DNA from: Dysgonomonas sp. Marseille-P4361
Lineage (GTDB): Bacteria > Bacteroidota > Bacteroidia > Bacteroidales > Dysgonomonadaceae
DNA length: 64,000 bases
Direction: 5' to 3'
NCBI RefSeq assembly: GCF_900343125.1
Contig: NZ_OPYL01000004.1
Location: 1-64,000 of the forward strand
The position numbers were made by a program, and so were the translations under genes. The notes beneath the pieces are model-generated. The model searched no databases, had not been told where the DNA came from, and saw only the letters and a list, made by a program, of their open reading frames with translations. How positions within the stretch are numbered: position 1 is the first letter of the stretch; each line of letters opens with the position of its first letter. Shown here one piece after another: positions 1 through 64,000 of the stretch.

Positions 1-58
1 CATTCCTGTTTCAACAAAAGTCATGGGAGATAGCCTTCTATTCCTAAATAGAAGATAA
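1..58 (+). CDS. 3' end of an unidentified protein (partial)
   Basis: The frame starting at base 2 reads 18 codons to a TAA at 56-58; the peptide ends SLLFLNRR. It has a protein-like composition and stops just before AT-rich non-coding DNA. The 5' part lies outside the window, so the family cannot be named. Because a susC-susD pair follows in the same orientation, it could be the last gene of an upstream operon. Confidence is low because only 18 residues are visible. Confidence 0.35.
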   Translation, partial: IPVSTKVMGDSLLFLNRR

Positions 59-156
59 TAAAAGAGATCTATTATAACCTATCCTATTATAAGTAATAAA
101 AAACGAAAATTTGGAAGTAAATCAAAGAATTTCCCTTGATTCTAGAATAAACAGCA

Positions 157-518
157 TCACTTACTAAGTGATGTTTAAAAAAAAGACAAGTTGAGTCTTA
201 GTTATTTACAAAATTATAGCTTATCAAATGTTAAATTGAAGTACTGTGTTTACTATTCTTTTTTCAACTTGTTGATAATGGCATCTTTAATGGATTGGAT
301 GATGTTACAAAATCATCTTTCGTGCGAAGTATACATCTTATTGATTATGAGGTTATTGATATTGTGGTATGTGATAATAGAAAAAAAGTAAACCACTCAA
401 ATCTTAGTTTATTTGAAACTTGACCAATTATAAAGTGTTCAAAAACAATCATTAATTTTTGGTAATTTATAAAAAAAGATATTATTTTTAGCAGCAAACA
501 ACATCACTTAGTAAGTGA
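157..518. repeat. Perfect 19-bp inverted repeat pair bounding a possible invertible segment
   Basis: The reverse complement of 157-175 is identical to 500-518 (AACATCACTTAGTAAGTGA). Each arm is itself nearly palindromic (CATCACTTA-N-TAAGTGA). The enclosed 324 bp is AT-rich and has no convincing gene. It holds a TAATTTTG box on the minus strand at 209-216, pointing away from susC, and a weaker plus-strand pair, TTTG at 458-461 and TATTTTTA at 483-490. Bacteroidota often switch SusC/SusD-type surface operons by inverting promoter segments bounded by short inverted repeats; that this segment inverts is an inference. The left arm could instead be a plain terminator hairpin for the gene ending at 58. 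Confidence 0.5.
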
Positions 519-840
519 GCCCTAAAATCTGATCTAGTGAAATACATATAGAAAAAAATAGTGTTCTTCTATATTATTGTTGGTTAGCATTTTCTTTCAC
601 AAATGGGTGCGCTAACAGCATTTGACTAATAGTAATAATAGCCTAAGATTCTAATTTGATGAAAACGTTTTACTTCTTGCTACCGCAAATTAGCTATATG
701 TCCTGAAGATACAATAAGGACTAAAAGAATTATTGATAGGTAGACTAACTAGAAAGAATATTCAAGTATCACTGTATTGTGAATTTGCATTATAAAAATC
801 ACCTTTCTCTTATTATGAATGAATTTTAAAAAATGAAACT
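519..840 (+). other. Untranslated leader of the susC-susD operon
   Basis: These 322 bases contain no gene-like frame. A stem (GTTAGC at 583-588, GCTAAC at 611-616) with a 22-base loop and a short palindrome AAAACGTTTT near 662-671 are the only structures seen. No strong TAnnTTTG promoter is obvious directly before 841, so the transcription start may lie further upstream, in or near the segment bounded by the 19-bp inverted repeats. Confidence 0.35.
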
Positions 841-3834
841 ATGAAAAATGACCAGATGAAGAATAAGAAGAAAAATCATCGACTTCTTAGCTTATTGTTA
901 TTTCTTGGTATTTCCTTTTTGGTAGCCGTACCAAATGTGGTGTGTGCAGGTCCTTTAGATGTCCAGCAAGAGATACGAAAGCAAATTTCAGGAACTATCA
1001 AAGACCGTCAAGGCAATCCCATTATTGGAGCATATGTACTCGTAAAAGGACAAACAGGAGGGACAACAAGTGATGAAGATGGAAAATATTCTATAGATGT
1101 TACAGGAGATGTAACCTTAGTATATAGTTATATTGGATTTCATACTATTGAAAGATCAACAAAAGGAGAAAATACAATAAATATCGTTTTAGTTGAAGAT
1201 GATCAAGACTTGAATGAGGTTGTAATAACAGGTTATAACACAGTTGAAAGAAAGCACTTAGCCTCTTCTATCGAATCTGTAGATATAGACAAAGTACAGA
1301 GAAGACCAGTCTTCAAATTACAAGAGGCTTTTGCCGGATCTGTATCCGGAGTAGTATTAAATCAGGGGAGCAATGCTCCTGGCGATGCAGGAACAATTTC
1401 AATTAGAGGCGTTGGAACCCTTAAAGGATCTACTCCTTTAGTGGTTATTGATGGAATGGAACAAAGCATGAGTGATATTGATTTGAACCAAATAAAGTCA
1501 ATCACTGTATTGAAAGATGCTTCTGCGGCATCAATGTATGGATCAAGGGGGGCAAATGGAGTTATCATTATTGAAACATTAAGGGGTAATACTGGTGAAT
1601 TTAAAGTTAGTTTACACTCTTGGGCTGCAGTACAATCCCAAACGGATAAACCAGATTTTGTGGGAGCTGCAGACTATATGATGCTAAACAATGAGGCAAA
1701 AAGACTACAAAATCAAACATTGCTATATACTCAAGATCAGATTGATGCTGCATCAAGAGGTGAGGGTCCAAATGTAGACTGGTGGGATGCTATAATGCAA
1801 CGAAGAGCAAGTGCTTATAACTTTAATGCCAATATTTCAGGTGGTGGTGGAGTTGGTACATTTAACCTGATGTTGGGTTATCTGACAGAAAATGGGTTAA
1901 ATAAAAAGGATGGGACTGATAAATTTAGTGCTCGTTTTAACACCAATATCAATATTGACGAACGTTTCATTATTATGGCAGACTTCTACGCTCATCGTTT
2001 AGCTGTAAATCGCTTGATGGCGAACGAGGGAAGAACAAATTACCTCTATAATCAAGCCTATAAGATGAATCCTACCCAGGAGATTTTCTATCCGGATTCG
2101 GATTTTGGTATTGCCAAGCATTATATGTTGCACAATGGTAATATCAATCCTGTAGCCACAATGAATGAGAGTGGACAGAGAAATAATTTACATGATAGAA
2201 TAACACTGAATATCAGACCTAGATATTATATTCTTCCCGAGTTTCATATTGCGGCAGACCTGTCTTATATGATGAATAAATCTTCAAGTAAATGGGAAAG
2301 ACAAACATTTCGTTTTTATGATGGAAATGGAGCTCCTGTTGATATGTGGGGACACTCTGTTAGCTCTTCTCAAGGAGTTAGTGAAAGCCAAATTACCGGA
2401 AGATTTCAAGCCAACTACGAGAAAGATCTTAGAGATAAAAAAGATAAACTATATATAGTTGCAGGGTCTGAAATAATGGACTATACATTTACTGATTTTA
2501 GACAAGTATCAAAGGCTTCATTCTTCGGAAAAGTGAACTATTCTTTTGATAACCGTTATCTACTAGAAGCAACAGTAAGGTCTGATGGAAGTAGCAAATT
2601 TGCTCCAGGACATCAATGGGGCATATTTCCCTCTATGTCAGTAGGATGGAACGTGCATAATGAGAGTTTCTTTAAGAATAACATAGATGAAAATATAATA
2701 AGCAACTTGAAATTTAGGTTTAGCTACGGTAAAATAGGAAATGAAGATGTAGATCCGTATCTGTGGCAGGAAAAAGTAAATACATGGGGATGGACAATGC
2801 GAATTCCTAACCCTAACTTTACTTGGGAAAAACAAAAACAATGGAATCTCGGTTTAGATTTTGCTGCCTTAAGAAACAGACTAAATATAACAGCAGATAT
2901 ATATGGAAAACAATCATATGATCTGATTTATGCCAAATTCCCTGCTCCTCCATTGACTGGAGCTAATGTCCTTGAGACAGCGATGAATATAGGCGAAGTT
3001 GAGAATAAAGGATGGGAACTAAGCCTGAAGTGGACGGACAAAGTAGGAGATAATTTCAGATATCAATTAGGAGCAATGTTGTTTGATAACAAGAATGAAG
3101 TAAAAAAAGCAGGGTACACTGCTGAAGATGAGCTTGTATTTAAGGATAATCCCGATAAAATATGGTATAGAGGTGTACCGGTAGAGAATTACTATGGCTA
3201 CACAACAGATGGCTATTTCCAATCTCAAGAAGAAATCAGTAATACCAAAGCAAAAATGCCAAATACACGTGTTGGGGATGTAAAATATGTAGATAGGAAT
3301 GATGATGGTATTATCAATGATGATGATAAGGTAATATTAGGATCTCCTCTTCCTCGTTATAACTATGCTGTTAGCATCGACTTAGGCTATAAAGATTGGG
3401 ACTTTTCTGTTTTAGGAACCGGTGTCGGTAAAAGAAATGGTAAACTTGGAGGACTGGAAGGAATGCCTGTTATTGTAGATGGAAGCACAAATGCTCTTGG
3501 CACTCCTAGAGAATACTACATGAAAAATAGATGGACGCCTGAAAACCCAAACAGTAGATTCCCCAGAGTTTGGACAGGAGCCAGTACAAATCAATACCTC
3601 AGTGATGTTTGGATTAGCGATGCTTCTTATTTTAGAATAAAGAGCTTACAGCTAGGTTACACTTTTAAGAAAGTAACAAAAGATATAAGCAATCTTAGAC
3701 TATATTTTAATGCTCAAGACTTTTTGACCGTAACCAACTGGGAAGGATTAGAGCCGGAAAGATATGATGGCGGTAATGGGGTTTATCCTAAAATGGCTAC
3801 ATATAGTGTTGGATTACAAGTGACATTCTTTTAA
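841..3834 (+). CDS. SusC/RagA-family TonB-dependent outer-membrane transporter
   Basis: This 997-residue outer-membrane beta-barrel should import a glycan or other oligomer, working with the SusD-like lipoprotein encoded 11 bases downstream and powered by TonB. A signal peptide occupies about residues 15-37, after a basic stretch. A carboxypeptidase-D regulatory-like domain follows (about 48-125, ISGTIKDRQGNPIIGAYVLV). The plug domain then spans about 140-250 and includes the family signatures RGVGTLKGSTPLVVIDG and VLKDASAASMYGSRGANGV. The remainder is barrel, ending in a terminal phenylalanine (QVTFF) as expected for BAM recognition. There is no N-terminal STN domain and no anti-sigma partner beside it, so regulation is probably not by the usual ECF pair. 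The substrate cannot be read from the sequence. Confidence 0.95.
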   Translation: MKNDQMKNKKKNHRLLSLLLFLGISFLVAVPNVVCAGPLDVQQEIRKQISGTIKDRQGNPIIGAYVLVKGQTGGTTSDEDGKYSIDVTGDVTLVYSYIGFHTIERSTKGENTINIVLVEDDQDLNEVVITGYNTVERKHLASSIESVDIDKVQRRPVFKLQEAFAGSVSGVVLNQGSNAPGDAGTISIRGVGTLKGSTPLVVIDGMEQSMSDIDLNQIKSITVLKDASAASMYGSRGANGVIIIETLRGNTGEFKVSLHSWAAVQSQTDKPDFVGAADYMMLNNEAKRLQNQTLLYTQDQIDAASRGEGPNVDWWDAIMQRRASAYNFNANISGGGGVGTFNLMLGYLTENGLNKKDGTDKFSARFNTNINIDERFIIMADFYAHRLAVNRLMANEGRTNYLYNQAYKMNPTQEIFYPDSDFGIAKHYMLHNGNINPVATMNESGQRNNLHDRITLNIRPRYYILPEFHIAADLSYMMNKSSSKWERQTFRFYDGNGAPVDMWGHSVSSSQGVSESQITGRFQANYEKDLRDKKDKLYIVAGSEIMDYTFTDFRQVSKASFFGKVNYSFDNRYLLEATVRSDGSSKFAPGHQWGIFPSMSVGWNVHNESFFKNNIDENIISNLKFRFSYGKIGNEDVDPYLWQEKVNTWGWTMRIPNPNFTWEKQKQWNLGLDFAALRNRLNITADIYGKQSYDLIYAKFPAPPLTGANVLETAMNIGEVENKGWELSLKWTDKVGDNFRYQLGAMLFDNKNEVKKAGYTAEDELVFKDNPDKIWYRGVPVENYYGYTTDGYFQSQEEISNTKAKMPNTRVGDVKYVDRNDDGIINDDDKVILGSPLPRYNYAVSIDLGYKDWDFSVLGTGVGKRNGKLGGLEGMPVIVDGSTNALGTPREYYMKNRWTPENPNSRFPRVWTGASTNQYLSDVWISDASYFRIKSLQLGYTFKKVTKDISNLRLYFNAQDFLTVTNWEGLEPERYDGGNGVYPKMATYSVGLQVTFF

Positions 3835-3845
3835 AAAATAATATT

Positions 3846-5456
3846 ATGAAAAAACATATTTTATATATCATACTGTCAATAGCATTGATTACTACCGGAT
3901 GTGATGGCTTCTTGGATAAACGAGATCCGGAGGCAACTACTTTCGTAGAGTTTTTTAATACCGAAGAGGATTTACGAAGGGTAGTATATAGTAGTTACCT
4001 AGACGTATTTACACATGGAAATATTCATCAAACGCTGTTCTATATGCAAGAAGGACGTAGTGATAATGCTTACTCAAGGGTTGACGGTCATCACCAACAA
4101 CGTTTGGCAAATGGCGATTACAATAGTTCCTCTAGTTTATTTTTATGGCACTGGGAAAATCATGGTAAACATACAGGTCGTCTAAATACATTTATAGCAA
4201 ATATAAATGCTCCTTATGTAGAAGATGAATCTATTCGTGATAAATATAAAGGCATATTAGAAGGGTTGAGAGTGTGGCATTATTTTATGATGACTGCACA
4301 ATGGGGAGATGTCCCATTTCATCTAGAGCCGGCCGATATGGTTAGTGCTCAACAACCGGTAACACCTAAAGAAGTTATACTCGATAGTCTGTTTAATATT
4401 GTAGATAGAATAACACCTAAAATGTCTCCAGATCAGTATAAGTCTGATAAATATATGTTTAATGCAAATTCATTAAAGGCTTTATCTGCACGTTATGCGT
4501 TGTTTAATAACCGTTACGAATTGGCTGCTAAATATGCTAAAGATGTTATAAACTCGGGAAAATACAGTCTACATCCCAATTACAGAGATCTATTCCAGTA
4601 TGAAGCGGCTTCCAACAACAAAGAGTTTATCATGCATATGGATAAAGATTGTTCTTCGACAAGATATGCTTTTAGAGATTTAGGCCCTCATTTCAGAACT
4701 GGAGGAGGTCAATCTTATGTTGTTCCTTTAAAATCGTTGGTTGACTCCTATTGGACATTGCAAGGTAACACTATTGACAAATGCCCACAACACACCAAAG
4801 AGGAATACGAATTAAATCCTAAATTAAACAGAGATCCTCGATACGAAGCTTCTATCATGGGACATGGAGATCTGTTTTATGGAGAAAAAATAGATATATA
4901 TGATCAGAATGCTCCTATGTTTCATGAGAAGGAAAGAGCGAGTAGATCAGGCTACTGGTTCAAAAAATACATGTCAGAGAATGATGCTTTTAGAGATAAT
5001 GGAGAAACAACATTAGAATATTCATTGTTAAGATATGCTGAAATTTTGTTAACCTATGCAGAAGCGAAGATCATGCTGAATCAAATTGATGATGAAGTAA
5101 AAGGCTATATCAATGCGATCAGAAAAAGAGCCGGTTTAGATATGACAGAAGCTGATGTTACTCTTCCTAAATATGCAGCTTATACTCAAGAGCAATGGAT
5201 TGAACTTATCCGTAACGAAAGAAGAATAGAACTTGCAGGGGAAGGAATTAGATATCTTGATATTATAAGATGGGGACTTGCCGAAAAAGTATTGAATCAA
5301 CCGGCGTTAGGTCATACTATAAAAGGTGCGGATGGTAAGCTTATTTCTTTGAAAATTGAAGATAGAAGCTTTACTGCTCCAACCAATTATTTGTGGCCAT
5401 TCCACGAAACAAGCTTGAGAGTTGAGCCAGGTCTTGTTCAAAACACAGGATATTAA
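3846..5456 (+). CDS. SusD/RagB-family substrate-binding lipoprotein
   Basis: This 536-residue surface lipoprotein should cap the SusC-like barrel encoded just upstream and capture its ligand. The signal peptide ends in a lipobox with cysteine 19 (LITTGCDG), followed by FLDKRDPEATTF, a typical SusD N terminus. The C-terminal half carries the usual SusD signatures: RYAEILLTYAEAK, then YINAIRKRAGL, then ELIRNERRIELAGEGIRYLDIIRWG, and a final segment with FTAPTNYLWPF. The length is normal for the family. It is co-transcribed with susC and followed by a good terminator. No glycoside hydrolase is attached to the pair, so the ligand is unknown and could even be peptide. Confidence 0.95.
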   Translation: MKKHILYIILSIALITTGCDGFLDKRDPEATTFVEFFNTEEDLRRVVYSSYLDVFTHGNIHQTLFYMQEGRSDNAYSRVDGHHQQRLANGDYNSSSSLFLWHWENHGKHTGRLNTFIANINAPYVEDESIRDKYKGILEGLRVWHYFMMTAQWGDVPFHLEPADMVSAQQPVTPKEVILDSLFNIVDRITPKMSPDQYKSDKYMFNANSLKALSARYALFNNRYELAAKYAKDVINSGKYSLHPNYRDLFQYEAASNNKEFIMHMDKDCSSTRYAFRDLGPHFRTGGGQSYVVPLKSLVDSYWTLQGNTIDKCPQHTKEEYELNPKLNRDPRYEASIMGHGDLFYGEKIDIYDQNAPMFHEKERASRSGYWFKKYMSENDAFRDNGETTLEYSLLRYAEILLTYAEAKIMLNQIDDEVKGYINAIRKRAGLDMTEADVTLPKYAAYTQEQWIELIRNERRIELAGEGIRYLDIIRWGLAEKVLNQPALGHTIKGADGKLISLKIEDRSFTAPTNYLWPFHETSLRVEPGLVQNTGY

Positions 5457-5497
5457 ACTATTTCGTTGTCAAATAATTTATTTATAGTTAAAATTCA

Positions 5498-5527
5498 CAA
5501 AGGCCGCTTTCAATAGCGGCTTTTGTT
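5498..5527 (+). terminator. Terminator of the susC-susD operon
   Basis: A GCCGCT/AGCGGC stem (5503-5508 with 5515-5520) has a 6-base loop. It is preceded by A residues and followed by TTTTGTT, giving a classical intrinsic terminator about 45 bases after the susD stop codon. Confidence 0.75.
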
Positions 5528-5727
5528 ATCCATAAGTACTAGATTTAACAGTTTTTGTCAAGCAAAGGATAAACAAGTAAAGCGACACTAAAGAGCTAAT
5601 CTTTTTCCGTTGTACATTACTGTATTAAACATACAAATTTAATATCTTAGAAGAAGGTACTAAAATATAAATTGGTTAGTGGATCAATTTATTTTTTATA
5701 TAAAAATTGCTAATCAAAGATTTCTCA

Positions 5728-5758
5728 TTTGATATTTAATTCAAAAAAACTATCTTTG
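5728..5758 (+). promoter_or_regulatory. Bacteroidota-type promoter for the secreted hydrolase gene
   Basis: TTTG at 5728-5731 and TATCTTTG at 5751-5758 are separated by 19 bases, matching the -33 TTTG / -7 TAnnTTTG pattern. The start codon at 5908 lies about 150 bases downstream, so the leader is long. The rest of the 5528-5907 gap holds no gene-like frame that I can see. Confidence 0.6.
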
Positions 5759-5907
5759 AGCATCTTTTTCGGAAGTGGAGAATTCATCAAACAGACTTAC
5801 TTGAGCGAAAACACATAGGGATCAATGGTTTCTATCCCATCTTCGGCGAAACAGACGACTGATACAAACATCTAATATTAATAGGCTTAAATTAACAACA
5901 TATCGAC

Positions 5908-6675
5908 ATGAAAAGGTTTTTGATCACAGCAACACTATTTATACTCTTCATCAACAGCATGATGGGACAGTTCGTATCAGCAAGTTTCCAACAGATAGGA
6001 AAAAGACTTCCCTATCAGGTTATGTTTCCCGAAAATTATGACGAAACCAAGCAATACCCTTTGCTCGTATTCTTGCATGGTGCGGGCGAACGTGGCAACG
6101 ATAACGAAAAGCAACTGACACATGGCAAAGATTTTCTGATAGACAACTTCAGAGCAAATTATCCTGCCATTGTCATTGTAGCTCAATGTCCTGCCGACGA
6201 CTATTGGGGCAATGTACAACGCCACGAGATAGATGGTAAGAGTGAATTTGCTTTTGGGTTGAGCGATCAGCCAACAGAGTCGATGCAACTGCTTACTTCG
6301 CTTGTAGAATGGTGGTTGACTTCGGGCAAAGTGGATACCAAGCGCGTGTATGCAGGAGGTCTGTCGATGGGCGGAATGGGTACATTCGAACTACTGTGGA
6401 GAATGCCAACCGTATTTGCTGCTGCTTTCCCTATATGCGGAGGATCGGCTCTGGATAGGATGGAGAAATATGCTCAAACAACGGCTGTCTGGATTTTTCA
6501 TGGAGAGAAAGATGATGTAGTATCTCCCGAACTTTCGAGAAAAGCTTACAATAGATTGAAAGAACTTGGATGTGACGCGAAGTACACCGAATACGAAGGT
6601 GTGAATCATGGAAGCTGGGTTAATGTTTTTCAGGAAAAAGAACTTGTTCCTTGGCTTTTCCGACATAGCAAGTAA
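5908..6675 (+). CDS. Secreted alpha/beta hydrolase (esterase/peptidase-like)
   Basis: This 255-residue protein has an N-terminal signal peptide ending near residue 20 and a compact alpha/beta-hydrolase domain of the predicted-peptidase/dienelactone-hydrolase type. The oxyanion region is FLHGAGERGND (about 55-65). The nucleophile elbow is AGGLSMGG with Ser153. The acid is probably Asp202 or Asp203 in HGEKDDVVSP, and the catalytic histidine is His234 in GVNHGSW. Proteins of this type act as esterases, for instance on acetyl or feruloyl groups, or as peptidases. The true substrate cannot be told. It lies alone behind its own promoter, downstream of the SusCD pair in the same orientation, so a role in processing the same nutrient is possible but unproven. 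Confidence 0.85.
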   Translation: MKRFLITATLFILFINSMMGQFVSASFQQIGKRLPYQVMFPENYDETKQYPLLVFLHGAGERGNDNEKQLTHGKDFLIDNFRANYPAIVIVAQCPADDYWGNVQRHEIDGKSEFAFGLSDQPTESMQLLTSLVEWWLTSGKVDTKRVYAGGLSMGGMGTFELLWRMPTVFAAAFPICGGSALDRMEKYAQTTAVWIFHGEKDDVVSPELSRKAYNRLKELGCDAKYTEYEGVNHGSWVNVFQEKELVPWLFRHSK

Positions 6676-6844
6676 TTATGGTATAAGATATATCGATATA
6701 GGCTTCTGAGGCAGTTTATAAAGATTATTTTGGTTTTTAAGGTTATCGAATGATTGAAGGGTATAAGTACAGCTTAGGTAGTTGGCCGAAAGGTTAATTT
6801 AGATTGTGGTTATTCTATGTACGTATAAACCAAATCATTCTATA

Positions 6845-6880
6845 GGAGTTGTAATCGTAATGGTTACAGCTCCTTTTTTT
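6845..6880. terminator. Terminator between the hydrolase and globin genes
   Basis: The stem GGAGTTGTAA (6845-6854) pairs with TTACAGCTCC (6864-6873, one G-T pair) and is followed by seven T residues. It ends the plus-strand hydrolase transcript, about 170 bases past its stop. It lies just before the end of the convergent globin gene. Confidence 0.7.
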
Positions 6881-6898
6881 ATATCATCAGCACAGACT

Positions 6899-7276
6899 CT
6901 ACTTGCGACGAATGTAAGCTAATTTCTCTTGAAATATATCTCCTATTTTATAAGCTCTGCTCTTTGCCTCATCTGCCACCTTTCCTACAAACAGATCGTC
7001 AACCGTCTTGGTAAAGAGAGTCAACCACCGATCGAAATGCTCTTTGTGTATAGGCAATTGGGCATGCGGAGGAAAGGGAAAACCTGAGTAAGTACGCTCG
7101 CCGAGCAGTATTCCCTGCCAAAAGGAATACAATTTGGCTAAATGTTCGGGCCAGTGATTCTGTATTTTTTCATTAAATATAGGTCCTATCAAAGCGTCTT
7201 TGCGCACCCTGGCATAAAACAGATCGACCATTTTCTTTATATCGTCCAAACTCTCAATATCTTTGGTTGCTGCCAT
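6899..7276 (-). CDS. Truncated haemoglobin, group III type
   Basis: This 125-residue cytoplasmic globin resembles group III truncated haemoglobins. Visible landmarks are DLFYARVRKD in the B-helix region (Tyr21), a tryptophan in SFWQGILLG (Trp53), the GFPFPPH segment before the F helix, and HFDRWLTLF with His80 as the likely haem-binding proximal histidine. Such proteins bind oxygen or nitric oxide and are linked to microaerobic or nitrosative stress in related bacteria. I chose the ATG at 7276 (MAATKD); the frame also extends to a TTG at 7291, but an ATG is more likely. It is a single gene, convergent with the hydrolase gene. Confidence 0.88.
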   Translation of the reverse strand: MAATKDIESLDDIKKMVDLFYARVRKDALIGPIFNEKIQNHWPEHLAKLYSFWQGILLGERTYSGFPFPPHAQLPIHKEHFDRWLTLFTKTVDDLFVGKVADEAKSRAYKIGDIFQEKLAYIRRK

Positions 7277-7432
7277 ATCGTATTTCTTCAACTATTATTT
7301 TGGTAAAGATATGAAAAATGATTGTTGTATCTATCTAACAGATGCTTTACACCTAATGATAAGTGATGAAAAAAAATCTAAAAAAAACGAATAAGATTAG
7401 AGTCGGTGTTTCAAAAGCATTACATTTACTCC

Positions 7433-7480
7433 TATCTATTCTATAGCTTCAATTAAAATACGATAAAAATTGAATAGATA
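7433..7480. repeat. Inverted repeat before the small outer-membrane protein gene
   Basis: TATCTATTC at 7433-7441 and GAATAGATA at 7472-7480 are exact inverted copies 24-70 bases before the start codon at 7504. They could form a leader stem or a regulator site; nothing in the sequence decides which. Confidence 0.35.
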
Positions 7481-7503
7481 ACACTAACACAAAACGCAAC
7501 ATT

Positions 7504-8037
7504 ATGAAAAAAACAACATTTATTATACTTTTCATCCTTACCTCTTTGACTTCGATGGCACAATGGGGATACAAGGCCAGCATTACCTATGAAATAGCCG
7601 GGCATGGTTTTAAGCCGGGTGGCTACCTTGACGCTACCTATGATGTAAAACTTTACAAGAATCTGTATATTCAAACGGGAGCAGGCTTTTTCCTTTTGAA
7701 TGGAGATCATATAGATAAAGAGTCGGGCTATTCACGATTTTTCGGACTAGAAGCGCCTTTGAACCTATCTTTGCGCCCATCCATAACCGAAAAGTATGGG
7801 GCATTTATAGACTTAGGGGTTACGGGTCGAATGAGATTATTATCAGCCCATAGCGAAAAACTGCCAGAACATACCAGACTTCTTCGGTTTGCAGTTCCGT
7901 TAAATCTAGGTGCAGGAGTGCAAATAGACAAAAGATACAGGGTTGGCTTGGAGTTTCAGGCTCAACCTTTAGAAAAATATTCGTCTAACCTCAACTGGCA
8001 CTATTCTCTGGGTATTACATTCGGCTGTACATTGTAG
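7504..8037 (+). CDS. Small outer-membrane beta-barrel protein
   Basis: This 177-residue protein starts with a clear signal peptide (cleavage after about residue 19, SMAQ-WGYK). The rest alternates short hydrophobic and aromatic beta strands with glycine turns (YKNLYIQTGAGFFLL, AVPLNLGAGVQIDKRYRVGLEFQ). It ends in a strand with GITFGCTL, like the OmpW/PorT-like 8-strand barrels common in Bacteroidota. No binding function can be assigned. It stands alone and converges with the TlpA-like gene 20 bases away. An inverted repeat lies in its leader. Confidence 0.7.
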   Translation: MKKTTFIILFILTSLTSMAQWGYKASITYEIAGHGFKPGGYLDATYDVKLYKNLYIQTGAGFFLLNGDHIDKESGYSRFFGLEAPLNLSLRPSITEKYGAFIDLGVTGRMRLLSAHSEKLPEHTRLLRFAVPLNLGAGVQIDKRYRVGLEFQAQPLEKYSSNLNWHYSLGITFGCTL

Positions 8038-8056
8038 TTATTCTTCCTTATAATTC

Positions 8057-9211
8057 TTATTTACTATTTGCTAATAAATGATATAATATATTTTCTAGTT
8101 GCTCTCCTCCTACAAAAAAAATAATCTTTCCTGATTTGTCCACTAAAATGGAATAGGGAATGGCCTGAAAATTATATGCTTTTTGTAAATCTTGAACTGA
8201 CATATTATCGCTATCGAATAGTACATCAATCCAGGGCATATCTATTTGTTTCGATTTCTTTCTCCAAGACGACGTATCTTCATCTATAGATATAGCAATA
8301 ATATCTAGCCCTTTCTTATTGTATTTTCCATAAATCCCTCTAAGTGAAGGCATTGCTGCAATACAAGGACCACACCATGATGCCCAAAAATCAAGTATAA
8401 AATATTTTGAATCACTTTTTGATACTATATTCAATAATTTATTTTTCTTCCCATTCGCAGTCAGTACATCTATATCTGCAATTTTTGTATTCAGTAGATT
8501 CTTTTTTTGAGAGTTTTGATAAATACTAATTTCTGCACTCTCCTTCCATTTTATAGCTGTAGGGTCTAATTTTATTCGATCATCGGCTAGCTTATAAATA
8601 TCAATAACAGCACTATCCCCTTTATAAAGCCCTAAGGGAATACTATTAATTAGTTCTGTTTTAAACAAGTAGATACCAATGGGGTTTTGTATATTCTTTT
8701 TTATAAAGTCATAGCGAAATTTTCCCCAGTTCCTCATCAGCTTGTACTCATCAGTTCTCGAATCAAAACTAAAAACGGATTTTCCTTCTATATTTTCGGA
8801 CAGAAAAGAAGCCAGCCTTTTAAAGTAATAATCCGTGGTGTCCCGGTATTGCTGATACTCGTCGTTGAGCTTTGTTCCTATTATCGTAGTCTTCTCATTA
8901 TCAACGTCTACTTGAATATCTTTACCGTCTAGCCAAATAAATAATTCTTCTTTAGGGCTATCTCCTATTCTGATTTTGGCTAACGTATCGCAAGCATTGC
9001 AGTCTTCTATTTCGATAAGAAAAGTATTATTTTTCACAGTACCAATATAAGATTGAGGGAATCCCCCTTCTTTCAGCACATCAACCATAACTGTTTCTCC
9101 CTCATAATTACCTTTTACTTTTCCTTCAATTCTGAAAGCCCCAGTCTGAGCTTGTATAACTCCTGAAAGTAATATACAAAATGTAAGTAATATAAAATAA
9201 ATATTTTTCAT
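8057..9211 (-). CDS. DUF4369-TlpA family thioredoxin-like lipid- or periplasm-facing protein
   Basis: This 384-residue exported protein has a signal peptide (residues 1-22). An N-terminal beta-rich region of DUF4369 type follows (about 25-115), then a helical linker. The C-terminal thioredoxin/AhpC-like domain spans about 240-380, with the redox pair Cys280 and Cys283 in DFWASWCGPC and the cis-proline region QAIPYSILVD. Such proteins are thought to act as periplasmic thiol oxidoreductases in Bacteroidota, where many copies exist. An extra CNAC pair at residues 71-74 in the N-terminal domain is a possible second disulfide. The partner is unknown, and the gene appears monocistronic. Confidence 0.9.
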   Translation of the reverse strand: MKNIYFILLTFCILLSGVIQAQTGAFRIEGKVKGNYEGETVMVDVLKEGGFPQSYIGTVKNNTFLIEIEDCNACDTLAKIRIGDSPKEELFIWLDGKDIQVDVDNEKTTIIGTKLNDEYQQYRDTTDYYFKRLASFLSENIEGKSVFSFDSRTDEYKLMRNWGKFRYDFIKKNIQNPIGIYLFKTELINSIPLGLYKGDSAVIDIYKLADDRIKLDPTAIKWKESAEISIYQNSQKKNLLNTKIADIDVLTANGKKNKLLNIVSKSDSKYFILDFWASWCGPCIAAMPSLRGIYGKYNKKGLDIIAISIDEDTSSWRKKSKQIDMPWIDVLFDSDNMSVQDLQKAYNFQAIPYSILVDKSGKIIFFVGGEQLENILYHLLANSK

Positions 9212-9281
9212 ACAATATTGATTATAAGTTTATGTTACATAATATATTCTGGAATATGCTAAGCATTATAGCTCTCCATTC

Positions 9282-9395
9282 CTATTCTCTCTGTGCCTTT
9301 ATCCAACGTTCTACCTCATTGATATTAAGCATTTTTTCCACCAAATCTATCGGTAAATAAAAATACTGATTAGACGATTCATACCCCACTTTCAT
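9282..9395 (-). CDS. Possible small protein or gene fragment (37 aa)
   Basis: This short frame begins at an ATG at 9395 (MKVGYESSNQYFYL) and ends ERWIKAQRE. It lies about 30 bases downstream of the orphan gene ending at 9429, on the same strand. Its composition looks like real protein (LPIDLVEKMLNINEVERW), but it is tiny and has no signal or membrane segment. It may be a genuine small gene or the tail of a decayed one; the surrounding DNA contains other fragments. Confidence 0.3.
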   Translation of the reverse strand: MKVGYESSNQYFYLPIDLVEKMLNINEVERWIKAQRE

Positions 9396-9428
9396 ATTAT
9401 TTCGGGTTATGATATGTACTTTTCAATG

Positions 9429-9983
9429 TTAAACAAGTAGCTCTGATCTGTAACTATTCTTAGATTTATTGAGAATCTCCAAAATATAAGGTAATGGTTC
9501 TTTAAAATAAAAGCCAATACTACCTGTATGATGAAAATAGAAAAAGAAGTCATATTTTTCGTTATAAAACAAAGGACTATATGGAGCAATATGTAAAACT
9601 ATACAGTCTATTACAATAGGCAAAAGCTTATCCCAATCAAGACATTTACACGAACCAGAATAGGTTGGCTCAATATTGGCTTCGATAAGCATTTGTAAGT
9701 ACTTCTTCGTTAGCTCCGATTTGTCTTCTAACGCATAGTCTGCTTCTTCCGAATCGATATTAAATATATCTAAAGTAAAATCGTACCACGAGTTATTGTA
9801 AATAGAAATATTTTCCTTTTCAGAATTAAACAATTCGTAAAACATGAAAATAAGATTTGTAGTTATGTTATCCTCATCCTTCAGATAAATCTCAGTTCTA
9901 TAGCCTTTACTATCAGGATAACACTCCAAATTTACCCAATCGAAAGGAAAAACATTTGTTTCTATTTTCTCTATAATTTTCAT
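9429..9983 (-). CDS. Orphan cytoplasmic protein, possibly immunity-like
   Basis: I do not recognise this 184-residue protein. It has no signal peptide. It is acidic and rich in aromatic residues (FFFYFHHTGSIGFYF near the C terminus), with a pair of cysteines in GSCKCLDWD. Its start codon follows the end of a fragmentary frame by only four bases (stop at 9988-9990, ATG at 9983). Small acidic orphan proteins directly behind a truncated frame are typical of immunity genes left behind from polymorphic-toxin loci. That is an inference from context only, as no named immunity family was recognised. Confidence 0.6.
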   Translation of the reverse strand: MKIIEKIETNVFPFDWVNLECYPDSKGYRTEIYLKDEDNITTNLIFMFYELFNSEKENISIYNNSWYDFTLDIFNIDSEEADYALEDKSELTKKYLQMLIEANIEPTYSGSCKCLDWDKLLPIVIDCIVLHIAPYSPLFYNEKYDFFFYFHHTGSIGFYFKEPLPYILEILNKSKNSYRSELLV

Positions 9984-9987
9984 TTAT

Positions 9988-10240
9988 TTATCCATTCTTT
10001 ATTAGAGCATCAATAACTGGTCTAACCAGCGAATAATAAAGGCTAACAAAATAAAGAAACCCACAGTTAATACAGTCACCAGCCCCAATATGAGCCTTAG
10101 CCTGTATTACTCTGAGCACCAGCTTAAAAACTTTTCTCCAAATTCGTCAAACGACATATTGTGAATTAATTCATCTATATTCAAATATACGAGATATTTT
10201 CCATTCAGGGAAAGGCGCAACTGATTTAGTAATAATTAAT
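9988..10240 (-). pseudogene. Decayed coding sequence fragments upstream of the orphan gene
   Basis: On the minus strand two short frames look like real protein but have no start. One, closed by the TAA at 9988-9990, includes GAGDCINCGFLYFVSLYY and ends RPVIDALIKNG. The other, at about 10107-10240, includes KYLVYLNIDELIHN and MSFDEFGEKFLSWCSE. A third piece in the next frame reads ITKSVAPFPEWKISRIFEYR. Switching frame between protein-like pieces suggests one or two decayed genes. No family is recognised, and the assignment is tentative. Confidence 0.3.
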
Positions 10241-10301
10241 TCTCCTTTTTCTCCTCATATAAGTTCAGCTTTATTTGTATATTTAATGAAAATTTGATGC
10301 T

Positions 10302-10487
10302 ATGTTCCGAAAAATATTTTTTTACGTTCTTATATCTCTGGGTATATTTTTAATCATCGGTTCACTTGTTATATACTTATCCGGAGGTTCAATCAATGAT
10401 ACATTTATCATATTATTAGCCGGATTAATTCCTATTTTTATAGCATTTATAAACAGGGCATCTGATGATATAACCAAAAAGAGATGA
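10302..10487 (+). CDS. Small two-helix membrane protein (61 aa)
   Basis: A 61-residue protein made almost wholly of two hydrophobic helices (about 5-27 and 34-53) joined by a short glycine/serine turn, ending in a basic tail (DDITKKR). It belongs to no family I can name. Its stop codon overlaps the start of another tiny membrane protein (ATGA), so the two are probably translated together. A strong bidirectional terminator follows. Confidence 0.5.
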   Translation: MFRKIFFYVLISLGIFLIIGSLVIYLSGGSINDTFIILLAGLIPIFIAFINRASDDITKKR

Positions 10488-10603
10488 TGTTCATCTTCAA
10501 AATATCAGGGGCATTAGGTCTGATATTGATTATCGTATCGGGCATCATCTATAATAACAAGGGTGCTAATAACTTGGTAAAGCTCTTTCTTTTGGGAGGA
10601 TAG
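10484..10603 (+). CDS. Overlapping tiny membrane protein (39 aa)
   Basis: ATG at 10484 overlaps the TGA stop of the upstream 61-residue gene (ATGA), the usual sign of translational coupling. The product is 39 residues with one hydrophobic helix (ISGALGLILIIVSGIIY) and a short tail ending LFLLGG. It ends 37 bases before the terminator stem. It may be a real partner micro-protein or the remnant of a longer gene; no family is recognised. Confidence 0.4.
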   Translation: MMFIFKISGALGLILIIVSGIIYNNKGANNLVKLFLLGG

Positions 10604-10640
10604 CTTCTAAATCTCAACAACTATAAACCTCCAAATATGA

Positions 10641-10682
10641 TAAACAACAGAAGAACCTCAATAGAGGTTCTTCTGTTGTTTA
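10641..10682. terminator. Strong bidirectional terminator
   Basis: A perfect 19-bp stem (10641-10659 with 10664-10682) has a 4-base loop. It sits between the plus-strand micro-protein pair and the minus-strand lipoprotein gene ending at 10704. The A/T-rich ends of the stem give a T tract on either strand. Confidence 0.8.
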
Positions 10683-10703
10683 TTAGTATATGTAATCCCT
10701 AGC

Positions 10704-11909
10704 TTAATTACTTTGCAATTCTAATACTGCTGGAATTTCATTCCTTTGTTCATTAAATCCTCTATCCTTTTTAGCGATGCCCAATGCTTCCGGATCATTC
10801 CAATAATCATACTCATCTATAAGAGGATTGCCTGTAAATAATATTAAAAATAATTTTTCTGTCTTATTAATTAATATTTCTTTCAAATTAGAAAACTGTC
10901 TGACTTCTAACGATTCCAAATTTGTACATTTTCTAAAATCTAGGTTCTCTATATTTGTATACATCCTTTTGTGAAGGTCATCATTAATATTATAACCACC
11001 ATGCAAATACACTGTTCTATGTGTATCAGCAAAATATATTTCATCTAAACTATCAAGATACCAAGCAATAAGTCGTTCGCAACACTTCATTTTTCTCAAA
11101 TCCAATCCACCAACTAATTTTAAACTTTGACAGCTTAACACTTCTACATCTGTCTCTGTCAAATCTAGATTCCCTATACTTAAAAGAGTTCTATTTAAAT
11201 AACTAAAATTCTTTATCTCTAAATATTCAATAATGCTATTCTTTATACTTATTTCAGGTATTACTGTTTCTTCTTGCAATTTATAAGATAGATTGAGAGA
11301 CTCCATTGAAATCCCCTCTAAATTAACAGAGATTGGAACCGAAATAAACAAAGAGACATTTTTATAGTTTCTAAAATCATCTATTCTAAACCTAGGATTA
11401 TTTATAGGAAAACCTATAATATCACCATTAAACTGAGGATTTTCTGAAAGATCAAACCTTTCTAAAATGTTCCCCTTTGTATATATGCTAATCTTTCTAA
11501 AAAAAGATGCCCTACCAAACCTCAACGATTTTATCCTTGTAGTTGTTTCGGGCTCCGAGATATCCACTCCTTCCAAATTACCGCCTTGACTCGGACGTAA
11601 GGTAATAATATAGTCCTTATCTGTATCTGTGTATACATGGCTAATATCGCCGGAAGGAATTTCATGAAGGAATTCATCCTCTCCCCAGTTTACTAATATT
11701 CTTTTTTCACTGTCGCCTGTCAATAACATTTGCAGCTTCAACTCAGCTTGCTCTTCTGTAGGGGAAAACACAATACGTATTTCATTGTCCACCAGTTCTT
11801 CGGTCATTACAGGCAAGCGTAATCTCTCGTCATCAGAAGAGCATGAGATAAAAAACGTACCTATTAGCAATACTATCATCAGATAGCTTAAACCCAAGTT
11901 TTTTCTCAT
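10704..11909 (-). CDS. Lipoprotein with leucine-rich-repeat-like stretches
   Basis: Choosing the internal ATG at 11909 gives a 401-residue protein with a proper lipoprotein signal (MRKNLGLSYLMIV... with Cys23 in FISCSSDD). The frame also reaches an ATG at 11963, but that start would put 18 polar residues before the signal. The acidic SSDDE after the cysteine fits surface export in Bacteroidota. The middle part has irregular leucine-rich repeats (SLRFGR, LERFDLSENPQF, IEYLEIKNFS, LEVLSCQSLKLVGGLDLRKMK-like spacing, ENLDFRKCTNLESLEV), similar in style to BspA-like surface proteins. The function, perhaps adhesion or binding, is unproven. It is a single gene. Confidence 0.7.
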   Translation of the reverse strand: MRKNLGLSYLMIVLLIGTFFISCSSDDERLRLPVMTEELVDNEIRIVFSPTEEQAELKLQMLLTGDSEKRILVNWGEDEFLHEIPSGDISHVYTDTDKDYIITLRPSQGGNLEGVDISEPETTTRIKSLRFGRASFFRKISIYTKGNILERFDLSENPQFNGDIIGFPINNPRFRIDDFRNYKNVSLFISVPISVNLEGISMESLNLSYKLQEETVIPEISIKNSIIEYLEIKNFSYLNRTLLSIGNLDLTETDVEVLSCQSLKLVGGLDLRKMKCCERLIAWYLDSLDEIYFADTHRTVYLHGGYNINDDLHKRMYTNIENLDFRKCTNLESLEVRQFSNLKEILINKTEKLFLILFTGNPLIDEYDYWNDPEALGIAKKDRGFNEQRNEIPAVLELQSN

Positions 11910-12013
11910 AGCAGTATCGTTTATAGGGTTAACATTTCTATGTAATCTTCTAAAATTAAGCATTTATTCTCGAATACAGGCTATAAAATCAACACTTTAT
12001 GACACAAAACAAA

Positions 12014-12044
12014 TCAGGGAGCCTCAACACGAGAAGCTCCCTGA
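12014..12044 (-). terminator. Terminator of the GH92 gene
   Basis: The stem TCAGGGAGC (12014-12022) pairs exactly with GCTCCCTGA (12036-12044), with a 13-base loop. On the minus strand it is followed by TTTGTTTTG, about 30 bases after the stop codon of the mannosidase gene. Confidence 0.7.
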
Positions 12045-12073
12045 ATTGTTATATATTATAATCAAACAAAAAA

Positions 12074-14413
12074 TTACATAGCCGCTTGTGACAACGAATA
12101 AGGTTTCTCTCCGTCTTTGAACAATCGCTTTTTGTTTGGTTTAGATGCCATTTCGAATGTCAGTTCTGCACCGTTTTTGATGTCGTCGTATGAGATATAC
12201 GCTTTGTTGTACGGTTTGCCATTCAGTTTCACAGACTTCACATAGCGCATTTTGTCGCTTACCTTGTCTGCTTTTATTTCCAGGTATTTGCCTTCGCCCA
12301 ATTTCACTTTCATGTAAGGAACGTAAGGAGCGCCAAGAATGTATTGGTTAGAACCCGGACAAACAGGATAGAAGCCCATTGCCGAGAAGATGTACCATGC
12401 CGACATCTGTCCGCAGTCATCATTTCCGCACAGACCATCTATCGTGTTCTTATACATACGGTTCATGATTTCGCGCACCCAATATTGCGTTTTCCAAGGT
12501 TGCGAAGTCCAAGCATAGAGGTATGGAATATGGTGGCTAGGCTCATTACCATGCACATAGTTTCCAAGGATTCCCTCGCGAGTTACGTCCTCTGTATGTT
12601 CGAAAAACTCGTCAGGAAGGTGCATAGTGAAAAGAGAGTCGAGACGGGTTACAAATTGTTTGTCCCCACCCATCTGAGCCATCAAACCTTTCACATCGTG
12701 CGGAACGTAGAACGAATAGTTCCAAGAGTTACCCTCGATGAAACCTTGTCCGTGTGTTTCCAACAAGTTAAAATTAGGTTTCCAGCTGCCATCGCTCATC
12801 TTAGCACGAACGAATTCCAATTCAGGATCGAATACGTTGTGATAACTGGCTGCACGTTTTTTGTACTGCTCTGCCACTTCTTTGTTGTTCATCTTAAGGG
12901 CAGTATTGTAAACAGTCCAGTCATCATACGAATATTCCAAGGTGATGGACGAACCGCTTCCATTTACATCGAACGGAACGTAACCCAAGCGTTTGTATTC
13001 GCCCGTACCGTCATAATAATCAACATTCGAACTGCTAATCATAGCTTCCAACGCTTTGTTGCGGTCGATATCTATTCCCTTATCCAGCGCATCAGCCAAT
13101 ACCGATACGGAGTGATAACCGATCATACACCAGTTTTCATTCCCCATATGCGACCATACCGGCAGTGCTTTGTGCACGCTTTGCTCGTAGTGCGCCAGCA
13201 TCGAGTTTACGATGTCTTTGCTACGATCGCGGTTGATAAGGTTGAATAGCGGATGAAGCGCACGATAGGTATCCCACACCGAGAATACAGTGTAGTTGGT
13301 AAAACCTTTTGCCTGATGGATGTTATGATCCAATCCTCTGTACTGACCGTCTACGTCCATATATACCGACGGATTGATCATCGTATGGTATAGCGATGTA
13401 TAAAGCATAGTCTTTTGGTCGTCGCTACCTTGCACCTCAATTACGCTTAGTTCTTTTTCCCACTTAGCCTCAGCTTCGGCTTCTATTTGGGCAAATGTTT
13501 TTCCTTTTGTTTCGGCATTCAGGTTTTTAACCGCTCCTTCGGTACTCACTGCCGACAAAGCCACTTTCACCTCAAGGGGTGTGTTATCGTTTCCAAACTC
13601 GAAGTTGCACACAATCTTGCGACCTGCTATTTCGGGGAAATTCTTATCCATTTTAAATTTCTTCCAGAAACCAACATATTTTGGTTTTTCGCGATCTACA
13701 TAGCCGTAATTCTTGATCGGTTTTGACAACGAAATAGCAAAATAAGTATAATTTTCGCGAGACCATCCGTTGGTAATGCGGTAACCAGTTATCAGGGTTT
13801 CGTTTTCCACTCTCAGGCTTGCCCACAATACTTTGCCATCGTAGTTGTAAATACCATGTACAAGGTCGAGAATCAGCTTTTGCTTTTCGCTCGTTGGGTA
13901 TGTATATTTGTGTACTCCTACCCTTTCGGTAGTTGTCAGTTGAGCTTTTACTCGGTAATCGTCCAACATCACTTCGTAGTAACCGGGACGAGCAATCTCT
14001 GTATCGTGACTGAAACGTGAACGATAGCCGCTATCAGGGTTGTCGGCTGTTCCGGGATTGAACTTCGTTTCGCCCGTATACGGCATGACAAGGATATCCC
14101 CTAGGTCGGAGTGTCCTGTTCCGCTAAAATGTGTATGGCTAAAGCCTACGATCGTATTATCGTCGTGCTGATAGCCTGCACAGTATTTGTAGGTGTCTTT
14201 GTTGTAAACGCCATTGATGTTTTGCGGAATGGTATCCGTATCGGGGCTTAGCTGAACAATACCATGCGGAACACATGCTCCGGGAAAGGTATGTCCCATT
14301 TTTACGGTTCCTATCATCGGATTGACGTAGGATGCTTTGTCTTGCGCCATCAAAGTTCCACCTACGGAAATAAGCAACGCAGCCAAGAGAGAGATTGTTT
14401 TGTTCGATTTCAT
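12074..14413 (-). CDS. GH92-family alpha-mannosidase, secreted
   Basis: This 779-residue glycoside hydrolase should release alpha-linked mannose from N-glycans or yeast mannan in the periplasm or at the surface; most characterised members are calcium-dependent exo-alpha-1,2-mannosidases. The signal peptide ends near residue 23 (LMAQ). The N-terminal beta-sandwich has YVNPMIGT, GHTFPGACVPHGIVQLSPDT and the conserved GFSHTHFSGTGHSDLGD. The (alpha/alpha)6 domain carries FSVWDTYRALHPL, GNEPSHHIPYLYAW, and NDDCGQMSAWYIFSAMGFYPVCPG. Length and motifs are complete. It stands alone with a promoter-like box and its own terminator. Its GC-richer codons contrast with the AT-rich neighbours, suggesting a stable core gene. 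Exact linkage preference cannot be read. Confidence 0.95.
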   Translation of the reverse strand: MKSNKTISLLAALLISVGGTLMAQDKASYVNPMIGTVKMGHTFPGACVPHGIVQLSPDTDTIPQNINGVYNKDTYKYCAGYQHDDNTIVGFSHTHFSGTGHSDLGDILVMPYTGETKFNPGTADNPDSGYRSRFSHDTEIARPGYYEVMLDDYRVKAQLTTTERVGVHKYTYPTSEKQKLILDLVHGIYNYDGKVLWASLRVENETLITGYRITNGWSRENYTYFAISLSKPIKNYGYVDREKPKYVGFWKKFKMDKNFPEIAGRKIVCNFEFGNDNTPLEVKVALSAVSTEGAVKNLNAETKGKTFAQIEAEAEAKWEKELSVIEVQGSDDQKTMLYTSLYHTMINPSVYMDVDGQYRGLDHNIHQAKGFTNYTVFSVWDTYRALHPLFNLINRDRSKDIVNSMLAHYEQSVHKALPVWSHMGNENWCMIGYHSVSVLADALDKGIDIDRNKALEAMISSSNVDYYDGTGEYKRLGYVPFDVNGSGSSITLEYSYDDWTVYNTALKMNNKEVAEQYKKRAASYHNVFDPELEFVRAKMSDGSWKPNFNLLETHGQGFIEGNSWNYSFYVPHDVKGLMAQMGGDKQFVTRLDSLFTMHLPDEFFEHTEDVTREGILGNYVHGNEPSHHIPYLYAWTSQPWKTQYWVREIMNRMYKNTIDGLCGNDDCGQMSAWYIFSAMGFYPVCPGSNQYILGAPYVPYMKVKLGEGKYLEIKADKVSDKMRYVKSVKLNGKPYNKAYISYDDIKNGAELTFEMASKPNKKRLFKDGEKPYSLSQAAM

Positions 14414-14496
14414 ATTTTGATGTTAAATAGTTAGCCTATCGTCAACGAAGATGCTGATCTGTTTATCTTTTGTGAAATTCTTCGTTTTTGTGCTCC

Positions 14497-14504
14497 CAAA
14501 GTTA
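14497..14504 (-). promoter_or_regulatory. -7 box candidate for the GH92 gene
   Basis: On the minus strand TAACTTTG matches TAnnTTTG, about 84 bases before the start codon at 14413. A correctly spaced TTTG upstream element is not clear (one lies 12 bases away), so support is moderate. Confidence 0.4.
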
Positions 14505-14659
14505 CAAACTAGATTTCAAATATCCATTTATATCGGATCCGACAGTCTATTTTTTAGCAAGAGTAACTCTTAACCATTTTGTAATCAAAGCTTCATTGTA
14601 TATAAACGTCTTTCTGACTCATTGTTTTTAAATTTATATACAATTAAAAACCTACAACT

Positions 14660-14854
14660 ATGATAGCAGAATTAACCCTAACGACACTGATTGTTTCAGC
14701 CTTTACAGAGTTGATGTACATCATGAGAGATAAGAAAAGGATTATCAACCGCCTCTTCGAAATAGGAGTTTATACCATCATCGCACTTCTTATTTTGCTT
14801 GGTATGCTACTGCTTGCAAAACTAAACGGGCACTTTCCGGCCTTTGCACATTGA
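14660..14854 (+). CDS. Small two-helix membrane protein (64 aa)
   Basis: A 64-residue protein with hydrophobic helices at about 3-20 and 36-55, separated by a basic loop (RDKKRIINRL). The family is not recognised and no partner gene is close; the phosphoesterase gene begins about 110 bases later with its own promoter box. The ATG at 14660 follows an A-rich stretch suited to Bacteroidota translation starts. The gene is real if judged by its clean membrane pattern, but it is short. Confidence 0.5.
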   Translation: MIAELTLTTLIVSAFTELMYIMRDKKRIINRLFEIGVYTIIALLILLGMLLLAKLNGHFPAFAH

Positions 14855-14929
14855 CAATAGTAGAGATTGGCAGATCGTTTTGAGATTTCTTTTCAAGTAT
14901 AATTCATTATCGGGGACAGCATCTTTTGC

Positions 14930-14937
14930 TATCTTTG
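14930..14937 (+). promoter_or_regulatory. -7 box for the phosphoesterase gene
   Basis: TATCTTTG lies 28 bases before the ATG at 14966 and matches TAnnTTTG exactly. The -33 element is not distinct. Confidence 0.5.
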
Positions 14938-14965
14938 TATAAGAAACCAAAACGATCTTAATGCT

Positions 14966-15958
14966 ATGAAAAAGATATGCTTTCTTGTACTTTTAGCTAC
15001 AAGCCTTTTCACCTTTGCCAACAAACCAGTATATGATATTTATCCTAAACAAGAACCGATAAGGCGGTCTATTTCGGTGGATGGAAACAGAATTTCCATT
15101 TATTCGAAGAATGTTCAACAACTGCGACACATTGTTTTTGCTGCCGATACACATTTAGCTATATCCGACGAGCGAGAGAATGACTTTAAGCAGTACAGTG
15201 CCAGAATGGCTGATGCCTACAGGATTACGAAACACTTCCGGACAGGTAAGGAAATGACTACGCGTCAGGCTTTTTTGGAAACAATAAATCATTCTAAGAA
15301 AAGCAATGCTGATCTATTGGTGCTATGCGGTGATATTATCAACTTTCCGTCCGAAGCTGCGGTAGAGTGGTGTCGGCAAAAGCTAGACAGCGCTCAGGTC
15401 AACTACAGCTATACGGCAGGAAACCACGACTGGCACTACGAGGGAATGTCGGGAAGTTCGATCGATCTGCGCGACAAATGGATCTCGGAACGGCTGATGC
15501 CCTTGTACCCAAAGTCTGCAGATCCGTTGATGTATTATATAGATGTGAAAGATGTACGGGTGTTGATGATCGATAATTCGGTATATGAGATTCTTCCCCG
15601 ACAACTTGCTTTTCTACAAGAACAAATCAAGACCGGCAAACCTCTTTTGATCTGCATGCATATCCCATTATATGCCGAAGGTCGTTCGGTGGGTTACGGA
15701 TGCGGCAATCCGAACTGGAATGCGAATACCGATCCTGGTTACAAAACGGAGAGAAGGCTGCCTTGGCCTGAGAAGGGGCATAGCAAAACGACTTACAAAT
15801 TCAGAGAGGAGATACTAAATGCAAAGAATGTTCTTGCTGTATTCTGCGGACATATACACGCCGAAACTGTTGATATGATTGGCAACACGCCACAGTTTGT
15901 GACCCAAATGAACGGGACGGGTGCATATTACGATATTTATATTTATCCCGAAATGTAG
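14966..15958 (+). CDS. Exported calcineurin-like metallophosphoesterase
   Basis: A 330-residue protein with a signal peptide (about 1-19) and a complete set of calcineurin-fold metal motifs: Asp61 and His63 in AADTHLA, Asp123 in CGDIINF, Asn153-His154 in AGNHDWH, a histidine in CMHIPLY, and the last pair in CGHIHAE. It should hydrolyse a phosphomonoester or phosphodiester in the periplasm using two metal ions. The substrate is not evident. An inserted acidic and basic helical stretch between the first and second motifs (about 67-110) is longer than in minimal family members. It is a single gene with its own promoter and terminator. Confidence 0.85.
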   Translation: MKKICFLVLLATSLFTFANKPVYDIYPKQEPIRRSISVDGNRISIYSKNVQQLRHIVFAADTHLAISDERENDFKQYSARMADAYRITKHFRTGKEMTTRQAFLETINHSKKSNADLLVLCGDIINFPSEAAVEWCRQKLDSAQVNYSYTAGNHDWHYEGMSGSSIDLRDKWISERLMPLYPKSADPLMYYIDVKDVRVLMIDNSVYEILPRQLAFLQEQIKTGKPLLICMHIPLYAEGRSVGYGCGNPNWNANTDPGYKTERRLPWPEKGHSKTTYKFREEILNAKNVLAVFCGHIHAETVDMIGNTPQFVTQMNGTGAYYDIYIYPEM

Positions 15959-15980
15959 TTTTTCTGATATAAAAATAAAA

Positions 15981-16013
15981 AAAGCGTTTAATTGTCAATC
16001 AATTAAACGCTTT
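15981..16013. terminator. Bidirectional terminator
   Basis: A 14-bp perfect stem (AAAGCGTTTAATTG at 15981-15994 with CAATTAAACGCTTT at 16000-16013) has a 5-base loop. It lies between the convergent phosphoesterase gene and the minus-strand gene ending at 16021. Confidence 0.75.
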
Positions 16014-16020
16014 CTGTTTA

Positions 16021-18006
16021 TCAGAGTAGCTTACAGATCAGTTTCAGTTTTGCAGGTTTTCGCCCTAGCGGACTGTAGCCATCTACCTCGGCAACGTAGT
16101 AGAGGTCACCATTGAAGCGGACACGGGCTCCATCTCCTATTTTGCTGTATTCGAGAGGGGTCAGATGGCTTTCTACAACCGTATAATTCGAGTTTGCATC
16201 CGTCACCAGAGAGAAATAATTGTCGAGAATAGAATTATCTTCATCCTTATACGATAAGATACTCATTCCGGGTAAGGCATTCGACACTTTTGCCAACTTC
16301 AACTCTTCCTTATCTTTACCATAATGGAACGATGCGCCCAAGTCGTTGAGCAAACCATCGAAGTACCAGAAGCGTTGAGCCAGATTCCAATATCGTTTGC
16401 CCATTGCCTCAATATAAGGCGCAGTGTCGGTCCAAGGCTCGATATCTGAAATAACAGGCAGCTGTATCGGTATTATTCTACCATCCTTTTCCTTCTTACT
16501 GATAGTCTTAAACCAGTTGTACGAAAAACTGCTTTTATGCTCTGTCGGTGTACCTTCGGGAACTCCGGTGAGGTAAGTACCGCCTCCATCATCCCTGCCT
16601 GATATCTCATAACCTTCCTCTTTATTGTTGATCGTAAAACCAAGCGAGTAGCCAAAAGGCAAGCCGAGCGATTCGTTTGCCACTTTCAGCACAGTGGCAG
16701 ACTTATCAAGATCTATAACCTCGAAATGTTGTGCTTTTTTAGATTGCTTGAGGTCTAACGAGAATTCGGTTTTACCCTTTTGTGTCAAATTAAGATTAAA
16801 TGCTTTGCAAAAATTATCGATAAATTCATCGGTGCGCACATCGTTTGGAAGGAATTTGACCAGGTCGATCTTATCTTTAGGGAAAGTAACCGGATCGTTC
16901 CAATTCATTACACCCGTACCCGTTCCCGATGAATCTACTTTTATCCAATCGGCATCGGTGCGGAAAGGTGTGATATCGAGTTCGAAGTCGAAGTTATGAT
17001 ATACCCACCCCCAGTGGCGCCCCCTTTTCACAATAGTCCCATTGTCGGAGCTAACGGCGAGCGTCACTTTTTCTCCGGCATTGAGCCAGACAATAGCATT
17101 GACCTCCCCATCACCATTCCAAAGGCTATTAGCTGTTGCACCCTTATACCACCCTCTACGGGCATAGCTATCCGGAGAATTTTCTATCTCCATTTTGAAC
17201 ATATTAGTACCTCTCCACCCGATCATCTCGTTTTGTTCATTAAACTTTTTATAGCGGGTAGTATTACTAATATCGTAACGAGATGCCGGATCGGAAGGGG
17301 AATCGAACATTATTTCAAGAGAGAGATATTTGTAACCGTTCATTGTTTCAAATATATATTCATCGTACTCCTTGTATTCTTCATTTATCTCGGCTTCTAC
17401 AATTTGTGGACTGCCAACAGTTTCGTTATCCGAATTGTATAAACGTACGCTTCCCTTCCACCCCTTGTTTTTAGGGATAGCCAGTATGTATGTAGAATCT
17501 GCGTCAAGTACTTTTCGAGACAAGACTTTACTTTTCTGATTTGTGTCCGATAGTGGTTGCAAAATACCGTTAGCGTCAAAATATACATTGTTGCGAATAT
17601 TGCCGGAGGGTAAGTCAAGGGGAGGGACATCCTTCACATTCTGTAAACTTAAGATAGCTCCATATTTCTCATAGCCTTTAGGGTTGTGAATTGCTATTTT
17701 CGAAACATTTGAATTGCCCAAACCGCTATTCCAAGAGAAGCCATTCTTTGCCACCAAAACAGTTCCGTAAGCTGTGTCGTCAGCCTTTGAACCGATCAAA
17801 TAATTAAAGTCTGCCGAATCTGTATTATCACTTTCGTGATGCCATGGTGCCCCCCAAGCTAAACCTACGACATAGTTGCTGTTTTCGGAAGGATCAACAA
17901 ACATGATTTCTCTTTCTTTTCCGCTTTTTGTTAAGCCTAATGTCGGGAAATAAGAATTTTGAGGAACAGGATCCTTCTCTCTTTCGTTGGGCTTCTGTTG
18001 GTTCAA
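16021..18006 (-). CDS. Large protein with phage-tail-like features, start codon missing or lost
   Basis: The protein is at least 661 residues from a TTG at 18006. The open frame continues upstream through protein-like codons (including RDWGTDDFGFSDIR and NNLNQQKPNEREK) to tandem TAA stops at 18148-18153, with no ATG inside. An ATG two codons before those stops (18157-18159) is in the same frame, so a nonsense change near the start is possible. WGTDDFGFS recalls the Fibrobacter-paralogous (FISUMP) motif. The C-terminal half (KFLPNDVRTDEFIDNFCKAFN; GDGARVRFNGDLYYVAEVDGY) reminds me of hypothetical tail or baseplate proteins in Bacteroidota phages. Both likenesses come from memory and are tentative. 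It lies downstream of a small TlpA gene on the same strand and may be a 5'-broken gene. Confidence 0.55.
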   Translation of the reverse strand: MNQQKPNEREKDPVPQNSYFPTLGLTKSGKEREIMFVDPSENSNYVVGLAWGAPWHHESDNTDSADFNYLIGSKADDTAYGTVLVAKNGFSWNSGLGNSNVSKIAIHNPKGYEKYGAILSLQNVKDVPPLDLPSGNIRNNVYFDANGILQPLSDTNQKSKVLSRKVLDADSTYILAIPKNKGWKGSVRLYNSDNETVGSPQIVEAEINEEYKEYDEYIFETMNGYKYLSLEIMFDSPSDPASRYDISNTTRYKKFNEQNEMIGWRGTNMFKMEIENSPDSYARRGWYKGATANSLWNGDGEVNAIVWLNAGEKVTLAVSSDNGTIVKRGRHWGWVYHNFDFELDITPFRTDADWIKVDSSGTGTGVMNWNDPVTFPKDKIDLVKFLPNDVRTDEFIDNFCKAFNLNLTQKGKTEFSLDLKQSKKAQHFEVIDLDKSATVLKVANESLGLPFGYSLGFTINNKEEGYEISGRDDGGGTYLTGVPEGTPTEHKSSFSYNWFKTISKKEKDGRIIPIQLPVISDIEPWTDTAPYIEAMGKRYWNLAQRFWYFDGLLNDLGASFHYGKDKEELKLAKVSNALPGMSILSYKDEDNSILDNYFSLVTDANSNYTVVESHLTPLEYSKIGDGARVRFNGDLYYVAEVDGYSPLGRKPAKLKLICKLL

Positions 18007-18177
18007 ATTATTCCTATAATACCTTTTGTTGGTACGAATATCGGAGAAACCAAAATCATCAGTACCCCAATCTCTCAGCAGTTTTATTTCATATCTGTTC
18101 TTATTAAAGCTATTAGCATCAGATAGTATAAACGATGAAAGTATGAATTATTATATCATGCTTCTATTTTATAGCCT

Positions 18178-18669
18178 TTATTCAGCCAAGCATTTATCTA
18201 TTACCTCCGATAGTTTCTTTGCTCCTTCAAAACCTGTGCGGGAATAGACTTGCTCTCCTTTCTTGTCGAAAATGGCATAACTGGGTATGCCGCTCACATC
18301 AAGCTTATTTTTCAGGTAGTTCATATCCTCGTTTGTCAATCGATAATGCATGCCATCGGTAGAAGCCGACGATTTTCGCCATGCTTCTTCGGGAGATAGT
18401 TCATCAGCCAGATAGACGAAAACGACATCCTTGCCTCTATACGATTCTTTTGCATCAGAAAAATCATTCATTGCCTGACGACAAGGTCCACACCATGTAC
18501 TCCAGATATCGATAAGGATAACCTTTCCTTCGTGAGGTTTCAACAACTGAATGAGCAGATCGCCTTCTTCGGAAAGTTGAGGATATTTTGCCTCTGTTGG
18601 CACATCCTGAGCAAATGCTCTCAATGACAAAAGCGTAAACAAAACACTAACAAAGACAAATCTTTTCAT
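18178..18669 (-). CDS. Small TlpA-like periplasmic thioredoxin
   Basis: A 163-residue exported thioredoxin-fold protein. The signal peptide ends after about residue 20 (AFAQ-DVP). The active pair is Cys60-Cys63 in DIWSTWCGPCRQAM, and a cis-proline follows in VSGIPSYAIFD. It is expected to reduce or exchange disulfides in the periplasm. I chose the ATG at 18669 over the TTG codons upstream because the signal peptide starts there. A TATCTTTA box on the minus strand at about 18708-18715 could be the promoter. The 16021-18147 frame begins about 30 bases after its stop, so both may be on one transcript. Confidence 0.85.
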   Translation of the reverse strand: MKRFVFVSVLFTLLSLRAFAQDVPTEAKYPQLSEEGDLLIQLLKPHEGKVILIDIWSTWCGPCRQAMNDFSDAKESYRGKDVVFVYLADELSPEEAWRKSSASTDGMHYRLTNEDMNYLKNKLDVSGIPSYAIFDKKGEQVYSRTGFEGAKKLSEVIDKCLAE

Positions 18670-18836
18670 TCCCAACAAATTGATCGTACAACAAAAAAAA
18701 GCTGATGCTAAAGATAATGAATTAGCTTAATATCAGTAAAGGAAAGGAGGAGAAAGAAAACTCGTTATTCACAACTGATATTATATTCTACTTATTCTGC
18801 ATTAAAGCTTGAAAATGAACAAGGAACCTCGTTCTT

Positions 18837-19448
18837 TCACTCCTCCCCTAGAAATCTTGGAGGGAAACAAATACTTCCTGTTGCTCCACTACCATACTGA
18901 AGCACAACATTATCTCGGTAATAAATGTATACGCATTTTGTATCATACAATTCCATCAAAGAATCATTCTGAGCAATTGGCTCATCAAATATAGTATAAT
19001 AAAATTTACTCATCACACTTCTTTGAAAGCCTAAATTGACAGGGTAGCGGTTATCTATAGAGATACAATTTATTGCATCCAATTTCTTCTTCAATATTTC
19101 TATTTGCGTCTTATCCCAATTTAAAACAGAGAAAATTGTATCGGCTTTTGTCGAACGAATATCTATATCCCAACCGCCATAATTTATATGATCTTTCCAT
19201 ACGTGGAATATATCAATATTTTCAGTATCATTAATTTCAATATCGACATACATATCTTCGGGAATAATAGACTTGAAATAAACGATAAACTCTGCAATCT
19301 CTTTTTCGTGCTTATCGTAATTATCAGTTAAGTCTTTTTTGTCATAAGTCTTGAAAAATGAGTTTTGAGAACCTTTGTATAGAATAAGACAAAAGAAACC
19401 AAACATTATAAATGTTATTAGGATCGAAATAAGACAGCCTCTTTTCAT
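18837..19448 (-). CDS. Membrane-anchored protein of unknown function
   Basis: This 203-residue protein is not recognised. It has an N-terminal transmembrane or signal-anchor helix (ISILITFIMFGFFCLILY, residues 7-24) and a soluble, presumably periplasmic, acidic domain of mixed alpha/beta character. A conserved-looking segment near the C terminus has VYIYYRDNVVLQYGSGATG. No cysteine lipobox is present; Cys5 lies before the hydrophobic stretch. Genes of this size and layout are common orphans in Bacteroidales. It stands alone. Confidence 0.55.
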   Translation of the reverse strand: MKRGCLISILITFIMFGFFCLILYKGSQNSFFKTYDKKDLTDNYDKHEKEIAEFIVYFKSIIPEDMYVDIEINDTENIDIFHVWKDHINYGGWDIDIRSTKADTIFSVLNWDKTQIEILKKKLDAINCISIDNRYPVNLGFQRSVMSKFYYTIFDEPIAQNDSLMELYDTKCVYIYYRDNVVLQYGSGATGSICFPPRFLGEE

Positions 19449-19560
19449 AATAACAGATTTAAAGAAAATATTATAATTACTAGAAACTAAGATAAAACAT
19501 TTTTTACCCTATTATTACTCTTTTACTATCAAATCTCTCAATCAATATTTAAAACCGATA

Positions 19561-19608
19561 TAAAAGAGAAAAGGTTGTCTCACGACAACCTAATTCAATT
19601 CTCTTTTA
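19561..19608 (-). terminator. Terminator-like hairpin downstream of the polyphosphate operon
   Basis: An inner stem AGGTTGTC/GACAACCT (19572-19579 with 19584-19591) is nested inside an outer match TAAAAGAGAA/TTCTCTTTTA (19561-19570 with 19599-19608). On the minus strand the inner stem is followed by TTTTCTCTTTTA, fitting termination of transcripts coming from ppk-ppx. The rest of the 19449-19814 gap shows no convincing gene. Confidence 0.55.
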
Positions 19609-19814
19609 ACCTTAAAATCTGATACTATGAAAAACATAATTAGAACGGCTAGAGGAATGAAATAGTTTAACCCTTAACTCACAAAAAAAGTAAAAAACAA
19701 GTAAGATTTGTTATCTATTTACATACAGTATATCAACAATATACTACAAACCCTTTAAGGAAAAGGATTACGACGAAAAGTATTCTAAGACTGTAAATTT
19801 AAACAATCTATCTA

Positions 19815-20084
19815 CTATAGATAAAAAAGATAAACGAAACCAAGAACCGGGAACAAAAGTGATGCAAAAAAAGCTATTTCGAGGTAGACTTTTTTCTTTT
19901 CCGTATTGTCGAACATATAGTTGATGATAACGGCATAGAAGTCGAATAAGAGCGTAAAAACCACTACAAAAATAGCGAATAAGCCATTCGTATCACTTTT
20001 GGGATCGAAGAACAGAGCCTTTACAATCAGCAAAATAGCCAGTATATTAATCAACAATACGACAAGAACCCTATGCTTTGCCAT
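19815..20084 (-). CDS. Small integral membrane protein in the polyphosphate operon
   Basis: An 89-residue protein with three hydrophobic helices (about 6-26, 33-56 and 67-88). The connecting loops are short and carry charged residues (FFDPKSDTN, FDNTEKKK). It starts 8 bases after the ppx stop on the same strand, so it is very probably the third gene of the ppk-ppx operon. No family is recognised. A role in membrane placement or control of polyphosphate metabolism is suggested only by the neighbours. Confidence 0.65.
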   Translation of the reverse strand: MAKHRVLVVLLINILAILLIVKALFFDPKSDTNGLFAIFVVVFTLLFDFYAVIINYMFDNTEKKKVYLEIAFFASLLFPVLGFVYLFYL

Positions 20085-20092
20085 CCCGCAAA

Positions 20093-20986
20093 CTACTGAT
20101 TATATTTTTCGGCATACAACTGACGTACAATACCATCTACGACCCCTACCTTTGGCACATAAATCTCGTTTACCTTACATGTTTTGGCTATGGTAAGGAA
20201 GATTCTCAAAGCAGGAATGATAACGTCGGCACGATACGTGTTCAACTTATAATTTCGTATACGTTCTTCGTAGCTTAGATCTTTAAGCGCATCAAACAGC
20301 ACTTTCATTTCGGTATAAGAATGAGGTTCGCTAGCGCGCTTGCCCAGTATTTTATGCACCTTATTGATATTACCCCCCGACCCTATGATACTCAGCGAAG
20401 AGTAGTCCTTACAAACTTGCTTAAGCCATGTCTTAAAACGCTTTACCTCATCCTCCTGAACTGCCTCTACAAGCATACGAACAGTACCCAGCTGAAAAGA
20501 TTCGGAGGTCACTTTCTGCTGATTGCTAAACACAACCACTTCGGTACTTCCCCCTCCTACGTCTACATACAAGTAGTTGCGTTTCTTGTCCATCAGCGAG
20601 TTGAGGCTACCTGCCTGATAGATCACATCGGCTTCCTCCAGTCCGCTGATAATATTTATTTTGATACCGCTTTCGCGTTCTATGGTGGCTACTATATCGC
20701 TGCCGTTACTAGCATCGCGCATGGCACTGGTAGCATAAGCCCGATAACCTTCTACCTCGTAAGCCTTCATCATATGCGAAAAGCCCTGCAAGGCTTCGTT
20801 CAAACGATGACGTTTATCTTCGCTGATCACTCCTTTGATAAACACGTCCTCTCCCAAACGGATAGGCACACGGAGGAAAGCTACTTTTTTAAAATCTGGA
20901 CTGGCAGGATCGCCCGACACAGCGTTGACTAACAAACGAATGGCATTGGATCCTATATCGATTCCGGCAAATATATCTGTATTCAT
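20093..20986 (-). CDS. ppx: Exopolyphosphatase / Ppx-GppA phosphatase family
   Basis: A 297-residue cytoplasmic enzyme of the sugar-kinase/Hsp70 fold that removes terminal phosphate from polyphosphate or the pentaphosphate of pppGpp. The first phosphate-binding loop is FAGIDIGSNAIRLLV (about 6-20). Conserved residues follow in YATSAMRDASNG, the second loop in YVDVGGGSTEVVVF, and the adenosine-type motif in IGSGGNINKV. It has the two core domains only and lacks the C-terminal HD-like extension of the E. coli Ppx, as is usual in Bacteroidota. It lies 21 bases after ppk, so making and degrading polyphosphate are co-transcribed. Confidence 0.92.
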   Translation of the reverse strand: MNTDIFAGIDIGSNAIRLLVNAVSGDPASPDFKKVAFLRVPIRLGEDVFIKGVISEDKRHRLNEALQGFSHMMKAYEVEGYRAYATSAMRDASNGSDIVATIERESGIKINIISGLEEADVIYQAGSLNSLMDKKRNYLYVDVGGGSTEVVVFSNQQKVTSESFQLGTVRMLVEAVQEDEVKRFKTWLKQVCKDYSSLSIIGSGGNINKVHKILGKRASEPHSYTEMKVLFDALKDLSYEERIRNYKLNTYRADVIIPALRIFLTIAKTCKVNEIYVPKVGVVDGIVRQLYAEKYNQ

Positions 20987-21007
20987 AATTTCAATTTACG
21001 CGTATAA

Positions 21008-23038
21008 TTACATTTTCTTATAATAATCATATAAAGCTACTTGTGAACGACACGAAGGATTATCTCCCCGTTCGACATAACGATTGCATCCGAAGACAGA
21101 CAGGTCACGCGCTTTTTCATTGTCGCTCCACTGTATTTCAAACACATCCCGAAGGGTTTGTCTGATCTTTTCGTCCAAGACGGGAGCGGCAATCTCTACC
21201 CTGCGGTCGAGGTTGCGGTTCATCCAGTCGGCGCTCATGATGTACATTTTTTCTTCGCCACCGTTGCAAAAGATAGCCATACGGGCATGTTCCAAAAACT
21301 TATCAACAATGCTGATAACCCGTATATTTTCGCTCATCCCTTTTACTTGTGGTTGCAGGCAACAAGCCCCTCTGACGATGAGGCGCACTTCAATTCCAGC
21401 CTGGCTCGCCTTGTAGAGCAGCTTTATAATCCGTTCGTCGGTAAGGCTATTCAGCTTAGCGCAAATAAATGCGTCCTTACCGTTTTGTTTATTTTTTATT
21501 TCTTGTTTGATCAGTCCTTCGAAATGATCGCGCATATAATCAGGTGACACAACCAACTGTTTGAAAGCAGGTCTCTTATGAGCATTCTGCAAGTAATCGA
21601 ATACGGCTTTTGCATCTTCTACAAATTCGGGATTGGAGGTAAACAACCCGTAATCGCCATAAATTTGTGCGGTAGATTCATTGAAATTTCCCGTCCCTAC
21701 AAACACATAGCCTTTATCCTTTCGCTGCACAAGCACCAGCTTACTATGCACTTTTATGCCGCTGGTACCATGAATAACTTTTACGCCATGACGTTGCAGC
21801 AGCTCGGTATATTCCACATTCTGTTCCTCATCGAAGCGGGCAAAGAGTTCGAGCAATACAACCACCTTTTTACCATTTTTAGCCGCATTGAGCAGGGCAT
21901 TGATCACCTTCGACCGCTCGGCTGTCCGATACAACGTAATGCTGATACTGTCCACTTTAGGATCGATAGCAGCTTCGCGTAGGAAGTCGATAAAATGATT
22001 GAACGTATGATAAGGGTAGTTGAGAAAAATATCCTTCTTGTTTATCACCTTGCAGATGCTCGAGAATGGCTTAATATCGGGATGTTTGAGCGGTACGAAA
22101 GTCGCCTCTTCCAGATTGGGACGAATTTTCGGGAACTTCATCAGGTCGCGCAACAAGTGGTAGCGTCCTCCCGCATCCAGCGTTCCTTCCTGATCAAGTT
22201 TCAGTTTGGTTGCGAGAATTCCTAACAGGTCGTCAGGCATTTCGCGATCGTAGATCAATCGCACAGGCTGTCCGTGCAGACGATTTTCGAGTCCTACTTC
22301 CATCTTTTCGAGCAGACTCTTCGTCAGATCATCGTCCAACGTCAATGATGAGTCGCGCATCAGCTTGAAGGTATATGCAGCAATGCTCTCGTAGTTGAAC
22401 ATAAAGAAAATATCGTCGAGGTTGAGACGAATGATATCGTCCAGAAATATAATTTCTTTTTTATCCTTAGACGACGGCAACACCACGAAACGAGGACACG
22501 AAGTATTGACCGGTATTTGCAGAATGGCATAACGTGCATTTTTGCCATCCTTGCGCGAAGTCATTTTTACGGCATGATAAATATTATTATCCTGCAAAAA
22601 TGGTATTTGGGTTGTTTTGCGAAGAATAAGCGGAACGAGCTGAGGACTAACAACGGAAGAAAAATAATCGTAACAAAACTCTTTTTGCTTCTTGCTCAGT
22701 TGTTTTTCGTTGAGGACATAGATACCTTGTTCGCCCATCTGCGCCAGTATTTCTTCATAGGTATCAGTAAACTTCTGCTGACTCTCTGCTACTTTCTGAT
22801 TGACCAACGGGAGCAACTCCTGAGCCGTATAGCCACCCGTAAAGCGAGAGACTTTCTTTTCTTTCAGTTGGCTGAGGCGCACAATGTTAGCTACACGCAC
22901 TTTGATAAATTCGTCCTGATTGTTAGAGAATATACCTAAAAACCGCAAACGTTGCAGCAAGGGAACAGTTTCGTCCTGCGCTTCCTGCAAGACCCTTTCG
23001 TTGAAGGTCAACCAGCTTAGATCTCTATTATTTATCAT
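21008..23038 (-). CDS. ppk: Polyphosphate kinase 1
   Basis: A 676-residue membrane-associated enzyme that reversibly polymerises ATP gamma-phosphate into polyphosphate. The N domain begins with the family hallmark NRDLSWLTFNERVLQEA and FLGIFSNNQDEF. The phospholipase-D-like catalytic domains follow. The autophosphorylated histidine is expected in GIKVHSKLVLV; the second active-site histidine is in FLEHARMAIF. FVGTGNFNESTAQIYGDYGLFT and MSADWMNRNLDRRVE are also typical. The length is normal for the family. It heads the ppk-ppx-membrane protein operon, and the ATG at 23038 follows an A/T-rich leader. Confidence 0.95.
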   Translation of the reverse strand: MINNRDLSWLTFNERVLQEAQDETVPLLQRLRFLGIFSNNQDEFIKVRVANIVRLSQLKEKKVSRFTGGYTAQELLPLVNQKVAESQQKFTDTYEEILAQMGEQGIYVLNEKQLSKKQKEFCYDYFSSVVSPQLVPLILRKTTQIPFLQDNNIYHAVKMTSRKDGKNARYAILQIPVNTSCPRFVVLPSSKDKKEIIFLDDIIRLNLDDIFFMFNYESIAAYTFKLMRDSSLTLDDDLTKSLLEKMEVGLENRLHGQPVRLIYDREMPDDLLGILATKLKLDQEGTLDAGGRYHLLRDLMKFPKIRPNLEEATFVPLKHPDIKPFSSICKVINKKDIFLNYPYHTFNHFIDFLREAAIDPKVDSISITLYRTAERSKVINALLNAAKNGKKVVVLLELFARFDEEQNVEYTELLQRHGVKVIHGTSGIKVHSKLVLVQRKDKGYVFVGTGNFNESTAQIYGDYGLFTSNPEFVEDAKAVFDYLQNAHKRPAFKQLVVSPDYMRDHFEGLIKQEIKNKQNGKDAFICAKLNSLTDERIIKLLYKASQAGIEVRLIVRGACCLQPQVKGMSENIRVISIVDKFLEHARMAIFCNGGEEKMYIMSADWMNRNLDRRVEIAAPVLDEKIRQTLRDVFEIQWSDNEKARDLSVFGCNRYVERGDNPSCRSQVALYDYYKKM

Positions 23039-23190
23039 ACAACCTATGTTTGGGTTATTGTTCTACACCTCACTTTTTAAGAAAACAATAAATTTGCTGC
23101 GTCTGCTTTTTTTACTCATCCGTTGTTTCGATATGTAAATTTATAGAAAATATTTTGACAAAAAGACAAAACCTCTCTTTAGTGTGTTAA

Positions 23191-23226
23191 GATATTGTTG
23201 AACTAGAACAAAAAAACAGCCGCTGA
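23191..23226 (+). pseudogene. C-terminal remnant of a paralogue of the EF-Tu-domain-like gene
   Basis: The frame GAT...TGA at 23191-23226 reads DIVELEQKNSR-stop, resembling the real gene's end HIVNKKLQQNSR. The 22 bases at 23213-23234 (through the stop and beyond) are identical to 23987-24008 at the end of the intact gene. The simplest reading is a former tandem copy of which only the tail survives. No earlier part of that copy is recognisable, as the upstream DNA is AT-rich and stops in all frames. Confidence 0.45.
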
Positions 23227-23328
23227 CTGCTTGTTAGCGATTGCTATACATGATACCTTTTGATTCTTTTTAGTATTTTTGAGGAATAACTATTAACTAT
23301 ATACAGTCTTCACAAAACAATTACAACT

Positions 23329-24000
23329 ATGACCGCAGAAGAATTTGTAAAGAATTTTTATCTAGAAAGAAAAAACCTGATAGAAACCTCTTTTGATTTC
23401 GAATCTGATATGCAGAGAAGAAGTTATGTTTCTGCAAAACTAGAAGAAATGAATCTCGACAGAGAACAAATGGAGAAACTCAGACATATTCTTTCTTCGC
23501 TGTTAACAGATAGTTTTTATACAATCCTCCTAGGGCTTGACGGCTCTGCAAGTATAGGAGACGCACAAACGAATTATAAGATTTACGATGACAAGGATAA
23601 TCTTATCTCCGACTGTGGAGAAATAGAAACTGAAGCTTATGAATATTTTCACGAAAACAAATATGAAGTCGAGAATTCTAAAGCTGACTTTATCGCTACC
23701 TTAAAATATAGGACTACTGAAGAAGGAGGGCGAAAAACACCAGCTCATTCCGGCTATAGGCCACAGATCAGATTCGACTTTGAAGAGATGCAAACTTCGG
23801 GGCAACAAATATTCATTGATAGAAACATTGTATTCCCTGGGGATACAGTAAATGCAGAAATTGAAATTATTTCTACTGAATTATTTGAAAACAGATTGAA
23901 AGAGGGTATGCCTTTCGAGTTCAGAGAAGGAGGTACTGTCATTGGAACAGGAAAAATAAAACACATTGTAAATAAAAAGTTACAACAAAACAGCCGCTGA
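23329..24000 (+). CDS. Protein with a C-terminal EF-Tu domain III-like module
   Basis: A 223-residue cytoplasmic protein. Residues about 119-218 match the third (C-terminal) beta-barrel domain of elongation factor Tu point for point: TTEEGGRKTP and SGYRPQIRF (EF-Tu: DEGGRHTP, KGYRPQF), IVFPGDTVNAEIEII (EF-Tu: MVMPGDN), and FEFREGGTVIGTGKIKHI (EF-Tu: FAIREGGRTVGAGVV). There is no GTPase domain. The first about 115 residues form an unrelated helical/beta region with LLTDSFYTILLGLDGSASIG. In EF-Tu this domain contacts tRNA and EF-Ts, so a link to translation or to EF-Tu mimicry is possible but unproven. A remnant of a paralogue lies upstream. Confidence 0.75.
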   Translation: MTAEEFVKNFYLERKNLIETSFDFESDMQRRSYVSAKLEEMNLDREQMEKLRHILSSLLTDSFYTILLGLDGSASIGDAQTNYKIYDDKDNLISDCGEIETEAYEYFHENKYEVENSKADFIATLKYRTTEEGGRKTPAHSGYRPQIRFDFEEMQTSGQQIFIDRNIVFPGDTVNAEIEIISTELFENRLKEGMPFEFREGGTVIGTGKIKHIVNKKLQQNSR

Positions 24001-24017
24001 CTGCTTGTCAACGGCTG
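23987..24017 (+). repeat. Second copy of a 22-bp direct repeat, overlapping a stop codon and a terminator-like stem
   Basis: Bases 23987-24008 equal 23213-23234. This copy covers the last codons and stop of the EF-Tu-domain-like gene. CAGCCG (23991-23996) can pair with CGGCTG (24012-24017), giving a weak terminator followed by CTCGTTTATA. The first copy cannot form the same stem as well, because the base after the repeat differs. Confidence 0.55.
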
Positions 24018-24037
24018 CTCGTTTATATATTTTCCCT

Positions 24038-25240
24038 TTACACTCTGCGCAATGGGAACCTCTTGAACCATGTCAGCGAGCGCCACAACCACTCTATAGG
24101 TCCATAGTAGTAACGTTTGATCCACCAGCTACTAAACAGCATTAATACAGCGTAAACGGCCAATCCGAGAAGCATACACTCAAAGAAGCTGAGCTTTGTA
24201 GCCAAATTAAAACCGAAGCCATAGAACAATACTACGCCTATAACACTCTGAGCCATATAGTTGGTCACACTCATGCGTCCTACCGGAGCAATGCCATCCA
24301 GTGCTTTTCTGGCTCCTTTGAAAGTATAATATAACAATGTTAAACCGCATATATACATCATCATCATACCCATATTGGCATACAGTTTAAATAACATTTC
24401 GCCACTGCGAAGCGCATAACCTTCTACTCCAAATACCGGAAGCAGTAACACGATTGCATAGAAAAACACAAACACTGCTATGCTGCAAGGAAGAGCAAGC
24501 TTACTGTATTTTATCATCTTTTCTTCGCTCTTGTGGATGCCGAAACGCCCGATAAGCATACCGGCAATGAATAGTCCCAACAACTGACTATAGCGTGCAT
24601 AGTTGATCACCCAAAGTATTTTGGCAAACTGACCTTTCCACATATTGTAATTGACCACATCGGCAAACGATCCTTCGGCAAACACAGGAACCATATCTGC
24701 ATACAACTCGTCCATATAGGTCATCAGATAAGATGGTTCGTTTGGTGCACTGCCACTTAGCAACGACATAAATGCAATAATATCAGGTATCTGCAAGAAG
24801 AACAGCACCATCAGCACCACCAACCATTTCGTCGGCAGCTTAAAGAGTGGTATCATAAATATTCCCAATATACCATACACTAGGAAAAACTCGCCCATGT
24901 AAATAAGCCCATTGAGGTAGCCTAATCCGAGCAGCAGCAAGAGACGCCACAAGAATCGCCAACGGAAATCGACTCCCTTCTCGGCTTGCGAATCCATTTG
25001 CATAAAGAAACTCAGACCGAAAAGCAACGAGAAAATGGCGTAGGTTTTACCTGCAAAAAGGAAAAAAACACCATCGAATACGATATTGTCTACTTGTTGC
25101 CAGAACGGCGATGCCAGCTCGGGGGTGAATGTCAGATCGAAATGCTCCATACAATGAATCAGCAAGATGCCAAATAAGGCAAATCCGCGGATAGCATCGA
25201 TAGAGGTGATGCGTTTTTTGGGCGTAATAGTTGATACCAT
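24038..25240 (-). CDS. DUF418-family multi-pass membrane protein (YeiB-like)
   Basis: A 400-residue inner-membrane protein with about ten hydrophobic helices. The N-terminal signature RITSIDAIRGFALFGILLIH is typical of the DUF418/acyltransferase-like superfamily. GRMSVTNYMAQSVIGVVLFYGFG near the C terminus is the DUF418 hallmark, and the chain ends with the usual GPIEWLWRSLTW. The family is predicted to move or modify acyl or small hydrophobic groups at the membrane, but no member has a firm function. The gene is single and convergent with the EF-Tu-domain-like gene; a promoter box lies upstream. Confidence 0.9.
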   Translation of the reverse strand: MVSTITPKKRITSIDAIRGFALFGILLIHCMEHFDLTFTPELASPFWQQVDNIVFDGVFFLFAGKTYAIFSLLFGLSFFMQMDSQAEKGVDFRWRFLWRLLLLLGLGYLNGLIYMGEFFLVYGILGIFMIPLFKLPTKWLVVLMVLFFLQIPDIIAFMSLLSGSAPNEPSYLMTYMDELYADMVPVFAEGSFADVVNYNMWKGQFAKILWVINYARYSQLLGLFIAGMLIGRFGIHKSEEKMIKYSKLALPCSIAVFVFFYAIVLLLPVFGVEGYALRSGEMLFKLYANMGMMMMYICGLTLLYYTFKGARKALDGIAPVGRMSVTNYMAQSVIGVVLFYGFGFNLATKLSFFECMLLGLAVYAVLMLFSSWWIKRYYYGPIEWLWRSLTWFKRFPLRRV

Positions 25241-25272
25241 GATATAGGTTAAAAGTTAATTTTCAGTGATCG

Positions 25273-25280
25273 CAAAGATA
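25273..25280 (-). promoter_or_regulatory. -7 box for the DUF418 gene
   Basis: The minus strand reads TATCTTTG, an exact TAnnTTTG match, about 33 bases before the start codon at 25240. Confidence 0.5.
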
Positions 25281-25511
25281 GAAAAAGCTTTCTTTAAATG
25301 AGCAAAATCCGCTTCAAATTACGACAACACGAAATTAGCCTTCTATCGTTACATAAAGGGCTTTTTATTGGTCAGAAAAGGAGAAAGATTGTTCAATTAG
25401 CACCATCTAAAAATATAATCACTCAACAAAGATGAATAATAAGAGAGAATATCTTTTATTGCTCCTATTTTATTACTAAATTTATGGATGTAAACTGAGA
25501 CAGACAAAACT

Positions 25512-26378
25512 ATGAAAGCATATCATTATCCACTTTACATACTTGCAGCAATTACTTCCTTCCTTTTCTATTCGTGCGATAACGATGAGCCAGATACTCC
25601 AGAGACACAGATAGTAGACAAGCTTTCTTTACAATCGTGGAAACAAGACTTAAACGTTCTGGAGCCTACGAGCATTTGGCCCGATATGCAACATAGTATT
25701 TTTAAGCTATTCGACAGATTTGATTCTGTAAGATGGGGTGTACCCGACCTCAACGAAGAATTATATATAGCCGGACAGCAATCCCTTACAGGTAATATGG
25801 ACATTTCATTCTTAAAACCGGGTATTTATAGTGCCATCATCAGTGGATATAAAGAAGGAAAGATAGCAGAAGCTGATACCTTGAAATTCAAATGTTATAT
25901 CGATGGTGACTTTTTAAGCTTAAAATGGGAGAACAACGATAAGCCTGGCAATTATAGTGTAGGAGGATATAATAATGTGGTTCGTAATTTTCAATTGAGC
26001 TTAACTCACGTCAAAGGAGAAAAACCATATGCTCATCTAGAATATACGGTAGGCTCATTTCCTATATCAGACCCGAATGCAGATGAACTAAAACAACGTG
26101 CAGAATCGCGCGAGTTTTTGTCCGAATACATAACTGATTTATATGGAAATCCTGTCTACAACTACAAGAATGAAGACTTTGCTAACTCTCCTTTACTTGA
26201 AGAATACCATAAGCGGTTTGTTATCGCACTCGATGGACTTGGTTTAGGTATTACTTATATGCCTATTGCGATATGGGATACAGATAAATCTCACATTACA
26301 TTATTGGGAGCAGTAGATAATGAAAAGAAAGAATCATATCATTATTATACAGTGATAGCCGAACCTCGTAAGCTTTAA
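25512..26378 (+). CDS. Lipoprotein of unknown function
   Basis: A 288-residue protein with a lipoprotein signal (Cys22 in LFYSCDNDEPDTPE). The run of acidic residues straight after the cysteine matches the Bacteroidota surface-export pattern. The rest is predicted to be mostly beta strands with no recognised domain (FLKPGIYSAIISGYKEGKI and GNYSVGGYNNVVRNFQLSLTHV are typical segments). The gene is alone, between a divergent DUF418 gene and a surface-protein gene with its own promoter. No function is proposed. Confidence 0.65.
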   Translation: MKAYHYPLYILAAITSFLFYSCDNDEPDTPETQIVDKLSLQSWKQDLNVLEPTSIWPDMQHSIFKLFDRFDSVRWGVPDLNEELYIAGQQSLTGNMDISFLKPGIYSAIISGYKEGKIAEADTLKFKCYIDGDFLSLKWENNDKPGNYSVGGYNNVVRNFQLSLTHVKGEKPYAHLEYTVGSFPISDPNADELKQRAESREFLSEYITDLYGNPVYNYKNEDFANSPLLEEYHKRFVIALDGLGLGITYMPIAIWDTDKSHITLLGAVDNEKKESYHYYTVIAEPRKL

Positions 26379-26506
26379 GAGAATAAAACATAACAAAAAA
26401 AAGAACAGTACAAACATTTCTTCAACTCTCTACAATATCATTTATTATAAAATCCCGTATACTTGAACCTATCAATAAACGAGTCTATCTTTTTTCTTAT
26501 CCATAT

Positions 26507-26537
26507 ATTGATAATATGATAGATATTAGTATATTTG
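26507..26537 (+). promoter_or_regulatory. Promoter with an overlapping inverted repeat for the 653-aa surface protein gene
   Basis: ATTG at 26507-26510 and TATATTTG at 26530-26537 are 19 bases apart, a good -33/-7 pair. The -7 box is embedded in the inverted repeat TAGTAT-N6-ATACTA (26527-26544), which could be an operator. The start codon lies about 250 bases further on, so the leader is long; it holds no frame of note. This accounts for the 26379-26793 gap. Confidence 0.5.
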
Positions 26538-26793
26538 CATACTAATTTTGCGTTATAAGTACTGTTTTTTGCGTCAATAAGACTATTATTTACTTCTGTA
26601 GCAGCAGGTTATAGCGTATTAATTACACATTTTACAAAAAAGATTAGATAACAAATTATATTATTCACACACAACATTTTTGTTTTTTATACAAAAGAAT
26701 ACATTTTGTAGCTCATTCATCACACACATTTTTTCGAAATGACCTCAATCTGATTTTGTATAAAAAATAACCTTAGACAAAATTTATAAAACA

Positions 26794-28755
26794 ATGAAGA
26801 TTAAATTAACTTTTTTCCTACTCTGTTTGTTGTTAATTACAAATGGAAGTTCGCCTATAAAGGCACAAGTAACAATTGGGAGCAATCTTATTCCCGAAAA
26901 AGCCGCTATTTTAGACATCAAAGAAATTGAGAGTAAAGAAGGAGGAGTAACAGCGACCAAAGGTGGATTAGTTCTTCCTAGAGTAAATTTAGAAAAGAAG
27001 TACCAATTATACCCTTTCATTAGAGAAGCTGGTTATAATGCTTCAAACTTTGATGATCCTGACTATGATCCGAATGCTGACGCTACATATGCTGCCGAAA
27101 AACCAGCACACAAAGGATTAATAGTATACAACCTGACAGAAAATGACGATGAGGAACTTTGTCTTGGACTGAATCAGTGGGATGGTGAAAAATGGAATTG
27201 TTTTCAAGAAAAAATGGGAAATGCCATTGCAGAACTAGGAAATTGTGATTCGTTACAATTTATAGGACAGTACCAGAATAAAGTGGCTTTAGGAGCTGGG
27301 AACTATATGACAATACCTCTGCATGTAAAAAAAGCCGAAGCATATACACTGACAGCTCGCCCTTCTCCCGATAATGGTTACTATTTTACAGCCAGTGGTG
27401 TATTCCTTACTCCGGGATATTACTTCCTTTCGGTTCCTGGTGCTGGAACACCTGTCAAATTCACACCTGAAGGAGAGCCTGGAGACTTGATAAAAATTGC
27501 ATTCAACAACAAGCCGATGGACGCTTGTAATCCTAAATATATAGTAGTCGAAGATTCTTCAGTGAAACCGTTGTATACTATGCTTTGTGGTAAAACCAAA
27601 GTTCACGGAGTATACCAAATGGACAAAGAATTAACTGACGATAATTATATAACAGTTACGCTGAATGTAGATATTGAAGCTATAGGTGCTAAATACATTA
27701 TAGAGACCAATACCGTAGATGGTATTTACTTTAAAGGACAAGGACTACTTACCACTGTTGGCGAACAAACAGTGGTACTTCAAGGATATGGAACTCCTAC
27801 TAATTTCGATGATAAAGTAATGACTATCACATCCAATAGTGTAAAATCGAAAGAAACCTGTAAAGCTACTGTGCCAATTGCTTACTCTACAAAAACAACA
27901 TATGGATGGGGATGGTACAATAATACTGCCGGATACATTATGCAAATAGTGGGCGGAAAACCTCAAGGTACCCGATTGATTGCCGATGCGGACATCAACT
28001 TCGGGACAGATGAAAACAGTGCTGTAAGAATAGTAAAACACAGTCCTACACAAACATTCAACCACCAAATATTGAGTGGTGAAGGAATGGGAGGTGCAGC
28101 CTATGAGCCTGCAAGAGTAAAAGATATGTTTGATCAAAAACCTGAAATTGTACTTGTTGGGTTCGACTTAGCTATCGTTAATGCTTCTGACAGAGCCACT
28201 ATCGCTCAATATATGGTCGACTACCTAAAAGAGGGAGGAGTGATGATTCTTGCTCTAGAAAGAGATTATATGATGAAATCCTTCTGTGAAGCTCTATATC
28301 CAGGGATTTCTGTATCGACTACCTGGCGTAGCACTATGAGATATCAGATGGGATTTATGGATGACGAAATACTGAAAGGACCCTTTGGAGACATAAGAGG
28401 TAAATATTGGGGAAATGATATGGGTGGAGCTATCAGTGTGACAGGGCTACCTGAAGAAGACCTGATTGTATATAGCAGAGATGAGAACGGAAAACCAATA
28501 ATGTTCAAACACAAATATTTTAATCTCTTCTGGATAGGAGAAGGTGGTGTTTTTGCTAATTACAATGGTACAGCTGGCTCTAGTGCTGGAAGTGCCGCAA
28601 CCGGAGTAGCCTACCCTGTTGCCTTTGACAACGACTATAGACCAATGACACGCACTTGGACCGGAGGTGATGTAGAAAATGGGAGATTGTATGCCAATAT
28701 CTTAGCTTGGGCTATCAAACAGGCTCAGTTTAACGGGATAAACACACCAAAATAA
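26794..28755 (+). CDS. Secreted surface protein with repeated beta-sandwich units
   Basis: A 653-residue exported protein with a signal peptide ending near residue 25 (IKAQ-VTIG). The N-terminal region (about 25-150; VTIGSNL, GGLVLPRVNLEK, KGLIVYNLTEND, LNQWDGEKWNCF) is the tail-fibre-like head found in many secreted Bacteroidota proteins. Two related beta-sandwich repeats follow. One has NYMTIPLHV, GYYFTASGVFLTPGYYF and GAGTPVKF. The other has NYITVTLNV, GIYFKGQGLLTTVGEQ and GYGTPTNF; each ends in a cysteine. The last about 250 residues form an alpha/beta region (QKPEIVLVGFDLAIVNAS, YLKEGGVMILALERDY) of unclear fold, possibly glutamine-amidotransferase-like. The function is unknown. The protein at 29889 has the same head type. 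Confidence 0.65.
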   Translation: MKIKLTFFLLCLLLITNGSSPIKAQVTIGSNLIPEKAAILDIKEIESKEGGVTATKGGLVLPRVNLEKKYQLYPFIREAGYNASNFDDPDYDPNADATYAAEKPAHKGLIVYNLTENDDEELCLGLNQWDGEKWNCFQEKMGNAIAELGNCDSLQFIGQYQNKVALGAGNYMTIPLHVKKAEAYTLTARPSPDNGYYFTASGVFLTPGYYFLSVPGAGTPVKFTPEGEPGDLIKIAFNNKPMDACNPKYIVVEDSSVKPLYTMLCGKTKVHGVYQMDKELTDDNYITVTLNVDIEAIGAKYIIETNTVDGIYFKGQGLLTTVGEQTVVLQGYGTPTNFDDKVMTITSNSVKSKETCKATVPIAYSTKTTYGWGWYNNTAGYIMQIVGGKPQGTRLIADADINFGTDENSAVRIVKHSPTQTFNHQILSGEGMGGAAYEPARVKDMFDQKPEIVLVGFDLAIVNASDRATIAQYMVDYLKEGGVMILALERDYMMKSFCEALYPGISVSTTWRSTMRYQMGFMDDEILKGPFGDIRGKYWGNDMGGAISVTGLPEEDLIVYSRDENGKPIMFKHKYFNLFWIGEGGVFANYNGTAGSSAGSAATGVAYPVAFDNDYRPMTRTWTGGDVENGRLYANILAWAIKQAQFNGINTPK

Positions 28756-28782
28756 TTATAGTCAGTAAATTATATTAAACAG

Positions 28783-28815
28783 AAAAAGGTAAGGAAACGA
28801 TTTCCTTACCTTTTT
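28783..28815. terminator. Strong terminator after the 653-aa surface protein gene
   Basis: A 15-bp perfect stem (28783-28797 with 28801-28815) has a 3-base loop. A-rich and T-rich ends allow function on both strands; a minus-strand gene ends at 28850. Confidence 0.85.
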
Positions 28816-28849
28816 CATTGTATATTATCAATAATAATTTCCAATAATC

Positions 28850-29266
28850 TTATTTATTTAACATATTCTCTGTTACCTTCAATCGATAAACACTGTGTTG
28901 TTTTTCTGCTATAAATTCCCAAAACTTGAATTTCCTCAGTTCCTGAGTCAGTAACTTACCTTCAAAATACACATCGAACCGAACTTCCAGAGGAACTACA
29001 ATATCTTCATCTTCATACTCACATTCAGGCACATGATACTTTGCCGAAGCACTATTGCTTGTATCATGAGCTAGCATTTTTGTCTCGTTAGGCGCTATTT
29101 TGAGTATGGTATCATTGACTAAAAAGCAGTCGTCTTTATGTATAGACGTTTTAACAACAAGTGTATCTCCAAGAGTGTTTTCTATTTCGTAAGTATACTC
29201 ATACTCCCAAGAGCAACTCATCAACAAAAAAGGGAATAATAATATTATAATTTTTACTTTCAACAT
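28850..29266 (-). CDS. Small lipoprotein of unknown function
   Basis: A 138-residue protein with a lipobox (Cys18 in LLMSCSWEYEY) followed by a mainly beta-strand domain (TYEIENTLGDTLVVKTSI, VVPLEVRFDVYFEGKLL). There is a pair of cysteines (CF in DDCFLV and VPEC). The family is not recognised. It is a single gene convergent with the surface-protein gene. Confidence 0.6.
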   Translation of the reverse strand: MLKVKIIILLFPFLLMSCSWEYEYTYEIENTLGDTLVVKTSIHKDDCFLVNDTILKIAPNETKMLAHDTSNSASAKYHVPECEYEDEDIVVPLEVRFDVYFEGKLLTQELRKFKFWEFIAEKQHSVYRLKVTENMLNK

Positions 29267-29459
29267 TAACTATAAGATAAATTAATCTTACAAAAAGATA
29301 TCATAGGTTTAATAAGATAGCAAGTATAAACAAAAAAGCCACAAAAATGAACTTTAGAATAAAATTTAACATCTTCACTTAGCCTAACAACTCTTTACCA
29401 ATTACTTTCTTTTGACATTTCACGCCCCCTGCATTCATAGCATTTTATAAAAACTCCCA

Positions 29460-29720
29460 TTAGAATAATCCAGTTTCGTACAAGGTCGGTCAACACAATG
29501 AAGGAGTATTAATAGTTCCTTACTTTAGAGATAACGAAGGATACTTTGGAGCTGATATAACAGTAGAGTCTACCAACACATAATGTGAGGATTAACTATT
29601 TCTTTACAATCAGGGAATCTTGCTAATGAAAAAGGAAAAGTGCTACATCTATAGAAGGACTAGACAACACAAAGAACACATTAATAAACCTTACATTTAG
29701 AGACACATATAATACAAAAA
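29460..29720 (+). pseudogene. Decayed partial duplicate of the gene at 29889-31337
   Basis: From about 29464 the DNA clearly resembles 30540-30720 of the intact downstream gene. It reads NPVSYKVGQHNEGVLIVPYF, then GYFGADITVEST, against NPVSYKAGEQYEGVLIVPYF and GYYGADLTIEST. The copy has a one-base loss just before NPVS (AGAATAATCC versus AGAATGAATCC), a premature stop after VESTNT, and further drift through the shared block GGGAATCTTGC. Only this interior part remains; there is no start or end. The rest of the 29267-29888 gap is AT-rich and shows nothing else. Confidence 0.7.
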
Positions 29721-29888
29721 GAGACAAAATAACACACAATTCCATTTTTTAACATCCTAAACAATCTAGAATAAGAAGTTATAAATTACTTTCGCGCAAA
29801 CAACATCAAATACACACACCTAATATTATAATTTACAAAAATCCGTCCCTATTTTAATTAATCACAACTACTCTTAACAAACACAAAA

Positions 29889-31337
29889 ATGGAAAAATCT
29901 TTATTTACATTAGCTTTATTGTGCCTTCTTTTTAAGGCAGGAGCTATTCAAGCTCAAGTATCCATAGGAACAAATAATCCTCCTCAAAAATTTTCGATTC
30001 TCGAAATACATAGTGAAGCTACACATACAGGAGGACTACGTTTACCTCAATTAACAGAAGATGATAAAAACGGGATGAACACTAAACTTCTTGAATCTCT
30101 TGAAAAAAGTAAAGGCTTAACAATATTCAACATCATCACAGGACAAATAGAATTTTGGGATGGAGAAAAATGGGTCGCTGCAAAAACCATTGAACCATGG
30201 ATGACATCAGGGACTAATAAGATTGCGACCTCTAACACCGATAATATTTATCAGATGGGACTGGTAACAATAGGGGATCCGAATAACATTGATCCTACTG
30301 CAATCTTTAATGTGGTTTCTAAGAATAAAGGAGTTTTACTACCTCGTATAGAGTTAAGTGGACCAACAGATATTGTTACTATTCCAAACCCTACAACAGG
30401 ATTGTTAATTTATAACACAGGGGCTAACTCGGCATTTCCTGTTGAAGGCTATTTATATTGGAACGGTAAAGAATGGAGGCAATTTGTATCAGGAACTAGT
30501 AAAAACCCTCAAATATCAGGATTAGACTGTATCAATGCCAGAATGAATCCTGTTTCGTACAAAGCTGGAGAACAATACGAAGGTGTTCTTATTGTTCCTT
30601 ACTTTGGCGGTAACGGAGGATATTATGGTGCAGACTTAACAATAGAGTCTACCGGAGTAACGGGACTTACAGCCACCTTACAACCGGGGAATCTTGCCTA
30701 TGGCAATGGAGAGATGATATTTAATTTATCTGGAATACCAAGTGAGTCAAGTCCCGAATTAGCTACTTTTGAGATTGATTTCGCAGGCAATGTTTGCTCT
30801 GCTTCAGTAGGTGCAAATTCGTTGAAACAAGGTGAAATTGAATATTGGCACGGAACAATGCTTGCCAGCGAAAGAAATGTATTAGTCAGTGATTTTGTAG
30901 AAGATATGCCCATTATCGAAGATGCATTGAGACTAGATGCTTACTTTGACCAACATTCTAATGGAGATCATCCTATATCTTTCATTCCCAGAATATACAA
31001 TGTATCGAACAAACCCGTTAAGTATTCGTGGGGAGGTGTTACTTCGGTAGAAGGACGTGGACGAGGCAATGTTATTCTTGCTCCTGGAGGTTACCAAGAT
31101 CTGGATAATGGAATGTACATGGGATACGGAGAGAATATGATGATGGGCATCTCTACTCCTGATACATCCATGGGACATGGAGTCACTTCGCAGGAAACAA
31201 TGACTATCGATCTATTCTATAGTGGCAGATGGTATCGAGTATTCTTTACGGGCTGGGTCGATAATAAGAATACAAAGGATAAGGATGATGCAGATAATAC
31301 CCGTGAGGTTTATATTACTTATCAAAGATTATACTAG
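29889..31337 (+). CDS. Secreted surface protein with tail-fibre-like N terminus
   Basis: A 482-residue exported protein. The signal peptide ends near residue 22 (IQAQ-VSIG). The head repeats the pattern seen in the 653-residue protein upstream: VSIGTNNPP, GGLRLPQLTEDDKNG, KGLTIFNIITGQIEFWDGEKW, and then a second head-like unit with GVLLPRIELSG, GLLIYNTG and GYLYWNGKEWRQF. Next comes a beta-sandwich with NPVSYKAGEQYEGVLIVPYF and CSASVGAN, and a C-terminal part with HPISFIPRIYNVSN and GRWYRVFFTGWVDN. Such proteins are probably surface-exposed or secreted; no binding partner is known. A decayed partial copy lies just upstream, so the region has undergone duplication. Confidence 0.65.
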   Translation: MEKSLFTLALLCLLFKAGAIQAQVSIGTNNPPQKFSILEIHSEATHTGGLRLPQLTEDDKNGMNTKLLESLEKSKGLTIFNIITGQIEFWDGEKWVAAKTIEPWMTSGTNKIATSNTDNIYQMGLVTIGDPNNIDPTAIFNVVSKNKGVLLPRIELSGPTDIVTIPNPTTGLLIYNTGANSAFPVEGYLYWNGKEWRQFVSGTSKNPQISGLDCINARMNPVSYKAGEQYEGVLIVPYFGGNGGYYGADLTIESTGVTGLTATLQPGNLAYGNGEMIFNLSGIPSESSPELATFEIDFAGNVCSASVGANSLKQGEIEYWHGTMLASERNVLVSDFVEDMPIIEDALRLDAYFDQHSNGDHPISFIPRIYNVSNKPVKYSWGGVTSVEGRGRGNVILAPGGYQDLDNGMYMGYGENMMMGISTPDTSMGHGVTSQETMTIDLFYSGRWYRVFFTGWVDNKNTKDKDDADNTREVYITYQRLY

Positions 31338-31353
31338 ACTTTAATTTAGTTTT

Positions 31354-32348
31354 TTACTCCCCGACTATATTTAATCTTACAAAACTACATTTTATTGCTG
31401 CCTTCTTTACGGGAGGCAGTTTTTCTTTCTCAAGAGAAGCATATACCTCGAAGTCACCTTCCAGATCGGAGATTGTGAGCACTAGCGTATCATCCTCAAT
31501 CTGAAAATCAGCAGAATAAATAGTATTATCGGATGAGATGGCTGTTATCGACCAATCGTCTGAAATAAAATAATACATCTGATACTGAGTATCCTCATTC
31601 TGAGGTTCTGTCAAATCATAAAGAATTCCATCTGATCCAAAATGTAACATATTGTTCCAGAAAGCTATTTTATCTTGAAAAGACTCTTCAAACAAGGTTA
31701 TAACTTTTGCACGTTCTTCTTCCCTATCGGTATCTACATCCACATCATATACTACTTCTTTGCAAAGCCAAGTACCAATAGTAATAGGATGTTCTTGAGC
31801 TTTGTTAGTTGTCTTGCCGACTTCTTGAACCTTACCCTTGCATCGAAGGTATAATCAACTGAAGTATTATCCTCCATAGAATTGAAATCATCCGAGTCTT
31901 CGAGTATTTGCCGAGCTTCTTTTTTGTCTAATATCAGATATAAGTAATCGTCCAAAATTTCATAATTAAAAAATCCTTTCAAAACACCTTCCTTCCCCTC
32001 TATCCCCATTAATGACCCCGAGGTAAAGTAGTTGCTGAGAATAACCTCTTTTACGACAAATTCAGTCAGGTCAGTTTTTTGTTCTATTAGAATATGAGTT
32101 CCTTGCTCAGTTAATACCATATAGCTACCTCCCATTTCGCTCATAAATTTAGTTTCATTTTCACTAATAGTTTGATTTAATTGATCTTCAAAAGCTTTGT
32201 TTGCTGAGCTAACCTTAATTTTGAATCTGTCAAGATCCCAGATACCGACAATAGGATGATTCATCAAATCATCTCTTTGCTGAGCTATACTGACCAGAGA
32301 GATAGAAAGCAATGCTAAAAGAAATATGTATAGTTTTCTCACCTTCAT
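31354..32348 (-). pseudogene. Frameshifted member of the two-repeat secreted family
   Basis: The first frame (ATG at 32348, signal peptide, then DLMNHPIVGIWDLDRF) runs to LTKLKN and then into ILLLLVLGFAKK-stop at 31752. In the next frame the expected text continues as HPITIGTWLCKEVVYDVDVDTD and through WNNMLHFGSDGILYD to the end at 31354. The two paralogues upstream have NHPLTQGSW or NHPLTQGTW at this spot, so one C was lost near 31791 (AACCAT became AACAT). The N-terminal half could still be made and exported. It is the last gene of a four-gene operon. Confidence 0.8.
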
Positions 32349-32377
32349 AAAGTTATGTAGTTATTATAAGTATTCGA

Positions 32378-33457
32378 TCAAGGTTCGTCGCTTACATTTC
32401 CTAGTTTTTTCTCTTTGGGCTGAATATCGAAGAGAGAACCATTTATAGTTGAGGGCTTCCCCTGCCAAACAGTTTTCTTACCATTGACAGTGATCGTTAT
32501 CAATGCTTTTTCTTCTCCTACATCTGTCTTTTGATTCTGGATGGTATAGTTTACTGTCCCGCTATCGAAAGACAATTGAGCCGTTTTTGGACTATTGTTT
32601 ACACTATAATTAAAGGTTTTCATCGCTGCCTTGTCGGGGTGATCGGGGTAGGCAAAATAGATTTTATCGTCTTCTTGCTGAAAGGCATAATAAAGATTAC
32701 CTTCGTAAACGAATAACACTGCCCGTCCTTTTCCATTCTGGGTTTCGAAACTAAAAATGGGTTTATGATAATCAGTATCCAGATATTTATAGGCATATTC
32801 TTCCGATGTTCCATCTTCGTTAAAACGACTGCCTTCGACTAGGTAATAGATAGGATTCTTAAAACCATCCTCTGTAAAAGAATCAACAATTTTAAGACTT
32901 CCATCCACCCACTTATGATAGTTATAACTATGATAGGCTGCTCCCCCACTCGATCCGGACAAGAGGAGTTTTTTATCAGCCTTCGGTTCTACGAAGCCTC
33001 CTCTATAGCAGGTACAATCAGCATAAAGACTAGTTAATTCTTCATCAAATAAGAATTTATCATTTGACGACAAATAAAAGAATTGTTGCTGACTGGGATA
33101 GTAACACCCCTCGTCATATATTTCGCGGTCTAAAACACATAAGTCGGGTTTATCATCAAAATTATAATCGTCCGTAAAAAAGAATCTTTTGGGCTGGAGT
33201 ACATCTTTGCTAATCTTCAGCACCGGCGCAGAGTTAACATATTCCTTCATCTCATCGTCCCCGGCTGAGAGGATTATCTCGTCCGTTGCTCTGTCATACA
33301 AACGAAAGTATGCACTTGCATCTTGTTCTACAGTGTCAGATGCCGTGAAGAACAATCCATATCGATCTGTGAAGTCGTAGATATCATAAATTTGTTGGCT
33401 TAGTAGCTGACCACAGCAACAAAGGATGAGGAAGAATATAAGTGTCAGATTTTTCAT
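32378..33457 (-). CDS. Secreted XAC2610-like protein
   Basis: A 359-residue exported protein; I chose the ATG at 33457 (MKNLTLIFFLILCCCG) over the TTG two codons upstream. The signal region contains three adjacent cysteines, and mature residues start near QQIYDIYDF. The segment FFFTDDYNFDDKPDLCVLD, followed by YYPSQQQFFYLSSNDKFLFDEEL, matches the calcium-loop-like DxNxDxxxDL style seen in XAC2610-type proteins. A later part (GGFVEPKADKKLLLSGSSGG) also fits. The function is unknown. It lies between members of the two-repeat family with 27-29 base gaps, so all four are probably one operon. Confidence 0.6.
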   Translation of the reverse strand: MKNLTLIFFLILCCCGQLLSQQIYDIYDFTDRYGLFFTASDTVEQDASAYFRLYDRATDEIILSAGDDEMKEYVNSAPVLKISKDVLQPKRFFFTDDYNFDDKPDLCVLDREIYDEGCYYPSQQQFFYLSSNDKFLFDEELTSLYADCTCYRGGFVEPKADKKLLLSGSSGGAAYHSYNYHKWVDGSLKIVDSFTEDGFKNPIYYLVEGSRFNEDGTSEEYAYKYLDTDYHKPIFSFETQNGKGRAVLFVYEGNLYYAFQQEDDKIYFAYPDHPDKAAMKTFNYSVNNSPKTAQLSFDSGTVNYTIQNQKTDVGEEKALITITVNGKKTVWQGKPSTINGSLFDIQPKEKKLGNVSDEP

Positions 33458-33485
33458 TTGCAATTTAGGATATAAATATCTTGGT

Positions 33486-34430
33486 TTATTTTTCTAAACG
33501 GAATATCATTTTCACAGCTGCTCCCTCGACAAAAGGTAATATTTGTTCGTCGAGCGAGGAGTTTAACTCTATCTCTTTTTCCACATCTGATATAGTTAAT
33601 ATTAATCTATCCCCTTCGATACTGAAATCGAAAGAATCAGCAGACCTCCAGCCGGCATATACATAAAGCATTCTTTCATTTACGATAAAATAAGGCCTCT
33701 CTTCATAAACAATAGAAGCTGTTCCATCTTCTCTAAATAAGATACTTTTATCCCAAAAAGCCATTTGTTGATCTATCAGGTCATTTAGATTAGCTTTTAC
33801 TTTATTTATTATTTCTTCATCTTTAACAGATGGACTCAGCTCGTATGCAATATCCTCTAGTACCCAAGATCCTTGCGTTAGCGGGTGATTTTGTAGATCT
33901 GCCAACTGTAGGTCCGTTTTTCTCAGTTTTGCTTTTATATCTAAACTAAAAATAGATATACTATCCATTTCTACACCCTCACGTTTAGTTACCTCTTGCA
34001 ATATTTGCATAACACTCACACTATCAAAAGACATGTAAAGATTATCATCTTTAATTTTATAGCTATATTTTTCGTTTAAAACTCCCTCCTTACCTTCTTT
34101 TGTTTCCGAAATAGAGTATTGACCAAAATAAAATATTTGTATAGAAGAGCTTCCCAAATCTCCTTTATCATACATACCTTGTATATATCCTCCGTTTTCT
34201 GTAAAGATCAAGAGTTCATCCCCTTTATCTTCGTAAGTTTTATTAAACCCCATTATATAGTCTTTCACCTTAGCCTCTATATCTTTATTATTAAGACTCA
34301 CTTCGGCATCAAAATCTTCATGCATCCAGATACCAACTATGGGATGACCTTTCAGCTCGTCTTTTTGCTGAGCTACGCCGAGCAGGGGAAGAGACAGTAA
34401 GAATAAAATAAATATGTATAGTTTTTTCAT
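33486..34430 (-). CDS. Secreted two-repeat protein (lipocalin-like suspected)
   Basis: A 314-residue protein with a signal peptide (cleavage after about residue 20, GVAQ-QKDE); the start is the ATG at 34430, as the frame reaches a TTG just upstream. It has two similar halves. The first opens with KGHPIVGIWMHEDF and ends FSLDIKAKLRKTDLQLADL. The second opens with QNHPLTQGSWVLEDI and ends VKMIFRLEK. The G-x-W near the start of each half and the predicted beta strands suggest lipocalin-like barrels, but this is not established. Paralogues flank it on both sides, at 34458 and (frameshifted) at 31354. Confidence 0.65.
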   Translation of the reverse strand: MKKLYIFILFLLSLPLLGVAQQKDELKGHPIVGIWMHEDFDAEVSLNNKDIEAKVKDYIMGFNKTYEDKGDELLIFTENGGYIQGMYDKGDLGSSSIQIFYFGQYSISETKEGKEGVLNEKYSYKIKDDNLYMSFDSVSVMQILQEVTKREGVEMDSISIFSLDIKAKLRKTDLQLADLQNHPLTQGSWVLEDIAYELSPSVKDEEIINKVKANLNDLIDQQMAFWDKSILFREDGTASIVYEERPYFIVNERMLYVYAGWRSADSFDFSIEGDRLILTISDVEKEIELNSSLDEQILPFVEGAAVKMIFRLEK

Positions 34431-34457
34431 TCGCAATTAAGATATTACATTCTTTGG

Positions 34458-35354
34458 TTATTTTACCAGACGGAATATCACTTTCATCGTTATTCTATCA
34501 ATATGGGGCAGGTCGGTTTCTCCGATCTGTCTATATAGGTCTAGGTTTTCTTCTTCTTGAAACAAGATTAGTTCAAGCATATCTCCTTCGATACGATAAT
34601 TGGCAAAATTACCATTATCACGGAAACCGACAATTCCGATAGTTTTATCATCTACCACCCAGTAATTTCCTCGTTCTTCATCGATAACAGCTACTCCATC
34701 TTCTTCAAAGCCTATAGTTTCGTACAAAGCATTTATTTGATCGGCATAAGAATCTAAGATAGCCTCTTTCAAAGAATTAGCCCAGTACTCATCTTCTATT
34801 TCTACCTTAGGCTCTAGTTCATACTTCGCATCTTCGAACTTCCATGTCCCCTGAGTAAGAGGATGATTCTTCAGGTCTGTCAATTGATCATTTGTTTTCT
34901 TTAACTTGTATTTCGTTGTGATAGGGAAATCAACAAAATCAGGTTCGTTTATAAAGTCACATTCCGGATGATTCAGTAAGCGACGACTTGCTTTTTCCAC
35001 ATTGACTGTCAAATATAAAATATCTTCTCCTACAAGCTTATAATCTGTCGTTTGAGGCCGCGTTCTATTTCTTCTTACTTGAGAAATCTCTGAACCTGAA
35101 ACAAAGTAAGCTGCTTCGAATACTTCTTTTATAATAGGATCTGGTAAATCACTATTTAATCCTATCAGAGCCATAATTCCATATTCGGAAAATACCACGT
35201 AGGTAACACCCATCTCTTTTATTGTCTCTTCTTCTACATTTTGAAGATGCCACACACCTACTATGGGATGACCTTTGAGATCGTCCTTTTGTTGAGCATT
35301 AGTAGACAAAGAGAATGTAAACAGGAGTAATAGAACAGTGTATAGTTTTTCCAT
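34458..35354 (-). CDS. Secreted two-repeat protein, first gene of the operon
   Basis: A 298-residue protein starting at the ATG at 35354 (MEKLYTVLLLLFTFSLS); the frame extends 13 codons upstream, but that would bury the signal peptide. It is a paralogue of the 33486 gene: KGHPIVGVWHLQNV opens the first half, KNHPLTQGTWKFEDA the second, and it ends MKVIFRLVK. It begins the four-gene cluster and is separated from groEL by a terminator. The function is unknown; sequence drift between the paralogues is large except at the repeat openings. Confidence 0.65.
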   Translation of the reverse strand: MEKLYTVLLLLFTFSLSTNAQQKDDLKGHPIVGVWHLQNVEEETIKEMGVTYVVFSEYGIMALIGLNSDLPDPIIKEVFEAAYFVSGSEISQVRRNRTRPQTTDYKLVGEDILYLTVNVEKASRRLLNHPECDFINEPDFVDFPITTKYKLKKTNDQLTDLKNHPLTQGTWKFEDAKYELEPKVEIEDEYWANSLKEAILDSYADQINALYETIGFEEDGVAVIDEERGNYWVVDDKTIGIVGFRDNGNFANYRIEGDMLELILFQEEENLDLYRQIGETDLPHIDRITMKVIFRLVK

Positions 35355-35426
35355 AACAGTTGTGTTTTCTGATTGAAGTTTAAATATACTCATTTATATT
35401 TATCAGCATTAGACCTGAGTACAAAA

Positions 35427-35460
35427 AAAGACGAGCACCTACAGATAGGTACTCGTCTTT
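35427..35460 (-). terminator. Terminator of the groES-groEL operon
   Basis: The stem AAAGACGAGCACCTA (35427-35441) pairs with TAGGTACTCGTCTTT (35446-35460) with one mismatch and a 4-base loop. On the minus strand it is followed by a run of T residues, 26 bases after the groEL stop. Confidence 0.75.
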
Positions 35461-35485
35461 GAGTTATTCTATTTTGGGGATGTTA

Positions 35486-37138
<1,653 letters not shown>

Positions 37139-37198
37139 CTAATAGCATTGTAGCTATTAGTTTGTTTGTTTATTAAATTAACTTATCTCAATGAAATA

Positions 37199-37468
37199 TT
37201 AAATAATTGCAAGAATATCAGACTGACGCATGATAAGGAAATTTCCGCCATCTAGTTCGATCTCTGTACCTGCATATTTGCCATAAAGTACATTATCGCC
37301 TACTTTAACGATCATGTCTTCGTCTTTTGTTCCGTTACCTACTGCGATTACTTCACCTTTCAATGGTTTTTCTTTTGCAGTATCAGGAATAATGATACCT
37401 CCTACGCTTTTTTCTTCAGCAGCCGCTGGCTTAATCAAAACTCTGTCTGCTAATGGTTTAATACTCAT
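37199..37468 (-). CDS. groES: Co-chaperonin GroES
   Basis: An 89-residue 10-kDa co-chaperonin that caps the GroEL ring. Visible hallmarks are [33 protein letters not shown] (start of the barrel and mobile loop), [31 protein letters not shown] and the last strand [12 protein letters not shown]. It heads the groES-groEL operon. Upstream there is no CIRCE element; instead a possible -24/-12 type promoter is seen. Confidence 0.97.
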
Positions 37469-37535
37469 GATTCTTAAATTTAAATTGTTATTATTATATT
37501 TTATATATATTATAATTATTCTCAGTTTAGAGTAT

Positions 37536-37600
37536 AGCTAATTGTGTGCCAAAATTTGATTCTGACAAAAAAACAGAACTCTGACACAAACAAACTGACA
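37536..37600 (-). promoter_or_regulatory. Possible sigma-54-type promoter and TGTCAG repeats before groES
   Basis: On the minus strand TTGGCACACAATTAGCT (37536-37552) has GG and GC exactly 10 bases apart, as in -24/-12 promoters (consensus TGGCAC-N5-TTGCW; the -12 part has TAGC instead of TTGC). Directly upstream are three copies of TGTCAG (plus-strand CTGACA at 37562-37567, 37581-37586 and 37595-37600). These could be activator or heat-shock regulator sites. The start codon lies about 68 bases downstream. No TAnnTTTG box is obvious here. Confidence 0.4.
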
Positions 37601-37660
37601 AGACGTCATTTTTCAGGGAAGAAGGGGGTTAACTAAATGCTGTCAAAAGCAGAAATGAGA

Positions 37661-38335
37661 CTAACCTACAAAGGATGCAGACTGCAGGGTATTTTCGTCA
37701 ATATTCAATTCCTTACTATAAACTTTAAAGAATAACTTTCTCAGTTCTTTTTTATTGACAGTTGTTTTATCTTTTCGCAATTGAATATAATTGTAAAACA
37801 GAATATCCTCAATTAATTCTCTGACTGTTTTAAATCTTAGCCTCTTTGTGAATTTACATATTAAATAAAAGCTAATTGCAGATAGCATAAACAATGTCAT
37901 TCCAAGCATGACTGTATCAAAAATCATAATCAATATAGCTCCTAACATCAAGAACATTAAAACCTGAAAAGTAAATTTAGACATAGCAATAAGATATATT
38001 TCAATTCCTAACTCTTTTTCCATTTGCTTTACCAAAACTTTTCTATTTTTTCGTGGAAAAATCTCGTCTAGCCTTGTGCTTGTCGTTAATCGATGAGGAT
38101 CATATACTCCCTGCTTGACCACTAGTTCTCTTAATTTATAAAATACTTGTTGAGAAGTACATGTACCACTATCCTCTTGATCAAGCTTAGATAGAATAAC
38201 ATCTACAAATTCCTCAAAAGTCTTTACATGAGACAATTCATTTTCTTCAAGCTTAACTTGCAGACTATCTTCGATCAGATATAAACTATCTTCTATATCC
38301 TCAATTTCTTCTGTATTAAATATATATTTCTTCAT
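37661..38335 (-). CDS. Membrane protein with an N-terminal acyl-carrier-like helical segment
   Basis: This 224-residue protein is not recognised with certainty. Residues about 10-60 (DSLQVKLEENELSHVKTFEEFVDVI) resemble the helical layout of acyl carrier proteins or regulators, but there is no DSL phosphopantetheine serine in the right context. Two close transmembrane helices follow (about 120-160, FTFQVLMFLMLGAILIMIF and LGMTLFMLSAISFYLI). The C-terminal tail is basic and helical. Both ends are probably cytoplasmic. It stands alone upstream of groES on the same strand but is separated by the groES regulatory region. Confidence 0.55.
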   Translation of the reverse strand: MKKYIFNTEEIEDIEDSLYLIEDSLQVKLEENELSHVKTFEEFVDVILSKLDQEDSGTCTSQQVFYKLRELVVKQGVYDPHRLTTSTRLDEIFPRKNRKVLVKQMEKELGIEIYLIAMSKFTFQVLMFLMLGAILIMIFDTVMLGMTLFMLSAISFYLICKFTKRLRFKTVRELIEDILFYNYIQLRKDKTTVNKKELRKLFFKVYSKELNIDENTLQSASFVG

Positions 38336-38413
38336 ATACTTGCCAAACTATGCATAGAAAACGAAGATACTATTTTTCTAAACATATTATCGCACATACA
38401 GCGGTTGTAAAAA

Positions 38414-39664
38414 CTAAAAATTCAGATCGCAAAAGTCTAAAAACTTTTCCCAATCGTAGTCTTTCACATCGTGACCTCCGGTTCGGATATGATAACCGAC
38501 AGAAGGTGTTACTACAGGTTTATCTATAGCCGGAAGCGTATCACTTTCCAAAGTTTTCAATCCGTACAACTGATATACTGGACCGGCATGATAAGCTGAC
38601 AGAAACTCTCCTTTAGGGTCTGCCCACTGATCGTCGACAGCACTGGCTACATAGACACTGCGCGGAGCAATAAGCGCTATGAGCTGATGCTGGTCGAACG
38701 GAAGTTCAGCTTCTTTGCCGGCATATCGGGAGAAGGCAGGACAAAACCAATGAGGAAAAGCCTTTGTAATTATAGCAATATTTTCGCCATATACCCTTTT
38801 GGCAAGGGCTGCACCTCCACATCCTGAATTATTGGAAATAACCACCTTGAAATGCTCATCTTGCACACCCGCCCATAACGTAGCTTTACCCTGACGGGAA
38901 TGCCCCATGATAGCCATTTTCTCCGAATCGATCTTTTCCTCCGTCTCCAGATAGTCAGCGATACGGCTCAAACCCCATGCCCATGCCCCAATTGCCTGCC
39001 ATTTGTCAGGCTTATCTACATTCGCTTCATAATCGGAGAACAGAGCGGCAATACTTCGCTCTTCAAACCCCGGTCTGTCCGGATAGATATCTTCGTACCA
39101 CATAGTAGCCACAGCATAGCCCCGATCGATAATACGGTCGTAACTCCAACGATTAGTTTGTTCGCCCCTCGTCCATGTTGAGCGATCATTTTTCTTCAGT
39201 TCCTTATAGGCAGATGAATAAAGTATATCTTCTTCGGTGGTTGTGCTATGGTTTCCTTTAAAATTATAACCGATCACGACGGGAACTTTTCCTTGTGCAG
39301 CATTAGGAATATAAAGAAGAAGGAATGCTTCTACTGTTTTTCCATTCTCCACAAACGAGAATTTAATCTGCTTGCTGGTGGCTTTACCTTCCAAAGCTTT
39401 GGGATTCTGGGCAAGTATCTGATATTTCACATTTATATTTTCACTTGGAGTGCGACCGTATTCTTGCGAGTAGAAATACTCCATCAACTCGGGTTTTCGT
39501 TTGTTTTCCCACTGAGTTATCGTTGTCACCGCCGTACCATCGTTGCATCTGAGCAATTCGGGCAATATATAGTCTGGGACTTTGCTTTCATCGTAATTTG
39601 CAACATTCTGAGCCTGAATATTACATGTACAAAACAAGAAAAAGAAAAGGATATAACGATTCAT
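38414..39664 (-). CDS. CE15-type glucuronoyl esterase, secreted
   Basis: A 416-residue alpha/beta hydrolase with a signal peptide (about 1-18, NIQAQ). The nucleophile motif is MGHSRQGKATLWAG with Ser256, the bacterial variant of the CE15 G-x-S-R-x-G-K signature. NNSGCGGAALAKR, PHWFCPAF and a late histidine in TGGHDVKDYDW are also characteristic. CE15 enzymes cleave ester bonds between glucuronic acid on xylan and lignin alcohols. Several bacterial members also act on simple uronate esters. It has no attached binding module and stands alone, so a direct PUL context is absent here. Confidence 0.85.
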   Translation of the reverse strand: MNRYILFFFLFCTCNIQAQNVANYDESKVPDYILPELLRCNDGTAVTTITQWENKRKPELMEYFYSQEYGRTPSENINVKYQILAQNPKALEGKATSKQIKFSFVENGKTVEAFLLLYIPNAAQGKVPVVIGYNFKGNHSTTTEEDILYSSAYKELKKNDRSTWTRGEQTNRWSYDRIIDRGYAVATMWYEDIYPDRPGFEERSIAALFSDYEANVDKPDKWQAIGAWAWGLSRIADYLETEEKIDSEKMAIMGHSRQGKATLWAGVQDEHFKVVISNNSGCGGAALAKRVYGENIAIITKAFPHWFCPAFSRYAGKEAELPFDQHQLIALIAPRSVYVASAVDDQWADPKGEFLSAYHAGPVYQLYGLKTLESDTLPAIDKPVVTPSVGYHIRTGGHDVKDYDWEKFLDFCDLNF

Positions 39665-39768
39665 AGTGATTAATTATCTGATGGTTATGAATTAATTAGG
39701 GCAGACACAAGGTACAACTTTTTTCTCTTTTACTGAATATATTTCACATCAATTCAAATATTGGAAAT

Positions 39769-39802
39769 AAAAAAAAGAGGATATGCAAAACACAGACCCT
39801 CT
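39769..39802 (-). terminator. Terminator of the ROK kinase gene
   Basis: On the minus strand AGAGG and CCTCT (plus positions 39798-39802 and 39776-39780) form a short stem with a 17-base loop, followed by eight T residues. It lies about 26 bases after the stop codon at 39828. Confidence 0.45.
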
Positions 39803-39827
39803 CCTACTTTATATATTGTATAACAAT

Positions 39828-40715
39828 TTACATCAACAAGCTAGCACAACCAAGCAGAGTTGATTCCTCTCCTAAGATGGTAGTCAGCACACGAGTCGAA
39901 GGATTTTCTTTTGCCATAGCTGCTTTTAATGGCTCGATAAACAAATGAGCCGAAAGTGCAATGCTTCCTCCGATAACCAATGTATCGGCTTGCCTTTCTT
40001 TAACAAGCGGAACCAAGAACTCGATCAGTGCTTCGCTAAATTCTGCAAATACTTGTTTCGCTGCATCATCTGTTCCGTTTACAACCCCATCGATAAGGAA
40101 CTTAGCTCCACGTACCTTCTCACCAGTTAATTCTCTGTAACGGGTAATAAACCAACGTGTAGAAATAAAATCTTCGACAGTTTTTCCTCTGAATGGTGCA
40201 CACCATAGATCAGCGTCGACAGACTCCCCATCTACACAGTATGCAGAGCCAAAACCAGTACCAAGGGTTACTCCTATTGCGTTTCGGCTTCCTTTGGCTG
40301 CTCCGCCAAAAACACATCCACGAAGGAAGTTTTCGGCATCGTTTTTAAATCTGATGTATTCAGGGTCGAAACCGGTACGTCTCGACAATTCTGTACGGAT
40401 ATTCATTCCATAAAGCGCTCTGAACTTCTTTTGCTCCTCTATCTTAGCTATACCGTTTTCGTAATCGAACGGGCCGGGCATTGCCAACCCCATACCTATA
40501 ATGTATGATGTATCTATACCAGCCTCCGAATCGGCCAATTCTATTGACTGAATGATAGCCTCGGACCACGATGTCAGGATATTCTCAGCATTACCTTCAG
40601 CTTCTACTTCCATACGACAGTAGCTTCCTTGTAATATTTTAGCTTCATCCAGATCGATAACGGCAACTGTGATATGACCTCCGCCTATATCTGCACCGAT
40701 AGCATACTTTTTCAT
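39828..40715 (-). CDS. ROK-family sugar kinase-like protein
   Basis: A 295-residue cytoplasmic protein of the ROK (repressor/kinase) group, predicted to phosphorylate glucose or a related hexose with ATP. The first phosphate loop reads IGADIGGGHITVAVID, which departs from the usual DIGGT-K form. The catalytic aspartate lies in RFKNDAENFLRG, the glycine-rich loop in IGVTLGTGFGSAY, and the adenosine motif in LVIGGSIALS. The zinc-binding C-x-C-G-x-x-G-C motif of many ROK kinases is missing, as are any DNA-binding domains. It lies about 90 bases after the PfkB gene on the same strand and may be co-transcribed. Confidence 0.85.
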   Translation of the reverse strand: MKKYAIGADIGGGHITVAVIDLDEAKILQGSYCRMEVEAEGNAENILTSWSEAIIQSIELADSEAGIDTSYIIGMGLAMPGPFDYENGIAKIEEQKKFRALYGMNIRTELSRRTGFDPEYIRFKNDAENFLRGCVFGGAAKGSRNAIGVTLGTGFGSAYCVDGESVDADLWCAPFRGKTVEDFISTRWFITRYRELTGEKVRGAKFLIDGVVNGTDDAAKQVFAEFSEALIEFLVPLVKERQADTLVIGGSIALSAHLFIEPLKAAMAKENPSTRVLTTILGEESTLLGCASLLM

Positions 40716-40803
40716 ATTTTGAATAATTTATTGTTATGTGAATTTTATCTGATAAAAAAGACCAACAAAGATAAGCCTTTCGATAAAATCACATTCTTAT
40801 ATA

Positions 40804-41778
40804 TTAATATTTTTCAATTTCTTTTATCAAGCTAACCCACTGTTCGTCCTGAATCTTTGGACCAATAATCTGTATCACGTGCGCAGCCAATAGCGTACCT
40901 ATCTCGCCACAAACCTTCAAAGATTGCTTATTGATAAGTCCATAAAGGAAACCTGCTGCATACAAATCGCCCGCACCGGTGGTATCTACACAATTTACTT
41001 TTAGCGCAGGAACAAAGACTTTCTCCTCGCCACGCTGTATCCACGAACCTGCACTCCCGGTCTTTACAATTGCAATTTCGGTCTGCTGTGCCAATACTGC
41101 AACAGCCTCTTCGGCAGACATGTCAAGCAAGCTTCTTGCTTCTTCTTCGTTAGCAAATACAATATCTACATACTGAGGAATGATTTCTTTCAGAAAGTCG
41201 CAACTGGCTTCTACTACATTGTAACTTGCCAGGTCAAGCACCACCTTAGCTCCTGCTTCTTTAGCCATTACGATTGCCTGCTTGATGAGGTCGTAACTTT
41301 GCACCAGATAGCCTTCGATATAGAAATAGTTGTAACCTTCGAAATCTTCTTTGCGTAATTCGTTTGCATTCAACAAAGCGGCAGCACCCAGATAAGTACC
41401 GAATGTGCGCTCTCCGTCTTTAGAAATAAATGTTGAGGCTACGCCCGATGCTTCGTTCACTTCTGTCAGGTGCGATTTTACTTTGTATTTTTGCAGATCT
41501 TCTTTATAGTATGTTCCGTAGAAGTCTGTACCTATACGTCCTAAGAATCCGGTTTTAACTCCTAAGTTCGCCAAACCGACAATTGTATTCGATGCAGAGC
41601 CTCCGGCTACGATGTTTTTTTCCAGTTTATTGAGTTCTCCGCTTATTATTTCCAACTTTTTTTTGTCGATTAGCTGCATACTGCCTTTGGGAAGTTCGAG
41701 CTGATGAAGTAGTCTATCGTCTTCTATTACAGCAAGAACGTCTACCAGGGCGTTGCCCATACCAAGTATCTTTGTCAT
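40804..41778 (-). CDS. PfkB-family carbohydrate/nucleoside kinase
   Basis: A 324-residue ribokinase-fold kinase. The N terminus KILGMGNALVDVLAVI, the substrate-binding GGSASNTIVGLANLG and GRIGTDFYG, and the catalytic VNCVDTTGAGDLYAAGFLYGL (anion hole and general base aspartate) are all present. This subgroup is often labelled adenosine kinase in Bacteroidota genomes, but sugar kinases share the motifs, so the substrate is left open. A TATCTTTG box lies 21-28 bases upstream, back to back with the promoter of the first tRNA gene. Confidence 0.88.
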   Translation of the reverse strand: MTKILGMGNALVDVLAVIEDDRLLHQLELPKGSMQLIDKKKLEIISGELNKLEKNIVAGGSASNTIVGLANLGVKTGFLGRIGTDFYGTYYKEDLQKYKVKSHLTEVNEASGVASTFISKDGERTFGTYLGAAALLNANELRKEDFEGYNYFYIEGYLVQSYDLIKQAIVMAKEAGAKVVLDLASYNVVEASCDFLKEIIPQYVDIVFANEEEARSLLDMSAEEAVAVLAQQTEIAIVKTGSAGSWIQRGEEKVFVPALKVNCVDTTGAGDLYAAGFLYGLINKQSLKVCGEIGTLLAAHVIQIIGPKIQDEQWVSLIKEIEKY

Positions 41779-41798
41779 TTTTTTAAATTATTTTTATG

Positions 41799-41837
41799 CA
41801 AAGATATTGCATAATTCAGAATTATAGCCTATTTTTG
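41799..41837. promoter_or_regulatory. Divergent promoters: PfkB gene (minus) and first tRNA-Asn (plus)
   Basis: The minus strand has TATCTTTG (plus positions 41799-41806) ahead of the kinase gene. The plus strand has ATTG at 41806-41809 and TATTTTTG at 41830-41837 (20 bases apart), a promoter pair ending 23 bases before the tRNA. The two promoters touch, so their use may be linked. Confidence 0.5.
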
Positions 41838-41860
41838 CATCACTTTTAAGGGAATAAAAT

Positions 41861-41934
41861 TCTTCCTTAGCTCAGTCGGTTAGAGCATCTGACTGTTAAT
41901 CAGAGGGTCCTTGGTTCAAGTCCAAGAGGAAGAG
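41861..41934 (+). tRNA. tRNA-Asn (GTT)
   Basis: 74 bases with all standard arms. The acceptor stem is TCTTCCT/AGGAAGA (41861-41867 with 41927-41933), and the D stem is GCTC/GAGC. The anticodon stem is TCTGA/TCAGA with loop CTGTTAA, anticodon GTT at 41895-41897. The T arm is CTTGG-TTCAAGT-CCAAG, and G at 41934 is the discriminator. CCA is not encoded. It is followed by a hairpin terminator that is duplicated after the second copy. Confidence 0.95.
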
Positions 41935-41939
41935 CAAGA

Positions 41940-41968
41940 GCAATCACTAATACAGTGGTTGCTTTTTT
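41940..41968 (+). terminator. Terminator of the first tRNA-Asn
   Basis: GCAATCACT (41940-41948) pairs with AGTGGTTGC (41954-41962; one T-G pair) and is followed by six T residues. Confidence 0.75.
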
Positions 41969-42035
41969 GTTTTGCACAACCAGAACACTCTATTATTGTA
42001 GGCAGAAAAATTTCTTCTACATTTTGAATTATTTT

Positions 42036-42066
42036 TTTGCACGATAAAAAAAGATTTATATCTTTG
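42036..42066 (+). promoter_or_regulatory. Promoter of the second tRNA-Asn
   Basis: TTTG at 42036-42039 and TATCTTTG at 42059-42066 are 19 bases apart, an ideal match to the Bacteroidota -33/-7 pattern. The tRNA begins 40 bases after the -7 box, and GAAAG/CTTTC in the leader can form a small stem. Confidence 0.7.
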
Positions 42067-42105
42067 CACCCGAAAGTTTAAGCAATAAAGCTTTCGACAC
42101 GGAAT

Positions 42106-42179
42106 TCTTCCTTAGCTCAGTTGGTTAGAGCACCTGACTGTTAATCAGGGGGTCCTTGGTTCAAGCCCAAGAGGAAGAG
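42106..42179 (+). tRNA. tRNA-Asn (GTT), second copy
   Basis: 74 bases with the same layout as the first copy. The acceptor is TCTTCCT/AGGAAGA (42106-42112 with 42172-42178), the anticodon stem CCTGA/TCAGG, the anticodon GTT at 42140-42142, and the discriminator is G at 42179. It differs from the first copy at only a few positions: the D loop, one base pair of the anticodon stem, and one T-loop base (TTCAAGC). CCA is not encoded. Confidence 0.95.
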
Positions 42180-42184
42180 CAAAA

Positions 42185-42213
42185 GCAATCACTAAAACAG
42201 TGGTTGCTTTTTT
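42185..42213 (+). terminator. Terminator of the second tRNA-Asn
   Basis: GCAATCACT (42185-42193) pairs with AGTGGTTGC (42199-42207) and is followed by T residues. It is nearly identical to the terminator behind the first copy, so gene and terminator were duplicated together. Confidence 0.75.
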
Positions 42214-42257
42214 ATTTTATATATCTTTAAAGAGATTATACACAATATCTAATTTCT

Positions 42258-42881
42258 ATGAATACCCAGATATATACAGTCGGAATAAGAGAATACAATA
42301 ACCTTCGGTTTGTAAACGAATCGCTCTCGGGAATAGAGATAATTCAAGGCTACTTCGAAGAGTGTGAGTTTGAGGGCTGCAATTTTTCAGAAAGCGTTCT
42401 TATCGACTGCACTTTCAACAACTGTGTTTTCTCCAATTGCAATTTGATGTTAACCAAGATACCAAATACCACTTTCAACAACGTAAAATTTGACGGTTGC
42501 GATATGATTGGTATAGACTGGACGGTAGCCCGATGGTTTCGCAATACTAAGAAATCGAAGCAACCCTTCCCTATCCTATTTGAATCGTGTAGATTAAACC
42601 ATTCTGTATTTGTTGGAATGGATATAGCCAATGCTCTATTTACAGACTGTACAATAAAAGAGGCTTTCTTCGAAGATGCATCGATGGAGAATTGCTCTTT
42701 TAACAGATGCGATTTGGAACAATCTGTTTTCAAGAACACCAATCTGCGCGGATCTGATCTCTCTACTGCTAAGAATTACGATATAGATGTTTGTCAGAAC
42801 AATGTAACAAAAGCCAAGTTTTCGCTACCCGAAGCAGTCTCTCTTATCTATTCGCTAGATATAGTGATAACAAACCAATAG
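42258..42881 (+). CDS. Pentapeptide-repeat protein
   Basis: A 207-residue cytoplasmic protein with two runs of A(D/N)LxF-style five-residue repeats, forming a right-handed four-sided helix. The first run is about residues 32-82 (CEFEGCNFSESVLIDCTFNNCVF), the second about 108-172 (CRLNHSVF, ADSMENCSF-like steps, CDLEQSVF, NLRGSDLS). Between them is a loop with RWFRNTKKSKQPF. The layout with a central break resembles Qnr/YjbI-like proteins. Some such proteins protect DNA gyrase, but most have no known role, so quinolone resistance should not be assumed. It lies 79 bases after a tRNA gene. Confidence 0.85.
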   Translation: MNTQIYTVGIREYNNLRFVNESLSGIEIIQGYFEECEFEGCNFSESVLIDCTFNNCVFSNCNLMLTKIPNTTFNNVKFDGCDMIGIDWTVARWFRNTKKSKQPFPILFESCRLNHSVFVGMDIANALFTDCTIKEAFFEDASMENCSFNRCDLEQSVFKNTNLRGSDLSTAKNYDIDVCQNNVTKAKFSLPEAVSLIYSLDIVITNQ

Positions 42882-42901
42882 TAACTTGTGCATAATTATT
42901 C

Positions 42902-42909
42902 TATCTTTG
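42902..42909 (+). promoter_or_regulatory. -7 box for the MscS-like gene
   Basis: TATCTTTG, an exact TAnnTTTG match, lies 51 bases before the ATG at 42960. The -33 element is unclear. Confidence 0.5.
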
Positions 42910-42959
42910 CAATAGGTTTTTGATTATCTCATAGACAAACAAAATATACCTCCTGCAAT

Positions 42960-44816
42960 ATGAAAAGCTATACATACATTTTTTTGTTAAGCATCATCAC
43001 ATTCCTATTTCCTCTATCCGTCGAAGCTCAGTTAAAAGAAAGAGCAAAAGAAGTTCTGGATGGAATAATAATAGATAAAGCACTCCTCGACACCACCGTT
43101 ACAGACAGCCTGCCTGCCATCAACAAACGCTTACAGGACTCTATCAAAATGCAGGAAATGATGCTTCAGATACAAGAGATGAAGCTCAATGAAATTCTTT
43201 TACGCACGGAGCTGGATGAAGCCACATCGGGAATAACAAAAGATTCGATAAGAAAAGCCGAGCAGCGTCGCCGAATTGACTCCCTTAGAACTGTCACACA
43301 CGGAATTCCGGTTATAGTAGACGCAGATACCTTATTCCTACTTTATACAAAGAAAGGTGCATTAACTCCACACCAACGTGCAGAGACTATAGAAAAAACG
43401 ATTCTTGCAATAGGAAAAGATTACAGTTTCGGCATGGACACTATCTATGTTGAGGAAAGCGAGATTTTTTCCGATATCATGTATGGTGACAAAGTCATAA
43501 TGAGTGTAACAGACAATGATGCCTTGTGGCAAAACACATCCCGCCAAGAGCTGGCTAAACAATACATCCCTCCCATATCGAACAAAATAACCGAACTTAA
43601 AAAAGAACACAGCATATTGCAGGTCGCAAAACGAATAGGACTTTTCCTGCTCGTACTAATTATACAATACCTGCTATGGAAAGGGACCAACTACTTATTC
43701 CGAAAACTTCGCCGCAGAATAGTATGGCTGACTGCAAACAAACTTAAACCTGTATCGATCAAAGACTATGAATTTCTCGATACACGCAAGCAAGGACGCG
43801 TATTGCTATTTTTTTCGAAAGTGTTACAATACGCTGTTATCTTGATACAACTAGCCATCACCATACCTATACTCTTCTCTATTTTTCCTCAAACGGAGTC
43901 GCTGGCGATGCAGCTATTCACCTATATATTCAATCCCGTAAAAATGATTTTCTGGAAAGTAATCAATTATTTTCCGAATATATTTATCATTATAGTTATC
44001 TATCTCTGTATCCGTTACCTTGTAAAAATGGTACAATACATAGCAGGTGAAATAGAAAGTGAAAAGTTAAAAATAACAGGTTTCTACCCCGATTGGGCAC
44101 AACCGACATACAATATCGTACGTTTCTTGCTGTATGTTTTTATGATAGCAATGATATATCCTTATCTTCCCGGTGCAGACTCGGGAGCATTCCAAGGAAT
44201 ATCAATCTTTGTAGGACTTATCGTATCGCTGGGATCGAGCAGCGCCATCGCCAACATCATAGCCGGACTAGTCATTACTTATATGCGTCCGTTCAGGATT
44301 GGAGACAGAATCAAACTTGGAGACACCGAAGGGCACGTAGTAGAGAAAACTCCATTTGTAACCCGCATAAAGACTCCTAAAAATGAGATTATAACAATCC
44401 CCAACTCGTCCATTATGTCATCTAATACGGTTAATTATAGCGAATCGGCAAAAGCATACGGATTGATTATACACACACCCGTAACTTACGGATACGACGT
44501 TCCTTGGGAGAAAGCTCATGAAGTGCTGATTGCAGCAGCAAAAGATACGCATGGAGTTATGAAACATCCTGCTCCTTTTGTACTGGAAACGAAACTTGAT
44601 GATTTTTATGTCATTTATCAAATAAATGCTTACATAAAGAATGCAGATAAACTGGCACAGTTGTATTCAGATCTGCACCAACAAATACAAATAAAATCGA
44701 ACGAAGCCGGGCTGGAATTAGTATCTCCTCAATACATAGAGCAGCGGAAAGCACGAGAGAAAATAATGCCGGACAAATACTTAAACAAGGACGAAGACTC
44801 GGACAGAAAAGACTAA
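42960..44816 (+). CDS. MscS-family mechanosensitive channel with large periplasmic N-terminal domain
   Basis: A 618-residue inner-membrane channel that should open under membrane tension to release solutes after osmotic downshift. A signal peptide (1-23) is followed by about 190 residues of periplasmic domain, including a coiled-coil-like stretch (MQEMMLQIQEMKLNEILL). Several transmembrane helices come next (about 225-245, 280-305, 335-350, 385-400). The pore helix is the conserved GISIFVGLIVSLGSSSAIANIIAGLVITYMRPFRIGD region, and the beta domain has EGHVVEKTPFVTRIKTPKNE and IPNSSIMSSNTVNYS. The C-terminal cage domain is present. The extended N terminus is like the larger MscS relatives, not the short E. 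coli MscS. Confidence 0.92.
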   Translation: MKSYTYIFLLSIITFLFPLSVEAQLKERAKEVLDGIIIDKALLDTTVTDSLPAINKRLQDSIKMQEMMLQIQEMKLNEILLRTELDEATSGITKDSIRKAEQRRRIDSLRTVTHGIPVIVDADTLFLLYTKKGALTPHQRAETIEKTILAIGKDYSFGMDTIYVEESEIFSDIMYGDKVIMSVTDNDALWQNTSRQELAKQYIPPISNKITELKKEHSILQVAKRIGLFLLVLIIQYLLWKGTNYLFRKLRRRIVWLTANKLKPVSIKDYEFLDTRKQGRVLLFFSKVLQYAVILIQLAITIPILFSIFPQTESLAMQLFTYIFNPVKMIFWKVINYFPNIFIIIVIYLCIRYLVKMVQYIAGEIESEKLKITGFYPDWAQPTYNIVRFLLYVFMIAMIYPYLPGADSGAFQGISIFVGLIVSLGSSSAIANIIAGLVITYMRPFRIGDRIKLGDTEGHVVEKTPFVTRIKTPKNEIITIPNSSIMSSNTVNYSESAKAYGLIIHTPVTYGYDVPWEKAHEVLIAAAKDTHGVMKHPAPFVLETKLDDFYVIYQINAYIKNADKLAQLYSDLHQQIQIKSNEAGLELVSPQYIEQRKAREKIMPDKYLNKDEDSDRKD

Positions 44817-44827
44817 CCATAAAATCA

Positions 44828-44865
44828 AAAAAGCAGGCTGTAATCTTAATATCAGCCTGCTTTTT
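44828..44865. terminator. Bidirectional terminator
   Basis: AAAAAGCAGGCTG (44828-44840) pairs perfectly with CAGCCTGCTTTTT (44853-44865) across a 12-base loop. It separates the convergent MscS and deacetylase genes. Confidence 0.8.
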
Positions 44866-44892
44866 CTTTACGCTCTCATCTATTATCTCCTA

Positions 44893-45504
44893 TCAAACTA
44901 GTTCAAAGGTATAGCCTTGTTCCTTTAGCCATTTCAAACTTTTTGGCAGAGCATATTTCATATTCTTTTCAGCTTTTAGCGAATCGTGAAAAACGATAAC
45001 CGAGCCGTCGCGCGTATATTTCTTCACATTATCCAACACCTGATCGGGTGTCAGCAGCTTACTATAGTCGCGTGTAACGACATCCCACATTACTATTTTG
45101 AAGTGCTTACGGAGCTTGAAATACTGTGGTATCCGAACATGTCCATGCGGTGGACGAAACAAGTCTGACTTAATATATTCGGACGCTAAAAAACTGTTTG
45201 CTATATAACGTTTCGACCAAGTACGTATCCCTTGCAAGTGGTTGAATGTATGATTTCCTACCTGATGACCTCGTTCGAGAACCATCTGATAAATATCGGG
45301 ATGCTTGCGGACATTATCTCCAACACAGAAGAAAGTTGCCTTCACATCAAACTCATCTAAGACATCAAGTACCCAAGGTGTTATCTCGGGAATTGGTCCG
45401 TCATCAAATGTAAGATATACCGTTTTTTGATTTTTGATTGGCTTACGCCACATCGAGCCCGGAAAAAACAGGCGATATATCTTTGGTGGTTGTTCTATCA
45501 ACAT
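44893..45504 (-). CDS. Polysaccharide deacetylase (NodB/CE4 family)
   Basis: A 203-residue protein covering little more than the NodB homology domain. Motif 1 is LTFDDGP with Asp34 (base) and Asp35 (metal). Motif 2 is HTFNH with His85 and His89. Motif 3 is RPPHGH, followed by WDVVTRDYS and the late histidine in VIVFHDSL. It should remove acetyl groups from N-acetylglucosamine in peptidoglycan or another glycan. No cleavable signal peptide is seen. It starts 60 bases after the DUF2723 gene on the same strand and is probably co-transcribed, which points to cell-envelope glycans. Confidence 0.9.
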   Translation of the reverse strand: MLIEQPPKIYRLFFPGSMWRKPIKNQKTVYLTFDDGPIPEITPWVLDVLDEFDVKATFFCVGDNVRKHPDIYQMVLERGHQVGNHTFNHLQGIRTWSKRYIANSFLASEYIKSDLFRPPHGHVRIPQYFKLRKHFKIVMWDVVTRDYSKLLTPDQVLDNVKKYTRDGSVIVFHDSLKAEKNMKYALPKSLKWLKEQGYTFELV

Positions 45505-45564
45505 ATCTGAGTACAGATAAATAGGATTCCTATCAACAGGAACCCTATTTACTATCTATCTATT

Positions 45565-48500
45565 TCATTTTGGTGCAGAAAAATATTTCTCCAATAATTC
45601 GGGACTATATTTTTGCATTAATCCTGCTACACGTTCTACTTTCTTAAATCCTGCATCCCTGGCAACACTATCTTCTTGTGCCAAGAATACTCCATTGCGG
45701 GCAATATGCATCATGTAATCAAGAGGATGAATTCTCACTCTTACTTGCTTAAACGATACTCCGCTGCTTAGGAACAATTCTGTATAAGACATTGTTTTCT
45801 CCAACAACTCTTCGTATCTCGCTTTATCGTAAACCTGATAATTATCCAATACTTGCATCATAATGCCTAATTGTTCGGCGATATCCCAAGTTGCACTTCT
45901 CATCGATCGAGGATCCATCGAAGCATACCATTTCAAGCTACCATCGGCTCTGTAAAGTATTTCGTCAGCTATTGCTTGCGCTTTTTCTGTTTGTCCCAGT
46001 TCGTAGTATGCCGATAGATAATCTACCGATTCGCCAGCACGAGGGATAGTAGTTCCAGGAAGCACCTCCACACATCTGTCAAGTGCCTGAAGCGCTCTTT
46101 CTTTATCTCCTTTTTCGAGTAAAGCAGAAATAAGCTGAGAGAATACAACACGGAACGAACGACACATTCTCAAACTATTCTCATCCAGATATACATTAGG
46201 GTCTTGGACATTACCCCATTGGTATTTATTTACCAGATTGTCGAACATTACATCCACATTAACGCCTCCGTTTTCTACAACTCCCGGCACAATGCGGTGA
46301 TTAATTCCTTCCAGCATCGAATGAGCATTCAGTTTCAATGGAGGAACACCGATAGTCAATGCATAATAGATAGGACGTTTCCAGTCATCTTTATTGATAT
46401 TTGCCAACATCTCCATAATCATTATTTCTTGTCGGTAAATACCTTGTGCATTGTCATCTATATTCAGCACAAACTCGCTCTTAGGTTTAGTACCCAATGC
46501 TTTCCAGTCAATCTTAGTAGTATCTATATCCATTTTCAGATTACGGCTCGGTACAACCATCTCTCCTTCCAAGAATGGGAATGGGTTACGAGGCGAATAC
46601 ACATCCAATGTTTTTAGTTTATCCAATACATCGTACAACGAAACGGTATCTTTGTAAGCCTCTGCATCGTAGAACTCAGAGAAGTTCATTCGTCCTACCC
46701 ACTTCGACTCTTGCGTACTTTGGAAGTTTTTGAGAAGAGCGTCTTCTATTTCTTGTCGGCTCAACACATAAGCAGCCTGACCTTTCGATCCCTGATAACG
46801 ATCTTCGGTCCATGTGATAGGCAGTGCCGGAGAATCATAAGCATCGCGACGCATTTGATCCACATACCAGTCTGTCTGCAAATAGCTCAGGTTACAGACA
46901 CGCACATCGGTACGATAACCTTCTACCTCCTGCAAATACCACAACGGGAAGGTATCATTGTCTCCCATAGTAAACAGTATTGCATTTGGCTCGCAACTAG
47001 TCAAATAGTTTTTACCAAAGTCGCGCATTACATATCGACCCGAACGGTCATGATCGTCCCAGTTTTCGGATGCCATCTGAACAGGCACAAACAAACATGC
47101 AACTGTAGCGATGATAGCCGAAGGAAGTTCCGGTAATTTATTTTTCAACAGATTCCAGAGAAATGCCACTCCAAAGCCTATCCAGATACAGAAGGCATAG
47201 AACGATCCGGCATAAGCATAGTCACGCTCGCGAGGCTCTTCGGGCTGCTGATTCAGATACAGAATAATAGCAATACCCGTCATAAAGAATAACATAAACG
47301 TTACCAAGAACTGTTGTTCTCCCTTTTTACCTCTCATCAACTGGAAAGCAATTCCCAATATACCTAAGAGAAGTGGCAACATGAAATAAGTATTATGTCC
47401 TTTATTTTCTGCTATGCTTGGAGGCAAGTTGTCTTGTGGACCTCTGCCTAATAATTCGTCTACAAACCCGATTCCCGTAATCCAGTTACCATTGGTTATA
47501 TCTCCATAGCCCTGAATATCATTCTGACGACCAGAGAAGTTCCACATGAAGTAACGGAAGTACATGAAGTTTAATTGATAATCGAAGAAGAAACGCATGT
47601 TGTCCAAGAAAGTTGGCGGCACTGCCAAATCAGTTACCCCTGCCCATAGGCGATACCCTCTCACATGTCTGTCTTCTTTCGAATACATACGAGGCAATAA
47701 CATCGTATTTGTTTGTTCGTATGTAGGGACTGTGCTTACTACAACATACTCATCTTTCTGATCAGGTGATGTTTTTGCTACTTTATCATAAGTTTTCTTT
47801 TCTCCGGCAAGAACTACATCTCTTGTCATCGGATCTCTCTTCTCGGTAGAGGCATATGTTTTTCCGTAAAACAACGGACGGTCTCCATACTGCTCGCGGT
47901 TAAGATAACTTGCCAGTGTAAACACATTCTCCGGCGAGTTTTGATCCATCGGTGTATTTGCTGCCGAACGAATAGGAATCAACGCAAAAGAAGAGTAACC
48001 TATAAGGATTACCATCAAACACAAGATAACAGTATTGATAAGTCTGAAGCTGATTTTCTTATAGAAATACAAGAAACCAACAAGACCGGCAACCAACAAT
48101 ATCCAAAGAAAAATGCTATCACCTATAAATGTGATTCCGCTCAACAGCATACACACTGCAAATGCAATCTTAGCGCGCTTCATATTCCCCTTAGACGACA
48201 GTGTTTCGTACAATCCCCAAACAATACCTGCCACAACTAGCAAGATGTAGAAGAATACACCTGTATTGTAAGAGAAGCCAAAGCCGTTAACAAACATCAG
48301 TTCGAACCATCCGCCTACTTTTGTAAACCCTGGTATGATACCATACATCAGCACCACAATGAGCAGCAATGATCCTATCAGTGCCAATAGCGTACCTTTA
48401 AGCGTTGGATTTTCTTGTTTCTTGAAATAATAAACCAATACGATGGCAGGGATACAAAGCAAGTTCAGCAAGTGAACCCCGATGGACAATCCCATAGCAT

Positions 48501-49047
48501 AAGCTATAAGCACCAACCATTTATCTGCTCCGGGTTGATCGGCGCGGTTTTCCCATTTCAGTATCAACCAGAATACAAGGGCTGTAAACATGGATGAATA
48601 GGCATAAACCTCTCCTTCGACAGCCGAAAACCAGAATGTATCGGTAAATGTATAAGTAAGAGCTCCAACCAATCCACTACCAATGATAGCGATTAACTGA
48701 CCGGTTGTCATCTCTTGTGTATTGTCTGTATAAATCAGTTTGCGCGCGAGGTGCGTTATAGTCCAGAAAAGGAACAATATGGTAGCCGCACTAAGCAATG
48801 CCGACATGGCATTTACCATCATCGCTACTTGTGTAGGATCGGAAGCAAACAGTGAAAAGAATTTAGCCGTAAGCATAAAGAATGGCGCCCCCGGCGGGTG
48901 TCCTACTTCCAGTTTATAGGCAGATGTGATAAACTCGCCACAATCCCAGAAGCTGGCAGTTGGCTCTATAGTCATCAGATAGACTATTGCCGCAACAGCA
49001 AAGCTAAACCAACCAAAAATGTTGTTAAACAGATTGAATCTCTTCAT
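45565..49047 (-). CDS. DUF2723 giant membrane protein (O-mannosyltransferase-like)
   Basis: A 1160-residue inner-membrane protein. The N-terminal signature IEPTASFWDCGEFITSAYKLEVGHPPGAPFF identifies DUF2723, a GT-C-like family related to eukaryotic TMEM260 and protein O-mannosyltransferases. The DCGE acidic motif in the first external loop is typical of lipid-linked-sugar transferases. About a dozen helices cover residues 10-690 or so. The last about 400 residues are soluble and probably periplasmic, with tetratricopeptide-like helices near the end (LEKGDKERALQALDRCVEVLP; YELGQTEKAQAIADEIL). It pairs with a polysaccharide deacetylase downstream. The acceptor is unknown; envelope or protein glycosylation is the best guess. 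Confidence 0.9.
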   Translation of the reverse strand: MKRFNLFNNIFGWFSFAVAAIVYLMTIEPTASFWDCGEFITSAYKLEVGHPPGAPFFMLTAKFFSLFASDPTQVAMMVNAMSALLSAATILFLFWTITHLARKLIYTDNTQEMTTGQLIAIIGSGLVGALTYTFTDTFWFSAVEGEVYAYSSMFTALVFWLILKWENRADQPGADKWLVLIAYAMGLSIGVHLLNLLCIPAIVLVYYFKKQENPTLKGTLLALIGSLLLIVVLMYGIIPGFTKVGGWFELMFVNGFGFSYNTGVFFYILLVVAGIVWGLYETLSSKGNMKRAKIAFAVCMLLSGITFIGDSIFLWILLVAGLVGFLYFYKKISFRLINTVILCLMVILIGYSSFALIPIRSAANTPMDQNSPENVFTLASYLNREQYGDRPLFYGKTYASTEKRDPMTRDVVLAGEKKTYDKVAKTSPDQKDEYVVVSTVPTYEQTNTMLLPRMYSKEDRHVRGYRLWAGVTDLAVPPTFLDNMRFFFDYQLNFMYFRYFMWNFSGRQNDIQGYGDITNGNWITGIGFVDELLGRGPQDNLPPSIAENKGHNTYFMLPLLLGILGIAFQLMRGKKGEQQFLVTFMLFFMTGIAIILYLNQQPEEPRERDYAYAGSFYAFCIWIGFGVAFLWNLLKNKLPELPSAIIATVACLFVPVQMASENWDDHDRSGRYVMRDFGKNYLTSCEPNAILFTMGDNDTFPLWYLQEVEGYRTDVRVCNLSYLQTDWYVDQMRRDAYDSPALPITWTEDRYQGSKGQAAYVLSRQEIEDALLKNFQSTQESKWVGRMNFSEFYDAEAYKDTVSLYDVLDKLKTLDVYSPRNPFPFLEGEMVVPSRNLKMDIDTTKIDWKALGTKPKSEFVLNIDDNAQGIYRQEIMIMEMLANINKDDWKRPIYYALTIGVPPLKLNAHSMLEGINHRIVPGVVENGGVNVDVMFDNLVNKYQWGNVQDPNVYLDENSLRMCRSFRVVFSQLISALLEKGDKERALQALDRCVEVLPGTTIPRAGESVDYLSAYYELGQTEKAQAIADEILYRADGSLKWYASMDPRSMRSATWDIAEQLGIMMQVLDNYQVYDKARYEELLEKTMSYTELFLSSGVSFKQVRVRIHPLDYMMHIARNGVFLAQEDSVARDAGFKKVERVAGLMQKYSPELLEKYFSAPK

Positions 49048-49107
49048 AACAGGATGTATATGATAGTTATATGGTTAATTCTCGTATTTTTTCAAAACAT
49101 TTGGGTG

Positions 49108-49115
49108 CAAAGATA
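49108..49115 (-). promoter_or_regulatory. -7 box for the DUF2723 gene
   Basis: The minus strand reads TATCTTTG, an exact TAnnTTTG match, about 60 bases before the start codon at 49047. Confidence 0.55.
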
Positions 49116-49304
49116 GTTAAATAGCCCTAAGTATTGTTTTTCAGCACTGTATTTTTAATTGGGAAACTTAAAAACTTCTTAAAAAAGAGCCTATTTTTCA
49201 TATTGTTAACGAACTATTTAAGCGTTTGTATCAAGACGTTAACAGATTTTATTCTTATATTTAAGATAAGCAACACCCGAGTCACTGATTCACGACAGGC
49301 AAAT

Positions 49305-49375
49305 AAGTAAGAGGTAAGCAATTACTTTTTTTTCACCAAAGCACCTGGGATCATATTAGATTTAGGTGCTTTTTC
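49305..49375 (+). terminator. Two successive orphan terminator-like hairpins
   Basis: AAGTAA/TTACTT (49305-49310 with 49322-49327) is followed by eight T residues. AAAGCACCT/AGGTGCTTT (49338-49346 with 49364-49372) is then followed by TTTTTC. No plus-strand gene precedes them, as the neighbouring DUF2723 gene runs leftwards. They may end a small RNA transcribed from within 49140-49300 or shield the next gene. The rest of the 49116-49486 gap holds no gene-like frame. Confidence 0.45.
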
Positions 49376-49486
49376 ATAAGTGCCTGAATAAAATGCTTTT
49401 TAAAAGAAGATTTTGTGTCTTTTATTCCCTTATTCTATTTCAAATCTTTACTTTTGAAGAAATGATACCCTAAAAGACCTTATATT

Positions 49487-51316
49487 ATGCGCACAAAACT
49501 ATTCATCATCACAGTTCTCCTTTTTGCCATCTGTTCATCAGGAGCCTATTCACAAGATAAAAAGACAACCAAAGCCGTTCTGAACGAAGCTACTGTATTT
49601 TTTCAAGGGGCAGAACTGATTCACTCTGCAACATACACCTTAGCTAAGGGTGAAAACGAGTTATTTATCGAAGGACTGAGTCCCAGCATCGACAAAAACA
49701 GCCTTAAGATTAAGACGACTAACAATGTCATTGTTTCTGCCTATGAGTTTTCGGTCGATTTCCTCTCTGGAAGTAAAGGAAAAAGCTCTGTAGTGAAAAA
49801 ACTGCAAGATTCTATCGACTTCTACCAAAAGAGACTGAATGAGATAGAGACAGAGATAACAATAAACGAGGACATGATCGAATTCCTAGAAAAAGGGACA
49901 GATAAAAATGTATCCGGATCGGAGAAGGGACTGGGAATAGACGAGTTGGTTAAGACAATGGAATATTACAAAACCAAGGCTTTCGAATTGCAAAGCACCC
50001 TGACTGCAAGTAATAAAAAGAAAGACGAAACCGAAGAAACCATTTCTCGCCTAAGAAAACAACTCAGTACAGAATCGCTCAAAAACGACAAATCATCCGG
50101 TGTATTGAAACTAAAGTTAACTGCTCCTGCAAGTGGCAGCTGCAACTTCACTATATCTTACTACACCACCGCTGCGGGATGGATGCCTTATTACGACATC
50201 AATATTACCTCTACCGATCAACCAATAAAGATTGCCGCCAAATCGCGCGTCAAACAAACAACCGGCATGGATTGGGAAAAAGTAAAACTGACTCTATCTT
50301 CTGCTACCCCCAGCAAAGGGAAAACTGCTCCGCTATTTAGCGCATGGTTTGTAGATTATGTACAACCAAACCTCTCTGCACTCCATGGTGTAACTACTAG
50401 CGTCCCTTCACAAAACTCTTACAGCTATAATGAAAAATCTGCAGCAAAAAAGACTCCCAAGGAAGGAGAATTTTGGATACGAGGTATTTCTTCCCTCAAC
50501 AGTAATACTCAACCCTTGTATGTAGTGGACGGACAGATAGTCGAAGACTTAAATTCTATTGATATTGCAATGGTAAAAGATTTTCAAGTTCTTAAAGATG
50601 CAAGCGCAACCGGTATCTATGGTGCCAGAGCCTCGAATGGCGTAGTTGTTATCTCTCTGAAAGAAAGCATGGATGATTTCGTTACCCAAGCCGAAACAGA
50701 CCTAAACATTGCCTACAACATCGATCTGCCTTACACCATACCGGGTAACGGTAAAGAGCAAATAATAGACCTGCAGACTAAAGAAACTACAGCCGAATAC
50801 AAATACTATTGTGCCCCGAAACTCGATACAGAAACCTATCTGCTTGCTGAAATTTCGGATTGGCAAAAACTGAATCTACTTAGTGGAAAGGCAAATATTA
50901 CCTACGAAGGCACCTATGTGGGCGAATCACAAATCGAAGCTTCATCTACGCAACAGAAATTGACGCTTACCTTGGGCAGCGACAAGCGCGTGACTGTAAA
51001 ACGCGAAAAGATGCAAGATTTCAGCAGTGGCGCTAAGTTCTTAGGGAATGACATCAAACAGGCATTTACTTACAAGCTAACGGTTCGCAACAATCAGAAC
51101 AAGGCTATAAAAATGGTTCTCAAAGACCAGTATCCTATCTCGATGCAGAAAGAGATAGAAGTGGAATTGTTGACAAAGGAAACAACCCCTTGGACAGCCA
51201 ACAAGGAAGACTTGGGTGTTATCACATGGGAAGAGGAACTGAAAGCTGGCGAAACCAAAACATACAAGATGAGTTATACGGTTAAATACCCGAAAGGGCG
51301 CAAGCTGAATTTATAA
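49487..51316 (+). CDS. DUF4139 secreted protein with an inserted TonB-receptor plug-like segment
   Basis: A 609-residue exported protein; the signal peptide ends near residue 22 (AYSQ). Residues 28-125 form the N-terminal DUF4140-like part (LNEATVFFQGAELIHSATYTL), then comes a coiled coil (about 105-200). The DUF4139 beta region starts about 205 (ASGSCNFTISYYTTAAGWMPYYDI) and ends with the family-typical WEEELKAGETKTYKMSYTVKYP. Inside it, residues about 328-392 read RGISSLNSNTQPLYVVDGQ and VLKDASATGIYGARASNGVVVIS. These match the SusC plug signatures RGVGTLKGSTPLVVIDG and VLKDASAASMYGSRGANGV of the receptor at 841. No barrel follows. The function is unknown, and related proteins are called mucoidy-inhibitor-like. 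Confidence 0.9.
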   Translation: MRTKLFIITVLLFAICSSGAYSQDKKTTKAVLNEATVFFQGAELIHSATYTLAKGENELFIEGLSPSIDKNSLKIKTTNNVIVSAYEFSVDFLSGSKGKSSVVKKLQDSIDFYQKRLNEIETEITINEDMIEFLEKGTDKNVSGSEKGLGIDELVKTMEYYKTKAFELQSTLTASNKKKDETEETISRLRKQLSTESLKNDKSSGVLKLKLTAPASGSCNFTISYYTTAAGWMPYYDINITSTDQPIKIAAKSRVKQTTGMDWEKVKLTLSSATPSKGKTAPLFSAWFVDYVQPNLSALHGVTTSVPSQNSYSYNEKSAAKKTPKEGEFWIRGISSLNSNTQPLYVVDGQIVEDLNSIDIAMVKDFQVLKDASATGIYGARASNGVVVISLKESMDDFVTQAETDLNIAYNIDLPYTIPGNGKEQIIDLQTKETTAEYKYYCAPKLDTETYLLAEISDWQKLNLLSGKANITYEGTYVGESQIEASSTQQKLTLTLGSDKRVTVKREKMQDFSSGAKFLGNDIKQAFTYKLTVRNNQNKAIKMVLKDQYPISMQKEIEVELLTKETTPWTANKEDLGVITWEEELKAGETKTYKMSYTVKYPKGRKLNL

Positions 51317-51336
51317 TAAGCATTCTCTATAAACGA

Positions 51337-51371
51337 AAAGGGCGACACTACGATTTGTAGTGCCGCCCTTT
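51337..51371. terminator. Terminator after the DUF4139 gene
   Basis: AAAGGGCG-A-CACTAC (51337-51351) pairs with GTAGTG-C-CGCCCTTT (51357-51371) around one mismatch, with a 5-base loop. It lies between the DUF4139 gene and the convergent ABC permease gene. Confidence 0.75.
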
Positions 51372-51395
51372 CTTATATCAAAAAAAACCGATCGG

Positions 51396-52721
51396 TTATT
51401 TATAATTCAACCATTTGAACATTTCGGCAAACGTTACTTTCTTTCCGAACATCAATATGCCTACGCGATAGATTTTCGCTGCCAGCTTCACTGTCAATAC
51501 GGCTGTAGCAAACAATATCACTACAGACAATGCCAGTTCCCACAATGGGATCTCGAACGGCGCACGCACCATCATCACCACCGGCGAGGTAAACGGAATC
51601 AACGAACACCAGAATGCCATCGCCCCTTCGGGATTTCGTGTAGCAGCAAAGCCTGCATAAAAAGCAACCATCAACAAAATAGTAACAGGCATCACCAATT
51701 GAGAAGCCTCTTGAGAGTCATTTGCACCCGAACCAAACATAGCGAAGATAGATGCATACAATACATACCCTCCTACAAAATAAAGGATCAGACAGATCGC
51801 TATTTGTGTCCAGTTGATACTGGCGATACTTGCTAGAGACTCCGAAAACAACTCTGATGAATTTACTGTATAATAAACCCCATCTCGTCGAATTTCTGAT
51901 ATTGAATTAACATCTATTGCTGAATCTGCAAATATGCTCAGAGCAAACATAGCCCCGCCACCTATTAAAATCCATACGGCTAACTGCAATAACCCTACCA
52001 GTCCTACTCCGATAATTTTACCCATCATAAGGTCGAAAGGACGAACCGAAGAGATAATAACTTCTATGATACGGTTTGTCTTTTCTTCTACCACGCTCTG
52101 CATCACCATAGAACCATACATCATAATGAAAAAGAACATACAGAATGTAAGCGCCATACCTGCCATCGAAGCCACTTCTCCCAGTGTTTCGCGCTCTTCT
52201 CCCGTTTCATCCCAGCGGACAGAAGATATTTCGATACGCTCTTTCGAGTTGAGGATTGTTTCCAGATTGGCTACTATCTGAGGATCTATAGCATTTTCGT
52301 GCGTATAGGCTTCCACCTTTTGCTTTCGCACAGCATCGGTCAGTTTATCATTTATATAGGCTGTCAGTTCGCGAGGTGGTTGTTGTTTCTCCGAATAGAA
52401 AGTCACTGCTTTCCCGTTCAGATTAAGGTCACCGACAATACTCAACAGTGCTGTTCCTTTTTCATCCGGTTTTTTTTCTCCATTCTTCAATAGCACAAAT
52501 TCGTATTCGGCAGAAGATTCGAAAAGGTTACCATACAGGTTTGTTTCATCCTGCACATACACTTTCTTTATATTATCGTTATCGCTAAGCACCATTAGAA
52601 TAGTAGGCAGTGCAATCACCCCCACAAACAAAAATGGAGTAAGCAATGTAGTCAGGATAAACGCTTTGGTGTTTACCCTCGACATAAATTCTCTTTGTAT
52701 AATCAGGTTTAATGCTCTCAT
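51396..52721 (-). CDS. ABC-2-type exporter permease (NatB-like)
   Basis: A 441-residue inner-membrane permease. The first helix lies at about 20-45 (VNTKAFILTTLLTPFLFVGVIAL), followed by a large external domain of about 140 residues, and then five more helices from about 190 on. The conserved SVVEEKTNRIIEVIISSVRPFDLMMGKIIGVG motif of NatB/YhaP-type permeases is present. Together with the ATPase encoded just upstream (stop and start overlap by one base, TAATG), it forms an exporter, perhaps of sodium, peptides or drugs. The substrate is not evident. Confidence 0.9.
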   Translation of the reverse strand: MRALNLIIQREFMSRVNTKAFILTTLLTPFLFVGVIALPTILMVLSDNDNIKKVYVQDETNLYGNLFESSAEYEFVLLKNGEKKPDEKGTALLSIVGDLNLNGKAVTFYSEKQQPPRELTAYINDKLTDAVRKQKVEAYTHENAIDPQIVANLETILNSKERIEISSVRWDETGEERETLGEVASMAGMALTFCMFFFIMMYGSMVMQSVVEEKTNRIIEVIISSVRPFDLMMGKIIGVGLVGLLQLAVWILIGGGAMFALSIFADSAIDVNSISEIRRDGVYYTVNSSELFSESLASIASINWTQIAICLILYFVGGYVLYASIFAMFGSGANDSQEASQLVMPVTILLMVAFYAGFAATRNPEGAMAFWCSLIPFTSPVVMMVRAPFEIPLWELALSVVILFATAVLTVKLAAKIYRVGILMFGKKVTFAEMFKWLNYK

Positions 52722-53629
52722 TATTCTTTATTTGATACTACTTGAATAAATATATCGTTCATCGAAGGCAATTCCTCCTCGAAAGACAAGACTTCGTATT
52801 GAGCTGTCACCTCTTTCAGCAACCCCGAGTTTGAAGCCTCTTCGTGACGTTGTATTCTCAACTCTACTGTATTTTTATCTGTCGATTGTTCCAACACAGT
52901 AAAGTGTTCCGATTGCAGATCGAAGCTATCGCCTACCACCACGAGTTTGAATATATGCTTACGGAAGCGGGCACGTATTTCCTTTACATTGCCTTGCAAT
53001 ACTACTTGCGACTTGTTGATCAACGATATTTCGTCACAAAGTTCTTCTACCGATTCCATATTGTGCGTGGAAAGAATGATCGTCTTTCCTGCTGCACGAA
53101 GCTCAAGCAATTCTCTTTTCAGCAATTCTGCATTTACGGGGTCAAATCCACTGAAAGGCTCGTCGAGAATATACAGCTCGGGTTCGTGAATCACAGTTAC
53201 AATGAACTGAATCTTTTGCTGCATCCCTTTCGAGAGTTCTTCTACTTTCTTATTTTCCCACGATTTGATATCGAATTTATTAAGCCAGTATTCTGTTTTT
53301 TCTCTCGCCTCTTCGCCCGACAGACCTCTAAGCTTAGCCAGAAATAGAATATGCTCCCCTACTTTCATTTTTTTGTACAAGCCACGTTCTTCGGGCATGT
53401 ATCCAATATTGAAAATATCGTCGGCAACAGACTCACGTCCATTAATAAAGACCTTTCCTTCATCCGGTGCTGTGATGCGATTGATGATACGAATGAGCGA
53501 AGATTTCCCTGCCCCATTCGGTCCCAATAGTCCGTAAATGCAACCCTTTGGCACTTGCACACTCACCCCATTGAGGGCTCTGTGGCTGCCATATTGCTTT
53601 ACGACATCTTGTGTTTCTAAGTAAAACAT
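52721..53629 (-). CDS. ABC transporter ATPase (NatA-like)
   Basis: A 302-residue ATP-binding subunit. Walker A is GPNGAGKS (about 36-43), the signature motif is ELSKGMQQK, Walker B is LYILDEPFSGFDP, and the switch histidine is in STHNMESVEEL. A C-terminal regulatory extension of about 90 residues ends in FIQVVSNKE. Its gene is first in a two-gene operon with the permease, whose start overlaps its stop. Coupling through the overlap should keep the two subunits balanced. Confidence 0.92.
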   Translation of the reverse strand: MFYLETQDVVKQYGSHRALNGVSVQVPKGCIYGLLGPNGAGKSSLIRIINRITAPDEGKVFINGRESVADDIFNIGYMPEERGLYKKMKVGEHILFLAKLRGLSGEEAREKTEYWLNKFDIKSWENKKVEELSKGMQQKIQFIVTVIHEPELYILDEPFSGFDPVNAELLKRELLELRAAGKTIILSTHNMESVEELCDEISLINKSQVVLQGNVKEIRARFRKHIFKLVVVGDSFDLQSEHFTVLEQSTDKNTVELRIQRHEEASNSGLLKEVTAQYEVLSFEEELPSMNDIFIQVVSNKE

Positions 53630-53754
53630 AATCTGTTTGTATTGTTATTTTTTTAGATTCCTTTTTTCAATTAGTCGACGAATGTAATTAAAAATCACAG
53701 AATAATAAGTATTTGTGAGAAAATAGGCTCTTGGTTTTCCCCAATAGATATAAT

Positions 53755-54393
53755 TTATTCACCTTTTTTCTTAAATAATTCATCTATATCGAATTCAGAA
53801 AAACTTTGTTCCAATGAAGTGGGATGATCTTGTATCTTAACATTCAATACCGAATCTTGGCAAGCAGCCAATCCTCCAGCATCACAATATTCGAATTTAA
53901 GAGTAGGTAGTATCTGCATGATAGGCAATGTACGATCATCCATTTCTGAAAAAGCTATTTCTAACAAAGATCCTTGGCGGGCAATATAAGCAGATGAAAA
54001 CAACTTGATAGTTTGATTGGGTTCTAAGACTATAACTTCATTAAATGAGTTTATTTTATTTTTATTCAAATAAAAGGACACTTCTTCTTTATACAGTTTG
54101 TCATCCATCCTAAAAGAGAGATACATTTTTGAAAGATGTTTATATGGCTGTAAAGTAATTGCAGAGTCTGAAGCATTTTTAATTTCCAAGTCTACTTCTA
54201 AAAAAGGAATATTACGATCATGTTCCCTACAAGCAACTAAAACAACTGTATCCTTTCCTTGTATATATTCTTTTTTACTAAAGACCTCTTTCTTCAGATT
54301 AGAAACTGTCATATTTAAAACATCCATCTTCAATTGAGCATGAGAACATAGAATGTTGCAAATAAAAAATATTATAAAAGCAATCTTTTTCAT
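53755..54393 (-). CDS. Exported protein of unknown function
   Basis: A 212-residue protein starting at the ATG at 54393 (MKKIAFIIFFICNILCSHAQ, signal peptide of about 20 residues); the frame reaches a TTG four codons upstream, which I reject. The mature part looks like one beta-sandwich domain (FLEVDLEIKNASDSAITLQPYKHLSKMYLSF; VIVLEPNQTIKLFSSAYI), similar in style to immunoglobulin-like or DUF4369-free periplasmic domains. The C-terminal tail is acidic then basic (DIDELFKKKGE). No family is recognised. It is a single gene between the ABC operon and the NAD kinase gene. Confidence 0.6.
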   Translation of the reverse strand: MKKIAFIIFFICNILCSHAQLKMDVLNMTVSNLKKEVFSKKEYIQGKDTVVLVACREHDRNIPFLEVDLEIKNASDSAITLQPYKHLSKMYLSFRMDDKLYKEEVSFYLNKNKINSFNEVIVLEPNQTIKLFSSAYIARQGSLLEIAFSEMDDRTLPIMQILPTLKFEYCDAGGLAACQDSVLNVKIQDHPTSLEQSFSEFDIDELFKKKGE

Positions 54394-54445
54394 ATCATCG
54401 AGCAATAGGTTTACTTTATAGAGCCTTGCTTCTATGTTATTTCAT

Positions 54446-54484
54446 AAAAGCCTCCATATAATTATTTGTTATACGAAGGCTTTT
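54446..54484 (-). terminator. Terminator-like hairpin after the NAD kinase gene
   Basis: AAAAGCCT (54446-54453) and AGGCTTTT (54477-54484) are exact inverted copies 23 bases apart. On the minus strand the stem lies about 126 bases past the kinase stop and ends in TTTT. The loop is long, so support is modest. Confidence 0.4.
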
Positions 54485-54609
54485 CATCTCTTTATGCACA
54501 AAAACAATTAAGGAACCGAGTCTACAAGCTATTTTTAGTCTATTTCCAACACTCCTTTATATTTTCCTGTACCATATCGGGGAGAAATACATAGTATATA
54601 ATACACGAT

Positions 54610-55479
54610 CTAGCTTTGTCGGGGATCGACTCCCCACATCAGCTTATTTCGCAATGTATTGTAGAAAGTATTCTCTTTTCGTTTGAGAACTTTGAGCGAA
54701 AAATCAGCTTTTTTGATGATCAGCTGTGTTCCTGTTGTGAACACATTAGAACGTCCATCCAATGATATGAGAAAGCTTTCGTTACGGCTTTCCACTTCAA
54801 GCCGTATTACAGAATCGTCTGTCACTACCAATGGGCGTGTAGTCAGACTGTGAGGTGCTACGGCAGCAATAATGAAATTAGAAGCAGTAGGTGCCATTAC
54901 CGGACCGCCTACACTCATAGCATAAGCCGTTGACCCAGTAGGTGTAGCTATTATCAATCCATCACCCTCGTACGAGGTTAGGTATTCGTCGTTTATATAG
55001 GCATGTACAGTAATCATCGAAGCTGTATCTTGCTTCAAGATGGCAACTTCGTTTAGCGCATAGTTGAAGCCTTGATAATCTTTATGTTCTGTAGATAACT
55101 GTAACTGACTGCGATGCTCTATCCTATAGTTTCGGGCAAAAATATCGGCAAATGTACTCTCAAGGTCTTGCTCACCTACATCGGCCAAAAAGCCTAACCG
55201 ACCCGCATTGATACCAAGAATAGGAATGTCTTTTTTCCCAATGGCTGAGGTTGTACGCAGAAAGGTTCCGTCACCACCGATACTGACAACCAGATCGACA
55301 TCAAATTCGTTGTCTGTAATAATTCCGGCAACAGCATATTCCAGATGAAGGGCATGCTTCAGGTATAAATAAAACTTCTCTTGCAAATAGATTTCAGCAT
55401 CATTATTCTGCAATATTTTAAAAAGTTTTTCTACCTGATCTTTCTTTTGATGTTTACTCCCAAAGATTGCTACCTTCAT
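54610..55479 (-). CDS. nadK: NAD kinase
   Basis: A 289-residue cytoplasmic enzyme that phosphorylates NAD to NADP with ATP or polyphosphate. The key motif is SIGGDGTFLRT (GGDG at residues 68-71), followed by GINAGRLGFLAD, the substrate segment ALNEVAI, YEGDGLIIATPTGSTAYAMSVGGP, and VAPHSLTTRPLVV. The length is standard. It is divergent from pdxJ; between them lie about 200 bases with promoter-like boxes on both strands. The same nadK/pdxJ neighbourhood is familiar from other Bacteroidales, as I recall. Confidence 0.95.
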   Translation of the reverse strand: MKVAIFGSKHQKKDQVEKLFKILQNNDAEIYLQEKFYLYLKHALHLEYAVAGIITDNEFDVDLVVSIGGDGTFLRTTSAIGKKDIPILGINAGRLGFLADVGEQDLESTFADIFARNYRIEHRSQLQLSTEHKDYQGFNYALNEVAILKQDTASMITVHAYINDEYLTSYEGDGLIIATPTGSTAYAMSVGGPVMAPTASNFIIAAVAPHSLTTRPLVVTDDSVIRLEVESRNESFLISLDGRSNVFTTGTQLIIKKADFSLKVLKRKENTFYNTLRNKLMWGVDPRQS

Positions 55480-55581
55480 AACGACTATTTTTCATGCGAT
55501 TGTTATCTGTTTTTTAGAACAAATAACTTCTCAGGCTGTTAATAAATCGGAACTCATACTCGCTATTTCGCCAAATCGTAT

Positions 55582-55614
55582 TACATTTGTAGCGTGTATC
55601 GTACTGCAAAGTTG
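55582..55614. promoter_or_regulatory. Candidate divergent promoter boxes for pdxJ and nadK
   Basis: On the plus strand TACATTTG (55582-55589) matches TAnnTTTG about 100 bases before pdxJ. On the minus strand CAACTTTG (55607-55614) is a one-mismatch match about 130 bases before nadK. Upstream elements are not clear for either. Confidence 0.3.
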
Positions 55615-55686
55615 CTAAAAAGTTTTAATTAAACGACGATACTCTTAAGCAATTCGTTGCAGAATGCACATTTTTAAAGGTTTTGA

Positions 55687-56421
55687 ATGACAAAGTTAAG
55701 TGTTAATATCAACAAGGTTGCAACCATACGTAATGCCCGAGGCGGAAACGTTCCGGATGTGGTACAGGTAGCCCTTGATTGTGAAAAATTTGGGGCAAAT
55801 GGAATTACAGTACACCCTCGCCCCGACGAAAGGCATATACGTTATAAGGATGTATATGATGTAAAGGCTAAGATCAGGACAGAATTTAATATCGAAGGTT
55901 ATCCGACACAAAAATTCATCGACCTGATAAAGACAATCAGACCAACACAAGTAACGCTTGTGCCTGACAAACCGGATGCAATCACCTCCAATGAGGGATG
56001 GGATACGGTAACGAACAAAGAATTTCTATCAGATCTGATAGACCAATTTCACGAACATGGTGTACGCACCTCTATCTTCGTTGGCACAGATCCTCAGATG
56101 ATAGAATATGCTGCCAAAACGGGTACTGACCGTATTGAACTATACACAGAACCATATGCCAGCGGGTATGCAAAAAACAAAGAGGCGGCAATCGCTCCCT
56201 TTGTAGAGGCGGCAAGAATGGCTAAAAAACTAGGTCTGGGTGTAAATGCAGGGCATGACCTCAGCTTAGAGAATTTGCATTATTTATATACAAATATCCC
56301 TTGGTTGGATGAGGTATCAATCGGACATGCGCTGATAAGCGATGCGCTCTACCTGGGACTAGAAAAAACAATTAAAGCATATAAAAGCTGTTTGACAGAC
56401 AGCCCCGAAATAATAGACTGA
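55687..56421 (+). CDS. pdxJ: Pyridoxine 5'-phosphate synthase
   Basis: A 244-residue TIM-barrel enzyme that condenses 3-amino-2-oxopropyl phosphate with deoxyxylulose 5-phosphate to form pyridoxine 5'-phosphate in the DXP-dependent route to vitamin B6. Visible hallmarks are [18 protein letters not shown], the catalytic [71 protein letters not shown], and [18 protein letters not shown]. The length is normal. It is followed after 7 bases by a tonB-like gene, so the two share a transcript. Confidence 0.95.
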
Positions 56422-56428
56422 TTAGATT

Positions 56429-57292
56429 ATGGAGGAACAAAAAGACAAAATGATTGGTATGGCTGGAACGGCAGGTTTTCACTTGCTGATTATAGGTCTT
56501 TTGTTAATTTTCTATTTAGCCCCTACTCCCGAAGTTCGCCAACCCGAAGAGCTGGGCGGTGTTCCCGTTATGTTTGGCAATGTTGCCGATGCTTTCGGAG
56601 ACAACGAACCCTTTGGAAGAGGTAAGGGGGATGTAGGAGCTAAGGAAACAACTGCTCCTAATGTGGTTGAAGATCCAACTCCACTGGTAGAAAATACAAG
56701 CAAACAATCTAAGCCTGCTGTTTCGAATACGGAAACGACTCCTGCCACTCAGGACTTTGAAGAAACGGTAGCTATTAAAGAAGCAAAGAAAAAAGCTGAC
56801 GAGCAAAAACAACGTGAAGCCGAAGAACAACGCAAGAAAGCTGAGGCAGACCGAATTGCTGCTCAACAAGCAGAAAAGAAAGGTCAGATAAGTAACCAAA
56901 TGGCAGGACTGTTTGGCAACGGAGATGGCGATGGTAGCCGTGGCGAGACCACCGGCACAGGTACTCAAGGTGTACCAACAGGAAATGCGAGCCACGGGAA
57001 AACTTCCGGTATCGGGGGATGGGGTTCGTACGATCTTGGAGGACGCAGCCTTGGCAGAGGAGGTTTGATAAAACCTAGCTATACTGTAAACGACTATGGA
57101 ACTGTTGTTGTAGACATTCTGGTAAATGCAAAAGGTGATGTAGTGGAAGCTACTATCGGCAAAGGAACGAATACAGCAAATGCAACTTTACGAAGCGAAG
57201 CTCTCAGAGCCGCTAAACGGACTAAGTTTAATGAGGTTAGTGCAGTGACGAACCAAAAAGGGACAATCACTTATAAATTTAACCTGAATTAA
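56429..57292 (+). CDS. TonB-like energy transducer
   Basis: A 287-residue inner-membrane protein with one N-terminal helix (about 13-32, AGFHLLIIGLLLIFYL). A long periplasmic linker rich in Pro, Thr, Lys and Glu follows, including a coiled-coil-like stretch (KEAKKKADEQKQREAEEQRKKAEADR). The C-terminal TonB-like domain is at about 215-287 (YTVNDYGTVVVDILVNAKGDVVEATIG; ALRAAKRTKFNEV). It should pass proton-motive-force energy to outer-membrane receptors such as the SusC protein at 841, with ExbB and ExbD encoded elsewhere. The linker also has a glycine-rich stretch before the C-terminal domain (GIGGWGSYDLGGRSLGRGG). Confidence 0.85.
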   Translation: MEEQKDKMIGMAGTAGFHLLIIGLLLIFYLAPTPEVRQPEELGGVPVMFGNVADAFGDNEPFGRGKGDVGAKETTAPNVVEDPTPLVENTSKQSKPAVSNTETTPATQDFEETVAIKEAKKKADEQKQREAEEQRKKAEADRIAAQQAEKKGQISNQMAGLFGNGDGDGSRGETTGTGTQGVPTGNASHGKTSGIGGWGSYDLGGRSLGRGGLIKPSYTVNDYGTVVVDILVNAKGDVVEATIGKGTNTANATLRSEALRAAKRTKFNEVSAVTNQKGTITYKFNLN

Positions 57293-57345
57293 AGAACCTT
57301 TACTCAGCATTTAGTGTTACACTGATTTAGACAATATTACTTATA

Positions 57346-57379
57346 ATAAAAGTATATATGTCTAAATATATACTTTTAT
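57346..57379 (+). terminator. AT-rich hairpin after the tonB-like gene
   Basis: ATAAAAGTATATA (57346-57358) pairs perfectly with TATATACTTTTAT (57367-57379) across an 8-base loop, with a T-run shortly after (57389-57394). The stem is long but contains almost only A-T pairs, so its strength as a terminator is uncertain. Confidence 0.45.
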
Positions 57380-57449
57380 CAATAATCTTTTTTTATAAAA
57401 AAAGTAGTTCCTCTATCAGGATTTTAAGCACAAAGATTCTATTATTTAA

Positions 57450-57893
57450 ATGAAAAAGATCAGCCGCATATACATTTTCTTCATATTTGCCCTATCATTC
57501 ACCGCATGTAATAGCGAAAAGAATACAATTGAAGGAAATATAGGCTACCCTAGCGATTATGTACCCGAGGTTGTTGTATACTTGGAAGATGTAGAAAGTG
57601 GAGACTTTTTCAAACAAACGATAGATTTCTCGCTAGACGGAGAATCGAAGTATATATTCCAAGATATTCCTAATGGGAAATATATAATTTATGCCATCCC
57701 AACCGAACAAGATACGGAGATGCTGATCGGAGGCTATACCCATGCAGTCCCTTGCGGATTGACTGCAGAGTGCATTAATCATGACTACCTGCACTTGGAA
57801 GTAAAGAATGGAACACACCTCCAGAATATCAATATATATGATTGGTTTGCCGGAGGAGTCGCTATTGACAGAATGTTGAAAGAGCATTCATAG
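57450..57893 (+). CDS. Small lipoprotein with a transthyretin-like domain (tentative)
   Basis: A 147-residue protein with a lipoprotein signal (Cys20 in FTACNSEKN). The mature part (IEGNIGYPSDYVPEVVVYLEDVESG, YIFQDIPNGKYIIYAIPTE) follows the pattern of small transthyretin/CnaB-like beta-sandwiches found in Bacteroidota lipoproteins: an opening strand, a middle strand with F-x-D-I-P-x-G-K-Y, and a closing strand. The role is unknown. It lies 40 bases before the DJ-1-like gene on the same strand, and the two may be co-transcribed. Confidence 0.6.
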   Translation: MKKISRIYIFFIFALSFTACNSEKNTIEGNIGYPSDYVPEVVVYLEDVESGDFFKQTIDFSLDGESKYIFQDIPNGKYIIYAIPTEQDTEMLIGGYTHAVPCGLTAECINHDYLHLEVKNGTHLQNINIYDWFAGGVAIDRMLKEHS

Positions 57894-57933
57894 ACAATGA
57901 TATAATACGTTAAATCTCAAAATAAATATAAAC

Positions 57934-58476
57934 ATGAAAACTGTATTTGTATTTCTTACAACCGGATTTGAAGAGATTGAAGCCCTTGGAACGATCGATG
58001 TACTTCGTCGTGCCGAGCTAGAAGTAAAATCGGTATCGCTAACCGATAGCAAACAAGTAATAGCTAGCCATTTAGTTCCTGTTACTGCCGACTTAATGTT
58101 CGATCAGGTAGATTTCAACCAAGCTCAGATGCTAGTTATCCCTGGAGGAACTACGAAGTTTAACGATCACGAAAACATGAAAAAAGAAGTTCTTGCCTTT
58201 GCCAACAAGGGAGAGAAAGTTGCAGCTATCTGTGCTTCTCCGATGGTATTAGGAGGTCTGGGACTACTTAAAGGAAAGAGAGCAACTTGCTATCCGGGAT
58301 TTGAAAAATACCTGGAAGGCGCAATTCTGGAGACAGACAAAGCAGTAGTTATAGACGGAAACATTACTACAGGACGTGGTCCCGGACTTACTATCGACTT
58401 TGCCCTTAGCCTAGTAGAACAACTAGCCGGCAAAGAAAAACGCGATGCCGTTGCCGCCGGATTATTAGTAAAATAA
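57934..58476 (+). CDS. DJ-1/PfpI-family protein (YajL-like)
   Basis: A 180-residue cytoplasmic protein of the DJ-1 superfamily. Glu14 or Glu15 in TTGFEEIEA and Cys100 in VAAICASPMVLG form the conserved oxidation-sensitive pair; a histidine follows after the usual spacing only loosely. RATCYPGFEKYL and VIDGNITTGRGPGLTIDFALSLVEQL are also family hallmarks. Members act as glyoxalases or deglycases, or as redox-sensitive chaperones; which of these applies is not decided. It is preceded by a lipoprotein gene and followed by a terminator-like stem. Confidence 0.9.
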   Translation: MKTVFVFLTTGFEEIEALGTIDVLRRAELEVKSVSLTDSKQVIASHLVPVTADLMFDQVDFNQAQMLVIPGGTTKFNDHENMKKEVLAFANKGEKVAAICASPMVLGGLGLLKGKRATCYPGFEKYLEGAILETDKAVVIDGNITTGRGPGLTIDFALSLVEQLAGKEKRDAVAAGLLVK

Positions 58477-58481
58477 AAGTG

Positions 58482-58508
58482 AATGATGAGGTTACGACCT
58501 CATCATTT
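58482..58508 (+). terminator. Terminator-like hairpin after the DJ-1 gene
   Basis: AATGATGAGGT (58482-58492) pairs perfectly with ACCTCATCATT (58497-58507) across a 4-base loop, followed by TCTAC. It lies directly behind the stop codon, but the T-tract is weak. Confidence 0.5.
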
Positions 58509-58549
58509 CTACTATAAACATAAAATCAATTATTAATTTAAACTATAAA

Positions 58550-59221
58550 ATGGAGTTTTTACAAGAAGTTTGGACGTTCCTCATTCAGTTATTGACTGAA
58601 ACAGAAACTACATTAGACACACTCGTTACAGACTATGGTCTTTGGATTTATGCCATCCTATTTCTTATTATCTTTTGCGAAACTGGATTGGTTGTCACCC
58701 CTTTTCTTCCGGGCGATTCGCTTTTGTTTTTAGCCGGAACCATTGCACATCGAGCAACAAATGATATGAATATCGTTGTCTTGATGCTGATTCTTATTGT
58801 TGCTGCCGTATTGGGCGATGCAGTAAACTATACTATCGGACGGTTCTTTGGAGAAAAATTATTCAGTAACCCCAACTCTAAGATATTCAAACAAAGCTAT
58901 CTGGAGAAGACAAATCAGTTTTACGACAAACATGGAGGCAAAACAATTATCCTTGCGCGCTTCGTACCAATAGTGCGTACATTTGCTCCGTTTGTAGCCG
59001 GAATGGGTAAAATGTGTTACAAACGTTTTGCTTCTTTCAACATCATCGGAGGCATTGCCTGGATATGCATTTTCTGTATGTTAGGATATTTTGTAGGAGG
59101 ATTATCAATTATCCAAAACAATCTTAAGCTTGTAGTTGTTCTTATAGTAATTATTTCGGTAATGCCTGGTGTATACGAAGTAATGAAAGCTAAATTGCAA
59201 GCAAAAAAAGCTTCTAACTAA
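58550..59221 (+). CDS. DedA-family membrane protein
   Basis: A 223-residue inner-membrane protein of the DedA/SNARE-associated family, thought to move phospholipids or undecaprenyl phosphate between leaflets. Signatures are the [24 protein letters not shown] segment, the second re-entrant region with [27 protein letters not shown] and the late glycine-rich helix ([22 protein letters not shown]). The catalytic-type arginines in R-F-x-P-x-x-R are present. It has about five hydrophobic segments and a basic C terminus ([11 protein letters not shown]). Confidence 0.92.
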
Positions 59222-59266
59222 AAGAAATCTAAATAAAAGGTATTTCATTATACCTAAAAATCTATT

Positions 59267-59311
59267 ACCACTGACACTAATTCGGCTAGCCGAAGGTGAA
59301 GGTGGTTTTTT
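59267..59311 (+). terminator. Terminator between dedA and the NADH dehydrogenase gene
   Basis: ACCAC (59267-59271) pairs with GTGGT (59302-59306) around a 14-base palindrome TTCGGCTAGCCGAA (59281-59294). It is followed by a T-run (TTTTTTATTT). Confidence 0.5.
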
Positions 59312-59341
59312 ATTTAACAAAAATATAAATTACTGTTTCAC

Positions 59342-60649
59342 ATGAGTTACATTGCAAATATTCCTGATGCAGGCGACAAAAAACGATTGGTAATCATAGG
59401 TGGCGGGTTTGCCGGACTGGAACTGGCTAAGAAAATAAATAAAAAACATTATCAGGTAGTACTTATCGATAAGAACAACTACTATCAGTTCCAACCCTTA
59501 TTTTATCAGGTGGCTACCGGAGGATTAGAGCCTAGCTCTATCTCCTATCCTCACCGCAAGGGGTTTCAGAAAGAGAAAAATGTGCACTTCAGAATGTGCA
59601 TTGCCGAAAATGTTGATGCAGCAAACAAGACAGTAAAAACAGATATTGGCGAAATTAAGTACGATTATCTTGCCATCTCTACAGGATGTGGAACTAACTA
59701 CTTCGGAAACGATAAGCAACTGAAAGAGACTACTTATGCCTTGAAGTCTGTTTCTGAATCGCTACTCATGAGAAACAGAATCCTGCTAAGCTTTGAGCAA
59801 GCACTGAGTGCTGAAACCGAAGAGGAATTGAAAGAAATACTGACTTTCGTCATTGTAGGTGGAGGTGCTACGGGTGTTGAGTTAGCAGGAGCTTTGGCCG
59901 ATATGCGAAAATCAATTCTTCCAAAAGATTATCCGGAGATAGACTTCTCTAAGATGGAGATTCACTTGGTAGACGCTTCGCCTCGTTTGCTATTTGCCAT
60001 GTCGGAAGATGCTTCGGCAGGAGCTGCCGAAACGCTGACCAAGCGTGGTGTAATTATTCATCAGGAAGTATTCGTAAAATCGTACGAGAAACCCTATGTG
60101 GAAGTAAGTTCGGGCGACCAGCTTCGTTCCCGCAACGTATTTTGGGTAGCCGGAGTAAAACCGAACAGTCTTGCCGGATTGGACGAATCGGCTTACAATC
60201 GTGGACGCTTGGTTGTAAATGAATACAATCAGGTAGAAGGGTACAAAGATATATTCTCTATAGGCGATACAGCGTTGCTTATTTCCGAATCGAGTCCGAA
60301 AGGTCACCCGCAAGTAGCGCAAGTAGCTTTGCAAATGGCTAAACGATTGGCTAAAAACCTAAACAACGAAGCCGAAAATAAAGAGTGGGAGAAGTTTGTT
60401 TACAGCGACAGAGGTTCTCTCGCCACAATAGGACGCAATGCTGCCGTTGCCGACCTTGGTAAGTTCCGCTTTGGAGGATGGTTTGCATGGTGGTTGTGGC
60501 TATGGGTACACATTTTATCCATCGTGGGTATGCGAAACAGAGTTTCGGTATTTATAGACTGGGTATGGAATTATCTAAACTACGACGTATCGCTCCGACT
60601 ATTTATTCGTCCTAAATACAATAAAATGTATCGTGAGAGCGAAACTTGA
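59342..60649 (+). CDS. Type II NADH dehydrogenase (NAD(P)/FAD-dependent oxidoreductase)
   Basis: A 435-residue peripheral or weakly membrane-bound flavoprotein that moves electrons from NADH to quinone without pumping protons. The FAD-binding GxGxxG is VIIGGGFAGLE near the N terminus. NYYQFQPLFYQVATGGLEPSSISYPHR is typical of the Bacteroidota Ndh-like group. The NADH-binding motif is FVIVGGGATGVELAGAL, and the FAD loop is IFSIGDTALL. The C terminus has amphipathic or hydrophobic segments (WFAWWLWLWVHILSIVG) that anchor it to the membrane. It is a single gene with a terminator on each side. Confidence 0.92.
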   Translation: MSYIANIPDAGDKKRLVIIGGGFAGLELAKKINKKHYQVVLIDKNNYYQFQPLFYQVATGGLEPSSISYPHRKGFQKEKNVHFRMCIAENVDAANKTVKTDIGEIKYDYLAISTGCGTNYFGNDKQLKETTYALKSVSESLLMRNRILLSFEQALSAETEEELKEILTFVIVGGGATGVELAGALADMRKSILPKDYPEIDFSKMEIHLVDASPRLLFAMSEDASAGAAETLTKRGVIIHQEVFVKSYEKPYVEVSSGDQLRSRNVFWVAGVKPNSLAGLDESAYNRGRLVVNEYNQVEGYKDIFSIGDTALLISESSPKGHPQVAQVALQMAKRLAKNLNNEAENKEWEKFVYSDRGSLATIGRNAAVADLGKFRFGGWFAWWLWLWVHILSIVGMRNRVSVFIDWVWNYLNYDVSLRLFIRPKYNKMYRESET

Positions 60650-60665
60650 TAATATAGAATATCTA

Positions 60666-60712
60666 AAAACAAAGATCCCCTCGATAGACTGACTATTGAG
60701 GGGATTTGTTTT
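60666..60712 (+). terminator. Terminator after the NADH dehydrogenase gene
   Basis: ATCCCCTCGATAG (60675-60687) pairs with CTATTGAGGGGAT (60693-60705; one G-T type pair), flanked by AAACAAAG before and TTGTTTT after. Confidence 0.7.
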
Positions 60713-60772
60713 ATGTTAGGCTTGCTCTTCTACTCTTTCTGTAGAATATTGTTCGTCTAACCTATTCATATA

Positions 60773-61678
60773 TTACTTGTGTAAAATCAGACTTAGAACA
60801 AATAGTCCTACTATTATTAACGTTGTTACAATAATAACATAAAACCAATTTCTTTTACGAGAAGTAACCTCTCTGGAGTTACTTTTTTCTATCTGATAAT
60901 ATCTAATAAAAGAGATAATGAATATTGCCAATATAGTGTAACTACCTAAATAACTCAAAGCTGTATAGATGTCCATATATTCTACCAATGTGTAAGAGTA
61001 AGTAGAGGCAGGAGAAAGCAACCAACCCTCTAGAAGAACTGCCAAAGGAATTACAAACAGATACAGCCCTCTTATCAGAGGTTTTTTCCGTATTATAAGG
61101 AAGAATAAATAAATATACAGGGCAAATAACAAGACTGCCAACAAACAGATAGAATAAACGGGCAAAGGCACAGACTTACACAAGAATAATATACATATAC
61201 TTATAATATCTAAAACGGCTGAAATCAGAGGAATTAATGCCATCCCGTAATAAATATACTGCGGATTGAGTTCTTCATCCACACCTCTCATATTTCGACC
61301 TTGTTTATTGAGCTTATAGGCAAAATAAGCAAAACAGAAACTATAAACAACTGAGATTGTTTCACTATATTCCGAAGCAAATGACAGAAAATGTTCCTCT
61401 TCCGGCACGAAAATAGCCAAGAGAATAGGAAGGTATTGTACTATCATCAATACAGCGAAAAACCATAATTTAATATCCGGGTACGATTTTATGCGCCAAA
61501 ATACAACATAGAGAGTTAGAACATAGATAACCAGAGAAGTTATAGATACAAAAATCGGGTATTGAGGTAAAACTGCAAGAGAGACAAAATAGGTTGATAA
61601 AGAAACTAATAGCTGAGAAATAATGCTTATACAATAAGCTAAAGCTACACCATGATAAATATCTTTTTCTTTTTCCAT
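60773..61678 (-). CDS. Multi-pass membrane protein of unknown function
   Basis: A 301-residue integral membrane protein starting at the ATG at 61678 (MEKEKDIYHG). About eight hydrophobic helices are visible (for example YCISIISQLLVSLSTYFV, SITSLVIYVLTLYVVFW, LFVIPLAVLLEGWLL, YVIIVTTLIIVGLFVLSLIL). The N- and C-terminal tails are charged and probably cytoplasmic. No motif of a known transporter or enzyme is seen. It lies 32 bases downstream of the AlkD-like gene on the same strand; the shared transcript is likely but the roles seem unrelated. Confidence 0.65.
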   Translation of the reverse strand: MEKEKDIYHGVALAYCISIISQLLVSLSTYFVSLAVLPQYPIFVSITSLVIYVLTLYVVFWRIKSYPDIKLWFFAVLMIVQYLPILLAIFVPEEEHFLSFASEYSETISVVYSFCFAYFAYKLNKQGRNMRGVDEELNPQYIYYGMALIPLISAVLDIISICILFLCKSVPLPVYSICLLAVLLFALYIYLFFLIIRKKPLIRGLYLFVIPLAVLLEGWLLSPASTYSYTLVEYMDIYTALSYLGSYTILAIFIISFIRYYQIEKSNSREVTSRKRNWFYVIIVTTLIIVGLFVLSLILHK

Positions 61679-61710
61679 ATCCAATATATCCTGATTATTC
61701 TTTTATTCTT

Positions 61711-62418
61711 TTATTTTTTCATTGCTTCTACTCTCAACTCCTTAGGCATCTTTTCGATTGCATAGCGAAGCGAAGTACGTGGCATAACGTCTTTTTTAGA
61801 TAGTACATAATCGAAAACCTCTTTTTGGCAATACTCGCTGGCAGCTTTCAGCATCCATCCGTAACCTTTCTGAACCATATCATCACCGTCCAGCAGCAAA
61901 GTATCTGCAATTTCGAATATATCTTTCAAGAACAATCCTCTGCGTGCGGGGATGATCAATGTAACGGCAGCAGCACGTTTCACCCAGCGATTGTCCGAAG
62001 TCGCCCACTCTTTAAGTCTGGAGATATGCTCCGGATACATTTCTACAAGTGTTCCTATGGTGTGATTGCAAAGCGTATCGCACGATGCCCAATTAGACAC
62101 ATATTGTTTAACCCAATGGTCGAACGTTTCAATATCATCGGAAGTATATTTAGACCGGAGCGAATAAGACCATTCGCACGCAACGCCTATTTCTTCATTG
62201 TAGCCTGACTTCCAAAACTCTTCGCAAAGCTGGAATATCTCCGCTTTTGACAGGTGTTTTATTTCTTTATAATAAGTTTTGCTGATTTTGCGTACATCGC
62301 CACTTTTTACTCCATGAAGTTTTATTTCTTCCTTGAAGAAACGCTGTCCCGAAAGTCGTGTCTTTTCATCGGCAATATCTATCAGAGCCTGACGAACCCT
62401 AAGTGTTACATCATTCAT
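61711..62418 (-). CDS. DNA alkylation repair protein (AlkD-like HEAT-repeat)
   Basis: A 235-residue protein of the AlkC/AlkD glycosylase-like superfamily, built wholly of HEAT-type helical repeats. Characteristic parts are the N-terminal RFFKEEIKLHGVKSGDVRKISK, the mid-region CEWSYSLRSKY, the catalytic-type NWASCDTLCNHTIG (Trp/Asp pair), and DNRWVKRAAAVTLIIPARRG with the conserved arginines. Such proteins remove positively charged alkylated bases without flipping them. It lies 22 bases downstream of the permease gene on the same strand. Confidence 0.88.
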   Translation of the reverse strand: MNDVTLRVRQALIDIADEKTRLSGQRFFKEEIKLHGVKSGDVRKISKTYYKEIKHLSKAEIFQLCEEFWKSGYNEEIGVACEWSYSLRSKYTSDDIETFDHWVKQYVSNWASCDTLCNHTIGTLVEMYPEHISRLKEWATSDNRWVKRAAAVTLIIPARRGLFLKDIFEIADTLLLDGDDMVQKGYGWMLKAASEYCQKEVFDYVLSKKDVMPRTSLRYAIEKMPKELRVEAMKK

Positions 62419-62440
62419 ACGTATTTATTTAAGAGTTTAC

Positions 62441-63694
62441 TTACTCGAAACGGAATGCTTTCACCGGCGAAATCTTTGCTATCAGATAAGATGGGCCTAC
62501 CATTGCTAACACCGACAATATCAATGTAGCAAGGTTTATCAGCAAAATGTAAAACAAGTTTATATCTACCGGCATTTCGGATACATAATAGGTATTGGGA
62601 TCAAGTTTTATGAGTCCAAACTTATCTTGTATCAACATTATGCCGAAAGCGATAATATTGCCCCACAGCATTCCTTTGACGATAAGGAAAGAGGCTACAT
62701 ACAGGAACACCTTACGGATATTATAATCGCGGGCGCCCAATGTTTTCAGCATACCAATCATATTGGTACGTTCGAGAATAATAATCAACAGTCCCGATAT
62801 CATCGTAAAGACAGATATAGCAAATATCAGCACCATGATAACAACCACGTTCATATCCAACAATTCGAGCCAGTTGAATATCATTGGATTTAATTCTTTG
62901 ATAGAGCGTGTCAAAAATGTATTCTCTTTTCTATCGCGATATACGATCATCTCGGGAAATACCTTTTCAACCATCTGATCGAGTTGGTCGTAATTATCAA
63001 CAAGCAATTCGATTCCGCTCACCTCATCTTCGTCCCACTGATTCAATCTGCGCACATGACGTACATCGGCAAGTATAAACAGTTTGTCGTAGTCTTCGAA
63101 GTTGGTATTATAAATACCCGTTATTTTCAGCTTGCGGACAGGAATACGATTAGCATCTTCGACAAAGTAGACCAGTATATCGTCATGCAATTTCAGGTTC
63201 AGTTTATCGGCAATATATTTAGAGATAACAGTCTCATTGACTGTTGACGTATCGCTCAGATTGAGAACAGAGCCTTCGATCAGGTTGTGTTTAAAGAAGT
63301 CCCAGTCGTAATCCGTACCAACGCCTTTCATCACAATTCCCTGAAAAGCTTCGTCGGTCTTTATTATCCCCGGTTTAGTCGAAAAAGTCTGAACATGCTT
63401 TACACCTTCAAGACCTTGCAAGCCTTCTTTCAGTTCTTCATCTACGCATACAGGAATTGTTTCGTAAGAGTTGTTGTTTGCCAGATTGGTTATCTGAATA
63501 TGCGAACCAAAGCCAATAACCTTGTTGCGTACCTCTGTCTTGAAACCCACTACGATAGAAAGCGCCAATATCATGGCAGCCACACCGATAGCAATACCTG
63601 CTATGGCAATCTTAATGGCCGGAGTAGAAGCACGCTTCTCCCCTTTGTTCTGACTAGAGTGAATGCGTTTGGCTATAAATAGTTCTAAATTCAT
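62441..63694 (-). CDS. LolC/E-like lipoprotein-releasing permease (FtsX family)
   Basis: A 417-residue inner-membrane permease of the MacB/FtsX superfamily. It has one N-terminal helix (IKIAIAGIAIGVAAMILALSIVVGFKTEVRNKVIGFGSHI), a periplasmic domain of about 220 residues, and three more helices at the C-terminal end with VVIMVLIFAISVFTMISGLLIIILERTNMIGMLKTLGARD. In the LolCDE system such a subunit helps extract lipoproteins from the inner membrane. The ATPase is not in view. The first gene of a likely three-gene run with the AlkD-like and membrane protein genes, it starts just after the ruvB stop. Confidence 0.88.
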   Translation of the reverse strand: MNLELFIAKRIHSSQNKGEKRASTPAIKIAIAGIAIGVAAMILALSIVVGFKTEVRNKVIGFGSHIQITNLANNNSYETIPVCVDEELKEGLQGLEGVKHVQTFSTKPGIIKTDEAFQGIVMKGVGTDYDWDFFKHNLIEGSVLNLSDTSTVNETVISKYIADKLNLKLHDDILVYFVEDANRIPVRKLKITGIYNTNFEDYDKLFILADVRHVRRLNQWDEDEVSGIELLVDNYDQLDQMVEKVFPEMIVYRDRKENTFLTRSIKELNPMIFNWLELLDMNVVVIMVLIFAISVFTMISGLLIIILERTNMIGMLKTLGARDYNIRKVFLYVASFLIVKGMLWGNIIAFGIMLIQDKFGLIKLDPNTYYVSEMPVDINLFYILLINLATLILSVLAMVGPSYLIAKISPVKAFRFE

Positions 63695-63731
63695 ATGTAG
63701 CGTTTAGTTGTTAACCCTTGGCTATCGGTTC

Positions 63732-64000
63732 TCAAAACAAAAAGCCTTGTTCGCTCTGACGTTTTCTGCCCAGATGCTTATAAGCCAACTCTGTAACCTC
63801 ACGTCCACGAGGTGTGCGTTTCATAAAGCCTTCTTTGATAAGGAATGGCTCGTATACTTCTTCGATAGTGCCGCCATCTTCGCCGAGGGCTGTAGCAATG
63901 GTGGAGATACCTACCGGACCACCTTGAAATTTATCGATTATGGTCAGCAGTATTTTATTATCTATTTCGTCTAATCCATACTTATCAATATTCAGCGCTT
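63732..64000 (-). CDS. ruvB: RuvB Holliday junction helicase, C-terminal part (partial)
   Basis: The minus-strand frame from the window edge to the TGA at 63732-63734 encodes the last about 89 residues of Ruv[24 protein letters not shown] (start of the C-terminal domain), [29 protein letters not shown], and [21 protein letters not shown], the winged-helix DNA-binding part. The ATPase domains lie outside the window. RuvB drives branch migration with RuvA during recombination. Its stop lies 38 bases before the permease start codon. Confidence 0.93.

Follow-up and report, generated by a model that had tools for sequence, protein, structure and literature searches.

The window, the whole stretch of 64,000 nucleotides of Dysgonomonas sp. 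Marseille-P4361 DNA that was analysed (source genome, 3.3 Mb in 13 contigs), carries a gene of the muiA family whose 609-residue product holds a piece of a SusC-type receptor plug inside a loop of its DUF4139 domain (Table 1). The open reading frame described in the first-pass annotation is real, and both sequence strings quoted there were found in its translation. The protein resembles the MuiA family, TIGR02231, in having both DUF4140 and DUF4139, and over its whole length it scored 250.5 bits against a cut-off of 112.6 (NCBIfam). The Pfam match to DUF4139 (PF13598, E 9e-53) spans residues 222-603 and is interrupted by the Plug match, so that the domain does lie on both sides of the insert, as had been proposed. 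In an alignment with relatives, the insert occupied a loop bounded by APLFSAWF and PYTIPGNG. The region between DUF4140 and DUF4139 is referred to here as the coiled-coil region, for which such models gave only sub-cut-off matches (Rootletin, E 0.019). L numbers denote the proteins or loci read and G numbers the genomes in the comparison.

Table 1. Features of the muiA-family gene in the window, with the DUF6146 genes found directly upstream of muiA in relatives
Feature	Position	Strand	Basis or remark
muiA-family gene, 609 aa	49487..51316	+	ORF list, Pfam, NCBIfam
Putative signal peptide, residues 1 to ~22	start of 49487..51316 ORF	+	by eye from sequence
DUF4140, residues 35-134	49589..49888	+	Pfam PF13600, E 2.2e-17
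DUF4139 first part, residues 222-288, ending APLFSAWF	50150..50350	+	PF13598 and alignment with relatives
Variable DUF4139 loop, residues 289-412	50351..50722	+	receptor pieces here in many relatives
QNSYSY motif, residues 309-314	50411..50428	+	also in L016, L035 and L037, which have no detectable half-plug
Pfam Plug match, residues 321-386, profile 40-107 of 107	50447..50644	+	PF07715, E 2.3e-8
Half-plug core, residues 343-392, PLYVVDG...NGVVVISL + 2 residues	50513..50662	+	also in M56 and DUF6146 proteins
DUF4139 second part, residues 413-603	50723..51295	+	Pfam
Small secreted-looking DUF6146 protein with half-plug	L036 2902-3576
Small secreted-looking DUF6146 protein with half-plug	L034 1673-2422
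Small secreted-looking DUF6146 proteins with half-plug (tandem)	L224 5517-6915

Residues 321-395 are homologous to the C-terminal half of the SusC/RagA plug. The Plug match scored 35 bits against a cut-off of 23.9 (Pfam), and solved SusC/RagA plugs aligned to residues ~329-395 (best E 2.4e-9), with two single-residue gaps in each of three alignments. The first-pass annotation had recognized a plug core in a DUF4139 protein; the homology was confirmed, but it covers the C-terminal half only and not the whole plug. In contrast to a receptor, the protein lacks both the N-terminal half of the plug and CarboxypepD_reg, the SusC N-terminal domain (Pfam), and no site in its loop reached 7 bits as a TonB box. 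No outer-membrane barrel model matched it at E up to 10 (Pfam), in agreement with the original description. Its scores fell below the cut-offs of both SusC models (NCBIfam), narrowly for the SusC/RagA signature TIGR04057 (44.5 bits, cut-off 46.2) and by far for TIGR04056 (87.3 bits, cut-off 368). The close likeness once seen to the receptor at 841 did not hold up: the identity was 39% over ~78 residues, so that, with the protein itself set aside, that receptor ranked 13th among the matches in the genome, and others reached 50-51% over 67 residues. Since the window protein has no TonB box, a direct contact with TonB through one is not supported for it.

No SusD-type gene was found adjoining muiA, the neighbours being a TMEM260-like gene and ABC-2 transporter genes. 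The TMEM260-like protein O-mannosyltransferase gene (45565-49047, minus strand) was also located beside muiA in L224 and, judged by sequence, in L036. Elsewhere in the window, an open reading frame of 287 residues (56429-57292) had no Pfam match at 1e-4; a TonB_C match at its end scored 23.1 bits, just below the cut-off of 24.6.

Receptor pieces in the DUF4139 loop of Bacteroidota

DUF4139 was searched in 101 genomes of the family, 295 of the order and 345 of the phylum, and matches were obtained in 21, 109 and 82 of them, respectively. In the phylum sample, which was an even one, 32 of the 86 listed matches spanned at least 1100 bases, corresponding to a long insert, while 54 spanned less than 1050. 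The 161 proteins that were read, with profiles made from receptors of the window's own genome, were picked mostly for length, and the set is thus biased to long ones. In this set the loop held a CarboxypepD_reg domain in 74 proteins and the plug C-terminal half in 30, three of which (L159, L160, L163) had both; 71 of the 74 CarboxypepD_reg-bearing proteins had no detectable plug C-terminal half, and 52 proteins had none of the four receptor pieces sought. What the first-pass annotation had missed is that the same site elsewhere holds the SusC N-terminal domain with a well-kept TonB box, or the whole N-terminal module.

Pfam agreed with the profiles in finding CarboxypepD_reg in L032, CarboxypepD_reg and Plug in L159, and Plug in L142 and L148; the half-plug of L018 was detected by our own profile (E 4e-10) and not by Pfam. 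The CarboxypepD_reg-type MuiA proteins L032 and L159 share with the window protein the same host protein, site and source receptor module, but they differ from it in having a TonB box and PF13715 (E 1.9e-21 in L032). A plug is also present in L159; in L032 Pfam finds none. The insert of L123 resembled a Rhodothermus gene annotated as a TonB-dependent receptor (31% over 80% of the length, E 8e-13), and some inserts, this one among them, seem to be derived from another receptor type. Scraps of TonB box or plug were found in the short loops of L059, L061, L069, L079, L081, L166, L167 and L168, and the receptor pieces of L148 and L168 were in an unusual order. In contrast, three proteobacterial MuiA proteins had no receptor piece and only 98-101 residues where the window protein has 168; the site is therefore a loop of variable length. 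On the host tree, five insert labels required 23 changes, compared with a mean of 74.5 and a minimum of 66 in 200 shuffles, indicating that the insert type is inherited within clades, yet has changed many times. Repeated capture is compatible with the 23 changes, as is repeated loss from an old module. In Bacteroidota, the DUF4139 loop is a hot spot for parts of the TonB-dependent receptors' N-terminal module.

In the passages of PMC7782687 that concern the SusC protein Bt1763, VDEVVV was tested as the TonB box by deletion and alanine mutants; it follows an N-terminal CarboxypepD_reg domain, the function of which is given there as unknown, and deletion of the SusC N-terminal domain resulted in no detectable growth on levan. 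Among the MuiA inserts with CarboxypepD_reg, 57 of 74 had a TonB box of at least 10 bits (1.35 expected from shuffles). The corresponding numbers were 13 of 87 for the proteins without CarboxypepD_reg (0.72 expected) and 4 of 27 for those with only a half-plug (0.35 expected). Within the CarboxypepD_reg inserts, the identity was 0.563 in the box, 0.337 in the domain, 0.355 in the MuiA flanks and 0.136 in the stretch after the box, where only 15 of 74 rows were well filled. The most surprising result is that the TonB box is better kept than its surroundings in proteins that mostly have no detectable plug C-terminal half.

One reading of these data is that the loop, that of the window protein included, is pulled by TonB-ExbBD in the fashion of a receptor. 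The box is the best-kept part of the CarboxypepD_reg inserts, far more frequent there than expected, and it also occurs beside the half-plug in L018, L022, L023 and L148, members of the clade to which the window protein belongs. However, the loop in the window has neither the box nor CarboxypepD_reg, few half-plug-only proteins reach 10 bits, and muiA showed no shared neighbour: when the genes of 21 loci (the window and 20 relatives) were clustered by blastp, no family besides MuiA was common to more than three of them. Direct coupling that extends to the window protein is consequently very unlikely.

Inheritance and selection of the half-plug

The half-plug was detectable in 20 of the 25 proteins of the host-tree clade that holds the window protein. 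The exceptions were L012, L016, L017, L035 and L037, three of which still have the QNSYSY-type motif beside the site, and the half-plugs of L010, L018, L026, L099 and L111 were badly worn. Records with this insert at this site include L034 (Dysgonomonas sp. PF1-14), L036 (a MAG labelled Prevotella) and L038 (a Tannerellaceae MAG). The nearest full-length relatives were ~68% identical. The source genome has many receptor copies of its own that could recombine, but with the insert found at this site in so many other genomes, the probability that it is an artefact of assembly or recombination in the source genome is negligible. A recent recombination artefact, the outcome that the first-pass annotation had set against its own proposal, likewise fails in view of the retention across the clade.

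Two loci were disrupted. In L038, muiA (2992-4773) is spread over three frames, which implies a break in the gene or an error of assembly; the half-plug there shows little wear. In L174 (G031:C23), muiA is split into two parts, 1961-2845 and 14267-15244, with ~11.4 kb separating the QNSYS motif from the half-plug. The intervening stretch contains an IS110-type transposase, an endolysin-like gene (PHROG, E 5.5e-23) and a gene whose replication-initiator matches are only weak, and in this gene content it resembles a small phage-like element. No relatives were found in viral contigs.

In 15 relatives, the mean identity between inserts was 0.48, while that between the inserts and 24 receptors of the window's own genome was 0.38 and that among the receptors 0.51. 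Recent gene conversion from the genome's own receptors was not favoured, the inserts being closer to one another than to the receptors. In a tree of plugs, 27 of the 30 MuiA half-plugs grouped together and L080, L087 and L115 fell among the receptors; a single clade for all 30 was not rejected (p-AU 0.359) in this tree of 72 columns, in which 27 of 55 inner branches were open.

Selection was compared in 19 of the 20 half-plug-bearing clade members, the incomplete L021 being omitted. DUF4140 had a mean identity of 0.60, and the two parts of DUF4139 had 0.63 and 0.68. The half-plug (0.495) was level with the coiled-coil region (0.48); the two linkers that precede it stood at 0.31 and 0.135 and the stretch that follows at 0.55. 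The differences at codon positions 1, 2 and 3 were 0.416, 0.282 and 0.664 in the half-plug, 0.421, 0.277 and 0.636 in the coiled-coil region and 0.659, 0.630 and 0.702 in the linker before the half-plug. The pattern of the half-plug is that of the coiled-coil region and unlike that of the linker, indicating that the half-plug is held as protein.

These values bear on the view that the insert is an eroding relic, in which chance recombination placed receptor DNA in a loop that tolerates inserts and the remnant now drifts without a job. The recurrent loss and wear of the half-plug within the clade, the scraps in short loops, the odd order of pieces, the many label changes on the host tree and the dozens of receptor genes per genome that could serve as recombination partners are all in its favour. 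It is weakened by the codon data, since in both codon positions and identity the half-plug is equal to the coiled-coil region and very unlike the linker, and by new, clade-specific constraint on a K (0.84) and on the Y of PLYVVDG (0.95). A relic is, on balance, rather unlikely.

The PLYVVDG, YG and NGV motifs are largely kept in the half-plugs of the clade. Residues conserved in SusC, as seen in 24 receptor rows, were relaxed (R, 1.0 to 0.53; G, 1.0 to 0.63; K, 0.96 to 0.58), a D present in 0.92 of the receptors was replaced mostly by M, and an E (0.71) was replaced by the constrained K. We read this as a change in the kind of constraint, in which the fold would have been kept and a receptor-specific surface given up. 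The half-plug thus appears domesticated rather than a working pore plug.

The clear homology to SusC plugs also leaves room for a mimic that docks in SusC barrels or aids their assembly, and an interaction with SusC barrels had been suggested earlier. Against it, the N-terminal half of the plug is absent, and positions that are near-invariant in the genome's own receptors, and presumably face the barrel, are relaxed; such a role is highly improbable. The more general proposal, that an envelope protein which is no receptor carries a unit derived from a plug, is borne out by the retention within the clade and the selection at the protein level.

Other carriers of plug pieces

Fifty places in the window's own genome match Plug, and among those read at least two are non-receptors other than the window protein. 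One, at 1106-2707 of L175 (from contig 11), is a BlaR1/M56 protein in which three C-terminal half-plugs were read in the sequence; the other, at 3-2501 of L177 (from contig 12), is an alpha-2-macroglobulin frame of 1544 residues in all, in which a TonB-box-like stretch was found along with the complete plug profile. In the genus, DUF6146 gave 15 matches in 10 of 25 genomes, and a half-plug was detected in 10 of these 15 proteins at a profile E of 1e-4 or less. By coordinates, muiA is immediately preceded by a DUF6146 gene in G005 (two copies), G008, G017 and G023; the DUF6146 product has a half-plug in G005, G017 and G023, and none was found in G008. No match to DUF6146 was found in the window's own genome.

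Like the window protein, L175, L177 and the DUF6146 proteins of relatives are envelope proteins that carry plug or half-plug stretches and are not receptors, but their host folds are unrelated to MuiA, and the whole plug of L177 and the three half-plugs of L175 are unlike the single half-plug of MuiA. That the 50-residue unit occurs in M56 and DUF6146 proteins, singly or as tandem copies, argues for its independence. A SusC-type receptor gene on contig 11 (L176, 819500-823000) was found in two frames, with CarboxypepD_reg in a frame of 180 residues and a plug half with a barrel-like rest in one of 731 residues. In the open-licence part of PubMed Central, covered mainly as titles and the beginnings of abstracts, no description was found of plug or TonB-box inserts in MuiA, M56, alpha-2-macroglobulin or DUF6146 proteins.

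The half-plug as a candidate contact module

The insert is a long-kept, real domain capture, of which the window protein is one instance. The explanation that we propose, tentatively and at somewhat less than an even chance when taken as a whole, is that the C-terminal half of a SusC plug has been domesticated in a permissive, variable loop of DUF4139 and serves there as a contact module. Its evolutionary part is probable: pieces of the receptor N-terminal module (CarboxypepD_reg, TonB box, plug) are held in the DUF4139 loop of many Bacteroidota MuiA proteins, and in the clade of the window protein the C-terminal half of the plug has been retained under protein-level selection while the residues typical of a working plug are relaxed. 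The role as a contact module is possible, though doubtful. The half-plug is predicted to fold alone as a small alpha/beta unit and would make its contacts in the neighbourhood of receptors or their partners, most likely on the periplasmic side of the outer membrane, and not as a plug of the pore. Lineages that keep the TonB box suggest that the MuiA family may touch the TonB system, a direct contact that the lineage in the window would have lost or replaced. Counted against the proposed explanation are the identity of the half-plug, which is lower than in both parts of DUF4139, the bad wear of several half-plugs, the gene neighbourhoods, in which no family besides MuiA was common to more than three of the 21 loci, and the five clade members with no detectable half-plug, from which it follows that the half-plug is dispensable in places.

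A bolder extension, quite unlikely in our estimate, is that Bacteroidota MuiA proteins make up a class of envelope proteins which are coupled to TonB and are not receptors. Their loop would repeatedly have taken up the periplasm-facing module of receptors, with the box selected in most module-bearing lineages so that TonB-ExbBD can act on a barrel-less partner. The window protein, with its half-plug, would then represent a branch that kept not the box but another contact surface of the module.

The plug normally closes a nutrient-uptake pore, and TonB is known to act on outer-membrane barrels. The receptor pieces at the MuiA site hint at a connection with the TonB energy system. The MuiA proteins that have CarboxypepD_reg and the box, but no barrel, would offer a small system in which to seek the partner of the SusC N-terminal domain. 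If the account is true, a well-kept TonB box in barrel-less proteins, together with the presence of plug pieces in envelope proteins of four unrelated kinds, would mean that the periplasmic module of the receptors can be reused and has its own partners.
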